From the NCBI RefSeq assembly GCF_016482825.1, contig NZ_JAEMNV010000002.1, forward strand, positions 744,001-808,000: a DNA stretch of 64,000 bases, written 5' to 3'. This stretch comes from Antrihabitans stalagmiti (GTDB taxonomy: Bacteria > Actinomycetota > Actinomycetes > Mycobacteriales > Mycobacteriaceae). A program made the translations under genes and the position numbers. The notes under the pieces were generated by a model. The model did no database searches. It was given only the letters and a program-made list of their open reading frames with translations, and was not told where the DNA came from. This document shows positions 1 to 64,000 of the stretch, one piece after another. Every line of letters begins with the position of its first letter. Positions within the stretch are counted from its first letter, which is position 1.

Positions 1-3000
1 CTCCGGGTCGAGCACGTCGACGAGCCGCTCGAACGGCACGTCGGCATGACCGAAGGCGTCGAGGTCGACCTGCCGGACCCTGGCGATCAAGTCGGCGAAC
101 GACTCCGTTGCGTCGATCGGTGTCCGCAGCACGAGAGTGTTGACGAACATGCCGACGAGATCGTCGAGCGCGGCATCGCCTCGGCCTGCGACCGGTGTGC
201 CGATGACGATGTCGTCGGTACCGCTCAACCTGGCCAGCAACACGGCGAGCGCGCCGTGCACAACCATAAACAGCGACGAGTTCTGTTCGCGGGCAACCCT
301 GTTGAGACCGGCGAGCAGGTCTGCGTCGATCGTGAACGTCGACGTCCTACCTGCATTCGTCGCGATCGACGGGCGTGGGCGGTCGGCGGGCAGATCGAGC
401 TGATCGGGGATGCCGGCGAGCGCCGAGTCCCAGTACGCGATCTGCTTGGAGATCAGGGACTGCGCGTCGTCCTCGGAGCCGAGCACCTCGCGCTGCCAGA
501 TGGCGTAGTCCGCGTACTGCACCTCGAGCGGCGCCCAGGACGGAGCTTCGCCTTCGGTGCGTGCCACATACGCAGTCATCACGTCGCGCGTCAGCGGGCC
601 CATCGAGAAGCCGTCCGCGCTGATGTGGTGCACGACGACGGCGAGTACGTGTTCGACCGGGCTCGTGCGGAAGATACGTGCGCGGATCGGGGCATGCTCG
701 CTGACATCGAAGCCGTCGGACATGAAGTCCATGACTGCGCCGAGCAATCCGTCTGCGGTGACGTCGATCGGCGCCAGCTCCGGAATAGCTTGCTCCGCAG
801 CAACAATCACCTGGTACGGCGTACCACCGTGCTCCGGGTAGCGAGTGCGAAGCGACTCGTGGCGACGGATGACATCGGCGATGGCGATGCGCAATGCATC
901 GACATCGAGTTCGCCTTCCAGCCGTATTGCGATCGGGACGTTGTAGGCCGCCGACGTCGTGTCGTACTTGTTCAGGAACCACATCCGCTGCTGAGCGAAC
1001 GACAGCGGGATCAGGTCCGGACGAGGTCCGGCAGTCAAGGCACGGCGTGCTTCGCCCGAGTGCGACTCGACGCGGGCGGCCATCGCCGCGACCGTCGACG
1101 CTTCGAACAGCGTCCGTACCGGTACGACGGTGCCCAGTGCGGCACCGATCCTGGAGACGACCCGAGTTGCGATCAGCGAGTTGCCGCCGAGATCGAAGAA
1201 GTCGTCGTCGCGACCGACCCTGTCGATTCCGATGACGTCGGCGAACACACCGGCGACGACTTCTTCGACTGGCGTAGTCGGGGCCCGGAACGCCCGGCCT
1301 TCCGCTGCCGGAGCCGGCAGCGACTTGCGATCCAGCTTTCCGTTGGCGGTCAGCGGAATCGAGTCGAGTACGACGATCGCCGACGGCACCATGTAGGCGG
1401 GTAGCAGATCGGCGACGTCGTCGCGCACGGTCTCGACGTCGATCGCAACGCTCGGCGCTGCGACGGCGTAGGCAACCAGACGCTGATCACCCGGCGCATC
1501 CTCACGCACGATCACCGCGACCTGCGCGACCGAATCCTGGGCAAGGAGAGCTGCTTCGATCTCGCCGAGCTCGATGCGGAAGCCGCGGACCTTAACCTGA
1601 TCGTCGGCGCGACCTAGGTATTCGAGTTCACCCGACCGGTTCCAGCGAGCAAGGTCACCGGTTCGGTAGAGCGCGGTGCCTGCCTCCCCGAACGGGCTGG
1701 CGACGAAACGTCCCGCAGTCAGCGCCGGCTGGCCGAGGTAACCGCGAGCGAGTTGAACGCCCGCCACGTACATTTCGCCGGGAACACCGACGGGAACCGG
1801 ACGCAGCCGCGTGTCGAGAACGAACACTTCGAGACCGGCGATCGCCCGACCGACGATGCTGCTCGTTGCCGCCGACGCTGTCGCGGCATCCAGTTCGCGA
1901 TGGCTGACGTGGACCGTCGTCTCGGTGATGCCGTACATGTTCACCAAGCGCGGAGCATTGTCGGCGTGCCTGCCGTACCAGTCGGTCAGGCGTCGCAGTT
2001 CGAGTGCCTCGCCACCGAAAACCACGTAGCGCAAGGACAACTCGGCTGTAGACCGTCGATCTACCTCGGCGAGCTGATAGAACGCCGAGGGTGTCTGGTT
2101 GAGGACGGTGACGCGTTCGCGCTCCAGCAGTTCGTGGAACTGCTCGGGCGACCGCGAGGTGTAGTAGTCGACAACGACGAGCGTGCCGCCGTACAGCAAC
2201 GGGCCCCATAGTTCCCACACCGAGAAGTCGAACGCGTACGAGTGGAACATCGTCCACACGTCGTTGTGGTCGAAACCGAAGGCCGACTGGGTGTTCGCGA
2301 ACAACTTCACCACGTTGCGGTGCGGTACGAGCACACCCTTCGGTCGCCCGGTCGAACCGGACGTGTAGATGACGTAGGCGATGTGCGACGACAACAGCGG
2401 TGCCGTGCGCTCGGCATCGGTGATCGGCGTTGCGGCAAACCCGGAGACATCGAGTGTGTCGATCTCGAGCACCGGAAGTGCTGCGGGCAAGGCGATCTCG
2501 CGATCGGAGGTGGCAACGACACAGACCGGTGCCGCGTCGAGGAGCATGTACTCGATGCGATCTGCCGGGTACGTCGGATCGACCGGTAGGTAGCCGCCAC
2601 CGGCTTTCACCACGGCCAGCAGCGCGACGACGAGATCCAGTGAACGTGGCAACGACACCGCGACAAGCGATTCCGGGCCGACACCGGCGTCGATCAGGAC
2701 GCGCGCGAGCTGATTCGCGCGGGCGTCGAGTTCACGGTAGGTCAACGCTGAGTTCTCGTACCGCACTGCGACCGAATCGGGATGTGCAGCTGCGGCATTG
2801 TCGAACAGAGCCACGAGAGTGGTGTCGGCACCGGTGTCAGGTCCGGACGAGTTCCACAGGTGCAGCACCTGATCGCGCTCGATGGCATCGAGGGTGTCGA
2901 TGTCACCGACGGCACGGGTCGGTTCGGCGACGACGCCGCGCAGGAGACGGACGAAACGCTCGGCGAACCCTGCGACCGTCGAGTCGTCGAACAGATCCGT

Positions 3001-6000
3001 CGCGTAGGTGAAGTGACCGGACAGTTCCGTGCGGCCCGCGACCGTGGTGGCCTCGCCGATGGTCAGCTGCAGATCGAACTTCGCTGTACCGGTGTCGAAT
3101 TCGACGATCTCCGCGTCGATGCCCGCCAGCGCGAAGGTGCCTTCGAAGGCATTCTGGTAGGTGAACATCAGCTGGAACAGCGGGTGATGCGCTTGTGATC
3201 GGGCCGGGTCGAGCACCTCGACGAGACGTTCGAACGGCACATCCGCGTGGCCGAAGGCAGCGAGATCCGTGTCTCGGCTCGTAGCCAGCAGGTCGACGAA
3301 ACCAGCACTGCCGTCGACTTCGGTGCGCAGCACGAGGGTGTTGACGAACATGCCGATGATGTCGTCGAGCGCTTGCTCGCCACGACCTGCGACAGGTGTG
3401 CCGATCGCGATGTCGGTGGTGCCGGACATCCGGGCAGCCCACAGCGCCAACGCCGAGTGCAGAACCATGAACAGCGAGGCGCCGTGTGTGCGTGCGAGTT
3501 CCGACAATGCGTCGGCTAGTTCCGCATCGATCGTGAAGCCGAGCGTGCGACCACGGTTGGTTGCCACTTCCGGACGAACTCGATCTGCGGGCAGTTCCAG
3601 TAGCTCGGGCAGATCGGCCAATGTTGTTGACCAGTAGTCGATCTGCTTGCTGATCAACGACTTCGGATCGTCCTCGGTACCGAGAACCTCGCGCTGCCAC
3701 AGCGTGTAGTCGACGTACTGAACGTCGAGCGCCTTCCAGCCGGGCGCCTCACCCTGGGTCCGTGCGGCGTACGCGCCCATGACGTCGCGCATCATCGGCC
3801 CGACCGAGAACCCGTCGGAACTGATGTGGTGCAACACCAGAGTCACCACATACTCGGTGTCGTCGAGTTGCAGCAGTCGCGCACGGAACGGCAGTTCTGT
3901 TGTGACGTCGAAACTTTCGTTCGCCAAAGCTGCGACGCGGTCGACCAGTTCGTCCGCGTGCACGTCCTCGATCACCAGATCGAACTCGATCTCACGATGC
4001 GGTCGGACCACCTGGTAGCCGACACCGTCGATCTCCGGGTAGACGGTGCGCAGCGACTCGTGGCGTCCGATCACGTCGTTGATAGCCGCGCTGAACGCGA
4101 CGACGTCGAGTTCGCCGGACAGCCGGACCGCGAACGGAATGTTGTTGGCACCGGACTGGGTGTCGAAGCGGTTGAGGAACCACATCCGCTGCTGCGCGAG
4201 CGACAACGGGATCAGCGCTGGTCGCTCGCGAGCGACCAGTGGCGCTCGACGGCCTTCTCCCGCATGCGATTCCGTGCGTGCAGCGAGAGCGGCGACGGTG
4301 GATGCTTCGAAAAGGACGCGAACGGGCAGCTGCGTATCGAGCGCGGCACCGATACGCGAAGCGACCTGGGTCGCGATGAGCGAGTTACCACCGAGTTCGA
4401 AGAAATCGTCGTCGCGGCCGACCCGAACGAGCCCGAGCACCTCGGCGAACACCTCGGCGACGATTTCCTCGACCGGGTTCGCCGGTGCGCGAAACGCCTT
4501 CGCGACGAACAGTGGTGCGGGTAGCGCGCGCCGGTCCAGCTTGCCGGATGCGTTCAGTGGGAGCGCATCGAGCGTGACGAACGCCGCGGGCACCATGTAG
4601 GACGGAAGCTGCTGTGCGACAACGTTCCTGAGGTCGGCGGCATCCGGCGCGGACCCCGGCGCAGGAACCACGTAGGCGACGAGCTGCTCGCCGGTGTGCG
4701 GATCGCTGTGCAGCAGTGCGACAGCCTGGGTCACCGACGAATGCGACAGCAACGCCGACTCGATCTCACCGAGTTCGATACGCAGACCACGCAGCTTGAC
4801 CTGGAAGTCGGTGCGTCCGAGGTATTCGATGACGCCGTCGGCATTCCAGCGCACCAGGTCGCCGGTGCGATACATCCGCGCGCCGGGATCGCCGAAGGGG
4901 TTGGCAACGAAACGATCCGACGTCAGATCCGCGCGTTGGGCATAGCCACGCGCCAACTGCGTGCCTGCCAGGTACAGCTCACCCGGCACACCTGCCGGCG
5001 ACAACTGCAGTCGCGCATCCAGGATCAGCGCCTGAGCGTTCCAGACCGGCGAGCCGATCGGGACGTTCGTCGGAAGTTCGCCTTCGAGCACACATTCGGT
5101 CGCGTGCACGGTGAACTCGGTCGGCCCGTAGAGGTTGTGCAGTGCGGCGTCGGTGAGCTGCCGTGTCGCGGCGACAGTCTCACGCGGCAATGCCTCGCCG
5201 GCGACGAGCAGCGCACGCAGCGACGGCAAGCTACCTGCCTCGACCGTTCCGGCGAACACCGACAGCATCGACGGCACGAACGACGTCAGGGTCACGCCAT
5301 GAGCAGCGATGGTCTCGGCGAGGTATTCGGGATCGCGATGACCGTTGGCCGTTGCGATCACCATCGTCGCGCCGGTCACCAACGGTCCGTACAGTTCCCA
5401 TACCGAAACGTCGAACGTCGGCGGAGTCTTGAACAACACAACGTCGGCGGCGCCGATGGCGAACCTGTCCACGATCCACTGGACCTGATTGGCCACCGCT
5501 GCTCGCGAGACCGTCACACCCTTCGGTCGACCGGTCGATCCCGAGGTGAAGAGGACGTAGGCAGCGTTGTCGGGCCGCGGTTGCGCGAGCCGTTCCCCCG
5601 CGGCGATCGGCGTATCCGCGAAAGTCGTGAGGTCGACCGTGGTCAGATCGATGACATAGGCGGGTAGCGGTGCAACGAAATCGTCTGCGCCAGTAGTCAA
5701 CACGCAGATCGGGTCGGCGGTGTCGAGGATGTGCGCGACGCGCTCGGCCGGATGATCCGGATCGAGTGGAACGTACGCGCCACCCGCTTCGAGCACCGCG
5801 TACATCGCGACGACGAGCTCGACGGAGCGCCGCATTCCGAGCCCGACCAGCGTCTCCGGTCCGACACCCTGCGAGATCAGCAGGCGCGCAACCCGATGCA
5901 CGCGCGCCGCGAACTCCGCGTACGTCAGTTCGCCGCCATCGAACGACACAGCGACAGCGTCCGGTGTTGCCGCGACCTGCGCAGCGAACAATTCGACGAC

Positions 6001-9000
6001 GGTCGTGGAGGGATCCAGATCCTGCGCGGTGTCGTTCCATTCGACGAGCACCAGATCGCGTTCTGCCGGATCGAGGAGATCGATACTGCCGACGGCGACG
6101 TCGGGCGCCGACGTGATCGCTTCGAGCAGACCAACGAATCGGTCGGCGAAACTTGCGACCGTCGACTCGTCGAAAAGGTCCGTCGCATAACCGAACAGCG
6201 CCGTGATCTCGCCTGGTTTGCCGTCCTCGTCGTACTGGTCGAGCAGGGTGAGCTGCAAGTCGAACTTCGCAAGTTCGTCGCCCGCAGGCAGTCCGCTGAC
6301 GGTCAATCCGTCGAGTTCGAGATGCGGGCGATGCTGGTTCTGGAAGGCGAGCATCACCTGGAACAACGGATGCCGCGCCTGCGATCGAGCAGGGTTGAGT
6401 ACCTCGACAAGACGCTCGAACGGCACGTCTGCGTGACCGAACGCCGCGAGATCGACTTCGCGAACCGCTGCGAGCAGATCCGTGAACGATGCAGCCGGAT
6501 CGTATTCGGCACGCAACACCAGTGTGTTGACGAACATGCCGATCAGATCGTCGAGAGCAGCGTCACCGCGACCTGCGACCGGAGTACCGATCGCGATGTC
6601 GTCCGTGCCCGACAGGCGGGCAAGCAGCACCGTGAACACCGAGTGCACAGCCATGAACACCGTCGAATGCTGTTCGCGTGCAATCGTCGACAGTGCCTGG
6701 TGCAGTCTCGGCGAGATCGTGAACTCGTACACAGCGCCGCGGTCGGATGCGGTCGCCGGACGAGGGCGATCGGTGGGCAGATCCAGCTGATCCGGAATAC
6801 CTGCCAGCGCATCGCGCCAATAGCCGAGCTGACTCGAGATCAGCGACGTCGGATTGTCCTCGGATCCGAGCACCTTGCGTTGCCAGAGCGCAAAGTCCGC
6901 GTACTGCACCGGATGTGGTTCCCACACCGGAGGCTCGCCGTGCGAACGCGAGGCGTAGGCCACCATGAGATCCCGCGTGAACGGACCGACGGAGAATCCG
7001 TCCGCACTGATGTGGTGTACGACGATGGCGAGCACGTACTCGTCTGCGGCGGTCTGCAAGAGCTGCGCACGAACCGGCACGTCTACGGTGACGTCGAAGC
7101 CTCGCATCACGAAAGCCAGTACAGCGCTGTGCAGTTCGGTGATGTCGGTGGAAACCGGCGTGAGGTCCGGCACGGCGAGAGCCACGGGCACCAAGACCTG
7201 GTGCGGACCGTCGGCGGAATCCGGGTAGACGGTGTGCAGGGTCTCGTGACGCGCGATGACGTCGCCGACCGCAGCTTGCAGCGCATCGATATCCAAGCTG
7301 CCCGACAACTTCAACGCTACAGGGATGTTGTTGACGGCAGATGCGGTGTCGAACCTGTTGAGGAACCACATCCGTTGCTGCGCAAGGGACAGCGGAATCT
7401 TCGCCGGACGCTCCTGCGGCACCAGCGCAGCGCGCGCACCGTGTCCGGCATGGGACTCGGCACGGGCGGCCAAACTTGCGACCGTCGGCGCTTCGAACAG
7501 TTCACGGACGCCGATCTGGGCGTCGAGTGCTGCGCTCAAGCGTGCGACGACCTGGGTCGCGACGAGCGAGTTGCCACCCAGTTCGAAGAAGTCGTCGTCG
7601 AGACCGACCCGCTCGGAACCGAGCACCTCGGCGAACGTATTGGCGACGATCTCCTCGATCGGGGTCGTCGGCGCTCGGAACACCTTTGCCTCGAACACCG
7701 GCGCAGGCAACACCTTTCGGTCCAACTTGCCCGAGGCGTTGAGTGGTAGCGCATCGAGTACGACGAACGCGGACGGCACCATGTACGACGGCAGAGCATG
7801 CGCGAGCGCACTCCGGACCGCATCGAGGTCGATACCGCCGTTGGTCGCGACCAGGTAGGCGACCAACTGGTCGCCCATCCGCGCGTCACCACGGACCATC
7901 GCAACGGCTTGGCCGATCGAATCGAGAGCCGTCAGTGCGGCTTCGATCTCGCCGAGTTCGATACGCAGACCACGCAACTTGACCTGGAAGTCGGTGCGAC
8001 CGATGTATTCGAGTTCGCCGGCATCCGTCCAGGCGACAAGGTCGCCCGTGCGGTACATCCGCGCGCCCGGCGTCGCTGCGTACGGATTCGCGACGAACCG
8101 ATCGGCCGTCAGGTCCGGACGCGCGACGTAACCGCGGGCCAACTGCACACCGGCGAGATACAGCTCGCCCGCGACACCGACCGGAACCGGCCGCAGGCGC
8201 GAATCGAGCACGTAGACAGCGGTGTTGAAGACGGGTGCACCGATGGGAACACTGATGTCGTCGGTATCGACGACCTCGTGATAGGTGACGTCGACCGCGG
8301 CCTCGGTCGGACCGTACAGGTTGTGCAACGCGGCGCCGGTCAACTCACGAAGGCTCTGCGCTGTGCTGGCGGGCAGGGCTTCACCCGAGGCGAACACCAA
8401 TCGCAGCGAGCTCTCGCCGTGGCCTTCGTGAGCGACGAACACAGCCATCATCGACGGCACGAAGTGCGCGGTTGTGACGGATTCTTCGGCGATGACGTCG
8501 ACGAGGTAGGCGGGATCGCGATGTCCGTCGGGGCGCGCGACGACGAGCTTGGCGCCGATCTGCAACGGCCAGAAGAACTCCCAGACGCTCACGTCGAACG
8601 TTGCCGGCGTCTTCTGCAGTACGACGTCGGCGGCGGTGAGTTGGTAGGCGGCCTGCATCCACACGAGGCGGTTGACGATCGCCGCGTGCGACACGGCGAC
8701 ACCCTTGGGGCGACCGGTCGAACCGGACGTGAAGATCACGTACGCGGTGTTGGTCGGTGCCAGCGCCGCAGTGCGCTCCGAGGCAGCAATCGGCTCGGCA
8801 GCGTAGTTGGACAGGTCGAGTTCGTCGATGCGGATCGCGCCTGCGACGGCGAAATCGTCACTTGCCGTTGTCAGTACGCAGACCGGCTGTGCGGTCTCGA
8901 GAATGTAGGTGGTGCGTTCGATGGGATGATCGGGATCCAACGGCACGTAGCCGCCGCCCGCCACCGTCACCGCGTACATGCCGACGACCAGATCGAGTGA

Positions 9001-12000
9001 TCGCCGCATGCCGAGTGCGACGAGGGATTCCGGTCCGACACCGATCGAGATCAGGTGTCGCGCAAGCTTGTTGACTCGGCCTGCGAACTCGGCGTAGGTC
9101 AGGGTCGCGCCTTCGAACGACACTGCGCTCGCCGTTGCGTGCTCTCCCACTGCCGCGTCGAACATGCTCGCGAGCGTCGCTGCCGGGTCCACCTCGTGCG
9201 CTGTCGAATTCCACTCCGACAGCACGAGGTGTCGCTCGGTCGCGTCCAGAAGCTCGATGTCGCCCGCCGCCACCGTGGCGTCGAGGAGTACCTCGTCGAG
9301 CACACGAACGAACCGATCGGCAAACGACGCGACGGTCGATTCGTCGAAAAGATCTGTGGCGTAGGAGAATTCGGCGGCCAAACCTGCTGGCTGACCGTTC
9401 TGTCCTGCGATCTCGGACAGGGTCAGCTGCAGGTCGAACTTGGCGAGATGCGCATCGAACTCGACTCCGGCAACGCTCAGACCGGGGAGTTCGAGCGACA
9501 CCTGTCCCGTGTTCTGGAACGTGAGCATGACCTGGAACAGCGGATGTCGCGCGCGGGACCGCGCCGGGTTGAGCACATCTACGAGCCGCTCGAACGGCAC
9601 GTCGGCGTGACCGAACGCCGCGAGGTCGGTTTCCCGTGCCTGCGCGAGCAGATCCACAAACGAGGCATCCGGTTCGACCTGGGTCCGCAACACGAGGGTG
9701 TTGACGAACATGCCGATCAATTCGTCGAGCGCTTGCTCGCCACGTCCTGCGACAGGTGTACCGATGGCGATGTCCGACGTTCCGGACAGGCGTGACAGCA
9801 GCACCCCGAGCGCGGCATGCATAACCATGAACAGCGACGCGTTGTGCGCGTGCGCGAGTTCCATGAGGTCGCGCTGCATCGTGTCCGAGATCGAGAACTC
9901 GAACACCCCACCCTGATAGGTGGCGATCACCGGGCGCGGGCGGTCCGACGGCAGGTCGAGCTGATCGGGAACACCCGCGAGCTTGTCGGACCAGAACTGA
10001 ACCTGCTGTGAGATGAGGGACGTCGGATCGTCTTCGGATCCGAGAACCTCACGTTGCCACAGCGCATAGTCTGCGTACTGCACCGGCAGCACCGACCAGG
10101 CCGGCGCCTCCCACGTGGTGCGCGCCGCGTAGGCGACCATCACATCGCGAGCAAGCGGCCCCATCGACCAACCGTCGGCGGAGATGTGGTGCACGACCAT
10201 GCCGAGCACGTACTCGGTCTCGTCGATCTCGAAAAGACTTGCGTGCAAGGGCACTTCGTCCGTCACGTCGAAGGCGACCGAGGCCAGCGCGATCAGATGC
10301 TGAACGAGATTCTCGTTGGTCGTCGCGATCGGAGTGAGGTCGGGAACGATCTGCGCCGCATCGAGGACAACCTGCTGCGGGCCGTCCGTCGAGTCGGGGA
10401 ACACCGTTCGCAGCGACTCGTGCCGGTCGATCACATCGATCACGGCGACCTGCAGGGCGGCAACATCCAGCTCACCGGTGAGCCGGATCGCGATCGGAAT
10501 GTTGTTGACCGCCGACTCGGTATCGAAGCGGTTGAGGAACCACATCCGTTGCTGCGCAAGCGACAACGGGATGCGTTCGGGACGATCACGCGGCACAAGG
10601 GCCGCACGCCCGCCGTCACCGGCGTGGGATTCGACCCGCGCTGCAAGCGCGCCGACGGTCGGAGCTTCGAAGAGCATTCGAACCGGCACGCGGGCGTCGA
10701 GCGCCGTGCCGAGTCGGGACACGACCTGTGTCGCGATCAGAGAGTTGCCACCGAGCTCGAAGAAGTCGTCGTCGACGCCGACCCGCGCCACACCCAGCAC
10801 GTCACCGATGATCTCGGCGACGATCTCCTCGATCGGGGTCGTCGGCGCACGGAACTCACGAACCTCGAACACCGGTGCGGGCAACGCTTTTCGATCGAGC
10901 TTGCCGACCGGCGTCAACGGAATTTCGTCGATCACCATGATCGAGGACGGCACCATGTGGCTCGGCAACGTGCGACCGACGAAGTCGGACAGCTCGTTGA
11001 CATCGAGTTCGGCGCCGGACGCCTGAGTGACATAGGAAACCAGCACGGTCGAACCCGCAGCCGAATCACGTGCGACGGTCGTCGCGAAATCGACGTCGGG
11101 ATACGCCGACAACGCCGCGTCGATCTCGCCGAGTTCGATGCGGAAACCGCGCACCTTCACCTGGAAGTCACTGCGGCCCACGTACTCGACCGAACCGTCC
11201 GCCGTCCAGCGAACGACGTCACCCGTGCGGTAGAGCCGTCCACCCGTTCCGGTGAAAGGGTCGGCGACGAAACGCTCAGCAGTCAGCCCCGGCCGACGGT
11301 GATAACCGCGAGCCAACTGCAGACCGGACAGGTACAACTCGCCCGCGACGCCGACCGGCACCGGCTTGAGGCGCGTATCGAGCACAAACGCCGACATACC
11401 GCGGATCGGTCCACCGATGGTGACCAGCGCACCGCGTTCCAGCGGCTCGCTGATGTTGGTCATGATCGTGGTTTCGGTCGGTCCGTAACCGTTGAAGAAT
11501 TCGCGGCCGGGTGCCCAGCGCGACACCAGGTCCGCAGGCACAGCCTCGCCACCTGCGACCACGGCACGGAAGTCGTCGAGCCCACTCGGATCGACCGACG
11601 CCAGCGCCGCAGGCGTCACGAACCCGTGTGTGACACGTTCGCGACGCAGCAGCGTGGCCAACTCCGCGCCGCCGTAGACCGATGGCGGCACAATCACCAT
11701 CGTTGCGCCCGCACCGATCGCGAGCAGCAGTTCGAGCACCGACGCATCGAAACTCGGCGACGCGAAATGCAGCGTCCGCGACTGCGCGGTCGTCGCATAA
11801 CGCTCACGCTGCTCTGCGCTGAAGTTCGCCAAACCCCTGTGGGTGACGACGACGCCCTTGGGCACACCCGTCGACCCCGAGGTGTAGATCATGTACGCCG
11901 GTTGCTCGACATGCAGCGGCCGCAACCGATCTGCATCCGACACCGGTTCTGCCGATTGCGCTTCGACGATCCGCCCGAAGTCCGGTGCGTCGATGACCAA

Positions 12001-15000
12001 CCACTCGACTGCATCGGGCAGGTCGGGGCGTAGCTCGCTGACGGTCAGGCCGATCGTCGCGCCGGAGTCGACGAGCATGTGCGTGATCCGGTCCATCGGA
12101 TAGTTCGGGTCGACCGGCACGAAGGCCGCACCCGACTTGGTGATGGCCCACGCAGCAAGGACGGACTCGATGGAACGGGTGATACCAGCGGCGACAAGCG
12201 ATTCCGGACCCGCGCCACGCTCGATCAGCACTCGAGCGAGCTGCGAGCTGCGTTCGTCGAGTTCGCGGTAGGTGATAATCCGGTCGTCGAAGGCAACAGC
12301 GACACCGTCGGGCGACAGTGCAACGGCGTCGGCGAGCAACTCGGGAAGCGGTCGGGCGGGCTCGGCCGGTGCCCCGGTACGAGCGACGAGACTCGCGCGT
12401 TCGTCGGCTCCGAGAATGTCGATGTCGCGAACGGACAGGGTCGGGTCCGCAGCAACGACGGCGAGAATTCGGAGGAAACGCTGACCGAAAACGGCAACGG
12501 TCGCGGCGTCGAACAGGTCGGTCGCGAAGCTGACGCCACCTTCGATACCGTCGGGTTCTCCTGCAGCGCTGTGGATTTCGGACAAGCTCCACTGCATGTC
12601 GAACTTGGCGAGGTCGACTTCGACCTCGCTGGCAACGACGGAGAGATCGGGCAGCTCGAGGGAGTTCGGCGCCTCCTCCTGGAAGGAGAGGACAACCTGG
12701 AACAGCGGGTGGCGGCTGCGAGAGCGGACCGGGTTGAGGGCTTCGACGAGACGCTCGAACGGCACTGCGGAATGCGCGAAACCGTTGAGGTCGATGTCAC
12801 GGACGCGGACGAGGAGGTCGGCGAAGGCCTCGTCGCTGTCGATCTCGGTGCGCAACACGAGTGTGTTGACGAACATGCCGATGAGGTCGTCCAGTGCTTG
12901 CTCGCCACGGCCTGCGATCGGTGTGCCGAGCGCGATGTCCGTCGTTCCCGACAGCCGCGACATCAGCACGGCAAGCGCGCTGTGCATGACCATGAACAGG
13001 CTGACGCCGTGTGCGCGAGCGAGATCGGTGAGCCGACGATGCAGGTCGGCACTGATCATAAATGCGGTGCGGCCGCCTTCGAAGGTCTGCACGCTCGGGC
13101 GCGGACGGTCCGACGGCAGATCGAGCTGATCGGGAAGCCCGGCCAACTGCTGCTTCCAGTATGCGATCTGGCGCGACGCGATCGAATCGGGATCGTCTTC
13201 GGATCCGAGCAGATCTCGTTGCCACAGTGTGTAATCCGCGTACTGCACCGGCAAGCGCTGCCACGTCGGTGCTACGCCGAGCGCATGCGCGGTGTAGGCG
13301 GTGGCTACGTCACGTGCAAACGGTCCGAACGAAAAGCCGTCCGCCGCAATGTGATGCAACACGATGGCAATCGCGTAGTCGTCGGATGCCAACTCGTAGA
13401 TACGGATTCGGATCGGGAGTTCTTGCGACACGTCGAACCCGACAGCACCGAACTCGGCGAGACGCTGCTGCAACTGCTGCTCTGGGATCGATACGACGGC
13501 AATACCGAGGTCGATCTCCGACATCGGCAGCACCTGCTGGTACCCGCCATCGCTCGACTCGGGGAACAGGGTCCGCAACGACTCCTGCCGCTCGATCACG
13601 TCGACGAGCGCGGTCTGCAGCGCATCGACGTTCACCGCGCCACGAAGGCGAACCACGAACGGCAGGTTGTAGGTGGGGACCGTCGGGTCGAACTGGTTGA
13701 GGAACCACATCCGCTGCTGCGCAGGGGAAAGCGGAATCCGATCGGGCCGGGGGCGGGCGATCAGGGCCGGACGGTCGGCGTCCAGCTTGTCTGCCGCCTG
13801 CGCCCGGATGGCAAGCCCCGCGACGGTTGGCGTTTCGAAGAGGGCACGCACGCCGAGCGAGATACCGAAGGCTGCGCCGATACGTGAGACCACCTGCGTG
13901 GCGACCAGGGAGTTGCCACCGAGATCGAAGAAGCTGTCGTCGATACCGATCCGCGGCACACCGAGAACGTCGGCGAACACGCCGGCGACGATTTGCTCGG
14001 CCTGGGTCCGCGGTGCCCGGAAACGGTCGGCGTCGCCACCGAAGACAGGTTCCGGCAACGCCTTACGATCCAGCTTGCCGCTGGTGTTCAGCGGAAGCGC
14101 GTCGAGCACCATAACCGATGCAGGCACCATGTAGCTCGGCAGTCGCACAGCAACGGAGCGCGACAGTTCGGTCGGATCGATGCTCTGACCTTGGCGCGCA
14201 ACGACATAGCTGACCAACTGCTGACCGGTTGCGGTATCGGCGACGAGGACGACCGCCTGGCTGACCGTCGGATGCGCGAGCAACGCCGTCTCGATTTCGC
14301 CGAGTTCGATGCGCTGACCGCGGAACTTCACCTGGAAGTCGGTGCGCCCGATGTACTCGAGCATGCCGTCGGCACGCCACCTGACGAGGTCGCCGGTGCG
14401 GTACATCCGGGTTCCCGGCTCACCGAGCGGATCGGCGACGAATCGATCGGACGTCAGATCGGGTCGGCCGAGGTAGCCACGCGCCAACTGCCTGCCCGCG
14501 AGATAGAGCTCGCCCGCTGCTCCGACCGCCGCCGGGCGAAGGCGCGAATCGAGCACGTAGGCCCGAACGTTCCACTCCTGCATACCGATCGGAACGGTGA
14601 CGGTGTCTGCCTCGGTGCACTGCCAGTAGGTGACGCTGACCGCCGCCTCGGTGGGGCCGTACAGGTTCTGGAGTCCGGCAGGTGAGATTGCGCGGAACGC
14701 TGCCGCGGTCTCCGGCGGCAATGCCTCGCCGATGACGAACACGTGTCGCAGCGTCGCGCACTGCTCGACCGTCGCCTCGAGTGCGAAGACCGTGAGCATC
14801 GACGGGACGAAGTCGGTAAGGGTCGCGCCGTGCTTCTCGATCTCGGCAGCGACATAGGCAGCATCACGATGACCGTCGGGTGTCGCGACGATCAGCTTCG
14901 CGCCGACGAGCAGCGGCAGGAAGTAACCCCACAACGAGACGTCGAAGGTGGTCGCTGTCTTCTGGAAGTAGACGTCTGCCGCGGTGATGTCGTATTCGGC

Positions 15001-16953
15001 GAGCATCCACGCCATCTGATTGACGATCGCGTGATGGGTGACTGCGACACCCTTGGGGCGACCGGTCGATCCCGATGTGTAGATGACGTATGCCGTATTG
15101 CCGGGAGTCACCGGCGACCGTCTGTCGGCCGCGGTGATCGGCGCAGGATCGACGTCGTCGAGCACGAGTGTGTCGATGTGCAGGATCGCGACACCTGCGG
15201 GCAGGTCGACGTCGTCGTAGGACGTTGTCAGGACACATACCGGCTTCGAACTGTCCAGGATGTAGGACGTTCGCTCGGCGGGGTGGTCTGGATCGATCGG
15301 AACGTAGGCACCGCCTGCAGCGAGCACAGCATGCATACCGACCACGAGATCGAGTGACCGCCGCATGCCGAGTGCCACGAGCGATTCCGGGCCTACCCCG
15401 GCGGCGATGAGGTGGCGGGCCAGCCGGTTGACCTTCGCGTCGAACTCTGCGTAGGTCAGCGCGGCGCCTTCGAACTCGACGGCCTCGTTGTCGGGGGTGA
15501 GCGTGCGCTGCTCGGCCAGCAGTTCGGTGAGCGTCGTGTCCGGGACGTCGCGGAAGGTGTCGTTCCAGCCTTCGACCGACAGCGTGCGTTCGTGCTCGCT
15601 CGTGACATCGAGCGACCAGACCGTGTCGGACGGCTCGGCAGCGAGGAATCGTTCGAAGAAGTCGAGGAACCTGGCGTGGTGGAGCTTCGCTTCGTCTTCG
15701 GTGTACAGATTCGGGTTGGTCTCGAAGTCGATGTGGGCGCGCGCGCCGGCAACCGACTGATAGAGGTTCACACCGAGGTCTTCGATTGCACCCGTCGAGA
15801 GCACGTGCAACTGCCCTGTCATCGGCCCGAAGGCCAACTCACTGTGGAACAGCATGATGTTGACCCAAGGTCCGAAGAATTCCTTGGTGCTGTTCTGAGT
15901 CGGTGAATCCCGTCGGATGTCTTCGTGGCGGTAACGCTGATGGCGGAGTGCGCCGGACACTTCGACGGCGATCGACTTGAGCAGATCGGTGACCGTCGTC
16001 GAATAGTCGACGCGCAGTCGCAGCGGAACGACATTCGACACCATGCCGCCGGAGCGACGCATCACGGCGGTGGTGCGCGCGGTGACCGGAAGGCTGAGGA
16101 TGACGTCGGTCGTTCCGTTGATCTGCGCCAAGTACGCACCGACCGCAGCAATCAGCAACGTTGCCTGCGAGGAGTCGTGCTTTGCGACCGATCTTGCCAG
16201 CAGCGAGCCTTCTTCGGCGGACATGGCTGCGCTGACGATGCCGTTGACGGGGGCAGGCGCCGCGGTACGCCCGGTAAGGCTCGTTCCTTCTTCGAGGCCG
16301 GCAACTCGTTCGGCCCAGTACACCTTGTCGTTCTGGAATCGGGTGCTGTCGCGGTATGCGAGCTCCTGCTCGTACAGAGCGCGTAGGTCGCCTGCCTTGG
16401 AAGGTTCGGCCTCGACGCCCGCCGCTTCTGCCGAATAGTGCTCGGCGATGCGATTCATGAACGTGGTCGCGCCGTAGCCATCGAGCGCGACGTGGTGGAC
16501 ACGTGAGTACCAGAACCACCGATGATCTTCGACGTGAATTGCCGCCTGCACGATCAGTCGACCCTCGACGAGATCGATGGGTGCGCTGTACTCCGCACGC
16601 ATCCACTCGACGGCTGCGGCGACGGGATCTGCTTCGCCACGTACGTCGACCTGCTTGAGCCGCGTATCGAGGGAGTAGTCGATGGTCTGAACCGGTTCGG
16701 CGCCCTGTTCGATGATTCGCAGGTAGCCGGAACCGAACTCGCGTGCGGCAGCAGCGCTGGCGCGGTCTAGCGCAGCGGTATCGAGGTCCCCCACAAGGTC
16801 GACGTACTGCGCGATGTTGATCGGCACCTCGGGATCGAGGTGCTGTGCGTACCACATCCCCAGCTGAGCAGGCGAAAGTGGAAACACATCCAGCGCGTTC
16901 CGATCAGCTTCTCGAGCAGATTTGTCGATTCCGTCGAAATCCTGCTGGTCCAA
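1..16953 (-). CDS. Giant non-ribosomal peptide synthetase, 3' end outside window
   Basis: A single uninterrupted frame of 5651 codons runs from a TTG start at 16953 to base 1 and continues past the edge. The start is fixed because an in-frame TAA lies two codons upstream (one CGG codon between) and GAGG sits about seven bases before TTG; the protein begins [10 protein letters not shown]. Five complete C-A-PCP modules and the first part of a sixth C domain are visible. All C domains carry HHxxxDG (HHVALDG in the first, HHI(A/S)(A/S)DG later), all A domains carry [11 protein letters not shown]-like P-loops and GK(L)DRK, and all carriers carry the (D/E)LGGNSL phosphopantetheine site. No epimerisation, methylation or thioesterase domain is seen, so release must lie beyond the left edge. 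The product is unknown. By 8-10 residue code read by eye, module 3 matches Ser and module 5 Thr. The EntF-like first C domain hints at a siderophore or N-acylated peptide, which is inference only. Confidence 0.97.
1012..4214 (-). other. NRPS module 5 (C-A-PCP), predicted threonine
   Basis: Boundaries are approximate. The C domain contains HHISSDG. The A domain (about 2830-1340) reads D-F-W-N-V-G-M-V-H-K, from [21 protein letters not shown] and [11 protein letters not shown]. This is the classical Thr code seen in streptomycete peptide synthetases. The carrier site [11 protein letters not shown] is at about 1170-1200. A partial C domain of module 6 follows (HHISADG near 620) and is cut by the window edge. 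Confidence 0.88.
4215..7394 (-). other. NRPS module 4 (C-A-PCP), substrate unassigned
   Basis: Boundaries are approximate. The C domain contains [11 protein letters not shown]. The A domain (about 6000-4540) code reads D-V-W-S-L-A-L-V-H-K from [21 protein letters not shown] and [11 protein letters not shown] do not recognise this code. The carrier site [11 protein letters not shown] lies near 4370-4400. Confidence 0.85.
7395..10574 (-). other. NRPS module 3 (C-A-PCP), predicted serine
   Basis: Boundaries are approximate. The C domain contains HHISADG. The A domain (about 9170-7740) reads D-V-W-H-F-S-L-V-D-K at the ten specificity positions, taken from FDVSVWE, AHFVPSM, VFASGEA and [10 protein letters not shown]. 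This is the same set used by the serine-activating A domain of EntF. The carrier site is [11 protein letters not shown] at about 7550-7590. Confidence 0.88.
10575..13734 (-). other. NRPS module 2 (C-A-PCP), hydrophobic-type A domain
   Basis: Boundaries are approximate. The C domain starts [14 protein letters not shown] and contains HHIAADG. The A domain (about 12330-10900) has a distinct architecture from the other four, with FDASVLE in place of FDVSVWE. Its code reads D-A-L-F-V-G-G-I-M-K, typical of hydrophobic pockets but not one I can assign. The carrier has [11 protein letters not shown] near 10720-10780. Confidence 0.85.
13735..16953 (-). other. NRPS module 1 (C-A-PCP), loading-side module
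   Basis: Boundaries are approximate. The C domain starts [12 protein letters not shown] and has HHVALDG near 16480-16500. Its later part ([13 protein letters not shown], then [10 protein letters not shown]) resembles the C domain of EntF more than the other C domains here, so it probably accepts an acyl or aryl group from a carrier in trans. The A domain spans about 15530-14070; its substrate code reads D-V-W-D-F-I-L-V-S-K, which I cannot assign. The carrier site DLGGNSL is at about 13910-13930. Confidence 0.85.
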
Positions 16954-17414
16954 CCGTTACCTCGTTTCCGGAAACACTCGAAGCGCTCCCCAACCGCACC
17001 GTCGACGCTCGACCGCAACATATCCAACCGCTACGACAAGCTCTTCCGGGCCAAAGTTCAAATATCGATATCGTTAAAAGTCCATTGTGTATATCTGCTG
17101 GTCGGATGCGACCTGTTACACGAAATCGTTCGCTCTGCGCGAACCTTCGGACAAACCTTCTACCGAGTCCGCTGCTTGGCGCTCGGTCTGCAGCCGATGA
17201 CCGTCATCCGACGCCCGGGAGTGCTTGCCCAGCGCCGGGGTCCGGCTGCAAGATTGATGACTGCGCGGTCGGATGGATGATCACCCAACCAATCTACCGC
17301 CCCGTTGGACGTGCGAACCAATACTGCGGATTCACCCGTGTCTCGTGGGGCCGACAAGAGTGACTGTCCGAAATGTTCAATCGTCGGCCGCGCTTCGGTA
17401 GCTAATCTCGAGCT
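16954..17414. other. Intergenic region between divergent NRPS and DUF3224 genes
   Basis: This 461-base stretch separates the NRPS start from the plus-strand DUF3224 gene and must hold both promoters. An AT-rich patch at about 17058-17095 contains the self-complementary stretch ATATCGATAT. No IdeR/DmdR-like iron box, no convincing -35/-10 pair and no terminator hairpin was found. Open frames crossing it have no ribosome site and overlap the NRPS antisense, so I do not call a gene here. Confidence 0.5.
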
Positions 17415-17807
17415 ATGCCGAACGATACGATCACTGCCCACTTCGACGTCACCGGATGGGTTCCGACCATGCTGCGGGAACCACTCGGAGCAACAACTTT
17501 CGATCGCGTCGTAGTCACCAAAACGTTCACCGGCGCGGTGTCCGGAGAGAGCACAGCCGAGTTGCTGACAGCCGCGAACGAAGTGGGGGCGAGTTACGTC
17601 GCCAACGAAGTGTTCACCGGAACCATCGGCGGCCGAACCGGCAGCATCGTCATCGCACACGGCGGCGTCGTCGCGGGGACGGCGAGTGAAAGCTTCGGCG
17701 CGATAGTGCCCGGTTCCGGCACAGCCGACCTCGCCGGGTGCACGGGCCGGGTCCGCTACAACCGCGACGCCGAGGGTGTGCACACCGTCGACTTCGATTT
17801 CGACTGA
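17415..17807 (+). CDS. DUF3224 domain protein
   Basis: This encodes 130 residues starting MPNDTITAHF. The pattern of DUF3224 is visible: an early TKTFTG-like strand, a GxSTAELL segment, YVANEVFTGTIGGRTGSIVIAHGG and a closing strand with GTADLAGCTGRVRY. The family is a small beta-barrel-like protein common in actinobacteria with no proven activity. It stands alone, divergent from the NRPS and convergent with cobM. Confidence 0.85.
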   Translation: MPNDTITAHFDVTGWVPTMLREPLGATTFDRVVVTKTFTGAVSGESTAELLTAANEVGASYVANEVFTGTIGGRTGSIVIAHGGVVAGTASESFGAIVPGSGTADLAGCTGRVRYNRDAEGVHTVDFDFD

Positions 17808-17841
17808 GGCTCACCCAAAATTCTGTGTGCGGCGGAAATGA

Positions 17842-18594
17842 TCACGGTCCTTTCGGACGCGATCGCTTCGGGTCGTACAGGTGCGATTGCGTAACCCGCT
17901 CAGGAGCCAATGCTCGCCCGACGATGACGACGGCGGCCAGTCGCAGATCAGCTGCCTCGACTTGGTCTGCGATGTCGGCAAGGGTTCCTCGCAAGACGAG
18001 TTCGGTCGGCTGACTTGCCCGATAGACAACAGCGACCGGACAGTCGCAGCCGTATTCGAGAGTCAGTTCGTCGGCGAGTGCCCGGATCTGGGTGATGGCT
18101 AGATGCAGAACGAGAGTCGCGTGGGTGCGAGCGAAGTTGGCCAACGCCTCGGTAGCGGGCATCGCGGTCGACCTCGCCTGCGCCCTGGTCAATACGACCG
18201 ACTGAGCCAGTTCGGGAACCGTGAGTTCGGTTCCCAACGCAGCCGCGGCCGCGGAGTACGCCGCGACCCCGGGGGTCACGTCCCATGGAACTCCGGCGGC
18301 GTCGAGTCGCTTCGTTTGCTCCGCGAGAGCCGAATAGATCGACGGGTCACCGGAACACAGGCGGGCGACATCGTGGCCGGATTCGTGAGCGCGGACCAGC
18401 AACTCGGTGATCTGGTCCAAGTCGAGATTCGCCGTATCGATCAACTCGACGCCGTCGGGGCAGTGCCCGAGCATCGTCTGGTCGAGATAGGTTCCGGCGT
18501 AAAGGCATACGCGGCTGCTTGCAAGTAGCCGTACGGCTCGCAATGTGAGCAGGTCGGCCGCGCCTGGTCCGGCTCCGATGAAGTGAACGGTCAT
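17842..18594 (-). CDS. cobM: Precorrin-4 C11-methyltransferase
   Basis: This encodes 250 residues, normal for CobM, a tetrapyrrole methylase that adds the C11 methyl from S-adenosylmethionine in cobalamin synthesis. Visible family features are the N-terminal VHFIGAGPGAADLLTLRA, the SGDPSIYSALAEQ loop, DVTPGVAAYSAAAAALG and the PVAVVYRASQP segment. The start codon lies one base from the stop of the upstream split-barrel gene, so the two are probably cotranscribed. Its product pathway supplies B12, which the ethanolamine lyase at 35-37 kb needs; other cob genes are not in the window. Confidence 0.95.
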   Translation of the reverse strand: MTVHFIGAGPGAADLLTLRAVRLLASSRVCLYAGTYLDQTMLGHCPDGVELIDTANLDLDQITELLVRAHESGHDVARLCSGDPSIYSALAEQTKRLDAAGVPWDVTPGVAAYSAAAAALGTELTVPELAQSVVLTRAQARSTAMPATEALANFARTHATLVLHLAITQIRALADELTLEYGCDCPVAVVYRASQPTELVLRGTLADIADQVEAADLRLAAVVIVGRALAPERVTQSHLYDPKRSRPKGP

Positions 18595-18595
18595 G

Positions 18596-19021
18596 TCACG
18601 CGGTGACGTCGAGGTTGGCGATCACCTTCGTCGGGCGCAGGCGCACAACCGCTTCACCCGGCGTGGAGTTGCGTCTACCGAATTCGTCCGCACGATCGGC
18701 GCCGACGTACCGGGCCGCTATTGCCGTCGCGAGACGAAGCAGTTCGGTCGGCTCCTCGCTGACTTCCGCGACACCCTGCACCTGGACGAATCCGAACGGC
18801 GCAACCTCTAGGTCCACGCACACCACGATGCGATTGTCGCGTGCAATGGCGTTACCCTTCGCCGACTTGACGCCCGTGTTGAAGACGATGTCGTCACCAT
18901 CGACGACGAACCACACCGGCGCGACCAGCGGACGACCATCGCGTGCGGTGAAACCCACTTTGGCGGTACGTGTTCCGCTCATGAGAAATTCCAGGACCGC
19001 AGGATCGGAGAGATCAGCCAT
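18596..19021 (-). CDS. PPOX-class F420/FMN-dependent split-barrel protein
   Basis: This encodes 141 residues from ATG at 19021 (MADLSDPAVLEFL). A longer frame upstream exists but adds a sequence unlike the family. The residues RTAKVGFTARDGRPLVAPVWFVVDGDDIVFNTG are typical of pyridoxamine-5'-phosphate-oxidase-like split barrels that use F420 or FMN in Mycobacteriales. NAIARDNRIVVCVDLE and the VQGVAEV strand follow in the expected order. It precedes cobM by one base. The substrate is unknown. Confidence 0.85.
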   Translation of the reverse strand: MADLSDPAVLEFLMSGTRTAKVGFTARDGRPLVAPVWFVVDGDDIVFNTGVKSAKGNAIARDNRIVVCVDLEVAPFGFVQVQGVAEVSEEPTELLRLATAIAARYVGADRADEFGRRNSTPGEAVVRLRPTKVIANLDVTA

Positions 19022-19215
19022 ACGGGCGACGCTACGCGGTCGAAGTTTACGGCAGACGGTGATGTCCAGATCCACCTGACGCGACCCCAAAACAAACTTT
19101 CAGTTTGCTAATCGGCCCGCCGCATACCCGTAGACGTGAGCTATCTCCTATATTCGACTCCAGGTCGCTCACATCACACTGCGGCGACCACACCTCGCCA
19201 GATTGCTACCACCCG

Positions 19216-19872
19216 ATGAGCCTCCGAACCAGCGATCGCAAACACCGCATCCGCCGGGCCACAACTGCGTTGCGTGCGAGCCTCGAGGCACGGCGCCCAA
19301 ACCGCGCAGCCACGGCTCCCGCTGCACCACCAACGCCTGCCGTCCTCACTGCGCCATCGGATCTCGACTCCTCGAGTGCGGATCGTCGGCTCGAAGAGCA
19401 ACTCGCCTCCCAAGCAAGCGAACTCGGCAGCCAGCACCCCGACACCCTGGCGACACGAAAGGCCGTCGCACTGCGGCTCGCCAACAGTGGCCGTATCGGT
19501 GCCGCGGTCAAGCAGTACGAACAACTGCATGTCGATCAGGTCCGCTCCCTCGGCTCCGACCATCCCGAAACACTCGCCACACGAAGCGCTCTCGCATTCT
19601 GGCGCGGCAACATGGGTGACGTCGGTTCTGCAATCGCCGCCTACGAGCAGTTGCGACGCGATCAGATCCGAGTACTCGGCGCATCCCATCCGCACACTCG
19701 CAGAACGCGTGGCAATCTCGCCGAGTCCCGAGCAGAGAGCGGCGACATCGCCGGTGCCGTAGCCGAGTACGAAGAGCTACTGGACGAACTGCGCGACGAC
19801 CTCGGCCCAGAACACCCGCACACCAGCATGACCCGAATCAACCTCGCCCATTGGCGTGCTGCGCTGGGTTGA
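19216..19872 (+). CDS. Small TPR protein with NPHP3-type repeats
   Basis: The likely start is ATG at 19216 (MSLRTSDRKH), giving 218 residues; an upstream in-frame ATG at 19105 adds an unlikely leader. After a basic, Ala/Pro-rich N terminus of about 70 residues come three tandem 42-residue TPR units, each with an LGxxHPxT turn followed by A(V)xxYEQL helices. This long-period TPR class is usually fused to NB-ARC/STAND ATPases; here it is free-standing, with no ATPase, and ends just after the last LGPEHPHT unit. It is convergent with the toxin operon. Function unknown; it may be a remnant scaffold. Confidence 0.75.
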   Translation: MSLRTSDRKHRIRRATTALRASLEARRPNRAATAPAAPPTPAVLTAPSDLDSSSADRRLEEQLASQASELGSQHPDTLATRKAVALRLANSGRIGAAVKQYEQLHVDQVRSLGSDHPETLATRSALAFWRGNMGDVGSAIAAYEQLRRDQIRVLGASHPHTRRTRGNLAESRAESGDIAGAVAEYEELLDELRDDLGPEHPHTSMTRINLAHWRAALG

Positions 19873-19913
19873 GCCCTCGACGTCGCCGTCCGGGCAGGCG
19901 GATCGGCTCCGAA

Positions 19914-20396
19914 TCAGCCGGACACGGTCCAGCCGCTTTTGTGGTTGCGGGCGTATTCGTCGTCGGACAAAGGCCGCTGGATGGCCACGGTGTCTGTCGG
20001 GTGCGCCTGCGCAGCAACAGCTTTCGTCAGATCGGCATACGCAGCGGCCGCAGCGGGATCCCTGAGTCGTAAATGGTCGGCGAGCGCGTCACGCGCTGCG
20101 TAGAGGTTGCTCATTCGAGCCTCGGCCAAGTCCCGTGCGTTGACGAACGCTTGATTGGTTGTCTCCGCGATCATGGCGCCGAGCGTCGCTGGAGGCGTCC
20201 GCTGCGCCATCGGCCGCAAGACAACGTTCTCGACGCGCCCGGCTGCAGTCGCACGGACAGTGACGGCCCTGTTCGGCGACGTCGCCTCTCCGACGGTGCC
20301 TCGCATGTCGGCTGACGATTGTTGGATCAGCGTCGTTTGACGTTTCACCTCAGCAATCAGCGCCGCGGCGCGCGACTCGTAGTCGAAGTCGCTCAC
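19914..20396 (-). CDS. YbaB/EbfC-like protein, last gene of the ESX toxin operon
   Basis: This encodes 160 residues. The N-terminal half (SRAAALIAEVKRQTTLIQQSS, then a beta turn with VTVRATAAGRVENVVLRP) is the YbaB nucleoid-protein-like hairpin found as an accessory in many actinobacterial WXG100 loci. The C-terminal part has no obvious motif. The start overlaps the HEAT gene stop by four bases (ATGA), so it is translationally coupled. In such loci this family may act as a chaperone or DNA-binding accessory; that role is inferred. Confidence 0.8.
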   Translation of the reverse strand: MSDFDYESRAAALIAEVKRQTTLIQQSSADMRGTVGEATSPNRAVTVRATAAGRVENVVLRPMAQRTPPATLGAMIAETTNQAFVNARDLAEARMSNLYAARDALADHLRLRDPAAAAAYADLTKAVAAQAHPTDTVAIQRPLSDDEYARNHKSGWTVSG

Positions 20397-21085
20397 GATT
20401 GCGGAATCTTCTTCAGCGCCGATTTAACGGCGTTACGGACCTGGTAGTTCGGATCGTCGGCATAGCTTTCGATCAGTGCTCGGTCGGCTGGATTCTTGAT
20501 CCTGCCGAGCGACTGGATCGCCTGGTACCGCACCAGAGGATCCGCGACGTGCGGGAGGATAAGCTCACGAGCCTCGGGCGTCTTGAATTGGCCGAGATAA
20601 TGCAAGACACAGATTTTCGAGTCGTCGTGTGTCAAGGTCCGAAAAATCCGCACCATGCGGTCGTAGTCCTTACGCTCGGCGATCGTATCCAACGCCCGCA
20701 GAGTGAAGTACTCATGAATATGGGGCAGCGGCGGATTGGTACGGGCGAGTTGCGCAAACAGTGCCTCGATTGCACCACGGTTGCGCTTTGCCGCCGGGTC
20801 AATGAGATTGCGTATCAACCCAACCCGAATTACTTCTCGATGTCGCGTTTCCGGGCCTGGAATCTTCTGGTCGAGGTGCTCGAGCCAATCTACAAAAATC
20901 GGAATAGCGGGCGGGATCGTCGTCGGTCCGTTCGCCAGACTCTCGAGGGTGTAGCAGCGCACCCCCACTGCAGCCAATTCTCTGGCGAGGCGCAACTCGA
21001 ACCCGTTCTGCCCTTCTTTGTATCGAACCGGCAAATTGTCCAGCCAGTTCTCGCCTTTCGGCATGCTTGGATACTCGAAGGTCAT
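20393..21085 (-). CDS. HEAT-repeat protein, probable immunity to the upstream toxin
   Basis: This encodes 230 residues starting MTFEYPSMPK. The C-terminal half contains HEAT/PBS-like helical repeats (APLVRYQAIQSLG-type unit DPLVRYQAIQSLGRIKNPAD and DDPNYQVRNAVKSALKK). The N-terminal part is also helical and has no catalytic motif. The start overlaps the toxin stop by four bases (ATGA), the usual toxin then immunity order in polymorphic toxin systems, and HEAT/Arm proteins are known immunity types. Immunity is inferred from position and fold and has not been shown for this protein. Confidence 0.75.
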   Translation of the reverse strand: MTFEYPSMPKGENWLDNLPVRYKEGQNGFELRLARELAAVGVRCYTLESLANGPTTIPPAIPIFVDWLEHLDQKIPGPETRHREVIRVGLIRNLIDPAAKRNRGAIEALFAQLARTNPPLPHIHEYFTLRALDTIAERKDYDRMVRIFRTLTHDDSKICVLHYLGQFKTPEARELILPHVADPLVRYQAIQSLGRIKNPADRALIESYADDPNYQVRNAVKSALKKIPQS

Positions 21086-22482
21086 CGTGCCGGCGCCTGA
21101 GGAGAGGGGATGCCGCTAGGCGTGTCTTTCGGGTCATAGGTGATCGGCGGAGTCCATTGCACATCTGGAATGAAAGGTGTGGGCTTCTGGCCCGTTGGAA
21201 GGTTGTCGTCCAACTCCGCGCGGATCAGCGAGATCTTTCCGTCGTCGACCAACTTCTGAATATCCGGCGTCACCTCTGTGCGGTGATCGACAATCAACGT
21301 CATTGTGTAATTCTGGCTCTGCGCCCAGGCCAGTTCATCCTTGATCTGTGTCTCGGACTGCTTCACCGAGTTCGTGTTCTTGACCTCTGTAACCTGCCCG
21401 TTCGTGACGTCGATACGATCTGGAATTCGCCTGCGACCGTTGATGTTCACCGAAGTTTTCGGGCTCGGAATAACGCCAGCACGAACTTCGCCCAGCGCAC
21501 CGGCACGCCAGTTCTCCCGAATCGGTCGGCCTCGAACAGGCTGGCTCTGGCGGGCGTACTTGCCGAGCATCGGCGCCAAGTTCAACTGAACCGACCCGGT
21601 GACTCCACTCGAAATTCCTGCGGTCTTTGAGATGGCGCCGGCGACGAAACCATCCAGCTCCACGAGCAGCGTGTCGACATTTTCCGCGGCGGTGGCCTTC
21701 GCCGCTTCGATCGCCTTCTCGATCCCAGCTTTGGCGAACGGCCCAAGGACCGGAGCATTCGCGGTGACCTCCAACAAGGCCGTAAACATGTCGCAATTGA
21801 GCAGGACTGCTTTGATCTGCTCACGCTCGGTATCCGATTTGTCGGCGACCTCGGTGCAAGCGGTGCTGACGAACGAGGCGAACTGTGACGCGTCGAAGAG
21901 GCTGGTCAACACTCGGTCGACAGCCGCATTGATCATCGGTACCTCTGGAGGCGGATCAGCGACATCCTCGCGCGCCAAGGTATAGGCAGCAAACTCGCTG
22001 GAGAACTTGGAAAATGCATCACCGGCGCTACTGATCTTATTGGGAACGCAATCAGCCCACTGCTTGCTGACACGATCGGCAACGAGGTCCCACCTATCCG
22101 GAAAGTCGCCGACACCTCCCACGCTCAGACCACCCGGGCGCAGCGCGTATTCCATTGCCGCCACCACAGGTGCAGGCGAGACCGGAATCTCCTCCTGCGG
22201 AGCGTTGTTGCTCTGTGCGTCGGCATGATTGACGCCCGCCGCATGAACCAGCTCAGCGAGATTCCCCGCCGCTATCGCGACAAACGAGCCGATCTCGAAC
22301 ACATCCCACGCAGCTTGGTCGTAGTTTTGGCCCCAACTCGTTCCGGCCGTGGAGTGCGCACCAGCCGAGCGCGACACATCGAGCGTGCCGTCCAACTGAG
22401 TAAGACTGTTCTCCACCGTCACGCTCAGCGCGGCAAGTTGAGTTGCGTAGCGGAAGTACCACTCCGCATCGGCATATGTCAT
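21082..22482 (-). CDS. WXG-like polymorphic toxin with C-terminal REase-fold (Tox-REase-7-like) domain
   Basis: This encodes 466 residues from ATG at 22482, preceded by GAGGAA at good spacing; a longer frame upstream overlaps the lipoprotein gene. The N-terminal 90 residues are helical with a WGQNYDQAAW turn resembling ESX-secreted proteins. A helical middle follows, including an Ala-rich AGIEKAIEAAKATAAENVDTLL segment. The last about 130 residues carry RRRIPDRID (Asp near residue 355) and TEVKN (Glu-x-Lys near 365-367), then a helix with ETQIKDELAWAQ and a strand TLIVDHR. That is the D...ExK core of PD-(D/E)XK nucleases as in Tox-REase-7. The expected action is DNA cleavage in target cells after type VII export. 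It overlaps the HEAT gene by four bases. Family placement is by motif only. Confidence 0.78.
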   Translation of the reverse strand: MTYADAEWYFRYATQLAALSVTVENSLTQLDGTLDVSRSAGAHSTAGTSWGQNYDQAAWDVFEIGSFVAIAAGNLAELVHAAGVNHADAQSNNAPQEEIPVSPAPVVAAMEYALRPGGLSVGGVGDFPDRWDLVADRVSKQWADCVPNKISSAGDAFSKFSSEFAAYTLAREDVADPPPEVPMINAAVDRVLTSLFDASQFASFVSTACTEVADKSDTEREQIKAVLLNCDMFTALLEVTANAPVLGPFAKAGIEKAIEAAKATAAENVDTLLVELDGFVAGAISKTAGISSGVTGSVQLNLAPMLGKYARQSQPVRGRPIRENWRAGALGEVRAGVIPSPKTSVNINGRRRIPDRIDVTNGQVTEVKNTNSVKQSETQIKDELAWAQSQNYTMTLIVDHRTEVTPDIQKLVDDGKISLIRAELDDNLPTGQKPTPFIPDVQWTPPITYDPKDTPSGIPSPQAPAR

Positions 22483-22492
22483 CCAGCGTTCC

Positions 22493-23113
22493 TCACAATC
22501 CGGCCGGAGACGTAATTTGCAGATGTTTGACAATTGCCGCGATATCGTCGGCAAACGGCGCAATTGACCCCCGGACCACGGCGCTCACCGTGATCACAGC
22601 CATGTCGTTGCGCCCCCGACCACATTCGCAGACAGCTCCCACATACGACTCGGTGCTGTACATGCCTGGACCGTCATAGACGCCGGTGATCTCGAAGCCG
22701 GGCAGGCCGCAGATCTCGCGGCGAACCTTGGTCTGCTCCCGCCATCGCGTCCTGTCCGGACTTCCTGCGAGACTTTCGAAGAAGACGAGGTTTGACTCGT
22801 CGTCACTGCGCGGCGCTGCGCCTACTGTGACGGCGACGAGAGCGAAGTCTGCACGATCTCGACGGATGATCGTCAAGTCGGGGGTCGCTTTCTGCTCTGT
22901 CCACCCATAGAGCTTCGGAATCGCAAACGAGTACTGCGGCGAATCCTCTATGTCGCCGACAAAGGCCTCTCCGGACGCACTACGGGCATCACAATCAGAC
23001 CCCGAGGTCCCCGCATCGACGGCTACTGGTTCGCCGGACGTTGCGCACCCTGAAGAGAAAACCGCAAAGCACACCAGAAAGATCGCTGCAAAAACCCTGT
23101 CGCGCGCCGTCAT
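22493..23113 (-). CDS. Lipoprotein in the ESX toxin operon
   Basis: This encodes 206 residues from ATG at 23113, which overlaps the previous stop as ATGA. The signal (MTARDRVFAAIFLVCFAVF) ends in a lipobox SSGC with Cys23 as the expected lipidated residue. The mature part has a single alpha/beta domain with FAIPKLYGW early and HLQI at the end. This loosely resembles the Mog1/PsbP-like fold of mycobacterial LpqN/LpqT-type lipoproteins (low certainty). It lies between the WXG100 genes and the toxin, so it may aid export or protect the envelope. Confidence 0.72.
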   Translation of the reverse strand: MTARDRVFAAIFLVCFAVFSSGCATSGEPVAVDAGTSGSDCDARSASGEAFVGDIEDSPQYSFAIPKLYGWTEQKATPDLTIIRRDRADFALVAVTVGAAPRSDDESNLVFFESLAGSPDRTRWREQTKVRREICGLPGFEITGVYDGPGMYSTESYVGAVCECGRGRNDMAVITVSAVVRGSIAPFADDIAAIVKHLQITSPAGL

Positions 23114-23394
23114 GCGAACATTGCGCAGTTGACCCGATGCGCTTCGGTGTAGTTGTCGTAGCACCCTTGCACCCGTGCCCGAAGTGCCCTGAGTTCGTCG
23201 AGTAACTCATCGGTCTGACGGTGCCAGTCGGTGTTTCCTGTCCAGAAGGAATCGCCGCCGTCACCGTCGAAGTCGCTTTTCGTCGTTGTTGCCGAATGCC
23301 GCACCGCGTTGTTGATTTCGATCAACGAGCTGATTCGACCATCCAGTTCTGCGACGAAGCGTTCCATCGTCGGCAGGTCGTAGCCGTGTGCCAT
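23110..23394 (-). CDS. WXG100-like ESX protein, second of pair
   Basis: This encodes 94 residues from ATG at 23394 with GGAGG upstream. The size and helix-turn-helix layout match WXG100 proteins. The turn reads FWTGN (W-x-G kept), flanked by helices RFVAELDGRISSLIEINNAV and RQTDELLDELRALRARVQGCYDNY. It follows the first WXG100 gene by four bases and overlaps the lipoprotein gene by four. It probably forms a heterodimer with the upstream product for type VII export. Confidence 0.8.
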   Translation of the reverse strand: MAHGYDLPTMERFVAELDGRISSLIEINNAVRHSATTTKSDFDGDGGDSFWTGNTDWHRQTDELLDELRALRARVQGCYDNYTEAHRVNCAMFA

Positions 23395-23398
23395 GGTG

Positions 23399-23710
23399 CT
23401 ACGCCTCCCGCGCTGTTGCGTCGAAATCGGCGGCGCTGGCACGTTCTTGGTCGTCGTACGCAGTCGATGCTGCGCCTAGGCCGTCGGCGTCGTAGGAGAT
23501 CTTTCCGATGTGGGCATCGATCCGCTCGCGCAAATCACTCCATACCTCCGCGACAGAATCTGCAGCTCCGCCGGTCCAGGTCTCCTGTAGCCCGTCGTGA
23601 TCGCGATGGATACGGTCGAGAACCTCACGCAGATCAGTGTGGTGATCGGTGAATTGGCCGGACCCTTGTCGCAAGGTGCCGGTATCGACACGTAGTACTT
23701 TGTCCGTCAT
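23399..23710 (-). CDS. WXG100 family ESX protein, first gene of toxin operon
   Basis: This encodes 103 residues. Two helices flank the classical turn WTGGAAD (W-x-G), with VLRVDTGTLRQGSGQF before it and VAEVWSDLRERIDAHIGKISYDADGL after it. It is the first gene of a six-gene operon. No esx ATPase or membrane components are in the window, so the secretion machine must be encoded elsewhere. Confidence 0.85.
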   Translation of the reverse strand: MTDKVLRVDTGTLRQGSGQFTDHHTDLREVLDRIHRDHDGLQETWTGGAADSVAEVWSDLRERIDAHIGKISYDADGLGAASTAYDDQERASAADFDATAREA

Positions 23711-23754
23711 AACGCTTCCGATCCCCCGAACTCGATCCGACCACGGCCAGAGAG

Positions 23755-24213
23755 GTGCCCCCGTTGCATTGGAGAAACGAAGCGTCCCCCCAGGCGCAGG
23801 ATGACCTCGACTCCCTGCTGGAGGACAGTGTAAATGCTGCTGCCGTTTCGCTCAGCGCTAGCGGCGGCTTCTCCACTTTTATGCTCGTTATCGCTAAGAA
23901 CGCTCAACGCGGGGTGAGACAGCTCGGCACGACGCTCGGAACCGACGACGAACTGGCCATACAGCGCAGTCTCGAACTGCCCGAAGACGAGCAGAACTTG
24001 CTCGCCCGCGCGACAGTCTTCGATGTCACAGTCCAAGCTCCCTTCACCGGCGATGCGATCAAAGTTCTTTTGGAGCACCGAGATCGGATCGCACTCGACG
24101 TTCTCGTGCCGTACGCGGCTGCCGATGACTCGGTAGATATCGACATGGACAGAGCGAACGCGGCGAGCGGAGAAGTTCGACTATGGCGGCCGAAAGCATC
24201 AGCTCCTCAGTAG
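23755..24213 (+). CDS. Hypothetical protein
   Basis: This encodes 152 residues from GTG at 23755 (MPPLHWRNEA), divergent from the WXG100 operon and separated from it by 44 bases. The composition is coding-like, with acidic residues spread through it. The segments DDLDSLLEDSVNAAAVSLS and DVTVQAPFTGDAIKVLLEHRDRIALDV look like alternating helices and strands. I recognise no family. Position suggests it may belong to the ESX locus. Confidence 0.6.
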   Translation: MPPLHWRNEASPQAQDDLDSLLEDSVNAAAVSLSASGGFSTFMLVIAKNAQRGVRQLGTTLGTDDELAIQRSLELPEDEQNLLARATVFDVTVQAPFTGDAIKVLLEHRDRIALDVLVPYAAADDSVDIDMDRANAASGEVRLWRPKASAPQ

Positions 24214-24229
24214 GTCCGTTCGCCGGTCG

Positions 24230-26182
24230 CTAGTCCTTCTTCGCCATCCGGTCGGTGCCGTACGCGGCATACCACTCGATCAACTCTGGTGCATCGACAG
24301 CACTTCGGTCGACCGCGCGCGCGGCATCGCCGCCCTGGAAGATGCGCTTGATCGGCACTTCCAACTTCTTGCCTGTGCGTGTGTGCGGGATTCCCGGCGC
24401 AAGCACGATGTCGTCGGGCACATGCCGTGGCGACGCTTGGTCCCTGATCGCCGTCTTGATCCGCGTGCGTAATGCGTCGTCGAGTTCGGCATCGCCCGCA
24501 AGGACGACGAACAACGGCATCCAGTAGTCGCCGTCGGGCTGCTCGGCCCCGATCACAAGGGCTTCGGAAATCTCCGGCAAATTCTCGACCGCTTGGTAGA
24601 TGTCGGCGCTACCCATTCGAATGCCGTTGCGGTTCAACGTCGAATCCGAACGACCGTGCACCTCGATGCTGCCGCGCTCGGTAATGGTGATCCAGTCGCC
24701 GTGCCGCCACACACCGGGGTAGGTGTCGAAATAGGCGTCGCGATAACGCTTTCCGTCAGGGTCGTTCCAGAACTCGATCGGCATCGACGGCATCGGCGCC
24801 GTGATCACCAGCTCACCGACCTCGCCACGCACCGACTGCCCGTTCACGTCGAACGCATCCAACGCGACGCCAAGGAACGGTACCGACAACTCCCCCGGCC
24901 AGACCGGGACCGTCCGCACACCGCCGATGAACGCCGAAACCACATCGGTACCGCCGCTGATGGAGCCAACCTGCACTCCGACGTTGTCACGCAACCACAG
25001 TGACGACGACGGCGGCAGCGCGGAGCCGGTGATGCCGACGGTACGCAGAGCGCTCAGGTCGTGATCGGTGCGCGGCACCCCACCCGCTTTGGCGCAGGCA
25101 AGTACGTAACCGGGGCTGGTCCCGAGCACGGTCACCTGTTCCCGCGCGGCAACATTCCACAGCGCGTCCGTCGTCGGATGCGACGGGCTGCCGTCGTAAC
25201 ACACGATGGTCGAACCGACCAGCAGACCCGCGACCTGGAAGTTCCACATCATCCAACTCGGACTCGTGTACCAGAAGAAGTTGTCGTCATGACCGATATC
25301 GGTCTGCAGCGCAACGGCTTTCAGGTGCTCCAAGAGCACTCCCCCGTGCCCGTGCACGATCCCCTTCGGCAACCCCGTCGTACCCGAGGAGAACACAACC
25401 CACAGCGGATGACCGAAAGGTACTGCAACAGAGGTTGGTTCGCTCTCACCGGCGGTAGCGTCGGCCCAGTCGATCGTGCCGTCGACCGGCGCTTCGATGC
25501 GGGAAACAAGTACGGTCGCCTGCAAGGTCGGCAGGCCAGCGCGCAACTGCTCGACCTCACCTCGCCGATCATGGGTCTTACCACCGAAGTGATACCCGTC
25601 AGCAGCGATCAATACCGTCGGATCGAGCTGGCCGAGCCGCGTCAAAGCTGCGGGAGCCGAATAGTCCTGGCCGCATGCGCTCCACACAGCGCCGAGGCTT
25701 GCTGTCGCGAGGAAGGCGACAACTGTCTCGGGAATGTTCGGCAGATATCCGACGACGCGATCACCAGTCCCAACGCCCAGACCCCGCAATGTCGCGGCGA
25801 GCGCGTCGACCTGCCGGAGCAACTCGGGCCACGACGTCTCGGTCCTTTCACCACCCTCGCCGACGTACACGATCGCCGGACGATCATCGCGTGCCTGCCT
25901 GCGAACCTGGTCGACGTAGTTCAGCTCGGCACCGGCAAACCACGTTGCGCCTGGCATCGCCGACGAGGCGAGAGCAACACCCGGTTCGGGCGAGATGATC
26001 TCGAAGTAGTCCCAGACCGCACGCCAGAATTCGTCGAGATTGTCGACGGACCAGCGCCACAGCGAGTGGTAATCGGGATAGGCAGTGCCCGTTCGCGTTT
26101 CGACAAACCGCGCAAAATCTGTGACAACAGCAGAGTCGATATCCGCAGGGCTCGGCACCCACTGTGGCTCTACTGTCGTCAT
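24230..26182 (-). CDS. Acetoacetate-CoA ligase (acetoacetyl-CoA synthetase)
   Basis: This encodes 650 residues from ATG at 26182, preceded by AAAGG; the frame extends upstream into the citE-like gene, but that part is not family-like. It belongs to the ANL superfamily: P-loop VVFSSGTTGLPKGIVHGHGG, HGDWITI motif, GRSDSTLNRNG and the terminal lysine segment HTRTGKKLEVPIK. The N-terminal WWRWSVDNLDEFWRAVWDYF-like stretch (reads LWRWSVDN) and 650-residue length fit acetoacetyl-CoA synthetase. It would activate acetoacetate released from HMG-CoA. It is last in the leucine operon, 11 bases after the CitE gene, where mycobacteria carry scoAB and fadD35 instead. Confidence 0.92.
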   Translation of the reverse strand: MTTVEPQWVPSPADIDSAVVTDFARFVETRTGTAYPDYHSLWRWSVDNLDEFWRAVWDYFEIISPEPGVALASSAMPGATWFAGAELNYVDQVRRQARDDRPAIVYVGEGGERTETSWPELLRQVDALAATLRGLGVGTGDRVVGYLPNIPETVVAFLATASLGAVWSACGQDYSAPAALTRLGQLDPTVLIAADGYHFGGKTHDRRGEVEQLRAGLPTLQATVLVSRIEAPVDGTIDWADATAGESEPTSVAVPFGHPLWVVFSSGTTGLPKGIVHGHGGVLLEHLKAVALQTDIGHDDNFFWYTSPSWMMWNFQVAGLLVGSTIVCYDGSPSHPTTDALWNVAAREQVTVLGTSPGYVLACAKAGGVPRTDHDLSALRTVGITGSALPPSSSLWLRDNVGVQVGSISGGTDVVSAFIGGVRTVPVWPGELSVPFLGVALDAFDVNGQSVRGEVGELVITAPMPSMPIEFWNDPDGKRYRDAYFDTYPGVWRHGDWITITERGSIEVHGRSDSTLNRNGIRMGSADIYQAVENLPEISEALVIGAEQPDGDYWMPLFVVLAGDAELDDALRTRIKTAIRDQASPRHVPDDIVLAPGIPHTRTGKKLEVPIKRIFQGGDAARAVDRSAVDAPELIEWYAAYGTDRMAKKD

Positions 26183-26193
26183 CGACTGCCTTT

Positions 26194-27021
26194 CTATCGC
26201 GCGCTCGGCGCGCGCCGAACAATCTGTTCCGCGTGCCGCAGCACTGGTGAATCGACCATTTTTCCTTCGAACGCAAACACACCGCGCTCGGAGGCGGCTG
26301 CGGCCAAAACCCGCTGCGCCCAATCGAGCTCAGCCGCCTCAGGTGCATAAGCCTGCCTGATCACCGCGACCTGGGTCGGGTGAATTGCAACTTTCACATC
26401 GAACCCGACCGCGACAGCATCGAGCGTCTCGGTGCGCAGCCCATCGAGATCCTTGATGTCGAGGTACACCGAATCCAGCGCCAGCCGACCATGCGCTTTT
26501 CCGGCGAGCAACGACGTCGATCGGACGTGCTGCGCCACAGCGCGGTAGCGGCCATCCTCACCCCGGCTCGCGTTACCGCCGAGACCCGCAACCAGATCCT
26601 CCGCGCCCCACATGATGCCGATGGTGTTGTCGATATGGCTTGCCTCGACGACCGCGAGCGCACCGAGCGGCGACTCGATCAGCACGATCACCTGCCGCGG
26701 TGCAAGCGACCGGACATGTTCCGCCGATTCACATTTCGCAAGCATCACCCGCGGATAGTCGGTCTTCGACAGCGCCGCGATATCGAGAGCGTGGTCGTCG
26801 GTACCGACAGCATTGATTCTGACGATCGTCGAATTCGGATCGAGCGGCGTATCGACGAGAGCAGCCCGTGCGGCCGCCTTGTCGGCAGGTGCGACGCCAT
26901 CCTCCAAATCCAAGATCACCACGTCGGCGATCGCAGCCGCCTTCGCAAAACGCTCCGGACGATCGGCCGGGCAGAACAGCCACGCCGGACCCGGTGACAC
27001 CCAGGTGGCAACATCGGTCAT
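26194..27021 (-). CDS. CitE-like beta-hydroxyacyl-CoA lyase (HpcH/HpaI family)
   Basis: This encodes 275 residues. Family landmarks are WLFCPADRPERFAKA, VVILDLEDGVAPADK, the metal site IESPLGALAVVEA and MWGAEDLVAGLGG. The gene position matches mycobacterial Rv2498c, a bifunctional lyase known to cleave (R)-HMG-CoA and citramalyl-CoA in leucine and itaconate breakdown. The same role is inferred here from family and synteny. The start overlaps the MaoC gene by four bases. Confidence 0.9.
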   Translation of the reverse strand: MTDVATWVSPGPAWLFCPADRPERFAKAAAIADVVILDLEDGVAPADKAAARAALVDTPLDPNSTIVRINAVGTDDHALDIAALSKTDYPRVMLAKCESAEHVRSLAPRQVIVLIESPLGALAVVEASHIDNTIGIMWGAEDLVAGLGGNASRGEDGRYRAVAQHVRSTSLLAGKAHGRLALDSVYLDIKDLDGLRTETLDAVAVGFDVKVAIHPTQVAVIRQAYAPEAAELDWAQRVLAAAASERGVFAFEGKMVDSPVLRHAEQIVRRAPSAR

Positions 27022-27509
27022 GTCACGTCCTCCTCGGGTCGCTTCCGGACCAGGGTCTTGCGGGTCGCCGTTGCAACAACATCGCCGTGCTGGTTACGAG
27101 CAGTATGCGCGAACGTGATGATGCCCTCCCCAGGGCGGCTCTTCGACTCACGCTTGTCCGTGATCACAGTCTCCGCATACATCGTGTCACCGTGAAACAG
27201 CGGCTTCGGAAACGCAATATCCGAAAATCCCAAATTCGCGACGATCGTCCCCTGCGTCAACTGCGCCACCGACAAACCGACAAGCGTCGACAACGTGAAC
27301 ATCGAATTCACCAACCGCTGATTGAACGGCGGCAACTGCTCACTGAACGCCGCGTCCAAATGCAGAGCCTGAGTGTTCATCGTCAACGTCGTGAACAGAA
27401 CATTGTCCGCCTCTGTGATTGTCCGACCGGGACGATGTTCGTACACGACATCGGTGTCGAACTCCTCGAACCAGAGTCCGCGCTGAACTATGCGTGCCGG
27501 GCCGCTCAC
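27018..27509 (-). CDS. MaoC-family enoyl-CoA hydratase
   Basis: This encodes 163 residues with the hot-dog MaoC pattern: an early acidic FEEFDTDVVYEHRPGRTITEAD and the central helix NSMFTLSTLVGLSVAQLTQGTIVANLG. The catalytic-type segment FPKPLFHGDTMYAETVI and HTARNQHGDVVATATRKTL follow. It hydrates an enoyl-CoA, here probably 3-methylglutaconyl-CoA, in the position of Rv2499c. It overlaps the genes on both sides by four bases. Confidence 0.9.
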   Translation of the reverse strand: MSGPARIVQRGLWFEEFDTDVVYEHRPGRTITEADNVLFTTLTMNTQALHLDAAFSEQLPPFNQRLVNSMFTLSTLVGLSVAQLTQGTIVANLGFSDIAFPKPLFHGDTMYAETVITDKRESKSRPGEGIITFAHTARNQHGDVVATATRKTLVRKRPEEDVT

Positions 27510-28669
27510 AGGCCGGCTTCTCTTGCTATCAGCATCAACTGCACCTCTGTTGTGCCCTCGCCGATTTCGAGGATCTTGCTGTCACGGTAGTGACGCGCCA
27601 CCGAGTACTCGTTCATAAATCCGTAGCCACCGAAGATCTGCGTCGCATCACGGGCATTGTCCATCGCCGCCTCGCTGCCGACCAGCTTCGCAATCGACGC
27701 CTGCTTCTTGAACGGCTTACCCGCCAACATCCGAGCCGCCGCGTCGTAATACGCGGTCCGCGCGACATGCGCCCGAACCTCCATACGCGCGATCTTGAAG
27801 GCGATCGCCTGATTGCGCCCGATCGCCTGACCGAACGCCTCACGCTCCTTGGCGTACTTCACGCTTTCGTCCACGCACCCCTGCGCAGCGCCAACACTCA
27901 GCGCGGCGAGCGCGATTCGGCCCTCGTCGAGGATCCGGAGGAAGTTCGCATAGCCGCGACCACGCTCGCCAAGGAGGTTCTCCTCGGGCACGCGCACATC
28001 CTGGAACGTCAGCGGATGCGTGTCCGAGGCATTCCAACCAACCTTGTTGTAGGCAGGCTCGGCCGTGAACCCTGGCGTATCGGTCGGCACGATGATCGTC
28101 GAGATCTCCTTCGCGCCGTTGTCACGCTGACCAGTCACCGCCGTGACCGTCACCAGTCGGGTGATGTCGGTGCCGGAGTTGGTGATGAACTGCTTGTTGC
28201 CGTTGATGATCCACTCGCCGCTGTCGGCCTTTGCGGTAGTCCGTGTTCCGCCCGCGTCGCTACCTGCACCGGGCTCCGTCAGACCGAAGGCCCCCAACGC
28301 TTTTCCACTCGTCAGCATGGGCAGCCACTCTTCACGCTGCGCGTCGGTGCCGAACCGGAAGATCGGCATCGCACCGAGTGAGACACCTGCTTCCAAGGTC
28401 ACCGCAACACTCTGGTCGACCTTGCCGAGTTCCTCGAGGGCGAGGCACAGTGCGAAGTAGTCGCCACCCATGCCGCCGACCTCCTCGGGAAACGGCAGCC
28501 CGAACAGACCCATGTCGGCCATTCCGGCGATCACTTCGTACGGGAACGTGTGGTTCGCATCGTGTTCGGCCGCAACAGGGGCCACGACCGACTGCGCAAA
28601 ATCGCGGACCGTCTTCGCGAGCTGCAAGTATTCGTCGGGCAGTTCGCCCGTGGACAGAGTGTCGGTCAT
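27506..28669 (-). CDS. Acyl-CoA dehydrogenase, probably isovaleryl-CoA dehydrogenase
   Basis: This encodes 387 residues, full length for the family. Motifs visible are [19 protein letters not shown] (FAD/substrate loop), FITNSGTD and the C-terminal [33 protein letters not shown]. It occupies the FadE19 position of the mycobacterial leucine operon, so isovaleryl-CoA is the likely substrate. It is coupled by four-base overlaps to accA1 before it and maoC after it. Confidence 0.92.
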
Positions 28670-30681
28670 GATGCATCCCTGGTTTCGTTTGTTTCGGATT
28701 CGGTGTCTTTGGAGGGCGTTACTCGGACGAGCAGCTGGTCGACCTTCACCTGATCGCCCTGTGCCACAAGTAGTTCGACCACGCCGTCGATCGGTGAGGT
28801 GAGCGCGTGTTCCATCTTCATGGCCTCGACCACGACGACCGCGGTACCGGCCGTGACGGTCGCACCGTTCTCGACGTTGACGGCGATCACGGCACCCGGC
28901 ATCGGACTGGTGATCTCGGCGTCGCCGGTGTGGGCGTCACCCGCACGGATGCTGACCTCGCGCACCTCACGCACGACTGTCGTTCCGTCGATGCCCGCGA
29001 GCCAGATGAGGCCGTCGTGGGTCGCAACGAGGTAGTCCGCACGCAGTCCGTCGATCGTCACAGCGAGTACGCCATCGTGCAGTTCGGCACTCATGGCCCG
29101 AGAATCGTTGTCCTCGATCGCAACTCGGGCATCGGTCGGCGTGCCGGTGATGCGCACATGATCGGTGCGAGCGGGCGTCGACAGCCGGAAGCTGGTCGGC
29201 GCTGTCGTCCCGATGCGCCAGCCGGATGGCGTCGACCACGGATCCGATCCGGCGCTCTGCCAGCCCTGGATCCAGCGATACACACCAGCCGCGATGAAGA
29301 CGTCGTCCGTCGGTTCCGCCGCGACGAAGTCCTCGACACGACGGTCGAGCAGTCCGGTATCCAGCCGACCCGCGACGACGTCGGGGTCGGCGAGCAGGAA
29401 GCGCGCGAACTCGATGTTGGTGACAACGCCGAGCACCGCGGTCTGCGCGAGTGCGCGGTCGAGTTTGCGCAGCGCGGCCGCACGGTCGGCGGCGTGCACG
29501 ATCACCTTCGACAGCATCGGATCGTAGTCGGAGCCGACGACCGTCCCGCGCCGCAGTCCCGAATCCACTCGCACGCCAACGCCGCTCGGCTCGACGAGGT
29601 CGACGACGGTGCCACCGGTCGGTAGGAAACCCCGCGACGGGTCCTCGGCGTAAACACGGGTTTCGATGGCGTGGCCAGTCATCGTGATGTCGTCCTGGCC
29701 GATCGAGAGTTCTTCGCCCGCCGCGATCCGCACCTGCCACTCGACCAAGTCCTGTCCGGTGACCAGCTCGGTCACGGGGTGTTCGACTTGAAGTCGGGTG
29801 TTCATCTCCATGAAGAAGAACTCGTCCGGACTGTCGGCGGAGACGATGAATTCGACTGTGCCCGCGCCTATGTAGTCGACACTGCGCGCCGTGTTGCACG
29901 CTGCGGCGCCGATGCGGGCACGGGTCGCTTCGTCGAGCAGCGGAGAAGGTGCTTCTTCGATCACCTTCTGGTGGCGACGTTGCAGACTGCATTCACGTTC
30001 GCCGAGGTGAATGATGTTGCCGTGTTTGTCGGCAAGCACTTGCACCTCGATGTGCCTTGGCCGCAACACGAACCGTTCGAGGAACAGTGTGTCGTCGCCG
30101 AAAGCCGACGCAGCCTCGCGGCGCGCACTCGCCAGAGCGGCAGGCAGATCAGCGGGGTCCTCGACCATCCGCATACCCTTGCCGCCGCCACCCGCTGACG
30201 GTTTGACGAGCACCGGATATCCGATGTCGACCGCGGCGTCGATCAACTCGGCGTCGGTCAGACCCGGCCGCGCGATGCCAGGGACGACTGGGACGTCGAA
30301 CTTCGCTACAGCGTTCTTCGCCGTGATCTTGTCGCCCATCACCTCGATGGCGTGAGTCGACGGACCGACGAATTCGATACCCGCTTCGTCGAGCGCGGCG
30401 GCGAACTTCGCGTTCTCGGAAAGGAACCCGTAGCCGGGGTGCACGGCTTGCGCGCCGGTCCGCTGAGCAGCTGCAACGACCTTGCCGATGTCGAGGTAGC
30501 TCTCGCGAGCCGCGGCAGGTCCGAGCAGTACTGCGATGTCGGCTTCGTGCACGTGGCGGGCATCGGCGTCGGCCTCGCTGTAGACCGCGACCGAGCGAAT
30601 ACCCATGGCACGCAGTGTCCGAATCACGCGGACTGCGATCTCGCCGCGGTTCGCTACAAGGATGGTGTCGATCCGTTTCAC
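28666..30681 (-). CDS. accA1: Acyl-CoA carboxylase alpha subunit (biotin carboxylase-BCCP)
   Basis: This encodes 671 residues using GTG at 30681, which has AGGA about ten bases upstream. A second GTG at 30690 overlaps the accD1 stop and is also possible. Order: biotin carboxylase N-domain ([17 protein letters not shown]), ATP-grasp with [23 protein letters not shown] and [32 protein letters not shown], and a C-terminal biotinyl domain with EAMKMEH as the biotin lysine. Together with accD1 it should carboxylate 3-methylcrotonyl-CoA. The order and direction equal Rv2501c-Rv2502c. Confidence 0.95.
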
Positions 30682-30686
30682 CCGTC

Positions 30687-32273
30687 TCACATCCTGAATA
30701 CGCCGTAGGAGACCGGCTCGATCGGTGCCTGCGCGCATACCGAAAGTGCCAGTCCGAGAATGGTTCTGGTGTCGGCCGGATCGATGACCCCATCGTCCCA
30801 CAGCCGCGCCGTCGAATAGTAGGGATTGCCCTGACGCTCGTACTGGTCGCGAATCGGGGCCTTGAACGTCTCCTCGTCGTCGGCCGACCACGGCTTGCCC
30901 GACGAGTCGAGTTGATCGCTTCGCACTGTCGCCAACACCGATGCCGCCTGCTCCCCGCCCATAACCGAGATGCGCGCGTTCGGCCACATCCAGAGGAACC
31001 GAGGTGAGTACGCGCGGCCGCACATCGAATAGTTTCCCGCGCCGTACGATCCGCCGATAACGACCGTGAGCTTGGGGACCCGAGCGCACGCGACGGCGGT
31101 GACCATCTTCGCGCCGTGCTTGGCGATGCCCGCGGCCTCGTAGTCGCGACCGACCATAAACCCGGAGATGTTCTGCAGGAACAGCAACGGTATCGAGCGC
31201 TTATCGCACAACTCGATGAAATGTGCACCCTTCATGGCGGATTCGCCGAAGAGGACGCCGTTGTTGGCGATGATCCCGACGGGGTGGCCGTGGATGTGGG
31301 CGAACCCGGTCACAAGGGTCTTGCCGTACTCGGCTTTGAACTCCTGAAATTCGCCGGCGTCGACAACGCGGGTGATCACTTCGTGGACGTCGTACGGTGT
31401 GCGCGGATCGGTCGGCACGACGTCGTAGAGGTCGGTCTGCGGCGCGATCGCATCTCGCGGCAGCAGCCTGTCCCACGGCAGCGCATTGCGCGGACCGAAC
31501 GTCGCGACGATGCGACGCACGATTCGCAGTGCGTCCTGATCGTCTTCGGCGAGGTGGTCGGTGACGCCGGAGACCTTCGAGTGCAGATCGCCGCCGCCGA
31601 GGTCTTCGGCCGTGACAACTTCACCCGTTGCGGCTTTCACCAACGGTGGTCCACCGAGGAAGATCGTGCCCTGATTGCGGACGATCACAGCCTCGTCGCT
31701 CATCGCGGGGACGTACGCGCCACCAGCGGTGCACGACCCCATCACCGATGCGATCTGCGGGATGCCCTTGGCACTCATATTGGCCTGGTTGTAGAAAATG
31801 CGCCCGAAGTGTTCGCGGTCGGGAAACACTTCGTCCTGGCGCGGGAGGAAGGCACCACCGGAGTCGACGAGGTAAATGCACGGCAGATGATTCTGCAGCG
31901 CGATCTCCTGCGCTCGCAGATGCTTCTTGACCGACATCGGGTAGTACGTTCCGCCCTTGACGGTGGCGTCGTTGGCGATGATCAGGCATTCGCGACCCGA
32001 TACTCGGCCGATGCCTGCGATGACGCCCGCGCCTGGGCACTCGTCGTCGTAGAGCCCGTTGGCAGCGAGTGGGGCGATCTCGAGAAACGGACTGCCCGCA
32101 TCGAGAAGGGTGTTCACTCGATCCCTTGGCAGCAGTTTGCCGCGGCTCACATGGCGTTCTCGCGACCGTTCGGGTCCGCCGAGTGCAGCCTGCGCAAGCC
32201 TGCCTTTCAGGTCGTCGACCAACGCGATGTGCTCGGCCCGGTAACCGGTGCCGACGTCTGCAGTGACTGTCAT
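30687..32273 (-). CDS. accD1: Acyl-CoA carboxylase beta subunit (carboxyltransferase)
   Basis: This encodes 528 residues from ATG at 32273 with GAGGA upstream. It has the two crotonase-like halves of a carboxyltransferase: [43 protein letters not shown] and [19 protein letters not shown], then [15 protein letters not shown] and the oxyanion segment [38 protein letters not shown]. The length and the FLPRQ-EVFPD string fit methylcrotonyl-CoA carboxylase. It is the first gene of a six-gene leucine operon divergent from the TetR gene. Confidence 0.95.
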
Positions 32274-32321
32274 CCGCCATCCTCGAGAGTTCGTAGTCGA
32301 TCCAGGAAAATGCTCAATCGG

Positions 32322-32363
32322 GTTAATCGCCAATAACTGAAATCTAAGATAACCTTCATTAAC
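32322..32363. promoter_or_regulatory. Candidate operator between accD1 and the TetR gene
   Basis: The 120-base divergent spacer is unusually AT-rich and has an imperfect palindrome GTTAATCGCCAATAAC at 32322-32337. A related block GATAACCTTCATTAAC follows at 32348-32363 (GTTAAT and GTTATC when read on the minus strand). Such paired sites in a divergent spacer fit control of both genes by the TetR product. Which protein binds is not shown. Confidence 0.45.
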
Positions 32364-32393
32364 TGAGTTGTCCAGACAGCAGGGAGGTGAGCA

Positions 32394-33023
32394 ATGAGCG
32401 CCATGCCGGATCGCGATACCCAAGTCGCAGACGATGCCCCGCCTCCACTCACCCGCCGCGAGCAGATGAAAGCCGATCGGCGCAGCCAACTACTCACCGC
32501 CGCAGCACGATTGATTGCAGAGCGCGGCTTTCCCGGCCTCCGACTCGAAGACCTCGGCGCCGCGGCGGGAATCAGCGGGCCCGCGGTCTACCGCCACTTC
32601 CCCAACAAGGAAGCAGTGCTTGTCGAACTGCTCGGCGGCATCAGTCAGCGTCTACTCGCCGGCGGTACGTCGGTGGCCGACAACGCCGCGACACCGACCG
32701 AAGCGCTGGACAATCTCGTCGAATTCCACCTCGACTTCGCACTCTCCGAGCCCGACCTCATCCGCATCCAGGATCGCGACCTGCAGAGCCTGCCCGCTCC
32801 GGCCCGTCGACAGGTTCGCCGAGCGCAGCGCCAATACGTCGAGGTGTGGGTGAAAGTTTTGCAGCAGGTCGACTCACGACTTTCCGAGTCCGACGCTCGC
32901 GTCAAAGCGCACGCAACGTTCGGTCTCATCAACTCGACGCCCCACAGCGCGAATCCGTCGTCGCCTGCACAGGCGCGGCGGGTCCTCAAGCAGATGACAC
33001 TCGCCGGCCTCGCACCGAACTGA
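32394..33023 (+). CDS. TetR-family regulator of the leucine operon
   Basis: This encodes 209 residues. The helix-turn-helix is clear: [52 protein letters not shown] (residues about 30-80). GGAGGT precedes ATG at 32394. It diverges from accD1, the same arrangement as Rv2506, so it probably represses the operon until an acyl-CoA intermediate builds up. The effector is unknown. Confidence 0.92.
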
Positions 33024-33056
33024 TTTACCTGTTTCCTGGACACTTGACCAGTTAGC

Positions 33057-35195
33057 GTGCAGAATCTTCGAGAGAAACTTTCCCGAACGAATGTAGGTAG
33101 GACGTTGCAGACGCCAGGACAGCCGGAAAACGCACACCAGCATCGGTCCGGCATTCCTCGCCGTACCGTGCTCACCTCTGCGGCTGTTGCCGCGTTCGCA
33201 GCAGCAGCTGCGGGCGCCCTCGGCAATCCTGCGCGCGCGAGAGCTGTGCCGTCGAACTCCGGTTCGCTACTCGTCGGGCGTGGCATCGCCGACATGACGG
33301 GCGAGCTCCTCGGTGCAGGCATGAACGGCTACGGGGCGTTCGAGCAAGTCACGACAGGACTGCACCTGCGGCAACGCTCTCGCGCATTCATTTTTCAGGA
33401 CACCGCGAGCAACACCCGGCTCGTGCACGTCACCACCGAGACCGGGCTGATGTTTCAGAGCACCTTCGAAGAGGTCTTACGCAGGCTCAGCGCCGAATTC
33501 GGGGATCTCTATCACCGTGGAAACGTTCTACTCTCGGCCACACACACGCATGCCGGGCCGGGCGGCAACTCCGGTCATCTGCTCTACGACATCACGGTCA
33601 CAGGCTTCCGTCCGGCGACCTTCGAAGCGAATGTCGCAGGCATCGTCGAATCGATCATCATGGCGCACAACGACATTGCCCCAGCGATCTTGGGACTCAC
33701 CCGTTCCAGCCTGAGCGACGCAGGAGTCAACCGGTCCGCACCCGCATTCGACAACGACCCCGCGATCGACAGGGCAGCATTCCCCGACCGCATCGACCCG
33801 CAGTCGACGACGCTGCACATCAGCCGCGGCGGCACCGTCGACGGCGCCATCAACTGGTTCGCAACTCACGGCACGTCGATGAAAGCGACGAACACGATCG
33901 TCAGCAGCGACAACAAGGGCTACGCCGCCTACCGCTGGGAACGCGAAGAAGTGGGTATCGACTACCTCGCGAACAACAACAGCATCGTTGCGGCGTTCGC
34001 CCAGAGCAACCCCGGCGACATCTCACCCAACCTCGACCTGCAGCCAGGCGAGGGACCGACCGACGACGAGTTCCAGAACACTCGGATCATCGGGGATCGC
34101 CAATATCAGGCCGCGCGTTCACAATCCGGCGGCACCGGCATCGGTGGTGGCATCGACATTCGCTGGCGTTACGTGGACATGAGCAACGTGACCGTGGCAC
34201 CGGAATTCACCGGCGACGGCCGCGAACACAAGACCGCACCTGCCATGCTCGGCGCATCCTTCGCGGCGGGTAGCCAAGAAGACGGTGGTGCAGGCGAAGA
34301 CTTTCCGTTCAACGAAGGTGAACGCGGCGGCAACCCCATGGTGAAGGCCGTCACCGACCAGATCTTCGCGATTACGCCAGACATTTTGGCCGCGCAGGCG
34401 CCGAAAGAAATTCTCCTTCCCGTCGGCCTCGTCCCAGGTGTCGTGCAACAGGTCTTCCCGTTCTACGTCGTCCGCATCGGCACACTCCACCTCGTCTCGC
34501 TGCCCTTCGAAGTGACGATCGTCTCCGGGCTTCGACTGCGTCGCACCGTCTCCGAGATTCTCGGTACACCGACCGATTCGATCATCGTCCAGGGTTACAC
34601 CAACGCCTACGGCCACTACCTCACGACGCCGGAGGAGTACGACACTCAGAACTACGAAGGCGGCTCGACCCTGTTCGGCCGATGGCAACTGCCTGCCGTC
34701 ACGCAGATCGTCGCCCAACTTGCGACCGCTCTACGCGACGGAACGCCTGTCGACCCCGGCGGGCCCGCGAGCGACGACGCCACCGCTCGGATTCCGGTGA
34801 GTCCGAGCGGGCAGCCGATCGTCGACATGCCTCCCGCAGGGCGAGCCTTCGGCGACGTTCTTGCCGAGCCCGCAGCGGCGTACGCAATGGGCCAACAGGC
34901 GAAAGCTGTTTTCGCGGGGGCGAATCCGAACAACAACCTGCGACGTGGCGACACCTACCTCACCGTCGAGCGCAAAGACGGTGCCGCGTGGAAGCGCATC
35001 GCCGACGACGGCGACTGGTCCACCAAACTGCTCGTCGAGCAGAACCTGCTCGTCACCACCGTCACGGTCACGTGGGACATTCCGTCCGGTCAGCAACCCG
35101 GAACACATCGCATCGTCTATCAGGGCGATGCGCGCGACATCTCAGGCCGGGTGTTCCCGATCAGAGGCGCAAGCCGGGAATTCGAAATCGCCTAG
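33057..35195 (+). CDS. Secreted neutral ceramidase
   Basis: This encodes 712 residues if GTG at 33057 is used; a TTG at 33105 with a nearby AGG is an alternative. A twin-arginine signal is present (PRRTVLTSAAVAAFAAAAAGALG, then ARARA), so the enzyme is folded and exported by Tat. The ceramidase signature follows: GRGIADMTGELLGAGMNGYG, HTHAGPGGNSGHLLYD (zinc histidines), FATHGTS, NPGDISPNL and YTNAYGHYLTTPEEYDTQNYEGGSTLFG. The C-terminal beta domain is complete. It hydrolyses the N-acyl bond of ceramide. It follows the TetR gene by 33 bases, and its stop overlaps the convergent eutC stop. Confidence 0.94.
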   Translation: MQNLREKLSRTNVGRTLQTPGQPENAHQHRSGIPRRTVLTSAAVAAFAAAAAGALGNPARARAVPSNSGSLLVGRGIADMTGELLGAGMNGYGAFEQVTTGLHLRQRSRAFIFQDTASNTRLVHVTTETGLMFQSTFEEVLRRLSAEFGDLYHRGNVLLSATHTHAGPGGNSGHLLYDITVTGFRPATFEANVAGIVESIIMAHNDIAPAILGLTRSSLSDAGVNRSAPAFDNDPAIDRAAFPDRIDPQSTTLHISRGGTVDGAINWFATHGTSMKATNTIVSSDNKGYAAYRWEREEVGIDYLANNNSIVAAFAQSNPGDISPNLDLQPGEGPTDDEFQNTRIIGDRQYQAARSQSGGTGIGGGIDIRWRYVDMSNVTVAPEFTGDGREHKTAPAMLGASFAAGSQEDGGAGEDFPFNEGERGGNPMVKAVTDQIFAITPDILAAQAPKEILLPVGLVPGVVQQVFPFYVVRIGTLHLVSLPFEVTIVSGLRLRRTVSEILGTPTDSIIVQGYTNAYGHYLTTPEEYDTQNYEGGSTLFGRWQLPAVTQIVAQLATALRDGTPVDPGGPASDDATARIPVSPSGQPIVDMPPAGRAFGDVLAEPAAAYAMGQQAKAVFAGANPNNNLRRGDTYLTVERKDGAAWKRIADDGDWSTKLLVEQNLLVTTVTVTWDIPSGQQPGTHRIVYQGDARDISGRVFPIRGASREFEIA

Positions 35196-35950
35196 TGCGG
35201 CTCCGCCGCAGCGCCTAATTCGTCACGCGAATTGTCCTTGAGGGCAACGCCGGATCGGCCGAGGGCACGGGCACCTGAGACAAGTCCTGCCGCAATCCGA
35301 GCGGCCACGGTGTAGCCGAGTCCCTCCGGTGGGTGGATGTTCGAGATGCAGTTGCGGTCCGCGTCGGTACGACTCGTGTCGGGCAGATGGGTGAGGTAGA
35401 TGCCGAGGCTGTCCGCGACCGACAGACCCGGCCGCTCACCGATGAGCACGATGACCGTCCGCACACCCATCGCGACGGCGATGTGGTCGCCGAGCGCGAC
35501 GCGTGCCTGCGTTGCGATGACGGGCGGAGCGAGGGAGTATCCGTCGCCGAGTTCGGTGGCGAGCGCGGCAAGCAGACCGGCGCCGTGTTCCATCAGCGCC
35601 AGCGGTGAAAGTCCATCGCTCAGCACGAATCCCACGTCCGCATCGGTGCGCGGCACAGCGGTGAGATCGTCGGGCTGGCGACCGAGATCGGGACGCCTCA
35701 GGTACTCACCTCGTGAGGTAGCGAGGCTGGTTACGACGACCGGATCGCCGATGCCGACCGCCGCTACGGCAGCAACCAACGTGTCCACATCGAGCGGGAC
35801 ATGCACTGCATCGCGCGCTGCCGCATGGGCGGCCTTGAACTCGAGGACCCGCTGAGTTGGCAACGAATCCCCCGCGCGACCGAGCCCGATCCGCGACTGG
35901 GTGCTCTGGCGCAGCTCGTCCCAGAATGCCGCGGTACTGAGCTCTGTCAC
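35192..35950 (-). CDS. eutC: Ethanolamine ammonia-lyase small subunit
   Basis: This encodes 252 residues, usual for EutC. Family strings include TQSRIGLGRAGDSLPTQRVLEFKAAHAAARDAV, GFVLSDGLSPLALMEHG, QARVALGDHIAVAMGVRTVIVLIGERPGL and NCISNIHPPEGLGYTVAA. With EutB it forms the adenosylcobalamin enzyme converting ethanolamine to acetaldehyde and ammonia. The start overlaps eutB by four bases. Confidence 0.96.
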   Translation of the reverse strand: MTELSTAAFWDELRQSTQSRIGLGRAGDSLPTQRVLEFKAAHAAARDAVHVPLDVDTLVAAVAAVGIGDPVVVTSLATSRGEYLRRPDLGRQPDDLTAVPRTDADVGFVLSDGLSPLALMEHGAGLLAALATELGDGYSLAPPVIATQARVALGDHIAVAMGVRTVIVLIGERPGLSVADSLGIYLTHLPDTSRTDADRNCISNIHPPEGLGYTVAARIAAGLVSGARALGRSGVALKDNSRDELGAAAEPH

Positions 35951-37386
35951 GACACCCTCGCAGGAGGTGCGGTCAGGGCATTCAGCGGCGACTCCCCGAT
36001 GTCGATCGAGAGGATTCGACCGGCGCGATCGGTCATTCCGAGTCGATGCAGCCAGGCCTCGAATTCAGGTGCGGGCCGCAGACCGAGCACCTGCCGAACG
36101 TAGAGCGCGTCGTGGAACGACAGACTCTGGTAGCCGAGCATCACATCGTCGGCACCGGGCACCGCGATGACGAATGCCGCGCCGGCTGCGCCCAGGAGCG
36201 TCAGCAGGTTGTCCATGTCGTCTTGGTCGGCCTCGGCATGGTTGGTGTAGCAGACATCGACACCCATCGGCAGACCGAGCAACTTGCCGCAGAAATGATC
36301 TTCCAAGCCTGCGCGAATGATCTGCTTGCCGTCGTAGAGATACTCGGGGCCGATGAACCCGACGACGGTGTTGACGAGCAACGGTTCCAAATCGCGCGCC
36401 ACGGCGTATGCCCGCGTCTCCAATGTCTGCTGGTCGACGGGCGCGCCCCCGGTACCGAGATGACAGCCGGAACTCAGCGCCGACCCCTGCCCGGTCTCGA
36501 GGTACATCACGTTGTTGCCGACCGTGCCGCGGCCGAGTGATCGCCCTGCCGCATTGGCTTCCCGCAGCAACGAAATATCAACGCCGAAGCTAGAATTCGC
36601 GCCCTGTGTACCTGCGATCGATTGGAAGACCAGGTCGACGGGCACACCCTTGCCGATCAGTTCCATCGTCGTGGTGACGTGGCTCAGCACACAGGACTGC
36701 GCTGGAATCTCGTACCGCAGCCGGATGTCGTCCAACAGGTACAGCAGGTCTGCTGTCGCCTTGGGCGAGTCGGTGGCCGGGTTGATGCCGATCACCGCGT
36801 CACCGCAGCCGAGCAACAGGCCGTCCAACGTCGACGCCGCGATACCGCGCGGATCGTCGGTCGGATGATTGGGCTGCAACCGAGTGCTCAGACGGCCCGG
36901 CAGCCCGACCGTCGTTCGGAATGCAGCTGTCACCGACGCTGCACGGGCGACCGCGATCAGATCCTGGTTTCGCATGATCTTGCTGACCGCGGCAACCATT
37001 TCCGGTGTCAAAGCACCGGCTACCGTTGTCAATTGCGTCGCCGGGTCGGTGCCTGCCGCTACGTCCAACAGCCAATCCCGCAGACCGCCGACGGTCAGAT
37101 GCGACAACATTCGAAACGCAACGCGATCGTGGGAATCGATGATCAGCCGCGTCACTTCGTCGTCCTCGTACGGCACGACGAGTTCCTCGAGGAACACGCC
37201 GAGCGGCACGTCCGCAAGGGCCCATTGCGCTGCTGCGCGTTCGGCATCCGACGCTGCCGCACAGCCGGCAAGTTCGTCACCCGATCGTCGCGGGGTGGCT
37301 TTCGCGAGCAGATCGACGATGCCGTTGAAGGAGTAGGTGACTCCTCCGATCCGATGCGAGTACGCCTTCTGCAGCGATCCCGTCAT
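35947..37386 (-). CDS. eutB: Ethanolamine ammonia-lyase large subunit
   Basis: This encodes 479 residues from ATG at 37386, which overlaps the permease stop as ATGA; a longer frame upstream is the permease read out of frame. EutB landmarks are PRRSGDELAGCAAASDAERAAAQWALADVPL, IMRNQDLI, LQPNHPTDD, DAVIGINPATDS and FMNQ-like loops with CYTNHAEADQDDMDNLL and GADDVMLGYQSLSFHDALYVR. It catalyses the radical deamination of ethanolamine. No shell or reactivase (eutA) genes are nearby, so this is the simple, compartment-free form. Confidence 0.96.
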   Translation of the reverse strand: MTGSLQKAYSHRIGGVTYSFNGIVDLLAKATPRRSGDELAGCAAASDAERAAAQWALADVPLGVFLEELVVPYEDDEVTRLIIDSHDRVAFRMLSHLTVGGLRDWLLDVAAGTDPATQLTTVAGALTPEMVAAVSKIMRNQDLIAVARAASVTAAFRTTVGLPGRLSTRLQPNHPTDDPRGIAASTLDGLLLGCGDAVIGINPATDSPKATADLLYLLDDIRLRYEIPAQSCVLSHVTTTMELIGKGVPVDLVFQSIAGTQGANSSFGVDISLLREANAAGRSLGRGTVGNNVMYLETGQGSALSSGCHLGTGGAPVDQQTLETRAYAVARDLEPLLVNTVVGFIGPEYLYDGKQIIRAGLEDHFCGKLLGLPMGVDVCYTNHAEADQDDMDNLLTLLGAAGAAFVIAVPGADDVMLGYQSLSFHDALYVRQVLGLRPAPEFEAWLHRLGMTDRAGRILSIDIGESPLNALTAPPARVS

Positions 37387-38849
37387 TCCAGATCTTCTTC
37401 GGCCTTGGCCAGAATCGCGAACTCCTCGTCGGGCGAGTTGGCCACCAGGTGGTGACGGCTGTAGAGCCCGAAGTACGCCATAAACGCACCGAATGCCACG
37501 AACGTCCACAGTGCGGCAACAGGATCGACGAGGAAGGTCGCGACGACCGCAGCCGCGGCGATCACGAGTGCAAACCCTGTTGTCACGATGCCGCCGGGCG
37601 TGCGGTAGGGCCGCGGCATTTCCGGCTCCCGAACACGAAGCACTATGTGGCTGACCATCATCAGCACGTAGCTGACAGCTGCACCGAAAACAGCCATGTT
37701 GAGCAGCATCGCGCCTTCGCCGGTCAGCGAAAGGACGAAGCCGATCACGCCCGGTACGACGAGGGCGAGTGTCGGTGCCTTTCGCGAATTCGTGACCGAC
37801 AGATTCTTGGGTAGGTACCCGGCTCGAGAGAGAGCGAACGTCTGGCGTGAGTAGGCGTACATGATCGAGAAGAAGCTGGCGACGAGGCCTGCCAGGCCGA
37901 TGTAGTTGACGACCTTCGCGACGGTTCCGTCACCGAGTGCCTCGACCAGAGGATTGCCCGACACCGACAGTGCGCCCGCGCCCAGTGCTCCGGTGGCGAG
38001 AAGCAAGACGGCCGCTGCGGTGATCAGCAGCACCAACATGGCGATGATGATGCCTTTCGGCACGTTCTTCTCGGGATCGCGAGCTTCCTCGGCGGCGAGC
38101 GGAACACCTTCCACGGCGAGGAAGAACCAGATGGCGAACGGCACAGCGGCCCAGATTCCGAACAATCCGAACGGGAGGAACGACGACGCTCCGACGGCAT
38201 CGGTCGCGGGGATGTCGGTCAGATTGCCTGATTCGAAAAGGCCGATCGACGCGACGGCGAACACCAGCAGACCGACCAGCGCGATTGCGGTGATGACGAA
38301 CATCGCCTTCAGCGCTTCGCCCGCACCCGTCAGGTGAATGCCGATGAAGATCGCGTACACGGCGAGGTAGATCCACCAACCGTCGGTGATGCCGAACAGA
38401 TCGAGCGACTCGACATACGACCCGATGAAGGTGGCAATTGCTGCCGGCGCAATCGCGTACTCGATGAGAATAGCTGTGCCCGTTGCGAATCCGCCCCATG
38501 GGCCAAGCGCGCGACGCGCGAAGGTGTAGCCGCCACCCGCTGCGGGCAACGCGGACGACAGTTCGGCCATGCCGAGCACCATCGCGAGGTACATCGCGGC
38601 GATGACGATCGCCGCGATCATCAGGCCACCGAACCCACCCTCCGCGAGACCGTTGTTCCAACCTGCGTAGTCACCCGAGATGACGTAGCTGACACCGAGG
38701 CCGGCCAGCAGCAACCAACCGGCAGTGCCCTTTTTCAGTGTTCGTTTGGCGAGATAATCGCCTGCCTCGTCATGGGATTCGGTACCGCCGTGACGTCCTG
38801 CGCCTGCTTTGGTGGCGGCGTCTTTGGGCGGGGGCTCAGCGATCGACAT
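37383..38849 (-). CDS. Ethanolamine permease, APC family
   Basis: This encodes 488 residues with about 12 hydrophobic segments. It begins with a hydrophilic 40-residue tail, then LKKGTAGWLLLAGLGVSYVISGDYAGWNNGLAEGGFGG, which is characteristic of ethanolamine permeases. SSALPAAGGGYTFARRALGPWGGFATG and AVEGVPLAAEEARDPEKNVPKG are also conserved. GAGGAA lies before the ATG. It is the first gene of the eut operon and imports ethanolamine by proton coupling. Confidence 0.93.
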   Translation of the reverse strand: MSIAEPPPKDAATKAGAGRHGGTESHDEAGDYLAKRTLKKGTAGWLLLAGLGVSYVISGDYAGWNNGLAEGGFGGLMIAAIVIAAMYLAMVLGMAELSSALPAAGGGYTFARRALGPWGGFATGTAILIEYAIAPAAIATFIGSYVESLDLFGITDGWWIYLAVYAIFIGIHLTGAGEALKAMFVITAIALVGLLVFAVASIGLFESGNLTDIPATDAVGASSFLPFGLFGIWAAVPFAIWFFLAVEGVPLAAEEARDPEKNVPKGIIIAMLVLLITAAAVLLLATGALGAGALSVSGNPLVEALGDGTVAKVVNYIGLAGLVASFFSIMYAYSRQTFALSRAGYLPKNLSVTNSRKAPTLALVVPGVIGFVLSLTGEGAMLLNMAVFGAAVSYVLMMVSHIVLRVREPEMPRPYRTPGGIVTTGFALVIAAAAVVATFLVDPVAALWTFVAFGAFMAYFGLYSRHHLVANSPDEEFAILAKAEEDLE

Positions 38850-39028
38850 GGTTGTTCCTCTTCATCTACTCCGATCGGAGCCCCGATCGATGGTGTGCGG
38901 GGTACCGGCATTCGACCGGCACGCGACGATGGGCGCCTGGATATCTTGTGAGACACCATAGGCGGGCCGATCGTTGCGATGATGAGCCGTGCGTGACGAC
39001 GAAGTTACGTGCATTTATTTCACCGCAT
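38850..39028. other. Leader region of the eut operon
   Basis: This 179-base spacer lies between the end of the DUF779 gene and the permease start, both on the minus strand. It must hold the eut promoter or be read through from aldA. The permease ribosome site GAGGAA is visible at about 38857-38862. A short CG-rich inverted repeat (CCGATCGGAGCCCCGATCG) is at about 38870-38889. No clear -10/-35 pair and no cobalamin riboswitch core were recognised. Confidence 0.4.
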
Positions 39029-39547
39029 TCAGCGGCGAATGGGAACCGGGCAGGCCTCGGAAGCTTCGGCGACGACCTGGGGTTGGTCGGGCGGGAGTGG
39101 CCGCCTACCTTCTTCCCAATCGACGCCGACGAACAACGGCTCTGCGGCGAGGATGTCGTTCTCCTCGGCCGTGAACGCGCGTGCTCTGCTGAGAAATCGC
39201 ATACCCTCCGGCGTTTCGAGGCTGAAGCCCGAGCCACGACCGGGCACCGCATCCAGGATCAGCTGGGTGTGTTTCCATGCCTCGAACTGCGAACCCGAGA
39301 TCCAGACCGCCATCGCATCTGCGCCGTCGGGCAGATCCTTGGGAATTTCGCCGACCTCGAGCCGCAGATCGACGACGCCGAGCAACACGTCACGGTCGCC
39401 GACGATGAACTCCCCATCGGGGTAGCACATCGGCGACGACCCGTCACAGCACCCGCCGGACTGATGCATCATCAGTCCACCGTGGATCCCGCGGAGGCGA
39501 CGCAATAGGTCCGTCGCCTCCGCGGTAGCTACGAGCCTGGCAACCAT
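39029..39547 (-). CDS. DUF779 protein, acetaldehyde dehydrogenase partner
   Basis: This encodes 172 residues. The DUF779 hallmark MMHQSGGCCDGSSPMC is present (Cys cluster, possible metal site), followed by YPDGEFIVGDRDVLLGVVD and WISGSQFEAWKHTQLILDAVPGRGSGFSLETPEGMRF. This family is nearly always next to an aldehyde dehydrogenase, as here with 43 bases between them. Its role is unproven; a chaperone or accessory role for the dehydrogenase is inferred. Confidence 0.9.
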   Translation of the reverse strand: MVARLVATAEATDLLRRLRGIHGGLMMHQSGGCCDGSSPMCYPDGEFIVGDRDVLLGVVDLRLEVGEIPKDLPDGADAMAVWISGSQFEAWKHTQLILDAVPGRGSGFSLETPEGMRFLSRARAFTAEENDILAAEPLFVGVDWEEGRRPLPPDQPQVVAEASEACPVPIRR

Positions 39548-39590
39548 CAGAGGTTGCCCGGAGGCCCGGTGACAACGAAGCAGTTGTTCA

Positions 39591-41114
39591 TCAGAAGAAG
39601 CCCATTGCCTTCGGGGCGTAGCTGACGAGCAGGTTCTTCGTCTGCTGGTAGTGATCCAGCATCATCTTGTGGTTCTCACGTCCGATGCCGGACTGCTTGT
39701 ACCCACCGAAGGCTGCGTGCGCGGGGTACTGGTGGTAGGTGTTCGTCCACACCCGGCCTGCCTTGATGTCGCGGCCTGCGCGGTACGCGGTGCCGCCGTC
39801 ACGCGACCACACGCCTGCACCGAGGCCGTAGAGGGTGTCGTTGGCCTGGGAGATGGCGTCGTCGTAATCGGTGAACGAGGCGACGGAGACAACCGGTCCG
39901 AAGATCTCTTCCTGGAAGATCCGCATCTTGTTGTGGCCGGTGAAGATCGTCGGCTGCACGTAGTACCCGCCGTTGAGGTCGCCGCCGAGCTGGGCGCGCT
40001 CGCCGCCGGTGACGAGTTGGGCACCTTCGCCCTTGCCGATCTCGATGTAGGAGAGGATCTTCTCGAGCTGATCGTTGGATGCCTGCGCACCGATCATCGT
40101 CTCGGAGTCGAGCGGATTGCCTTGGCGCACAGCCTTTGTCCTGATGGCGGCCAGTGCGAGGAACTCGTCGTAGATGTCGGACTGGATCAGCGAACGCGAC
40201 GGGCAGGTGCAGACCTCACCCTGGTTGAGGGCGAACATCGTGAAGCCTTCGAGCGCCTTGTCCTGGTAGTCGTCGTTGGCGGAGAGCACATCGGAGAAGA
40301 AGATGTTGGGGCTCTTGCCACCGAGTTCCAGCGTGACCGGAATCAGGTTCTGCGAGGCGTACTGCATGATCAGGCGACCCGTTGTGGTCTCGCCGGTGAA
40401 CGCGATCTTCGCGATTCGGTTGCTCGAAGCGAGCGGCTTACCTGCCTCGGTGCCGAAGCCGTTGACGATGTTGAGCACGCCGGCGGGCAGCAGATCGCCG
40501 ATGACGGAAATCAAGTACAGGATCGAGGCCGGAGTCTGCTCGGCCGGCTTCAGCACGATCGCGTTGCCTGCAGCCAAAGCGGGTGCGAGCTTCCATACAG
40601 CCATGAGGATCGGGAAGTTCCACGGAATGATCTGCCCGACAACGCCGAGCGGCTCGTGGAAGTGGTAGGCGACTGTGTCCACGTCGATCTCGGACAGCGA
40701 ACCTTCCTGTGCCCGAATGGCTCCCGCGAAGTAGCGGAAGTGATCGATGGCGAGAGGGATGTCGGCTGCGAGCGTCTCGCGGATGGGCTTTCCGTTGTCC
40801 CACGATTCGGCGAGCGCGATGGACTCGAGGTTTTCTTCGATCCGATCGGCGATCTTGTTGAGGATGACGGCGCGTTCTGCTGCCGACGTCTTGCCCCATG
40901 CGGGTGCCGCGGCATGCGCTGCATCGAGTGCGAGTTCGATGTCTTCTGCTGTCGAGCGTGCGACCTCACAGAAGTTCTCACCGGTGACGGGAGTCGGGTT
41001 TTCGAAGTACTGACCCTTGACCGGCGCGACCCACTGTCCACCGATCCAGTTGTCGTAGCGGGATTGGAAAGACATGAGGGCATCTTCGGTCCCTGGGCGG
41101 GCGAAAACAGTCAT
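39591..41114 (-). CDS. NAD-dependent aldehyde (acetaldehyde) dehydrogenase
   Basis: This encodes 507 residues, with AAGGAG eight bases before the ATG. ALDH motifs: [55 protein letters not shown] (general base Glu) and [11 protein letters not shown] with the catalytic Cys near residue 300. The C-terminal [34 protein letters not shown] is also conserved. This subclass (AldA/ExaC-like) oxidises acetaldehyde to acetate. It should clear the acetaldehyde made by EutBC from the operon just downstream. Confidence 0.94.
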
Positions 41115-41130
41115 CGAGGCTCCTTGTTAG

Positions 41131-41151
41131 ATCACATAAACTTCCTGTGAT
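41131..41151. promoter_or_regulatory. Inverted repeat in the aldehyde dehydrogenase leader
   Basis: ATCACA at 41131-41136 and TGTGAT at 41146-41151 are perfect 6-base arms 9 bases apart, just upstream of the ribosome site. A further palindrome GTTGCAAC lies at 41173-41180 inside CGTTGCAACAACG. Either could be the target of the GAF regulator encoded immediately upstream. The arm order is opposite to a CRP box. Confidence 0.4.
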
Positions 41152-41199
41152 CCAGAACACTACGAGCGCGACGTTGCAACAACGTTGGGTAAATCCGAC

Positions 41200-42483
41200 C
41201 TACCCGCGCAACTCGCGATCCAGCAGCGCAATTCGGGCTCTGACCTGGGCATACAGGGACGATCGCGGATCGAGCGAACCGAGGTACGCCGTCCAGGCGG
41301 ACAGGTCTTCGCGACCGTCGACCGACGACGTCCACCGCCGGAGCAGGTCTGTGTCGGCACTACGCAGCAGCGCGGCTTGCACCCGCGCACGGAGTTCTTC
41401 GCGCACCCGATAGACCCCGGGTGCATCCGAGGACGGCAGCACCGGTCCGGCGTAGTGCGCAACAGCAGACCGGACGTCGCCTCGATCGAGGCCGGCTCGC
41501 ACGTCGCCGATGTCGGAGTCCATCGCGGCAAGAAGTCGGTACGGTCGCGATCCGAGGACGTCGGATCCGAGGATCTTGCGCAGCCGAGACACTTCGGCAC
41601 GGATGGTGACGGGATCGAGCACACCTTCGTCGAGCAGCATTGCGATGTGCTCGGCGCCCAACCCCTCCGGATGGTCGAGCAGTAGAAGCAGAATCTCGGC
41701 ATGCCTGCGCGACAACGCAATTCGCTCACCCGCACGCACAAGTGCCGGACGCGAACCGAGCACCTCGAGGCGCGGGGGGCGACGGTCGAGCGGAGAGGCG
41801 TTGAGCACATGGAACCGCAGTTCGGATTCGGCAGCGGCAACGGTCGCCCGGATCAGCGACAGCACTTCGGGTACCGCGACACGGGGACCGCCCGTGATGT
41901 CGATCGCCCCGAGTATCCGACCACTCACCGGATCGTGGACGGGTGCCGCGGAGCAACTCCAGTCGTGCACGGTGCGACTGAAATGCTCGGCACCGAAGAT
42001 CTGAACGCAATGGTCCAACGCGATCGAGGTACCGGGAGCGTTGGTGCCGACGCTGTCCTCGCTCCAGTCCGCACCTTCGGTGAAGTTGATTCCGACCGCT
42101 CTGTCCTTCGCCGCGGTGTCGCCCTCGACCCACAGCAGCCGACCGTGTGCATCGGTGATCGCGACGAGCAATCCGGTGTCGGCGGCGTCCTCGACGAGCA
42201 ACTTGCGAATCACGGGTCTGATCAACGCCATCGGGTGAGTCGACCGGTACTGCTCCAACTCGGAACCGCTCAAGGACGAGACGCCCGACGACCGATCCGG
42301 ATCGACACCGTTGCTGCGACTGCGCTGCCACGAATCGAGGACAACGGTCCGCACGCCGTCTGCGCCGGCGCTGTCGACGAACGACTGATGCGCCGACGAC
42401 ACTCGACGTGCGAGCGACACGACATCATCCCCTGGGTGCAGTGCAATCCAAGGGTTGGCGTGCGCAGTCGGCTGCGTCGTCAT
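41200..42483 (-). CDS. GAF-domain transcriptional regulator (AcoR-like N part, no AAA+ domain)
   Basis: This encodes 427 residues. Residues about 25-90 match the AcoR-type N terminus (VVLDSWQRSRSNGVDP). A GAF domain follows at about 95-215 (TGLLVAITDAHGRLLWVEGD, AVGINFTEGADWSEDSVGTNA, SAAPVHDPVSGRILGAIDITG). No sigma-54 AAA+ module follows; instead a winged helix is seen near 268-330 (LSRRHAEILLLLLDHPEGLGAEHIAMLLDE, then VTIRAEVSRLRKILG). Such proteins sit next to alcohol and aldehyde dehydrogenases in actinobacteria. It lies 85 bases before the ALDH gene on the same strand and is its probable regulator. Confidence 0.9.
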   Translation of the reverse strand: MTTQPTAHANPWIALHPGDDVVSLARRVSSAHQSFVDSAGADGVRTVVLDSWQRSRSNGVDPDRSSGVSSLSGSELEQYRSTHPMALIRPVIRKLLVEDAADTGLLVAITDAHGRLLWVEGDTAAKDRAVGINFTEGADWSEDSVGTNAPGTSIALDHCVQIFGAEHFSRTVHDWSCSAAPVHDPVSGRILGAIDITGGPRVAVPEVLSLIRATVAAAESELRFHVLNASPLDRRPPRLEVLGSRPALVRAGERIALSRRHAEILLLLLDHPEGLGAEHIAMLLDEGVLDPVTIRAEVSRLRKILGSDVLGSRPYRLLAAMDSDIGDVRAGLDRGDVRSAVAHYAGPVLPSSDAPGVYRVREELRARVQAALLRSADTDLLRRWTSSVDGREDLSAWTAYLGSLDPRSSLYAQVRARIALLDRELRG

Positions 42484-42555
42484 CAGGCGAGCGTCTCCCG
42501 TCGTTGCTCTCTACTGTAACGCGGCTCACACCGGCAATGTTCCGTGAGAGGCGTG

Positions 42556-44202
42556 TCAGCCACCGCTGGTGATCAACTCCGCGGCCAGTTCGCGCATTTC
42601 GATCTTGCGGACCTTACCTGTGACGGTCATCGGAAATTCGTCGACGATGTGGACGTACCGCGGAATCTTGTAATGCGCGAGTTTGCCGGTGCAAAACGCT
42701 TTGACCGCGTCGACGTCAAGTGGTGTCGCGCCGTCCTTCATCCGAATCCACGCCATCAGCTCTTCGCCGTACTTCTCGTCGGGAACGCCGATCACCTGAG
42801 CATCGAGAATGTCGGGATGTGAGTACAAAAATTCCTCGATCTCCCGCGGGTAGACGTTCTCGCCGCCACGGATCACCATGTCCTTGATGCGGCCCGTGAT
42901 CGCCACGTAGCCGTCGGCGTCCATCGTGCCGATGTCGCCGGTGTGCATCCACCGCGCCGCATCGATGGCATCGGCCGTCTTGTCGGCGTCGTTCCAGTAG
43001 CCGAGCATCACCGAGTATCCGCGAGTGCACAGCTCGCCGGCTTCGCCACGTCGAACCGTCGATCCGGTCGCTGGATCGACGATCTTGATTTCCAGGTGCG
43101 GGCCGACCTGCCCGACCGTCGCGGTCCGCTGGTCGATCGTGTCGTCGGCCCTGGTCTGCGTCGACACCGGCGACGTCTCGGTCATGCCGTAACAGATGGA
43201 CACCTCGCTCATTCCCATCCGTTCGATGACCTGCTTCATCACCTCGACCGGACACGGTGAACCTGCCATGATCCCGGTTCGCAGACTGGACAGATCGAAG
43301 GTGTCGAAGGAGGGTTCGGACAGCTCTGCGATGAACATCGTCGGCACACCGTAAAGCGAGGTGCATCGTTCTGCCTCGACAGCAGCCAAGGTCGCTTTCG
43401 GATCGAACGCCGGGGCCGGGATCACCATCGCCGCACCGTGAGTCGTCGCAGCGAGGTTTCCCATGACCATCCCGAAGCAGTGATAGAACGGCACCGGAAT
43501 GCAGATGCGATCGACCTCGGTGTAGTTGCACAGCTCGCCGACGAAGTAGCCGTTGTTGAGGATGTTGTGGTGACTCAACGTCGCACCCTTCGGGAAACCC
43601 GTTGTCCCCGAGGTATATTGAATGTTGATCGGATCGTCGGACGAGAGCTGCGCCTGCGCCCTCGCCAGCGCGTCGCGCTCCGCTGCACTCCCGACTGCCA
43701 ACAGTGCTGCCCACTCGTCGCGACCGATCACAATCACGCGCGACAAGTCGGGACAGCTCGGACGTACCTCGTCGATCATCTCGACGTAGTTCGACGTCTT
43801 GAACTCCGCTGCGGCGACGATCATCACGATGCCCGCCTGCTTCAGCACGTACTGCAATTCGTGCGAGCGGTAGGCCGGGTTGATGTTGACGAGGATCGCG
43901 CCGATCTTTGCGGTCGCGTACTGCACGATCGTCCACTCGGCGCAGTTGGGGGACCAGATTCCGACCCTGTCGCCCTTGCCGATTCCAGCGTCGAGCAGAC
44001 CGAGCGCAAGCGCGTCGACGTCGGCAGCAAGTTCTCGGTAGGTCCAGCGACGACCCGCCGCGCGATCGACGAGTGCGTCACGGTCGCCGAACGATTCGAC
44101 GGTTCGATCGAAGTTGTCGCCGATGGTGTCGCCGAGCAGCGGCTTGGTCGACGGACCCGACGCGTAGCTCGGCTGGGTCGAATGATTCGAAAATGCGCTC
44201 AT
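42556..44202 (-). CDS. Fatty-acid/acyl-CoA synthetase (FadD35-like)
   Basis: This encodes 548 residues from ATG at 44202 ([10 protein letters not shown]); an upstream GTG-type start adds eight residues. AMP-forming ligase motifs: [73 protein letters not shown] and the terminal [13 protein letters not shown] lysine. Medium-chain acyl-CoA synthetase style. In mycobacteria the similar fadD35 belongs to the leucine locus; here it lies 10 kb away, behind its own spacer. Confidence 0.9.
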
Positions 44203-44239
44203 ACCGTCCGACGGTAGTGACACCACTCACACTCGACTA

Positions 44240-44253
44240 CCCCCGAACGGGGG
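44240..44253 (-). terminator. GC hairpin after the SDR/DUF2867 gene
   Basis: CCCCCG-AA-CGGGGG is a perfect stem with a two-base loop, 14 bases after the stop at 44267 and 38 bases before the acyl-CoA synthetase start. There is no T run, so it may be a weak terminator or attenuate read-through between the two genes. Confidence 0.5.
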
Positions 44254-44266
44254 CACCTTCCGTTGC

Positions 44267-45742
44267 CTACACTTCTTTCGCCCGCATCGCTGCGCCTGTG
44301 ATGTTGTTGACCATGCCTTTGAAGATGATCCCGTGGAACGGGACGAGCGCATACCAGTAACTCCTGCCCGCGATGCCACGCGGAAGGAAGATTGCGCGCT
44401 GATCGAGCCGCGAACGACCGGGCCCGGTCGACTCGACCCGCCATTCGAGCCACGCTCCACCGGGAGCACGCATCTCCGCACGCAGTCGCAGCAGCGTCCC
44501 ACGCTCGATGTGCTCGACCCGCCAGAAGTCCAGCGCGTCACCGGTGTGCAGACGCTTCGGATCTCGGCGCCCACGTTTGAGGCCGACGCCGCCTGCCGCG
44601 CGATCGAGCCATCCACGCACCGACCACGCAAGCGGGAACGAATACCAGCCGTTCTCGCCGCCGATACTCTCGATCACCGCCCAGACCGTCTCGGCGTCCG
44701 CCTCGCATTCCTTGCCTCGCTCGTCGGTGAAGACGATCTCGCCCGCCCAGTCCGGATCGGACGGTAGCGGATCCGACGGGGCACCCGCCGACGAGGCGCT
44801 CGCCCAATTCGTCTCTACCTCACCGGTTTCCACCTTGTGCAAGGCGAGACGAACAGCTTCGCGATAGGGAATCAGGCCTTCGTCGGGTCGGGAGATCAGT
44901 TGATCGATGTCGTGTTCTTTCATCACAGCGTCGTTGTCGATCGACTCGATCAACGCGCTGCCGATCGCTTTCGGAATCGGCGTGACGAAGCTGATCCAGA
45001 GTCCCGCAAGTCGAGGTGTGAGCACAGGGAGAACGATGATCCGCCGACGCCGCAGACCGGCGACCTCCGCGTAGCCCTTCATCATGTCCGCGTAGCGCAA
45101 CACGTCGGGGCCGCCGATGTCGTAGGTCCTGCTGGTTTCGATCGGCGCGTGTGCGGATTCGACGAGGTAGTGCAGCACATCCCTGACCGCGATCGGCTGG
45201 ATCAGGTTGTTCACCCACTTCGGGGTTGTCATCACCGGAAGCCGGTTCGTCAGGTGGCGCATCATTTCGAACGACGCCGACCCGGATCCGATGACGATTC
45301 CGGCCTGCAGCACGATCGTCGGGACACCCGACCCGATCAAGATTTCACCGACCTGCGTGCGGGACCGCAGATGTGGGGACAGGTCCGACTCGTCGGGGTG
45401 CAGACCACCGAGGTAGACGATGCGTCCGACACCGGCGGCGACGGCCGCTTTGGCTACGTTCTCCGCGCCGATGCGTTCGGCGTCGACGAACTCGCCACCG
45501 GAGGACATCGAGTGCACGAGGTAGTAGACGACGTCTATCGACTCGAATGCGGCGACCAGTGAATCCGCGTCGCTGAGATCGCCGCGCGCGATGTCGACGT
45601 CGTCCGCCCACGGCACGTCGTTCAATTTCTCGGGTGAGCGGGCCAGGACCCGCACACGATGACCTTCGGCCAACAACAGCGGGGCCAGCCTGCCACCGAT
45701 GTACCCTGTCGCCCCCGTCACAAGTACGCGAAGCTCGCCCAT
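44267..45742 (-). CDS. NAD(P)-binding SDR with C-terminal DUF2867 domain
   Basis: This encodes 491 residues from ATG at 45742 with GGGAGA upstream. The N-terminal half is an atypical SDR/NmrA-like Rossmann domain (VLVTGATGYIGGRLAPLLLAEGHRVRVLAR, YYLVHSM, RIVYLGGL). The C-terminal half from about residue 330 is DUF2867 (DPDWAGEIVFTDER, SFPLAWSVRGWLDRAAGG, LDQRAIFLPRGIAGRSYWYALVPFHGIIFKGMVNNI), a START-like fold. The fusion is common in actinobacteria; its substrate is unknown. It diverges from the plus-strand SDR by 65 bases. Confidence 0.88.
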   Translation of the reverse strand: MGELRVLVTGATGYIGGRLAPLLLAEGHRVRVLARSPEKLNDVPWADDVDIARGDLSDADSLVAAFESIDVVYYLVHSMSSGGEFVDAERIGAENVAKAAVAAGVGRIVYLGGLHPDESDLSPHLRSRTQVGEILIGSGVPTIVLQAGIVIGSGSASFEMMRHLTNRLPVMTTPKWVNNLIQPIAVRDVLHYLVESAHAPIETSRTYDIGGPDVLRYADMMKGYAEVAGLRRRRIIVLPVLTPRLAGLWISFVTPIPKAIGSALIESIDNDAVMKEHDIDQLISRPDEGLIPYREAVRLALHKVETGEVETNWASASSAGAPSDPLPSDPDWAGEIVFTDERGKECEADAETVWAVIESIGGENGWYSFPLAWSVRGWLDRAAGGVGLKRGRRDPKRLHTGDALDFWRVEHIERGTLLRLRAEMRAPGGAWLEWRVESTGPGRSRLDQRAIFLPRGIAGRSYWYALVPFHGIIFKGMVNNITGAAMRAKEV

Positions 45743-45807
45743 CAGTTGTCTCCCATCGTTCGACAGTGTCACCACTGCGCGGGTACCCCCACACCGACAG
45801 GATATCG

Positions 45808-46794
45808 ATGCACAATAGATGCATGAGCCGAACCCGCGGGCTGTCCCGCTTGCTCGACACCGCGTTGGACCGCGCTGTGGTCCCCGGCTACTCCCGAATC
45901 GGGTTTGTTGTTCGTCGCAAAAGTTGGGCAACCGACGATCCGGCACCCGCCGCCTTGGCCGGCAAAGTCGCGATGGTGACCGGCGCGAATTCCGGCATCG
46001 GAAAGTCGACCGCCGAGGGACTTGCTCGGCTGGGCGCGACGGTCCTGCTTGCGGTTCGCAACGCGCAACGAGGCGAACAGGCCCGCAAGGACATCGTTGC
46101 GAATGTTCCGGGCGCCGATGTTCGAGTCGAAGTATGCGACATCTCCAACCTTGCCGACGTCGCGAATTTCGCTGCCAACCTGATGGCACGCTTCGACAGT
46201 GTCGACGTACTCGTGCACAACGCTGGCCTTATGCCGCCGACCAGAACGGAGACGAGCGAGGGCCACGAGGTCGCCCTGGCAACCCATGTCCTCGGTCCAG
46301 TACTTCTGACCGAGCGGCTCGCACCGGTTCTGTGCGCGGCAGGTGGCGCTCGCGTCATCTTCGTATCGTCCGGCGGGATGTACACCCAAAAGTTGCGTGC
46401 CTACGACCCGGAGTTTCGGCACGGTGCGTACAAGGGCGCGGTCGCCTACTCGCGCACGAAACGAATGCAGGTCGCGATCACCCCGTACCTCGCGGATCGC
46501 TTTGCACAACAACATATCTCGGTCCACAGCATGCATCCCGGCTGGGCCGACACCCCAGGCGTGGCCGACTCGCTGCCCGCCTTCGAACGCATCATGGGTC
46601 CGATCCTGCGGACCGCGGCCGAAGGTGCCGACACCGCGGTTTGGTTGGCGGCGACGCAACCCGAACCACCCACGGGTCAGTTCTGGCACGACCGCCGCAT
46701 CCGGCCGGCGCACTACCTACCGGTGACACAAGAAAGCGCCGCCGACCTCGAACGCTTCCTTCGGTTCTGCACGACAGCAACCGAGACGATGTAA
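45808..46794 (+). CDS. Short-chain dehydrogenase/reductase
   Basis: This encodes 328 residues from ATG at 45808, which has AGGA nearby; ATG at 45823 is an alternative. After an unusual 45-residue N-terminal extension (SRLLDTALDRAVVPGYSRIGFVVRRKSW) comes a classical Rossmann start VAMVTGANSGIGKSTAEGLARLGA, DVLVHNAGLM, VIFVSSGGMYT and the active-site Tyr-x3-Lys in AYSRTKRMQ. The extension may be amphipathic and membrane-associated. The substrate is unknown; it is similar in layout to DHRS12-like retinol dehydrogenase homologues. Confidence 0.88.
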   Translation: MHNRCMSRTRGLSRLLDTALDRAVVPGYSRIGFVVRRKSWATDDPAPAALAGKVAMVTGANSGIGKSTAEGLARLGATVLLAVRNAQRGEQARKDIVANVPGADVRVEVCDISNLADVANFAANLMARFDSVDVLVHNAGLMPPTRTETSEGHEVALATHVLGPVLLTERLAPVLCAAGGARVIFVSSGGMYTQKLRAYDPEFRHGAYKGAVAYSRTKRMQVAITPYLADRFAQQHISVHSMHPGWADTPGVADSLPAFERIMGPILRTAAEGADTAVWLAATQPEPPTGQFWHDRRIRPAHYLPVTQESAADLERFLRFCTTATETM

Positions 46795-46861
46795 CGCCCG
46801 CACCCGCAACGGACACTGTGCTGAGAGAAACCACATCACGTTCGGGACGGCGACGGAGAGG

Positions 46862-47419
46862 GTGACGGACATGCGCGGAGTTCTGCTCGATATGGCGGTG
46901 TCGCTCGACGGCTACATCTCCACACCGGAGGGCGGCGACGCCGGTCTGTACAACTGGTACTTCTCGGACGGTCCGAAAGACAAAGAGATCGTCGACGAGA
47001 TTCAGGCGATCACCGGCGCGATCGTCCTCGGCCGCAACGCTTACGCCGTCACCGACGACAACACGGGCGACGTCGCCGACGAGCCCTACCAGGTGCCGCA
47101 TTTCGTGATCACACACAATCCGCCCGCATCACCCGTCGCCGATCCTCGTATGCGATTCGTCACAGACCCCGCGACCGCCCTCACTTCGGCCGCAGCAGAG
47201 GCCGGTGATCGCTACGTAACGGTCGGCGGCGGTGCCGACATCGTCAGACAAATGTTGCGCGCGAGCCTGATCGACGAGGTACAACTGCACGTCGCACCCG
47301 TACTACTCGGAGCGGGTCTATCGCTCTTCGATACCCTCGACACCCACGTCGGTCTGACGCCCGTCCGCACGATTGCGGGCGAAGGTGCGTTGCATGTCTG
47401 GTATCGCGTCGACAAGTAA
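46862..47419 (+). CDS. Dihydrofolate-reductase-like (RibD C-terminal domain) protein
   Basis: This encodes 185 residues from GTG at 46862; ATG at 46871 with GGAGAGG is an alternative. Family landmarks: LLDMAVSLDGYISTPEG, AIVLGRNAYAV, PHFVITHNPP, YVTVGGGADIVRQMLRASLIDEVQLHVAPVLLGAGLSLF. It is an NADPH-type reductase fold with no assigned substrate and stands as a single gene. Confidence 0.9.
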   Translation: MTDMRGVLLDMAVSLDGYISTPEGGDAGLYNWYFSDGPKDKEIVDEIQAITGAIVLGRNAYAVTDDNTGDVADEPYQVPHFVITHNPPASPVADPRMRFVTDPATALTSAAAEAGDRYVTVGGGADIVRQMLRASLIDEVQLHVAPVLLGAGLSLFDTLDTHVGLTPVRTIAGEGALHVWYRVDK

Positions 47420-47436
47420 CGTGAAGGGCCTGCGGC

Positions 47437-47482
47437 CTCGTGCGTCTTTTCGGACGGCCCCACCACCGAAAAGACTCACGAG
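47437..47482. repeat. Palindromic repeat, copy 1
   Basis: Two 17-base arms (47437-47453 CTCGTGCGTCTTTTCGG; 47466-47482 CCGAAAAGACTCACGAG) pair with one mismatch around a 12-base loop and are followed by CGCGGAGCG. The same outer arm and right flank recur at 60584-60640. It fills the spacer between two plus-strand genes and could act as a terminator or mRNA-end hairpin. Confidence 0.8.
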
Positions 47483-47515
47483 TCGCGGAGCGACCCGACT
47501 GCGGAGGACCCTGCC

Positions 47516-48739
47516 GTGCCCGATTCGACCCCTGCCGATTCCAACACCATCGATACCGACCCCGCTGCGATCGTCGACGAGGCTGTGACGCCGCGACGCT
47601 CTCGTCGTGCGTGGCTGCGCCTGATCCCCGTCTTCGCAATATTGGCGCTGCTGTTCGGTGTGCCGTGGTGGACCCTGGTCTACTCGTCTGTGGAATGGCC
47701 GACGCCGGTCACCGTCGCTGGAACCGTGTTGTTCGCGGGAGCGCTTGTCGCGCTACCGATCTTGATGATGCTCGGGCACGGGCGTCGACATCTGGACCGC
47801 GCCGCCGTTGCCGGTGACGTGCTTCTCGGCGTCGCCTGGGTGCTGTTCGTGTGGAGCGTGATCGGCGATATCGCGCGGCTTGCCCTGGTGCTGGCCGGTG
47901 TCGACAACCCGACGCGGTCACGCATCGTTGCGGTCGCGGTCGTTGTCGTCGTGGCAGTCCTGCTGGCGTGGGGCCACTACGAAGCAATGCGGGTGCCGCG
48001 CATCAAAAACGTCGACGTCACTGTTCCGCGACTCGGCGCCGACCTCGACAACACACGCGTCGTAGTTGTCACCGACACGCACTACGGACCGATCAACCGC
48101 GCCAAGTGGTCCGCCGGCTTGGCCGACGCAGTCAACGGTCTCGACGCCGACATCCTCTGCCACGTCGGAGATATCGCCGACGGCACCGTGTCGCAACGTG
48201 ACAACCAGACGGCACCGCTCGCGTCCATGCGCGCGAAACTTGCTCGCGTCTACGTCACCGGAAATCACGAATACTTCAGCGAAGCGCAGGGCTGGCTCGA
48301 CTACATGCAGGACATCGGCTGGGACAGCCTGCACAATCGCCACCTCGTCGTCACCCGAGGGGATGCCACACTGACGATCGCCGGCGTCGACGACGCCACT
48401 GCCCGCGCCTCCGGCCTCGCTGGGCACGGCGCCAATCTCGCTGCGGCACTTGCAGGTAGCGATCCGCAACACCCCGTTCTGCTGCTCGCCCATCAGCCCA
48501 AGCAGATTTCCCAAGCCGTGAGTGCCGGTGTGGACCTTCAGCTTTCGGGTCATACGCACGGTGGTCAGATCTGGCCGTTCCGCTATCTGGTCCGGCTCGA
48601 TCAGCCAGTGGTTGCGGGTTTGAGCAAGCACGGTGACCGTACGCAGCTCTACACCAGCCGTGGGTCCGGTTTCTGGGGTCCGCCGTTCCGAATCTTCGCG
48701 CCGAGCGAGATCACCGTCATCACACTGAAATCAGCCTGA
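47516..48739 (+). CDS. Membrane-anchored metallophosphoesterase (YkuE-like)
   Basis: This encodes 407 residues from a GTG start. Four hydrophobic segments occupy residues about 25-155, then a calcineurin-like catalytic domain with VVVVTDTHYG (D-x-H), HVGDIAD (G-D-x-x-D), VTGNHEYFSEA (GNHE), LLLAHQPKQ and LSGHTHGGQIWP (GHxH). Two metal ions are expected at the active site. Layout equals the YkuE/YaeI group, which acts on lipid or UDP-lipid phosphates. The domain may face out of the membrane. Confidence 0.93.
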   Translation: MPDSTPADSNTIDTDPAAIVDEAVTPRRSRRAWLRLIPVFAILALLFGVPWWTLVYSSVEWPTPVTVAGTVLFAGALVALPILMMLGHGRRHLDRAAVAGDVLLGVAWVLFVWSVIGDIARLALVLAGVDNPTRSRIVAVAVVVVVAVLLAWGHYEAMRVPRIKNVDVTVPRLGADLDNTRVVVVTDTHYGPINRAKWSAGLADAVNGLDADILCHVGDIADGTVSQRDNQTAPLASMRAKLARVYVTGNHEYFSEAQGWLDYMQDIGWDSLHNRHLVVTRGDATLTIAGVDDATARASGLAGHGANLAAALAGSDPQHPVLLLAHQPKQISQAVSAGVDLQLSGHTHGGQIWPFRYLVRLDQPVVAGLSKHGDRTQLYTSRGSGFWGPPFRIFAPSEITVITLKSA

Positions 48740-48780
48740 GGTCGTCGGAGGACTGACACGGTATTGCGAATCACGTTGTC

Positions 48781-48809
48781 TGGCGGGTTTCTTAGGAAGA
48801 AATACGCCA
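48781..48809 (+). terminator. Rho-independent terminator of the metallophosphoesterase gene
   Basis: Arms TGGCGGGTTTCTT (48781-48793) and AAGAAATACGCCA (48797-48809) form a long stem with one two-base mismatch and a three-base loop AGG, followed on the plus strand by AATAGATTTTC. It sits between convergent genes (stops at 48739 and 48848), 41 bases after the plus-strand stop. Confidence 0.8.
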
Positions 48810-48847
48810 AATAGATTTTCTCGCAGCACTTTCGAATTTCTTGTGTA

Positions 48848-50338
48848 TCAAAATTGCTCTTGGACAATAAGTTCCGCAGCCCGCTCGGCCATCATCACGA
48901 TCGTTGCATGCGGTCCACGGCGCAGCGGCGACGGGATGATCGACGCGTCGACCACCGACAATCCGGTCACTCCGAACACCTGGCAGCGCGCGTCTACGAC
49001 AGCACCGTCGGCGGCAGAGCGGCCCATGCGACAGGTACCACCGAGATGCTGCGAGGTGCCGAGGTGCTCGAGAAATCGAGCGTCGGAATAATCGGGTGAC
49101 ACCGCGTCCACAACTCCCCGTCGAATCAGGTCGTCGAGCAGTCGACGTCCCGTCAGAACAGCGTCGTGCATTGCTGCCCTGTCCGACTCGCCCTCGAGGT
49201 ACCGGTAGTCGACACTGACATCGGTCCGCGGATCGGAGTCCTGCAGCCGAACCGACCCTCTCGACCTCGGTCGCATCAGCACAACACCCAAGCGCTGCAC
49301 TACATCACCGCTTCCGGGCACCAATTCTGCGAAAGGTGCTGTGTACGGCCTGAATTCGACGTCATCGGTGTTCAGCACAACCTGCAGCGCAGGCACGTCG
49401 ACGGCGCCTACGCGAGTCGGCCGATACGGAATCCCCACTTCCGGATGATCGAAGAACCCGGCACCGACACCGGGCAGCGCGGTCACGACAGGCACTCCAA
49501 CCGATCTCAGCTGCTCCGGATCGCCTATACCCGAACGCATCAGCAGTGCGGCAGTCTCGATTGCGCCTGCGCACAACACAATTCGACCAGCCAAGATCCG
49601 CCTCGCGATTCCGTTGGCGACGGCGTCGATCCCGATTGCTCGGTCGGCGTCGAACAGCACCCGTGTCACCGTCGTATTCGAGTTGACTGCGAGATTCGGT
49701 CGGTGCAGCACCGGCAACAGATAGCCGATGGCGGTACTGATTCGGCGACCGTCCCCGATATTCGACGGCACAGGGCCGACACCTGCTGTCGCTGCCGGAG
49801 CGTTCTTGTCCGGTTCGTCGACGAACCCCGCGTCGAGGCACGCCGTGTAGAACTCCGAGCTCAGCGGAGTGAGTCGGTAGCCGCTGTCACGTCGTACCGG
49901 AATCGGACCCGAGGATCCGTGAAACTCGCCGCCGAAATCCTGATCGTTTTCCAGCGCACGGAAGTACGGCAGCACCTGAGAGAACGACCAGAGCTCCTGC
50001 GGCCAACCCTCGAAATCAGCCGACGTCCCACGGATGAAGTAACAACCGTTGACGGCGCCGGAGCCGCCGAGCGCACGCCCACGTACGATCTCCGTCACCT
50101 GACTGGGCCGCAGTTCACCTCGATATCTGCGAACGAAAGGCGCACCCGGACCTACCGGCAGCCTGCCTGGATCGAGAAGCTCGGGGGGGCAGCCGGCCAC
50201 GCTGCTGTAGCCAGGGCCCGACTCGAGTAGCGCGACGGAACGCCCCTCGGCCGCACTCAATTTGGCGGCAAGCACACATCCGGCGCTGCCTGCGCCAACG
50301 ATCGCAACATCGACCTCATGGGGAAGCAGATCAGTCAC
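48848..50338 (-). CDS. mftG: Mycofactocin-system GMC oxidoreductase
   Basis: This encodes 496 residues. GMC family features: [20 protein letters not shown] (FAD), [49 protein letters not shown] and the C-terminal [42 protein letters not shown]. The compact size and direct linkage (eight-base overlap) to mftF identify MftG. In mycobacteria MftG links reduced mycofactocin to respiration during ethanol use. Confidence 0.93.
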
Positions 50339-51755
50339 CCAGAGTCGGCTTCAACGCCTCGATGCTCCGCGCCTGAATCGCACCCTGCCAGAGCCCCGTG
50401 CCGTATGCGATGTCGTCGAGCCGCTTGAACGCGATGTAGCGGACCGGGTCGAGGCCGCCGGTCTCCCTGTGCTTCAACCAATCTGCGACACCCTCCGACA
50501 CAGCGAGTGCCAACGCGACTTGTCGTATTCGCCTCGAGAAGATGATCGCCAGCAGAGTGATCGGCCAGTAGTGCCGGAACATGGCCGACGCAATTTGCCA
50601 CAGCCCCGCAACGAAGCCGCGCGCGACGAAGATGGCCGCGACCCGCGTCGGCTGATCGAGATCGTCGAAGACCTTTCGCAATCGGAACATCGCCACCGAG
50701 AGCGACACGAGGGCGCCGAACAAGCCGAGACGGGTCAGTGTTGCGAGCAACGCGATCGCCGCGACTGTCCACTTGGATATCGACAGGGGCGACACCTTGC
50801 CGGTGTGCCGGGCCGCGAGCGGTGCTGCGCCGGTCCCGTAGAACATCTTGCGACCGAACCACTGACCGAACGACACTCGGTGGTCGTGCGCGACCTGTGC
50901 GGCAGGTTCGTACCGGAGTCGCCATCCAGCTTGCTCGAGCCGCCAGCACAGGTCTACGTCCTCGGCTACATGCATCGTTTCGTCGAAGCCACCCTCGTCC
51001 AGCAGAACGCTGCGCCTGGCGAGCATCGCGGCCGACGGAACATAGGAAACCTGGCTGCGCGCGCGGACGGCGGATTCCTGACGCCCGAGATCGAGCGACG
51101 ATCGACTGTGCTCGTAGCGCGCCAGCTCGTTGGATTCGGGGTCGAGCGCGACAATTCTCGGCGCTACCAACGCAACCTCGGGGTCGCTGAAATGACCGAG
51201 CATCACTTCGAGCCAGCCCTTGCGAGGGACGACATCGGAGTCGAGAAATGCTACGAATTCAGTTGTAGCTGCACGCATTCCGGCGTTTCTCGCTGCCGCG
51301 GGTCCACGCGCGACCTCGTGGCGAATGACCGATACACTGCAGCGGCACTCCCCTGCCTGCGGCACCTGCACCGGCACATCGGAACCGTCGTCGACGACGA
51401 TCACGTGGTGGCCCCGCAGTGCCGCCAACAGTCGGTCGAGTCCGCCGACGTTGTTGCGGAGCGGAACTATGACGGTGACGTCGTCGGTCGACGGAAGCAA
51501 CCTCGGACGCGGATTGGCAACCCCGGAATCGAGCAGCCTGCGAGCGACGACAGCAGTCTGAGGATCCGTCACTTCGAGGAACCCGTCACCGATCATCGCG
51601 GCGGCGGACGGCGCAAGTTTCAACATCCTGGTCGGTGAGCCACCGATGAGTACCCGACCATCACGGTAGGTACGCACTTTTGGATCGATACGCACCCCAA
51701 AACCGTCGGGTAGTCGACCTTGGCGCATCAGGCGATGGTATGCGGATTTGCCCAT
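50331..51755 (-). CDS. mftF: Mycofactocin glycosyltransferase
   Basis: This encodes 474 residues. The N-terminal [33 protein letters not shown] is typical of MftF. A GT2 glycosyltransferase domain follows at about 90-320 ([67 protein letters not shown]), then C-terminal hydrophobic helices at about 325-430. It adds beta-1,4-glucose units to premycofactocin. The start used is [10 protein letters not shown]; a downstream ATG (MRQGRLPDG) is possible. 66 bases separate it from mftE. Confidence 0.94.
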
Positions 51756-51821
51756 GCCGTGTCACTGTGCGGGAAATTAACATTGCTCAGCAGATAACGA
51801 AACGGTCAAGGTGGCCTGTTT

Positions 51822-52523
51822 TCAGGTCAACATGCCGTCCGAATCGGGTTTCCATCGTGCTACGGCGGAATTCGACCGCACCACCATTGCTGCGAGCAAC
51901 TGCTCACCCTCGTGCGCATTTGCTCCGGTTGGGTCACCGAGCACGCCGTTGGGCGAGCAGGCACGAACGCCTTCGGCACGCAGCGTCGGCAGCAGCTGCG
52001 CCATCGGATCCGTATTGCCAGGTTCCGCACGGTGGAGCCGAACTCGGTCCGGCGCGATGTGCAGCAGCAACGACGTCTCGGTCCTGCCGGCGTGGGCGTC
52101 TCCGCCGGGGACCGCGCAGGGCAGCCAAACTACATCACGGGCTTCGAAACGTAACTGCCGCACCGCATTAGCGATCGACTGCGCATTGCCGCCGTGTCCG
52201 TTGACGAAGAGGACACGAGCGGCCCATCGGCAACTCGATCTGCCGTACTCGATGAGCACCGATTCGAGCGCAGCCGCGCCGATCGATACGGTGCCGGGAA
52301 AGTCTTCGTGCTCGCCGCTTGCCCCGTAGGCGATAGCCGGTGCGAGCACGGTTCCGGTCAGTTGTGCGGCGACGGCGACCGCGATGGTCGTGTCCGTATC
52401 CAGTGGCAGGTGTGGTCCGTGCTGTTCGACGGACCCGACAGGAACGGCCAAGGTGTCGGTTCCATTGCGGCGGTCGGACCACACACTGCTGCCGAGATTG
52501 CTCACAGCGACGTCATCGAACAC
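51822..52523 (-). CDS. mftE: Mycofactocin precursor peptide peptidase (creatininase family)
   Basis: This encodes 233 residues. Metal-binding motifs of the creatininase fold are visible: VPVGSVEQHGPHLPLDTDTTIA, GASGEHEDFPGT, VNGHGGNAQS and GDAHAGRTETSLLLHIAP. MftE removes the MftA leader after MftC modification, freeing the Val-Tyr-derived core. It normally follows mftD; here three genes lie between. The ATG at 52523 overlaps the end of the SRPBCC remnant; GTG at 52505 is an alternative start. No standalone promoter is visible, so it probably depends on the CGNR gene promoter. Confidence 0.94.
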   Translation of the reverse strand: MFDDVAVSNLGSSVWSDRRNGTDTLAVPVGSVEQHGPHLPLDTDTTIAVAVAAQLTGTVLAPAIAYGASGEHEDFPGTVSIGAAALESVLIEYGRSSCRWAARVLFVNGHGGNAQSIANAVRQLRFEARDVVWLPCAVPGGDAHAGRTETSLLLHIAPDRVRLHRAEPGNTDPMAQLLPTLRAEGVRACSPNGVLGDPTGANAHEGEQLLAAMVVRSNSAVARWKPDSDGMLT

Positions 52524-52704
52524 AGGTTTGCAGGCTATTTGCTATGGCGAGTTCCAGACGTTCCATGGCGGCCTGCCAATGCTTGCGCTGCTGTTTGCGC
52601 AGCACCGACCACACCTCGTCGACGCCGAATCCGAGCGTCTTGGAGACTCCGATCTCCCAGCCCGCACCCTCGGTCTTGCCGACAGGTACCGATACTTCTG
52701 CCAT
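52513..52704 (-). pseudogene. Internally deleted SRPBCC-domain gene remnant
   Basis: This 63-codon frame has a good ribosome site (AAGGGG) and starts MAEVSVPVGKTEGAGWEIGVSKTL, the exact kind of N terminus seen in SRPBCC/AHSA1-like proteins. After DEVWSVL it jumps straight to RKQQRKHWQAAMERLELAI, which resembles the C-terminal helix of the same family. The central strands (roughly 90 residues of a usual 150-residue domain) are missing. It still reads in frame and overlaps the mftE start, so an in-frame deletion that kept translational coupling is likely. It follows the CGNR gene by three bases. Confidence 0.65.
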
Positions 52705-52707
52705 GGC

Positions 52708-53310
52708 CTACCCCTTCTCGAATCGTCTTCTTGTCCGGGCCTTGTCGCGGTTGCCGCAACGGGACATGGCGCACCAGCGTCGCGCACCCGGACGGGAGGT
52801 GTCGACGAACAGCAGCGCACAATCTGTTGCGGCACAACGCTTGACCCGATCCGCATGGGGTCCGCTCAACAGTGCGATCGCATCTCTCGCGATAGCGGAG
52901 AGCACCTGAGCTCCATCGGCGTTGCGACCTCGGTCCAACTCGAGCACACCCGACCGCAGCACCAGCTGCGGTACCGGGTCCGCTCGTTGCGCAACAGCGT
53001 TCAGGTGCGCTACTGCGTCAGAGGTCGGGAGCTTTCCATCGGCCAGTCTATTGGCCATGTCCCACAACGTCTCTCGTAACCGATGCGCAGCACGCAGGTC
53101 GGCTTCGTCGATCCGCACCGCACTCGGGTCGGACACGACGCCACTCGAGTGCGCCCAGGCAGCCACGTCGGTAGGCGTATGCAACGCCTCCCAACACGAC
53201 CGGTCACCCTCTCCGCCGGTGTAGACGAGGTCGAGCCACAGCGCTCCGGTCACCACCGAGAAGGGCATTCCCTCCGATGAGCGCATCGAAACGCTCGGCC
53301 GGCGATCCAT
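52708..53310 (-). CDS. CGNR zinc-finger regulator
   Basis: This encodes 200 residues if ATG at 53310 is used (MDRRPSVSMR). ATG at 53322 gives four more residues but lies inside a palindrome that looks like an operator. The C terminus holds the treble-clef finger: KRCAATDCALLFVDTSRPGARRWCAMSRCGNRDKARTRRRF (four Cys plus CGNR). The N-terminal ABATE-like domain has LWLDLVYTGG and DLRAAHRLRETLWDMAN. CGNR proteins are thought to act as stress-linked transcription factors. It heads a minus-strand unit leading into mftE-F-G. Confidence 0.9.
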   Translation of the reverse strand: MDRRPSVSMRSSEGMPFSVVTGALWLDLVYTGGEGDRSCWEALHTPTDVAAWAHSSGVVSDPSAVRIDEADLRAAHRLRETLWDMANRLADGKLPTSDAVAHLNAVAQRADPVPQLVLRSGVLELDRGRNADGAQVLSAIARDAIALLSGPHADRVKRCAATDCALLFVDTSRPGARRWCAMSRCGNRDKARTRRRFEKG

Positions 53311-53334
53311 AGTAACCACCATAACTGGTTACTA
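53310..53334. promoter_or_regulatory. Perfect inverted repeat at the CGNR gene start
   Basis: TAGTAACCA (53310-53318) and TGGTTACTA (53326-53334) are perfect 9-base arms with a 7-base spacer. The repeat covers the first ATG of the CGNR gene and lies upstream of the second, so the latter is the more likely start. The site is a strong operator candidate for autoregulation, or for control of the divergent SDR gene as well. Confidence 0.65.
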
Positions 53335-53517
53335 AGTTCACGCAAGCCCACCGAATCGGCGGGCGACCGCGAGCACGATGGCCAGACCGAAAGCAAAAGT
53401 TGCAGTATGGGTTCGGCGATTCATCGGCTGATGCTGGCCAGGATCGTGAGGTTTCGACAGATCGTGAACGACGCTAGCCTCGACCCTGCACGCCCCCTAC
53501 GAGAAACGAGAACACCC

Positions 53518-54276
53518 GTGCCGACGAATGCGACAACCAAGCGTTTTCTCGTGACAGGCTCGACCGGCCAACTTGGTAAGCCGACGCTGGCGGCTCTGAC
53601 CGCCGCGGGCCATGACGCGCGCGGCCTCACCCGACGCGGCGGCGCCGACGCAGTTGCCGCAGACCTGCTAACAGGCCACGGCGTCGACGAGGCACTGGTG
53701 GGTATCGATACGGTCGTGCACCTCGCGACGACCAACGGCAAGAAGGATCTTCTGATTGCAGAGCACCTGGCTGCCGCTGCTGTCCGAGCGAAAGTTACTC
53801 ACCTGGTGGTTGTTTCGATCGTCGGGATCGACGAAATACCCCTGTCGTTCTACAAACAGCGCGTTCGAATCGAAGAGATCATGCACGCATCGGGTATCCC
53901 ACTGACACTGCAGCGTGCGACGCAGTTCCATTCGCTCGTCGATTCGATGTTCTCGTCCCAGCGGTTCCTGCCGGTGGTCGTTGCCCCGGCTATCCGGCTC
54001 CAGCCGATCGCCGTCGAGGAGGTCGGGGCAAAGTTGGCCGAGTTGGCCGTCGGCCCGCCGCTCGGCCGTGTACCCGACATCGGCGGACCCACCCAACGGA
54101 CGATGAAAGATCTGCACGGTGCATGGCGGGCGGCGACCGGAGGCAAGCGACCGGCCGTCGGTCTTCGGTTGCCCGGCAAGCTTTTTGCGGCCTACGACGC
54201 CGGTGTCAATCTCGTGGAAGGACCGACCTACGGGCGCAGCACGTTCGAGGCCTATCTTGCGGACAAATACCGCTGA
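53518..54276 (+). CDS. NmrA/NAD(P)H-binding SDR-family protein
   Basis: This encodes 252 residues from GTG at 53518 (VPTNATTKRFLVTG); upstream codons in the same frame are not family-like. An atypical SDR: FLVTGSTGQLGKPTLAALTAAGHDARGLTRR, VDTVVHLATTN, VTHLVVVSIVGIDEIPLSFYKQR and TLQRATQFHSLVDSMF. Family members act as quinone or redox sensors. It lies between mft genes but on the opposite strand, divergent from the CGNR gene and convergent with the mycofactocin-type SDR. It is likely an insert with that gene. Confidence 0.85.
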   Translation: MPTNATTKRFLVTGSTGQLGKPTLAALTAAGHDARGLTRRGGADAVAADLLTGHGVDEALVGIDTVVHLATTNGKKDLLIAEHLAAAAVRAKVTHLVVVSIVGIDEIPLSFYKQRVRIEEIMHASGIPLTLQRATQFHSLVDSMFSSQRFLPVVVAPAIRLQPIAVEEVGAKLAELAVGPPLGRVPDIGGPTQRTMKDLHGAWRAATGGKRPAVGLRLPGKLFAAYDAGVNLVEGPTYGRSTFEAYLADKYR

Positions 54277-54282
54277 TACGAG

Positions 54283-55095
54283 TCAGACCTTCGTTGCGCC
54301 CATATCGAGCGCGAGCTGGCTACCAGTCACAGTCCTCGATGCGTCGCTCGCGAGCCAGAGCACCGCATCCGACACGTCGTCGGGCGCCGCGAGCGGACTG
54401 TCGGTGAGTATCGAACCGAAGCTCGCGAGGTAGCGCGGATAGTTTCGGAACACCGCAAGCGCGTTGGCGTCGTTGCCCATCGGCGTGTCGACGCCGTAGG
54501 GGTGGATCGAGTTCACACGAATCTTGAATTCGCCCAATTCGATTGCGGCACTTTTGGTCAGGCCGACGACGCCGTGCTTGGCAGCAGAATAGTGCGCCTG
54601 GGCGGGTAGCGCCTTGAGTCCGGCCACCGAGCTGACGGTGATGATCGAGCCACCGTTGCCCGCCGCGATCATCGCCGGCACCGTTGCCTTCAACGTCTTC
54701 CACACGCCGGTGAGGTTGATGTCGAGCAGCGTCGACCATTGCTCGTCCGGCATCTCCCAGAAGCGTGACCAGTTACAGATGCCCGCGTTCGCGATCACGA
54801 TGTCGAGCCTGCCGAACTGCTCGACCCCACGATCGACGACCGCCTGCAACGCCGAGCTGTCCCGGACGTCCGCCTCGGCGACCAGAGCTTTGCGACCCTC
54901 CGCTTCGATCAGATTGCGTGTTTCGGCCAGATCCTCGGCGGTAGCTGGAATGTAGCCATTGTCGCTGGACACGGCTGCGCACACGTCGACCGCGATGATG
55001 TCGGCCCCTTCGCGCGCCAGTCGGATCGCATGATTGCGACCTTGCCCACGAGCAGCACCGGTGATGAAAGCGACTCTGCCTTCGAGCTGACCCAT
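54283..55095 (-). CDS. Mycofactocin-coupled SDR oxidoreductase
   Basis: This encodes 270 residues. Classical SDR with VAFITGAARGQGRNHAIRLAREGADIIAVDVC, then the extra segment VSSDNGYIPATAEDLAETRNLIE that marks the mycofactocin-dependent subfamily. DIVIANAGICNW and the active-site HYSAAKHGVVGLT follow. This group holds non-exchangeable NAD and uses mycofactocin as external electron carrier; the substrate, often a terpenoid or secondary alcohol, is not known here. It follows mftD by 36 bases on the same strand. Confidence 0.93.
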   Translation of the reverse strand: MGQLEGRVAFITGAARGQGRNHAIRLAREGADIIAVDVCAAVSSDNGYIPATAEDLAETRNLIEAEGRKALVAEADVRDSSALQAVVDRGVEQFGRLDIVIANAGICNWSRFWEMPDEQWSTLLDINLTGVWKTLKATVPAMIAAGNGGSIITVSSVAGLKALPAQAHYSAAKHGVVGLTKSAAIELGEFKIRVNSIHPYGVDTPMGNDANALAVFRNYPRYLASFGSILTDSPLAAPDDVSDAVLWLASDASRTVTGSQLALDMGATKV

Positions 55096-55131
55096 ATCGA
55101 AAGATCCTTCGTCGAATGTCGGTTGGGGGGG

Positions 55132-56307
55132 TTACGCGCCGAGCACGCGTTCGAAACCAGGCTTGATGACGAGATCTGCGGGACTCAGGTCCGCGATCGA
55201 GGAGTGGCCGAGACCGAGGAGCGCGGAGTCGATGCCGCTGCGCAGAATGTCGAGCACGTTCTCGACACCCGCTTGGCCGTTGGCCGACAGACCCCACAGG
55301 TATGCCCGGCCGATCATCACAGCGCGCGCACCGAGGGCAACAGCTTTGACGACGTCACTGCCGCGCCGGATGCCACCGTCGAGCACGACCTCGATCTGCT
55401 CGCCCACCGCTTCGGCCACCGCAGGCAATGCCCGGATCGGCGCAGGTGTGCCATCGAGATTGTTCCCACCGTGGTTGGACACCGAGATCGCCGTAACACC
55501 GGCATCGACAGCACGTTTCGCGTCATCGAGGCGCATGATCCCCTTGAGCATAAAAGGACCGCCCCACGCCTCACGCATCCATGCGACGTCCTCCCACGAG
55601 GGCGGCGGGGTCTGCATCCATTCCCCGTAGGCGCCGAAAAACGTCGGCGGAACCTGACCGGGGAGGACGAAGTTCGGTGTCGTGAGATCCGGGATGCGAC
55701 CGGTCTTGGCGAATTCGGTCAACCACCTCGGCCGCGACAACGCCTCCGGCGCGAACCGCAGCATTGCACGAAGATCCATCTTCTCGGGGATCACCGGGGA
55801 ACCCCAATCACGGCCGTGCGAGAACGACCAATCGAGGGTGACGATCAAACCCGTGGCGCCGGCGGCACGGCCACGTTCCATACGAGCGAGTATGTCGTCG
55901 CGACTGCCCGCCCAGTACATCTGGAAGAAGGTCTGCGGGTTTGCCGCGATCACATCTTCGATCGGCTTGCTCGCGAAGGAACTGAGCCCCATCGCCGTTC
56001 CACGCGCGGCGGCCGCACGAGCCACAGCTACCTCACCGTCGGGGTGCACAGCCTGCACGCCGGTCGGCGAGATGATCACCGGCATCGAAATGGGTTGTCC
56101 CATAACCGTGGTCGACATCTCACGCTTGGCCGACAGTCCTGCGACGTGCGGCGCGAAACCGAGTTCGCGGAAGGCAGCACTGTTGTCGTCGAGCGTAAGT
56201 CCCTGCTCCGACCCAGCGATCAGGGCGCCGTAGACCGACTTCGGAAGTCGCTTCTTGGCGCGCCGCTGCGCCTCGGCGACGGTTTCGAACCATGGATTGC
56301 GCGCCAT
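55132..56307 (-). CDS. mftD: Premycofactocin synthase (FMN-dependent, lactate-oxidase fold)
   Basis: This encodes 391 residues from ATG at 56307; the A is shared with the mftC stop (TGATG). FMN-dependent alpha-hydroxyacid-dehydrogenase fold: SAAFRELGFAPHVAGLSAKREMSTTVMGQ, MPVIISPTGVQAVHPDGE, TFFQMYWAG, ISVSNHGGNNLDGTPAPIRALPAVAEAVG and LDGGIRRGSDVVKAVALGARAVMIGRAYLWGL. The NHGGNNLDG string is specific to MftD, which oxidatively deaminates the Val-Tyr product to the alpha-keto-amide cofactor. Confidence 0.96.
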   Translation of the reverse strand: MARNPWFETVAEAQRRAKKRLPKSVYGALIAGSEQGLTLDDNSAAFRELGFAPHVAGLSAKREMSTTVMGQPISMPVIISPTGVQAVHPDGEVAVARAAAARGTAMGLSSFASKPIEDVIAANPQTFFQMYWAGSRDDILARMERGRAAGATGLIVTLDWSFSHGRDWGSPVIPEKMDLRAMLRFAPEALSRPRWLTEFAKTGRIPDLTTPNFVLPGQVPPTFFGAYGEWMQTPPPSWEDVAWMREAWGGPFMLKGIMRLDDAKRAVDAGVTAISVSNHGGNNLDGTPAPIRALPAVAEAVGEQIEVVLDGGIRRGSDVVKAVALGARAVMIGRAYLWGLSANGQAGVENVLDILRSGIDSALLGLGHSSIADLSPADLVIKPGFERVLGA

Positions 56308-57518
56308 CAGACAGACTCTTTCGATCGCATTCCGGAGAGGGGATTTTCGTCGCAGGCACGGGCAGGTGGCGTCACCATCAGGGTCAGGGGCACCGGTGCG
56401 CGCGGGGCGCGGCGGTTGCCGGTGCGGGAGTGGTCCACGTGCGACTTCGGCACGGTACGAGCTGCCGTCAGTGCCGACTCGCCGTAGCCCTCGACACATT
56501 CCGGGTCTGGTCCGTCCATCGGAAGTCCGGTGAAGAACTTGGCGGCCATACACCCGCCGCGGCAGGAGTCGTAGTGATTGCACTTGCTGCACGCACCACC
56601 TGTGGTGGGTTCGCGCAACTCCGCGAAGAGTTTCGAGTGCTGCCATACCTCACGAAAACCACCGTCGGACAGCACGTTTCCTGCAAGGAACTGTTCGTGG
56701 ATCGCGAACGGGCAGGCATAGACGTCACCGACTGGATCGATGAGACACACCACTCTGCCTGCGCCACAGAGGTTCAGCCCCGGCAGCGCATCACCGAACG
56801 CCGACAGGTGGAAGAAAGAATCTCCGGTCAGCACGCCTTCGCCGTTACGGACGAGCCAGTCGTAGAGTTCGCGCTGCTGCGCGTGGGTCGGATGCAGGTC
56901 GTCCCATACGTCGGCCCCTCGGCCCGACGGCCGCAGGCGGGTAATGCGCAGTGTTGCACCGTACTTGGCGGCGAGTGCTTTGAACTCGTCGAGCTGGGAA
57001 ACGTTGTGCCGCGTCACGACCACCGAGATCTTCGCGTCGGAAAAGCCCGCCTCGGCAAGGTTCTCCAAAGCGCGTACGGCCATCGCGAACGAGCCCGGAC
57101 CCCGGACCGCGTCGTTGACCTCGGCGGTGGCGCCGTCGATGGAGATCTGGACGTCCACGTAGTCGCTGGCAGCGAGGCGAGCCGCGACGGACTTGTCGAT
57201 CTTGACGCCGTTGGTCGAGAACTTCACGCCGACACTGTGAGCGGTCGCGTAGTCGACCAGCTCCCAGAAGTCCGCTCGGACCGTAGGTTCGCCGCCGCCG
57301 ATGTTCACGTAGAACACCTGCATCCGCTCGAGTTCGTCGATCACGGCCTTGGCTTGCTCGGTGCTGAGTTCGCGCGGATCACGCCGGCCCGACGAGGACA
57401 GGCAGTGCACACACGAGAGGTTGCAGGCGTAGGTCAGTTCCCACGTCAGACAGATCGGAGCGTCCAGTCCGCGTTCGAACTGGTCGACCAATCGGCCGGG
57501 TGCTGTGGCTGCGGTCAT
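56307..57518 (-). CDS. mftC: Mycofactocin radical SAM maturase
   Basis: This encodes 403 residues. CNLSCVHC (Cys32, Cys36, Cys39) binds the radical SAM 4Fe-4S cluster. GGGEPTVRADF and ISIDG follow. A C-terminal SPASM domain has GAGRVVCLIDPVGDVYACPFAIHEQFLAGN and CSKCNHYDSCRGGCMAAKFFTG for two auxiliary clusters. It decarboxylates the MftA C-terminal Tyr and cyclises it with Val. It overlaps mftB by four bases. Confidence 0.97.
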   Translation of the reverse strand: MTAATAPGRLVDQFERGLDAPICLTWELTYACNLSCVHCLSSSGRRDPRELSTEQAKAVIDELERMQVFYVNIGGGEPTVRADFWELVDYATAHSVGVKFSTNGVKIDKSVAARLAASDYVDVQISIDGATAEVNDAVRGPGSFAMAVRALENLAEAGFSDAKISVVVTRHNVSQLDEFKALAAKYGATLRITRLRPSGRGADVWDDLHPTHAQQRELYDWLVRNGEGVLTGDSFFHLSAFGDALPGLNLCGAGRVVCLIDPVGDVYACPFAIHEQFLAGNVLSDGGFREVWQHSKLFAELREPTTGGACSKCNHYDSCRGGCMAAKFFTGLPMDGPDPECVEGYGESALTAARTVPKSHVDHSRTGNRRAPRAPVPLTLMVTPPARACDENPLSGMRSKESV

Positions 57519-57817
57519 CGGGGGTCAACTCTCTCGTCTGCTGCGGCGGTCGTCGGCACGATCATGTGCGAATCGGCAAGTGTGCCGAGCGCTTTCGCGT
57601 AGGCCGGTGCCGTATCGGCGTCGATGCCGGCAGCGGCGAGCGCAGAGCGCACATCCGGATGCGCCGGCAGGCTGGTCACGATCTCGACGATCGTCTTGTT
57701 CTTGAGGAACGACAGTTTGCGCGTGCCGAAGTGATACAGCAACGCGCCGAACGGTTCCGGCCGCAGCGATACCTGTGGATGCAGCTGCCACCGGGCATCG
57801 AGGTCGAGGCTCGTCAC
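57515..57817 (-). CDS. mftB: Mycofactocin RiPP recognition protein
   Basis: This encodes 100 residues. PqqD-like RiPP recognition element: WQLHPQVSLRPEPFGALLYHFGTRKLSFLKNKTIVEIV, then helices. It binds the MftA leader and presents it to MftC. It follows mftA by 32 bases and overlaps mftC by four. Confidence 0.95.
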   Translation of the reverse strand: MTSLDLDARWQLHPQVSLRPEPFGALLYHFGTRKLSFLKNKTIVEIVTSLPAHPDVRSALAAAGIDADTAPAYAKALGTLADSHMIVPTTAAADERVDPR

Positions 57818-57849
57818 GGGACTACTACCCGACTACTTTTCGCCGGAGC

Positions 57850-57945
57850 TCAGTAGACGCCGCACATGCCGTCGATCGACACTTCTTCGACAAGGGTTTC
57901 CTCTACAACGTCGGACTCGACGGCATCTGCGGGATGATCGGACAT
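57850..57945 (-). CDS. mftA: Mycofactocin precursor peptide
   Basis: This is a 31-codon gene found by translating the minus strand upstream of mftB. GAGGAGG lies eight bases before the ATG at 57945. The peptide begins MSDHPADAVE, has an acidic leader with EETLVEEVS, and ends IDGMCGVY followed by TGA. That C terminus is the conserved MftA core; its last Val-Tyr becomes the cofactor. The gene is small enough to be missed by standard gene calling. Confidence 0.97.
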   Translation of the reverse strand: MSDHPADAVESDVVEETLVEEVSIDGMCGVY

Positions 57946-58041
57946 GACGGCCTCCTCGAAGCGGTTTTGAGATGTCGATCACACTGTAATGGCATCGAGT
58001 GCATAAATGGAAGACCCAAGTTGGAAGACCGAAGGAGCACA
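57946..58041. promoter_or_regulatory. Divergent mftA/mftR promoter region
   Basis: This 96-base spacer holds both start signals. Candidate binding features are the inverted arms TCGAT and ATCGA with a 14-base spacer (about 57975-57998) and a direct repeat TGGAAGACC at about 58008-58016 and 58023-58031, just before mftR. The mftR ribosome site GAAGGAG is clear. MftR in mycobacteria binds this kind of spacer and is released by acyl-CoAs; the exact site here is unproven. Confidence 0.5.
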
Positions 58042-58671
58042 GTGCGACCACACGTCGATCAGTCCACAAAAGTCGGTCGGCGACCATCGACGACCAAGGA
58101 TTCGATCAGCGCGACCGCGATCGAACTGTTCGTCACACACGGCTTCGACGAAACGAGCATCGACGACATCGCCGCAGCAGCAGGAATAGCGCGACGCACG
58201 TTCTTCCGCTACTTCGCATCGAAGAACGCGGTTCCATGGGGCGACTTCGACGTCCACCTCGACGACATGCGTGCCCACCTGTCCGGACTCTCCCCCGACC
58301 TACCCCTCGCCGAACGACTCACGATGGCACTGCTCGAGTTCAACACCTTCCCGCCGGATCAGGCCGAGAAGCATCGCAAGCGGATGGAACTCATCCTCAC
58401 AGCGCCTGCGCTGCAGGCGTATTCGCTCGTAATGTACGAGGGCTGGCGCAACGTCGTCGCCGAGTACGTTGCCGTGAGCACCGACAGCAAACCCGACGAC
58501 CACGGTCCGCGAACGGCGGGATGGATGATGCTCGGCATCGCCCTCGCCGCCTACGAACAGTGGCTGGGCGACGACTCCCTCGCATTGCCCGACCTACTGG
58601 CCCGCGGCTGCAGGCTCCTCGATTCCGGCCTCGCGGGCCTGGTGGCGCAGACACGAACGGACGCCGACTAG
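58042..58671 (+). CDS. mftR: Mycofactocin system TetR regulator
   Basis: This encodes 209 residues from GTG at 58042, chosen because GAAGGAG lies five bases upstream; the frame runs on upstream through mftA antisense, which is not coding. The N terminus RPSTTKDSISATAIELFVTHGFDETSIDDIAAAAGIARRTFFRYFASKNAVPWGDF is a TetR helix-turn-helix of the MftR type. The ligand domain includes FNTFPPDQAEKHRKRMELILTAPALQAYSLVMYEGWR. It diverges from mftA and should control it. Confidence 0.94.
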   Translation: MRPHVDQSTKVGRRPSTTKDSISATAIELFVTHGFDETSIDDIAAAAGIARRTFFRYFASKNAVPWGDFDVHLDDMRAHLSGLSPDLPLAERLTMALLEFNTFPPDQAEKHRKRMELILTAPALQAYSLVMYEGWRNVVAEYVAVSTDSKPDDHGPRTAGWMMLGIALAAYEQWLGDDSLALPDLLARGCRLLDSGLAGLVAQTRTDAD

Positions 58672-58735
58672 CGGGGCACTAGACTTGCCAGGATTGTCCG
58701 ACCAGCCCAGATCGACAAGCGGAGCCGACCCAGCG

Positions 58736-59398
58736 ATGAATCAACCCCGAGCAGCAGCCGAGTCCCCGGAGGGTTACGGCGCCGACCGGTCCGCCCGCCC
58801 GGCGGGCTCGGGAACGGGTTCGCTGTCGGAGGCCGAAATCGTCGAGGCTGCGCTGCGGGTCGTCCGGGTCGATGGCGTCGAGAAGCTCTCGATGCGACGT
58901 CTGTCCCGCGAACTCGGCGTGTCTCCGATGGCCCCGTACTACTACGTTGCCGACAAGAGCGGCCTGCTCGACTTGGTTGCGTCGGCCGCACTTGCCGGCA
59001 TTCACGTTCCCGACATCGGCTCCGGAACCTGGCAGGAGCGGTTGCGCGAACTCATCGACCAGATCGACGAGAAACTGCGCAAGCACCCAGGGCTCGGCGA
59101 TGTACTGCTCGAGCAGATGCTGCGCAAACAACTCGATCTCATCGATGCGGTGATGGCGATCCTGTTCGACGCCGGCTTCTCGGCACGAAATGTGCTTGCC
59201 GCCTACGCAACGATCCATACCTACCTGTTCGGCCGTCGTCGCGTCGGCAAGGCGAACCCGGCGGACATGCCGGACCAGCTGCCGGAGTCACTGGCGAGGG
59301 CGACCAAGCACATGGCAGATCTGAACGGCAAGTACGTCTACCAGTTCGGGATAGAGACTGTGATCAGCGGCCTGGAAGCGCAACTTGTTCGCCAGTAG
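58736..59398 (+). CDS. TetR-family regulator upstream of the kshB-like gene
   Basis: This encodes 220 residues from ATG at 58736 (MNQPRAAAES). The helix-turn-helix is LSEAEIVEAALRVVRVDGVEKLSMRRLSRELGVSPMAPYYYVADKSGLLDLVAS, followed by a TetR C-terminal domain. It lies 64 bases after mftR on the same strand and 83 bases before the reductase gene. Its target is unknown. The box in the following spacer fits KstR rather than this protein. Confidence 0.88.
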   Translation: MNQPRAAAESPEGYGADRSARPAGSGTGSLSEAEIVEAALRVVRVDGVEKLSMRRLSRELGVSPMAPYYYVADKSGLLDLVASAALAGIHVPDIGSGTWQERLRELIDQIDEKLRKHPGLGDVLLEQMLRKQLDLIDAVMAILFDAGFSARNVLAAYATIHTYLFGRRRVGKANPADMPDQLPESLARATKHMADLNGKYVYQFGIETVISGLEAQLVRQ

Positions 59399-59419
59399 CC
59401 GTCCCAGTAGCATCGATAC

Positions 59420-59433
59420 TAGAACACGTTCTA
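59420..59433 (+). promoter_or_regulatory. KstR-type operator
   Basis: TAGAACACGTTCTA has perfect 6-base arms and fits the KstR consensus TnnAACnnGTTnnA used to control sterol catabolism in Mycobacterium and Rhodococcus. It lies 49 bases before the ATG of the kshB-like gene. KstR itself is not in the window. Confidence 0.85.
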
Positions 59434-59481
59434 CTTTTTGATCCTTGCTCGAAGAACCAAGCGGAGAGGAGTTCGTCAGAG

Positions 59482-60540
59482 ATGACCAGCGTTGACGACG
59501 TGCCACACGGCTCTCGATCGGTATTACTGACCGTCTCCGGAGTGATCGACGAGACGCCCGATGCCCGTTCGATCGAATTCGCTGTCCCCGACGAACTCCG
59601 CGATCGCTTCGTCTACAAGCCCGGACAGTTCTTGACCCTACGGATCCCGAGCGATCGCACCGGATCCGTTGCACGCTGCTATTCCCTTGCCAGCTCCCCC
59701 TTCACCGACGACCGACCGAAGGTCACCGTCAAACGCACGCTCGAGGGTTACGGCTCCAACTGGGTCTGCGACAACCTCGCGGTCGGAGACACCGTCGAGG
59801 TCCTGCCACCGTCCGGTCACTTCACGCCGAAGAATCTCGACGACGACCTGCTGCTGCTCGCTGCGGGCAGTGGCATCACACCGGTCATCTCGATCCTGAA
59901 ATCCGCACTGTCACAAGGCACGGGCAAGGTCGTGCTGCTGTATGCAAACCAGGACGAGGCTTCGGTCATCTTCGCAGCAGAGCTACGCGAGCTGGCAGCT
60001 CAGTACCCGGATCGGCTGCTGGTCACCCACTGGCTCGTCAGCCTCAACGGGCTGCCGTCGGTCCCGCAGCTCGCACTTGCCGCGGCGCCCTACCTGTCCT
60101 ACCAGGCGTTTATGTGCGGTCCCGGATTGTTCATGGACGCGGTGCATCGTGCCCTCGACGATCTGGGCGTTCCGCGCAGTCACGTGCGCTCCGAGGTGTT
60201 CAATTCCCTTGCCGGCGACCCATTTACAGATTCGACACCCGTCGAGCTTTCCGACGAGGACGCAGCCGACGCAGCCACGGTCGACGTCGAACTCGACGGC
60301 GAGGTCCACAAGCTGAGCTGGCCGCGCAAGCAGACCCTCGTCGACATCATGTTGGCCAAAGGCATCGACGTTCCGTACTCGTGCCAAGAGGGCGAGTGCG
60401 GTTCGTGCGCCTGCACGGTGCTGGAAGGCAAGGTCGAGATGGACAATGCCGAGATCCTCGATCCGGAAGACATCGAAAACGGCTACGTCCTCGGCTGCCA
60501 GTCGCACCCGGTCTCCGATTACGTCAAAATCGAGTTTTAG
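59482..60540 (+). CDS. kshB: 3-ketosteroid 9-alpha-hydroxylase reductase subunit (KshB-like)
   Basis: This encodes 352 residues with GGAGAGGAG upstream. Order: FAD domain (VYKPGQFLTLRI, RCYSLASSPFTD), NAD domain (LLLLAAGSGITPVISILKSAL, YQAFMCGPGLFMDAVHRALDDLGV) and a C-terminal plant-type 2Fe-2S domain (PYSCQEGECGSCACTVLEG, then LGCQSHP). This length and domain order match KshB, which feeds electrons to the KshA oxygenase in sterol ring opening. The KstR box supports this. It could also serve another Rieske oxygenase, since no kshA is nearby. Confidence 0.9.
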   Translation: MTSVDDVPHGSRSVLLTVSGVIDETPDARSIEFAVPDELRDRFVYKPGQFLTLRIPSDRTGSVARCYSLASSPFTDDRPKVTVKRTLEGYGSNWVCDNLAVGDTVEVLPPSGHFTPKNLDDDLLLLAAGSGITPVISILKSALSQGTGKVVLLYANQDEASVIFAAELRELAAQYPDRLLVTHWLVSLNGLPSVPQLALAAAPYLSYQAFMCGPGLFMDAVHRALDDLGVPRSHVRSEVFNSLAGDPFTDSTPVELSDEDAADAATVDVELDGEVHKLSWPRKQTLVDIMLAKGIDVPYSCQEGECGSCACTVLEGKVEMDNAEILDPEDIENGYVLGCQSHPVSDYVKIEF

Positions 60541-60583
60541 GCGGCTACGACATACCCCCGTCGCTTCGCTCGCCCCACCGCGG

Positions 60584-60629
60584 CTCGTGAGTCCTTCCGG
60601 AGGTCCCACCCTCCTAAAGGACTCACGAG
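60584..60629. repeat. Palindromic repeat, copy 2 (between convergent genes)
   Basis: Arms CTCGTGAGTCCTTCCGGAG (60584-60602) and CTCCTAAAGGACTCACGAG (60611-60629) pair with two mismatches around an 8-base loop and are followed by the same CGCGGAGCG flank as copy 1. It separates the convergent kshB-like and AlkD-like genes and its right arm runs into the last codons of the AlkD-like gene. It probably ends transcription in both directions. Confidence 0.8.
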
Positions 60630-61348
60630 GCGCGGAGCGCCCTACGGGTTTCCGGTTCCAAATGTTCTGTGGCATAACTCAATGCCGTCCTGCCCATCGC
60701 TGACGCATGCTGCTCGAGAAACGACATCAACAGCGCTCCGTCGACCTTCTTACCGACCTCGCGCAGCATCCAGCCGAGCGCCTTCTGGATCAGGTCCGCG
60801 CGATCTGGCAGTAGTAGTTCGGCAAGTTCGAACGTCGTCGACGGGTCACCCCTCTTGATGAACTCGAACGTCGTCAGGAGTGCAATCCTGCGCTCCCACA
60901 GATCAGCGCTGCGAGCGAACGAGAACAACAGATCGCGGCGACGATCGAAAAGCCATGGGCCCAATATGTTCTCAGCCGAGGAGTCGACCAGATCCCAGTT
61001 GTTGACGCGTCGGCGGGCGATTGCGCCGAGATAGCGATCCACGACGCGCTCCTGCTTCTCGACGTCGAAGGTCCGCGGTTTCGATGCGGCCGCGAACTGC
61101 GCGTTCAAGATCAGCAGACCAGCTAGTCGATGCTCGTGAACGTCGCTGTCGAGCAGAACGTCGACTTCGTCGAGGGGCAGATCCGCGAACGACTTGACCA
61201 CTTTCCGAGTTGCGGGAACACGGACTCCGACGAAGACATCACCCTCGCCGTATTCGCCAGGGCCAGTCTTGAAGAACCGCTGCAAATGGACCGCATCGAG
61301 CGGATCCGACACTGCGGCCAACGCCGCGACGACGTCGGCAGCGATCAT
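60623..61348 (-). CDS. DNA alkylation repair protein (AlkD-like)
   Basis: This encodes 241 residues made of HEAT-like helical repeats. Family strings: FFKTGPGEYGEGDVFVGVRVPATRKVVKSF, EHRLAGLLILNAQF, VNNWDLVDSSAENILGPWL and WERRIALLTTFEFIKRGD, KALGWMLREVGKK. AlkD removes alkylated bases without base flipping. The last codons come from the palindromic repeat. The start overlaps the racemase-family gene stop by four bases. Confidence 0.92.
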   Translation of the reverse strand: MIAADVVAALAAVSDPLDAVHLQRFFKTGPGEYGEGDVFVGVRVPATRKVVKSFADLPLDEVDVLLDSDVHEHRLAGLLILNAQFAAASKPRTFDVEKQERVVDRYLGAIARRRVNNWDLVDSSAENILGPWLFDRRRDLLFSFARSADLWERRIALLTTFEFIKRGDPSTTFELAELLLPDRADLIQKALGWMLREVGKKVDGALLMSFLEQHASAMGRTALSYATEHLEPETRRALRAS

Positions 61349-62103
61349 GACTGCGACAGCTCGCGACCGTAGTCGAACGCCGCTGCGGCAGCGGGCAATT
61401 CACCTGGCTCGCCGTTGACGAGCACACGAACCGTACCGCCCCCGGACGACGGCCGACCGAGCGCATCGATCCGTCGAAGAGTTTGTGCAGCAACCGCATC
61501 CGCACTGTCGAACAGCCGAACTGTCGGCGCGAGACTGGCCGCGATCTCGTCGATGACAAGGGGGTAGTGCGTACAACCGAGTACGACACCCTGCACGTGA
61601 CGAGGTGTCAGCGCTGCGGCGGCGGCGACGGCGGACCGTGCGCTGTCGACATCGCCACGATCGATCGCGTCGGCCAATCCGTGGCACGCAACGGCGAAAA
61701 CCTCTGCGCCGTTCCCGAATCGATCGATCAGATCGGCTTGATACCGACTCGCAGTTGTCGCCGCCGTCGCCCACACCGCAAAGGACGTGCACACCGCCGC
61801 CGCTGGTTTGATCGCGGGGACCGTTCCGATCACCGGTATCGCGGCACCAAGCTGTGCGCGGACCGCATCGACGGACGTCACCGTCGCCGTATTACACGGG
61901 AGCACAACGACTTCCGCACCATTCGCAACGGCAACCTCGGCCGCGGCGACAACACGATCGGCAACCCACGACTCGGGTTTCGGACCCCATGGCGCGCCCG
62001 CGGGATCCATGGACAGCAGCAGATCGAGTTCGGGCCGCAACTTACGCAGCCGGGCAGCTGTCGGCAGCAGGCCGAGACCGGAATCGATCAACGCGACGAT
62101 CAC
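61345..62103 (-). CDS. Aspartate/glutamate racemase-family protein
   Basis: This encodes 252 residues. The two catalytic cysteines are seen in VVLPCNTATVTSVDAVR and VVLGCTHYPLVIDEIA, and the N-terminal ALIDSGLGLLPTAARLR matches the DSGxGG loop only loosely. Key sites are kept, yet the sequence differs from housekeeping MurI (for instance DSGLGLL instead of DSGVGGL). It is more likely a second racemase-like enzyme than the essential one; the substrate is unknown. It overlaps genes on both sides by four bases. Confidence 0.85.
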   Translation of the reverse strand: MIVALIDSGLGLLPTAARLRKLRPELDLLLSMDPAGAPWGPKPESWVADRVVAAAEVAVANGAEVVVLPCNTATVTSVDAVRAQLGAAIPVIGTVPAIKPAAAVCTSFAVWATAATTASRYQADLIDRFGNGAEVFAVACHGLADAIDRGDVDSARSAVAAAAALTPRHVQGVVLGCTHYPLVIDEIAASLAPTVRLFDSADAVAAQTLRRIDALGRPSSGGGTVRVLVNGEPGELPAAAAAFDYGRELSQS

Positions 62104-63320
62104 GAACCGAGCATCTCCTCGATCGGTGCGGCGGCGGTGATCTTGGCACGTGCCTTCATCACCTTCGCAGCCATGCCACCACCGACGACGCCGGTCAGCT
62201 TGCCGTCACGGGAGTAGTACGCAAGAAACTTGCGCCCGTCGTCTTCCACAACATGCACGGTGTCCTGAGCTGAAGGCGTACCAAGCGCCTGAATCTTGAT
62301 GTCGTACTGATCGCTCCAGAAGTAGGGCACCGCAGCAGGACCCGACTGCGCGCCGACCAAAGCCTTCGCGAGCGCTTTCGCTTGATCGCCTGCGTTGGAC
62401 CAGTGCTCGACCCGCTTGTGGTCGCCGGTGCTGTGGCGCCAGGCCGCGACATCGCCGACCGCCCAAACGCCGTCGGACTCGGTGCGACCCACCTCGTCGG
62501 CGAGCACGCCGCCACCGTCCGCAGGTTCGGCCAAAGCGATCTTCGACTCCGCGAGCCACCCAGTTACCGGCACCGACCCGACACCGACCACCACCAGATC
62601 GACGTCCACGACGGTGCCGTCGCTGAGCACAACGCTGCCGACCCGACCGGTGTCGCCGGCTTCGAGCGCCTCGACTCCGACCCCACAGCGAAGGTCCACA
62701 CCCTCGTCACGGTGCAGGCGCGCAACCAGGCCGCCGATCTCCTCGCCGAGCACGGACGCCAACGGCGTCGGCTGTGGTTCGACGAGCACCACTTCCACAC
62801 CTGCTGCACGGAAGCTCGCGGCAAGTTCGCATCCGATGAATCCTGCTCCGACGATCAGCGCGCGCTTACCGGTTGCCAGCTCCGAGCGCAGCGCGAGCGA
62901 ATCGTCGAGTGAGCGCAGCACATGGAGGCCACCGAGATCGCCGAAGCTTGCGATGCGCCGCGGCTCGAGGCCCGTCGCAATGATCAGCTGGTCGTAGGAA
63001 AGTTCGGTGCCATCGGCAAACAGAACCGACTTCGTGTCTACGTCGACGCCGGACGCCTGAGCACCGAGACGAAGCTCGATCCCCTTGTCGTCGAAGAACT
63101 CTCTCGGCTTGAGCGTCGTGTCGTCCTTCTCACCGCGCATCACTTCCTTCGACAACGGCGGCCGATCGTAAGGCAGATGCTCCTCGTTTCCGACGAGCAC
63201 AACGTCGCCCTCGAAACCCGCACGACGCAATTCCTCGGCTGTGCGTAAGCCTGCAAGTCCGGCACCGACAATGACCACACGCCCGACGACGCGCTGTTCG
63301 CTCTCACTCACGCCCGTCAT
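62100..63320 (-). CDS. FAD-dependent pyridine nucleotide-disulphide oxidoreductase (ferredoxin reductase type)
   Basis: This encodes 406 residues from ATG at 63320, overlapping the SDR stop as ATGA. FAD and NAD motifs: VVIVGAGLAGLRTAEELRRAGFEGDVVLVGNEEHLPYDRPPLSK, LIIATGLEPRR, ALIVGAGFIGCELAASFRAAGVEVVLVE and GVWAVGDVAAW. It has the layout of ferredoxin or rubredoxin reductases such as Rv0688 and oxygenase reductases. The partner is not visible. Confidence 0.92.
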   Translation of the reverse strand: MTGVSESEQRVVGRVVIVGAGLAGLRTAEELRRAGFEGDVVLVGNEEHLPYDRPPLSKEVMRGEKDDTTLKPREFFDDKGIELRLGAQASGVDVDTKSVLFADGTELSYDQLIIATGLEPRRIASFGDLGGLHVLRSLDDSLALRSELATGKRALIVGAGFIGCELAASFRAAGVEVVLVEPQPTPLASVLGEEIGGLVARLHRDEGVDLRCGVGVEALEAGDTGRVGSVVLSDGTVVDVDLVVVGVGSVPVTGWLAESKIALAEPADGGGVLADEVGRTESDGVWAVGDVAAWRHSTGDHKRVEHWSNAGDQAKALAKALVGAQSGPAAVPYFWSDQYDIKIQALGTPSAQDTVHVVEDDGRKFLAYYSRDGKLTGVVGGGMAAKVMKARAKITAAAPIEEMLGS

Positions 63321-64000
63321 GTTCCCACACCGGGAACCGGCACCTGGGCACCGGTTATTGCAGCACCGGCGTCGCTGAACAAGAACGCGATGACATCGGC
63401 GATGGCCTGCGGAGTCACCCATCCCTTACGGGACGAATCAGGTTGGCTGGCACGGTTTCCCGGTGTATCGATGACCGATGGCAGTACCGCGTTGACCCGG
63501 ATCCCATCGTCTTGATACTCGACGGCGAGCGCGCTGACGAAGGCCCACACGGCGGCCTTCGACGTGATGTATCCGGCTGCTCCCGAAAAGGGCGAGAACG
63601 CCGCTTTCGTCGAGATCGCCACGATCGAGCCGCCGCCCGCTTCGATCAGATAGGGCACCGCTGCGTGAGTGGTCAGGTACGTCGGCCGCAGGTTGAGGCG
63701 CAACAACTTCTCGAACTCGTCGATCGGCGTCTGGTGCACTTTGCCGCCCATCGCAAAACCACCGACGAGATTTGCGACCGCGCGCAGCGGCGCTTCCTCG
63801 CGGCCACCCGCCAGCTCGACGACCTCGGCGACGCTTGCCTCATCGAACAGATCGGCCTGGATGAGCTCCAGCGACGGGTGTTTGTCGAGGCGTTCGATCT
63901 CGCGTTCGGCGATCCATGGAACGACAACCCGCCAGCCGTCGTCGAGCAACTTCGCGGTCACAGCGCTGCCCAAGCCGCCGGTTCCGCCGGTCACCAATGC
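63317..64000 (-). CDS. Short-chain dehydrogenase/reductase, 5' end outside window
   Basis: This is a partial frame of 228 codons open at the right edge (reads ...ALVTGGTGGLGSAVTAKLLDDGWRVVV). SDR motifs: TGGTGGLG, NLVGGFAMGG, SIVAISTKAAF and the active-site GYITSKAAVWAFVSALAVEY. The usual Tyr-x3-Lys is present as YITSK. It is first in the four-gene minus-strand operon at the right end. The substrate is unknown. Confidence 0.9.
   Translation of the reverse strand, partial: ALVTGGTGGLGSAVTAKLLDDGWRVVVPWIAEREIERLDKHPSLELIQADLFDEASVAEVVELAGGREEAPLRAVANLVGGFAMGGKVHQTPIDEFEKLLRLNLRPTYLTTHAAVPYLIEAGGGSIVAISTKAAFSPFSGAAGYITSKAAVWAFVSALAVEYQDDGIRVNAVLPSVIDTPGNRASQPDSSRKGWVTPQAIADVIAFLFSDAGAAITGAQVPVPGVGT

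What the first reader, a model, noticed from the sequence alone, without database searches (positions are those of the whole stretch)
47437..60640. Palindromic repeat family with two copies, one forming a gene end
Copies at 47437-47482 and 60584-60629 share the outer arm CTCGTGAGTC/GACTCACGAG and the flank CGCGGAGCG while the inner arm and loop differ but still pair. Compensated change of the inner stem shows selection on the hairpin. Copy 2 overlaps the last codons of a repair gene. This looks like a REP-like mobile or terminator element of this lineage.
Basis: seen in the sequence. Interest (0 to 1): 0.6.

Follow-up and report, generated by a model that had tools for sequence, protein, structure and literature searches.

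The report
Copied 46-bp hairpin at gene ends
The two palindromes belong to a repeat family with more than a hundred near-identical copies that sits mostly right after genes, often supplying the stop signal, and related bacteria carry the same-sized hairpin with a different middle, so it behaves like a copied element rather than a one-off terminator.

Summary
The window's genome holds 105 exact-arm copies of CTCGTGAGTC-N26-GACTCACGAG (control 0), about 160 by extrapolation. The unit is 46 bp (27 of 28 in 848 kb). In this species it is often capped by a small GNA-loop hairpin ending in TAG/CTA. It sits at gene 3' ends, enriched between convergent genes, and often forms the stop codon. Antrihabitans stalactiti (93 copies), a Pseudonocardiaceae MAG and 13 genomes of one other genus carry palindromes with the same outer arms but other middles, largely uniform within a genome. 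Most sites are not shared: of 371 orthologous gene ends, 3 have it in both species and 31 in one. Empty sites exist, and unrelated palindromes occupy the same gene ends in other species. This supports a REP-class, non-autonomous, copied palindrome. It is not a GTAG/CGTC REP: no Y1 transposase in 12 genomes, wrong tag, long stem. It lacks the U-tract of intrinsic terminators. Its mover is unknown; a role in 3'-end formation is plausible but untested.

The parts
47437..47482 (.). copy 1, 46-bp core palindrome (left arm CTCGTGCGTC, one mismatch in the outer stem)
47483..47494 (+). copy 1 right flank TCGCGGAGCGAC, resembling a worn GNA-loop mini-hairpin cap
   Evidence: cap consensus ccGCGNAGCCgCct
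46862..47419 (+). RibD C-terminal domain gene whose stop lies 17 bp before copy 1
47516..48739 (+). metallophosphoesterase gene downstream of copy 1 (same direction)
60584..60629 (.). copy 2, 46-bp core palindrome, exact outer arms
60630..60644 (+). copy 2 right cap GCGCGGAGCGCCCTA (GGCGC-GGA-GCGCC hairpin counting the last G of the core; CTA edge). G003 has a similar GCGC-GTA-GCGC stretch at this place without the core
60538..60583 (+). copy 2 left part: TAG stop of the reductase gene, start of a left cap (GCGGCTACG), then a non-standard spacer
   Evidence: compact left caps of other copies
59482..60540 (+). reductase gene (FAD_binding_6, NAD_binding_1, Fer2) ending in TAG at the element edge
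60623..61348 (-). DNA alkylation repair gene (PF08713) whose TGA stop and last serine lie in the right arm of copy 2, and RALRA in its cap

Best explanation
The palindromes are copies of a dispersed, non-autonomous, short palindromic repeat of the REP class. Shown: a fixed 46-bp unit; nearly invariant outer 9-10 bp arms; a middle that is largely uniform within a genome and different between genomes; over 100 copies at unrelated gene ends; frequent presence/absence differences at orthologous gene ends. Inferred: the repeat is copied as DNA from site to site by a machinery that recognises the outer arms and the hairpin. Copies survive right behind stop codons, where insertion does no damage and where the palindrome can even replace the stop codon. 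Old copies are rewritten or lost, so each species ends up with its own middle sequence. Once in place the hairpin is transcribed and may act at the RNA level (blocking 3' exonucleases, helping termination from either side); that benefit is probably incidental rather than the reason the family spreads. The mobilising enzyme is unknown and is not a Y1 (RAYT/IS200) transposase known to Pfam.
For: Copy number 105 exact with control 0. 93 copies in A. stalactiti, those listed mostly with middle GGAGTCCNNGGACTCC, against GGAGG-N6-CCTCC-like in the window species. Length 46 in 27 of 28 (window species) and 21 of 23 (A. stalactiti), with 38-54 allowed, and in 27 of 27 in three genomes of another family with 38-52 allowed. 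Gene-end location: 24 of 27 (window species), 55 of 60 (A. stalactiti), 18 of 22 (MAG), 13 of 17 (G102+G108) and 10 of 10 (G279) elements with a stop codon within -30..+60 bp. Convergent pairs: 10 of 27 placed elements against 104 of 628 other gaps, p 0.01; A. stalactiti 23 of 43 against 114 of 655 gaps of the window species, p 3e-7. Turnover: 371 orthologous gene ends, 3 both, 18 window species only, 13 A. stalactiti only. Where only one species has the element, the other has a strong hairpin no more often than elsewhere (3 of 31 against 64 of 674). Clean small-gap contrasts at 3 of 13 adjacent ortholog pairs: TAG-[70 bp]-CTA against TAG-CGAG-CTA (C12:459380), TGA-54 bp-TCA against TGA-12 bp-TCA (A. 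stalactiti 556275), 75 bp against overlapping stops at CTAG (C12:15314).
Against: No autonomous partner, no target-site duplication and no transposase was found, so movement is inferred from copies and empty sites, not seen. Polarity of the empty sites (gain or loss) is not settled; G003's site could be a remnant of a lost copy. In most of the 13 adjacent pairs the partner gap is not a simple empty site: it differs widely, is as long or longer, or holds another hairpin. A rank test leans towards hairpins opposite window-species-only ends (p 0.055; the reverse 0.40). Some positions are shared more than expected: first or second palindrome family at both orthologous ends 6 of 371 against about 1.8 expected, p 0.005. 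In another genus several unrelated palindromes occupy the same gene ends, as expected if a hairpin is wanted there. Strains of one species were not available.
Confidence: 0.62

Rival explanations
1. Bidirectional transcription terminators or 3'-end processing hairpins kept by selection; sequence uniformity comes from ectopic gene conversion or repeated replacement, and function rather than mobility explains location.
For: Strong hairpins, directly after stop codons, enriched between convergent genes; unrelated palindromes substitute for one another at the same gene end in g62 genomes and in Antrihabitans (GTGCGYGAGT family); some positional conservation. Hairpins in general are conserved at 3' ends (13 of 371 both, OR 6.7, p 1e-5).
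Against: No U-tract: 2 of 302 flanks have 5 or more T in 8 nt; in Antrihabitans the T run lies in the 5' arm and the A run in the 3' arm. Only 32 of 656 called gene ends in C12 carry one; 31 of 34 orthologous ends with it differ, and the partner has no hairpin in excess (3 of 31 against 64 of 674). The 5'-end control is also associated (3 both, OR 18.9, p 0.002), so hairpin conservation is not special to 3' ends. A strict 46 bp is not required of a terminator.
Confidence: 0.22
2. Recognition site of a DNA-binding protein (nucleoid or roadblock protein) with two 9-10 bp half-sites at fixed spacing.
For: Nearly invariant outer arms and 46-bp length with free middle.
Against: A protein site would not need complementary middles, yet these pair above shuffles in A. 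stalactiti and G102+G108 (0 of 500 each) and G279 (4 of 500); no excess in the window species (69 of 500) or the MAG (306 of 500). It does not explain turnover or confinement to stop codons.
Confidence: 0.08
3. Canonical RAYT-driven REP or REPIN, with the TAG-edged small hairpins as the REP units and the 46-bp palindrome as spacer.
For: In the window species the composite often ends in TAG/CTA with a small hairpin inside; TAG is the stop at 23 of 32 element-bearing ends against 28% of 624 others (p 8e-7), as reported for GTAG REPs (PMC3733652, section 15 read).
Against: No Y1 transposase in 4 genus genomes nor in 8 other carriers, with positive controls; small hairpins alone are not in excess (35 without a core against 33 in the reversed sequence); the base before TAG varies; other species lack the caps.
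Confidence: 0.05

Closest known systems
GTAG- and CGTC-tagged REPs (Di Nocera et al. 2013, PMC3733652; abstract, section 15 and part 1 of section 17 read)
   Same: High-copy short extragenic palindromes, mostly between convergent or co-directional genes, often within 20 bp of 3' ends, sometimes giving the TAG stop codon; CGTC REPs also lack a known transposase; patchy by species
   Different: 46-bp unit with 18-21 pairs in the copies folded (REP stems 5-13 bp), no GTAG or CGTC tag, no RAYT found, in Mycobacteriales (a find in the paper gave 0 for Actinobacteria and four of its genera)
REPINs (PMC3116915, search listing only)
   Same: Inverted pair of small hairpins around a spacer in the window species; whole unit symmetric
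   Different: Spacer is itself the conserved palindrome; caps are absent in other species; no RAYT found
MITEs
   Same: Non-autonomous, inverted-repeat, dispersed copies
   Different: No target duplication or parent transposon found in the DNA read
Intrinsic terminators and other 3'-end inverted repeats of bacteria (survey PMC13155455, passages seen)
   Same: Hairpin right after the stop codon, usable from both sides
   Different: No U-tract; repeated near-identical sequence at unrelated genes

Membership tests
REP (broad sense: repetitive extragenic palindromes) | High-copy short palindrome, mostly intergenic | tested here: met
   105 exact copies, control 0; 1 of 28 falls inside a called gene, where two gene calls overlap
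REP (broad sense: repetitive extragenic palindromes) | Located behind genes, between convergent or co-directional ORFs | tested here: met
   25 of 28 convergent or co-directional, 2 divergent, 1 inside a called gene
GTAG REP superfamily | Unpaired GTAG tag at one end | tested here: not met
   TAG edge common in the window species only, preceding base variable; not part of the half consensus elsewhere
GTAG REP superfamily | RAYT (Y1) transposase in carriers | tested here: not met
   0 of 4 and 0 of 8; control rings in 5 of 14 named genomes
GTAG REP superfamily | Stem 5-13 bp | tested here: not met
   18-21 pairs in the three copies folded
CGTC REP superfamily | CGTC tag, stem 8-9 bp | tested here: not met
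   edges; stems
MITE | Target-site duplication | tested here: inconclusive
   left/right flank 5-mers at offsets 0-21: no signal in three of five groups; offset 7 in the window species (0.55) lies in the caps; 0.42 and 0.44 in G279 with only 10 copies
MITE | Parent transposon with the same ends | tested here: inconclusive
   solo arms 2 in 848 kb and 9 in about 781 kb, none pairing around a gene; the rest of the genomes not read
Intrinsic terminator | Stable hairpin behind the stop codon | tested here: met
Intrinsic terminator | U-tract after the hairpin | tested here: not met
   2 of 302 flanks with 5 or more T in 8 nt
DNA uptake sequence in inverted pairs | The same short word also abundant singly | tested here: not met
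   2 solo arms against 28 palindromes in 848 kb
Rfam family | Match at gathering score | tested here: not met
   0 in the window

The most novel reading that the evidence does not exclude
A class of mobile palindrome cassettes in Mycobacteriales, moved by an unknown machinery that reads only about ten outer base pairs and a fixed 46-bp length, while the inner 26-28 bp are rewritten in each lineage. Several such cassette families (46, 40-42 and about 48 bp) share and replace one another at the same gene 3' ends, working as interchangeable two-way gene-end modules and stop-codon donors.
Probability: 0.3. Interest if true: 0.75.

Novelty: new variant of a known kind. Interest (0 to 1): 0.5.

Why it matters
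REP-type repeats with their transposases are described mostly from Proteobacteria (PMC3733652 abstract). A comparably abundant family in Mycobacteriales without a detectable Y1 enzyme, with fixed length and swappable middle, asks what else can copy a palindrome around a genome. The same gene ends carrying unrelated palindromes in species about 90% identical make the question 'mobile parasite or replaceable terminator part' directly testable with Term-seq and strain comparison in culturable species.

Tried and rejected
REP-RAYT: rejected, no Y1_Tnp. Phage or plasmid vehicle: no match of copy 2 with flanks at E 1e-3 in plasmids or phages; 4 stretches in viral contigs, not followed. DNA uptake sequence: rejected, arms not found singly. 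Known RNA family: none in the window. Target-site duplication: none convincing. Small GNA hairpins as independent repeats: rejected, those without a core are at control level. Need for a hairpin at these ends: hairpins in general are associated between orthologous 3' ends (13 of 371 both, OR 6.7, p 1e-5) but also between 5' ends (3 both, OR 18.9, p 0.002); for this family there is no excess. First family in the window species against second family in A. stalactiti alone was not significant (2 of 18 against 11 of 337, p 0.14); by eye three such ends (A15, A69, A206) look so, the pattern counted two. The caps resemble very stable GNA-loop DNA mini-hairpins (recalled, no call). Rows dropped: variant locus L084 was left out; L097 and L114 were also left out. 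Literature: nine searches; no listed title or abstract describes this family. 133 papers hold one of the two 9-mers, 25 were listed and looked unrelated by title, none of them was opened. Subscription papers are not held, so absence from print is not shown.
Full report
Check of the observation. Copy 1 has one arm mismatch (CTCGTGCGTC). Both fold well beyond shuffles. The window lies in G000:C12:744001-808000 of a 6.39-Mb genome. There the arm pair CTCGTGAGTC-N8..38-GACTCACGAG occurs 105 times on each strand (it is its own reverse complement), against 0 for the reversed pattern. In 848 kb of contig C12 a profile finds 28 copies, 18 of them with exact arms; scaled to the genome this is about 160 (inference).

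Anatomy. The core is 46 bp: 27 of 28 in C12 and 21 of 23 in about 781 kb of A. stalactiti with 38-54 bp allowed, reversed controls 1 and 0. In the window species the core is flanked outward by a second, small hairpin with a GNA loop (half consensus GACTCACGAG|ccGCGNAGCCgCct). Of 33 such strict caps found next to a core, 15 are followed by CCTA or CTA, 2 by CCTCA, 16 by neither. Small hairpins without a core are no more frequent than in reversed sequence (35 against 33), so they belong to this element in this species. A. stalactiti has short G-rich flanks instead; the other groups show at most a few weakly preferred bases.

Position. I called genes with a small codon-usage caller of my own, because no gene table exists. 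Of 28 elements in C12, 10 lie between convergent genes, 15 between co-directional genes, 2 between divergent genes and 1 inside a called gene where two calls overlap. A. stalactiti: 23 convergent, 19 co-directional, 1 divergent, 2 at locus ends (45 elements; one 58-bp variant locus, L084, left out). MAG Dino_bin21: 9, 9, 2, 1 (21 elements). G102+G279+G108: 11 convergent, 15 co-directional, 1 divergent (27). Convergent enrichment: p 0.01 for the window species; p 3e-7 for A. stalactiti, using the window species' gaps as background. Distances to the stop are tight: in the window species 20 of 24 lie 9-16 bp from the core, i.e. the cap starts at the stop codon, and 3 elements use the arm's own TGA; TAG is the stop at 23 of 32 loaded ends against 28% of 624 others (p 8e-7). 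In A. stalactiti 16 of 60 elements and in the MAG 8 of 22 give their arm TGA as stop, with no TAG excess.

Copy 2 in detail. G003, a genus mate with no exact copy and none in a fuzzy scan of 155 kb, has the same two genes abutting: the reductase ends GAG TAC TAG and the alkylation repair gene ends ETRKALRAR with its TAG on the other strand sharing the TA of one CTAG. In the window species 94 bp lie between the alignable parts (positions), and the repair protein ends ETRRALRAS with a TGA inside the palindrome arm. Insertion at the overlapping stops explains this; loss from G003 is not excluded, since G003 keeps a GCGC-GTA-GCGC stretch there.

Relatives. Exact arms: G000 105, G001 93, G002 and G003 0; 0 in 57 further family and order genomes. 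G001 is A. stalactiti: contigs of 222,849 and 646,548 bases match. With 9-bp arms, 21 of 397 order genomes and 7 of 86 genera have a match, 13 of the 21 in genus g62, several with only one to three copies. With the looser CGYGAGT-N20..32-ACTCRCG, 159 of 298 genomes have a match, mostly at the level of the reversed control; 16 have 20 or more (G000 132; 11 of 12 g62 genomes 20-200; g94 138; one g86 46; g98 41; one g6 21), while no genome's reversed control exceeds 15; g29 genomes (probably mycobacteria, my guess) have 0-4 (counts read by eye). I take g62 to be Amycolatopsis from size and memory; no call names it. Middles: window species YTTTCGGAGG..CCTCCGAAAR, A. stalactiti TTTTNGGAGTCCNNGGACTCCNAAAA, MAG near TTTTTGGGTGCTATAGCACCCAAAAA, several g62 genomes near GGTAAGGACGGTTAGAACCGTCCTTACC.

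Turnover. In 371 syntenic ortholog pairs (window species C12 and A. stalactiti; gene ends, not elements, so one element between convergent genes can count twice) 3 have the element in both, 18 only in the window species, 13 only in A. stalactiti. The 3 shared ends carry each species' own middle. Of 13 adjacent ortholog pairs printed, three give clean small-gap contrasts: C12:459380, gap 70 against 4 bp, TAG-CGAG-CTA; A. stalactiti 556275, gap 54 against 12 bp; C12:15314, gap 75 bp against overlapping stops at CTAG. In most others the partner gap is diverged, as long or longer, or holds another hairpin. Where one species has the element and the other not, the other has a strong hairpin in 3 of 31, as elsewhere (64 of 674), though a rank test leans the other way for window-species-only ends (p 0.055). 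First or second family at both ends is 6 against about 1.8 expected (p 0.005).

Same gene end, different palindromes. At one convergent junction in g62 genomes (60 searched, 30 loci kept), among the ten full-length matches (the query genome included, 87-100% identical) three carry the 46-mer (G108, G464, G102), six carry an unrelated palindrome GTCCTCTGNATGCGGTA..TACCGCATNCAGAGGAC or a close form of it (G423, G432, G434, G445, G306, G457) and one none (G460). Further loci show a broken 46-mer (G433) and, at lower identity, other 46-mers (G428; G435 with changed arms). At a second junction (60 searched, 30 loci kept) G108 has the 46-mer, G433 a near copy, and seven others (L253, L255, L256, L258, L259, L265, L266) a GTGAAGGCC..GGCCTTCAC-type palindrome, with two variants of it (L260, L267); several have no palindrome there. 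A. stalactiti has a second 40-42 bp family GTGCGYGAGT..ACTCRCGCAC, 13 in about 781 kb with reversed control 0, each near a stop codon; at some orthologous ends one species has the first and the other the second family. Of 265 reciprocal best pairs among the sampled loci, 5 have an element behind both genes, among them one convergent pair shared by A. stalactiti (L062) and G279, which belongs to another family.

Mechanism. Near-identical sequence at unrelated gene ends means copying. No Y1 transposase in 12 genomes; no parent element or duplication in the DNA read. The U-tract of intrinsic terminators is absent (2 of 302 flanks). Pairing of variable inner positions exceeds shuffled arms in A. 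stalactiti (0 of 500), G102+G108 (0 of 500) and G279 (4 of 500), but not in the window species (69 of 500) or the MAG (306 of 500). Template switching can produce such matched changes without selection (PMC8794818, outline with abstract seen), so they do not prove a function.

Verdict. Known kind in the broad sense; new variant by length, tag, lack of a detectable Y1 enzyme, swappable middle and host group.

Noticed in passing
window 48848-57817 (and regulator 58042-58671): Gene set resembling a mycofactocin cluster: GMC oxidoreductase, glycosyltransferase, creatininase, FMN dehydrogenase, radical SAM/SPASM (Pfam); the name mycofactocin is recalled, not from a call.
   Followed up: partly
   Followed up: partly
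L203-L205, L207, L208, L210 (g62 genomes): Third palindrome family, GTCCTCTGNATGCGGTA..TACCGCATNCAGAGGAC or close, at a gene end where other species have the 46-mer.
   Followed up: partly
L253, L255, L256, L258, L259, L265, L266 (variants L260, L267): Palindrome GTGAAGGCC..GGCCTTCAC behind an AMP-binding enzyme gene in g62 genomes.
   Followed up: no
L084:6925-6982 (A. stalactiti): 58-bp palindrome with the same arms but a quite different, longer middle.
   Followed up: no
L053 and L069: Verrucomicrobia and Bacteroidales MAG stretches where CTCGTGAGTC-like or similar words recur close together; look like unrelated local repeats.
   Followed up: no
L065 and L106 (Candidatus Riflebacteria): Two similar palindromes with the same outer 10-mers and near-identical flanks on both sides; possibly a separate repeat.
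   Followed up: no
L211, L212, L215 (g62 genomes): Arrays of short repeated units such as CACGCGAGTTACGGCT or ACGGCGATCTCGCGTG behind the same reductase gene.
   Followed up: no
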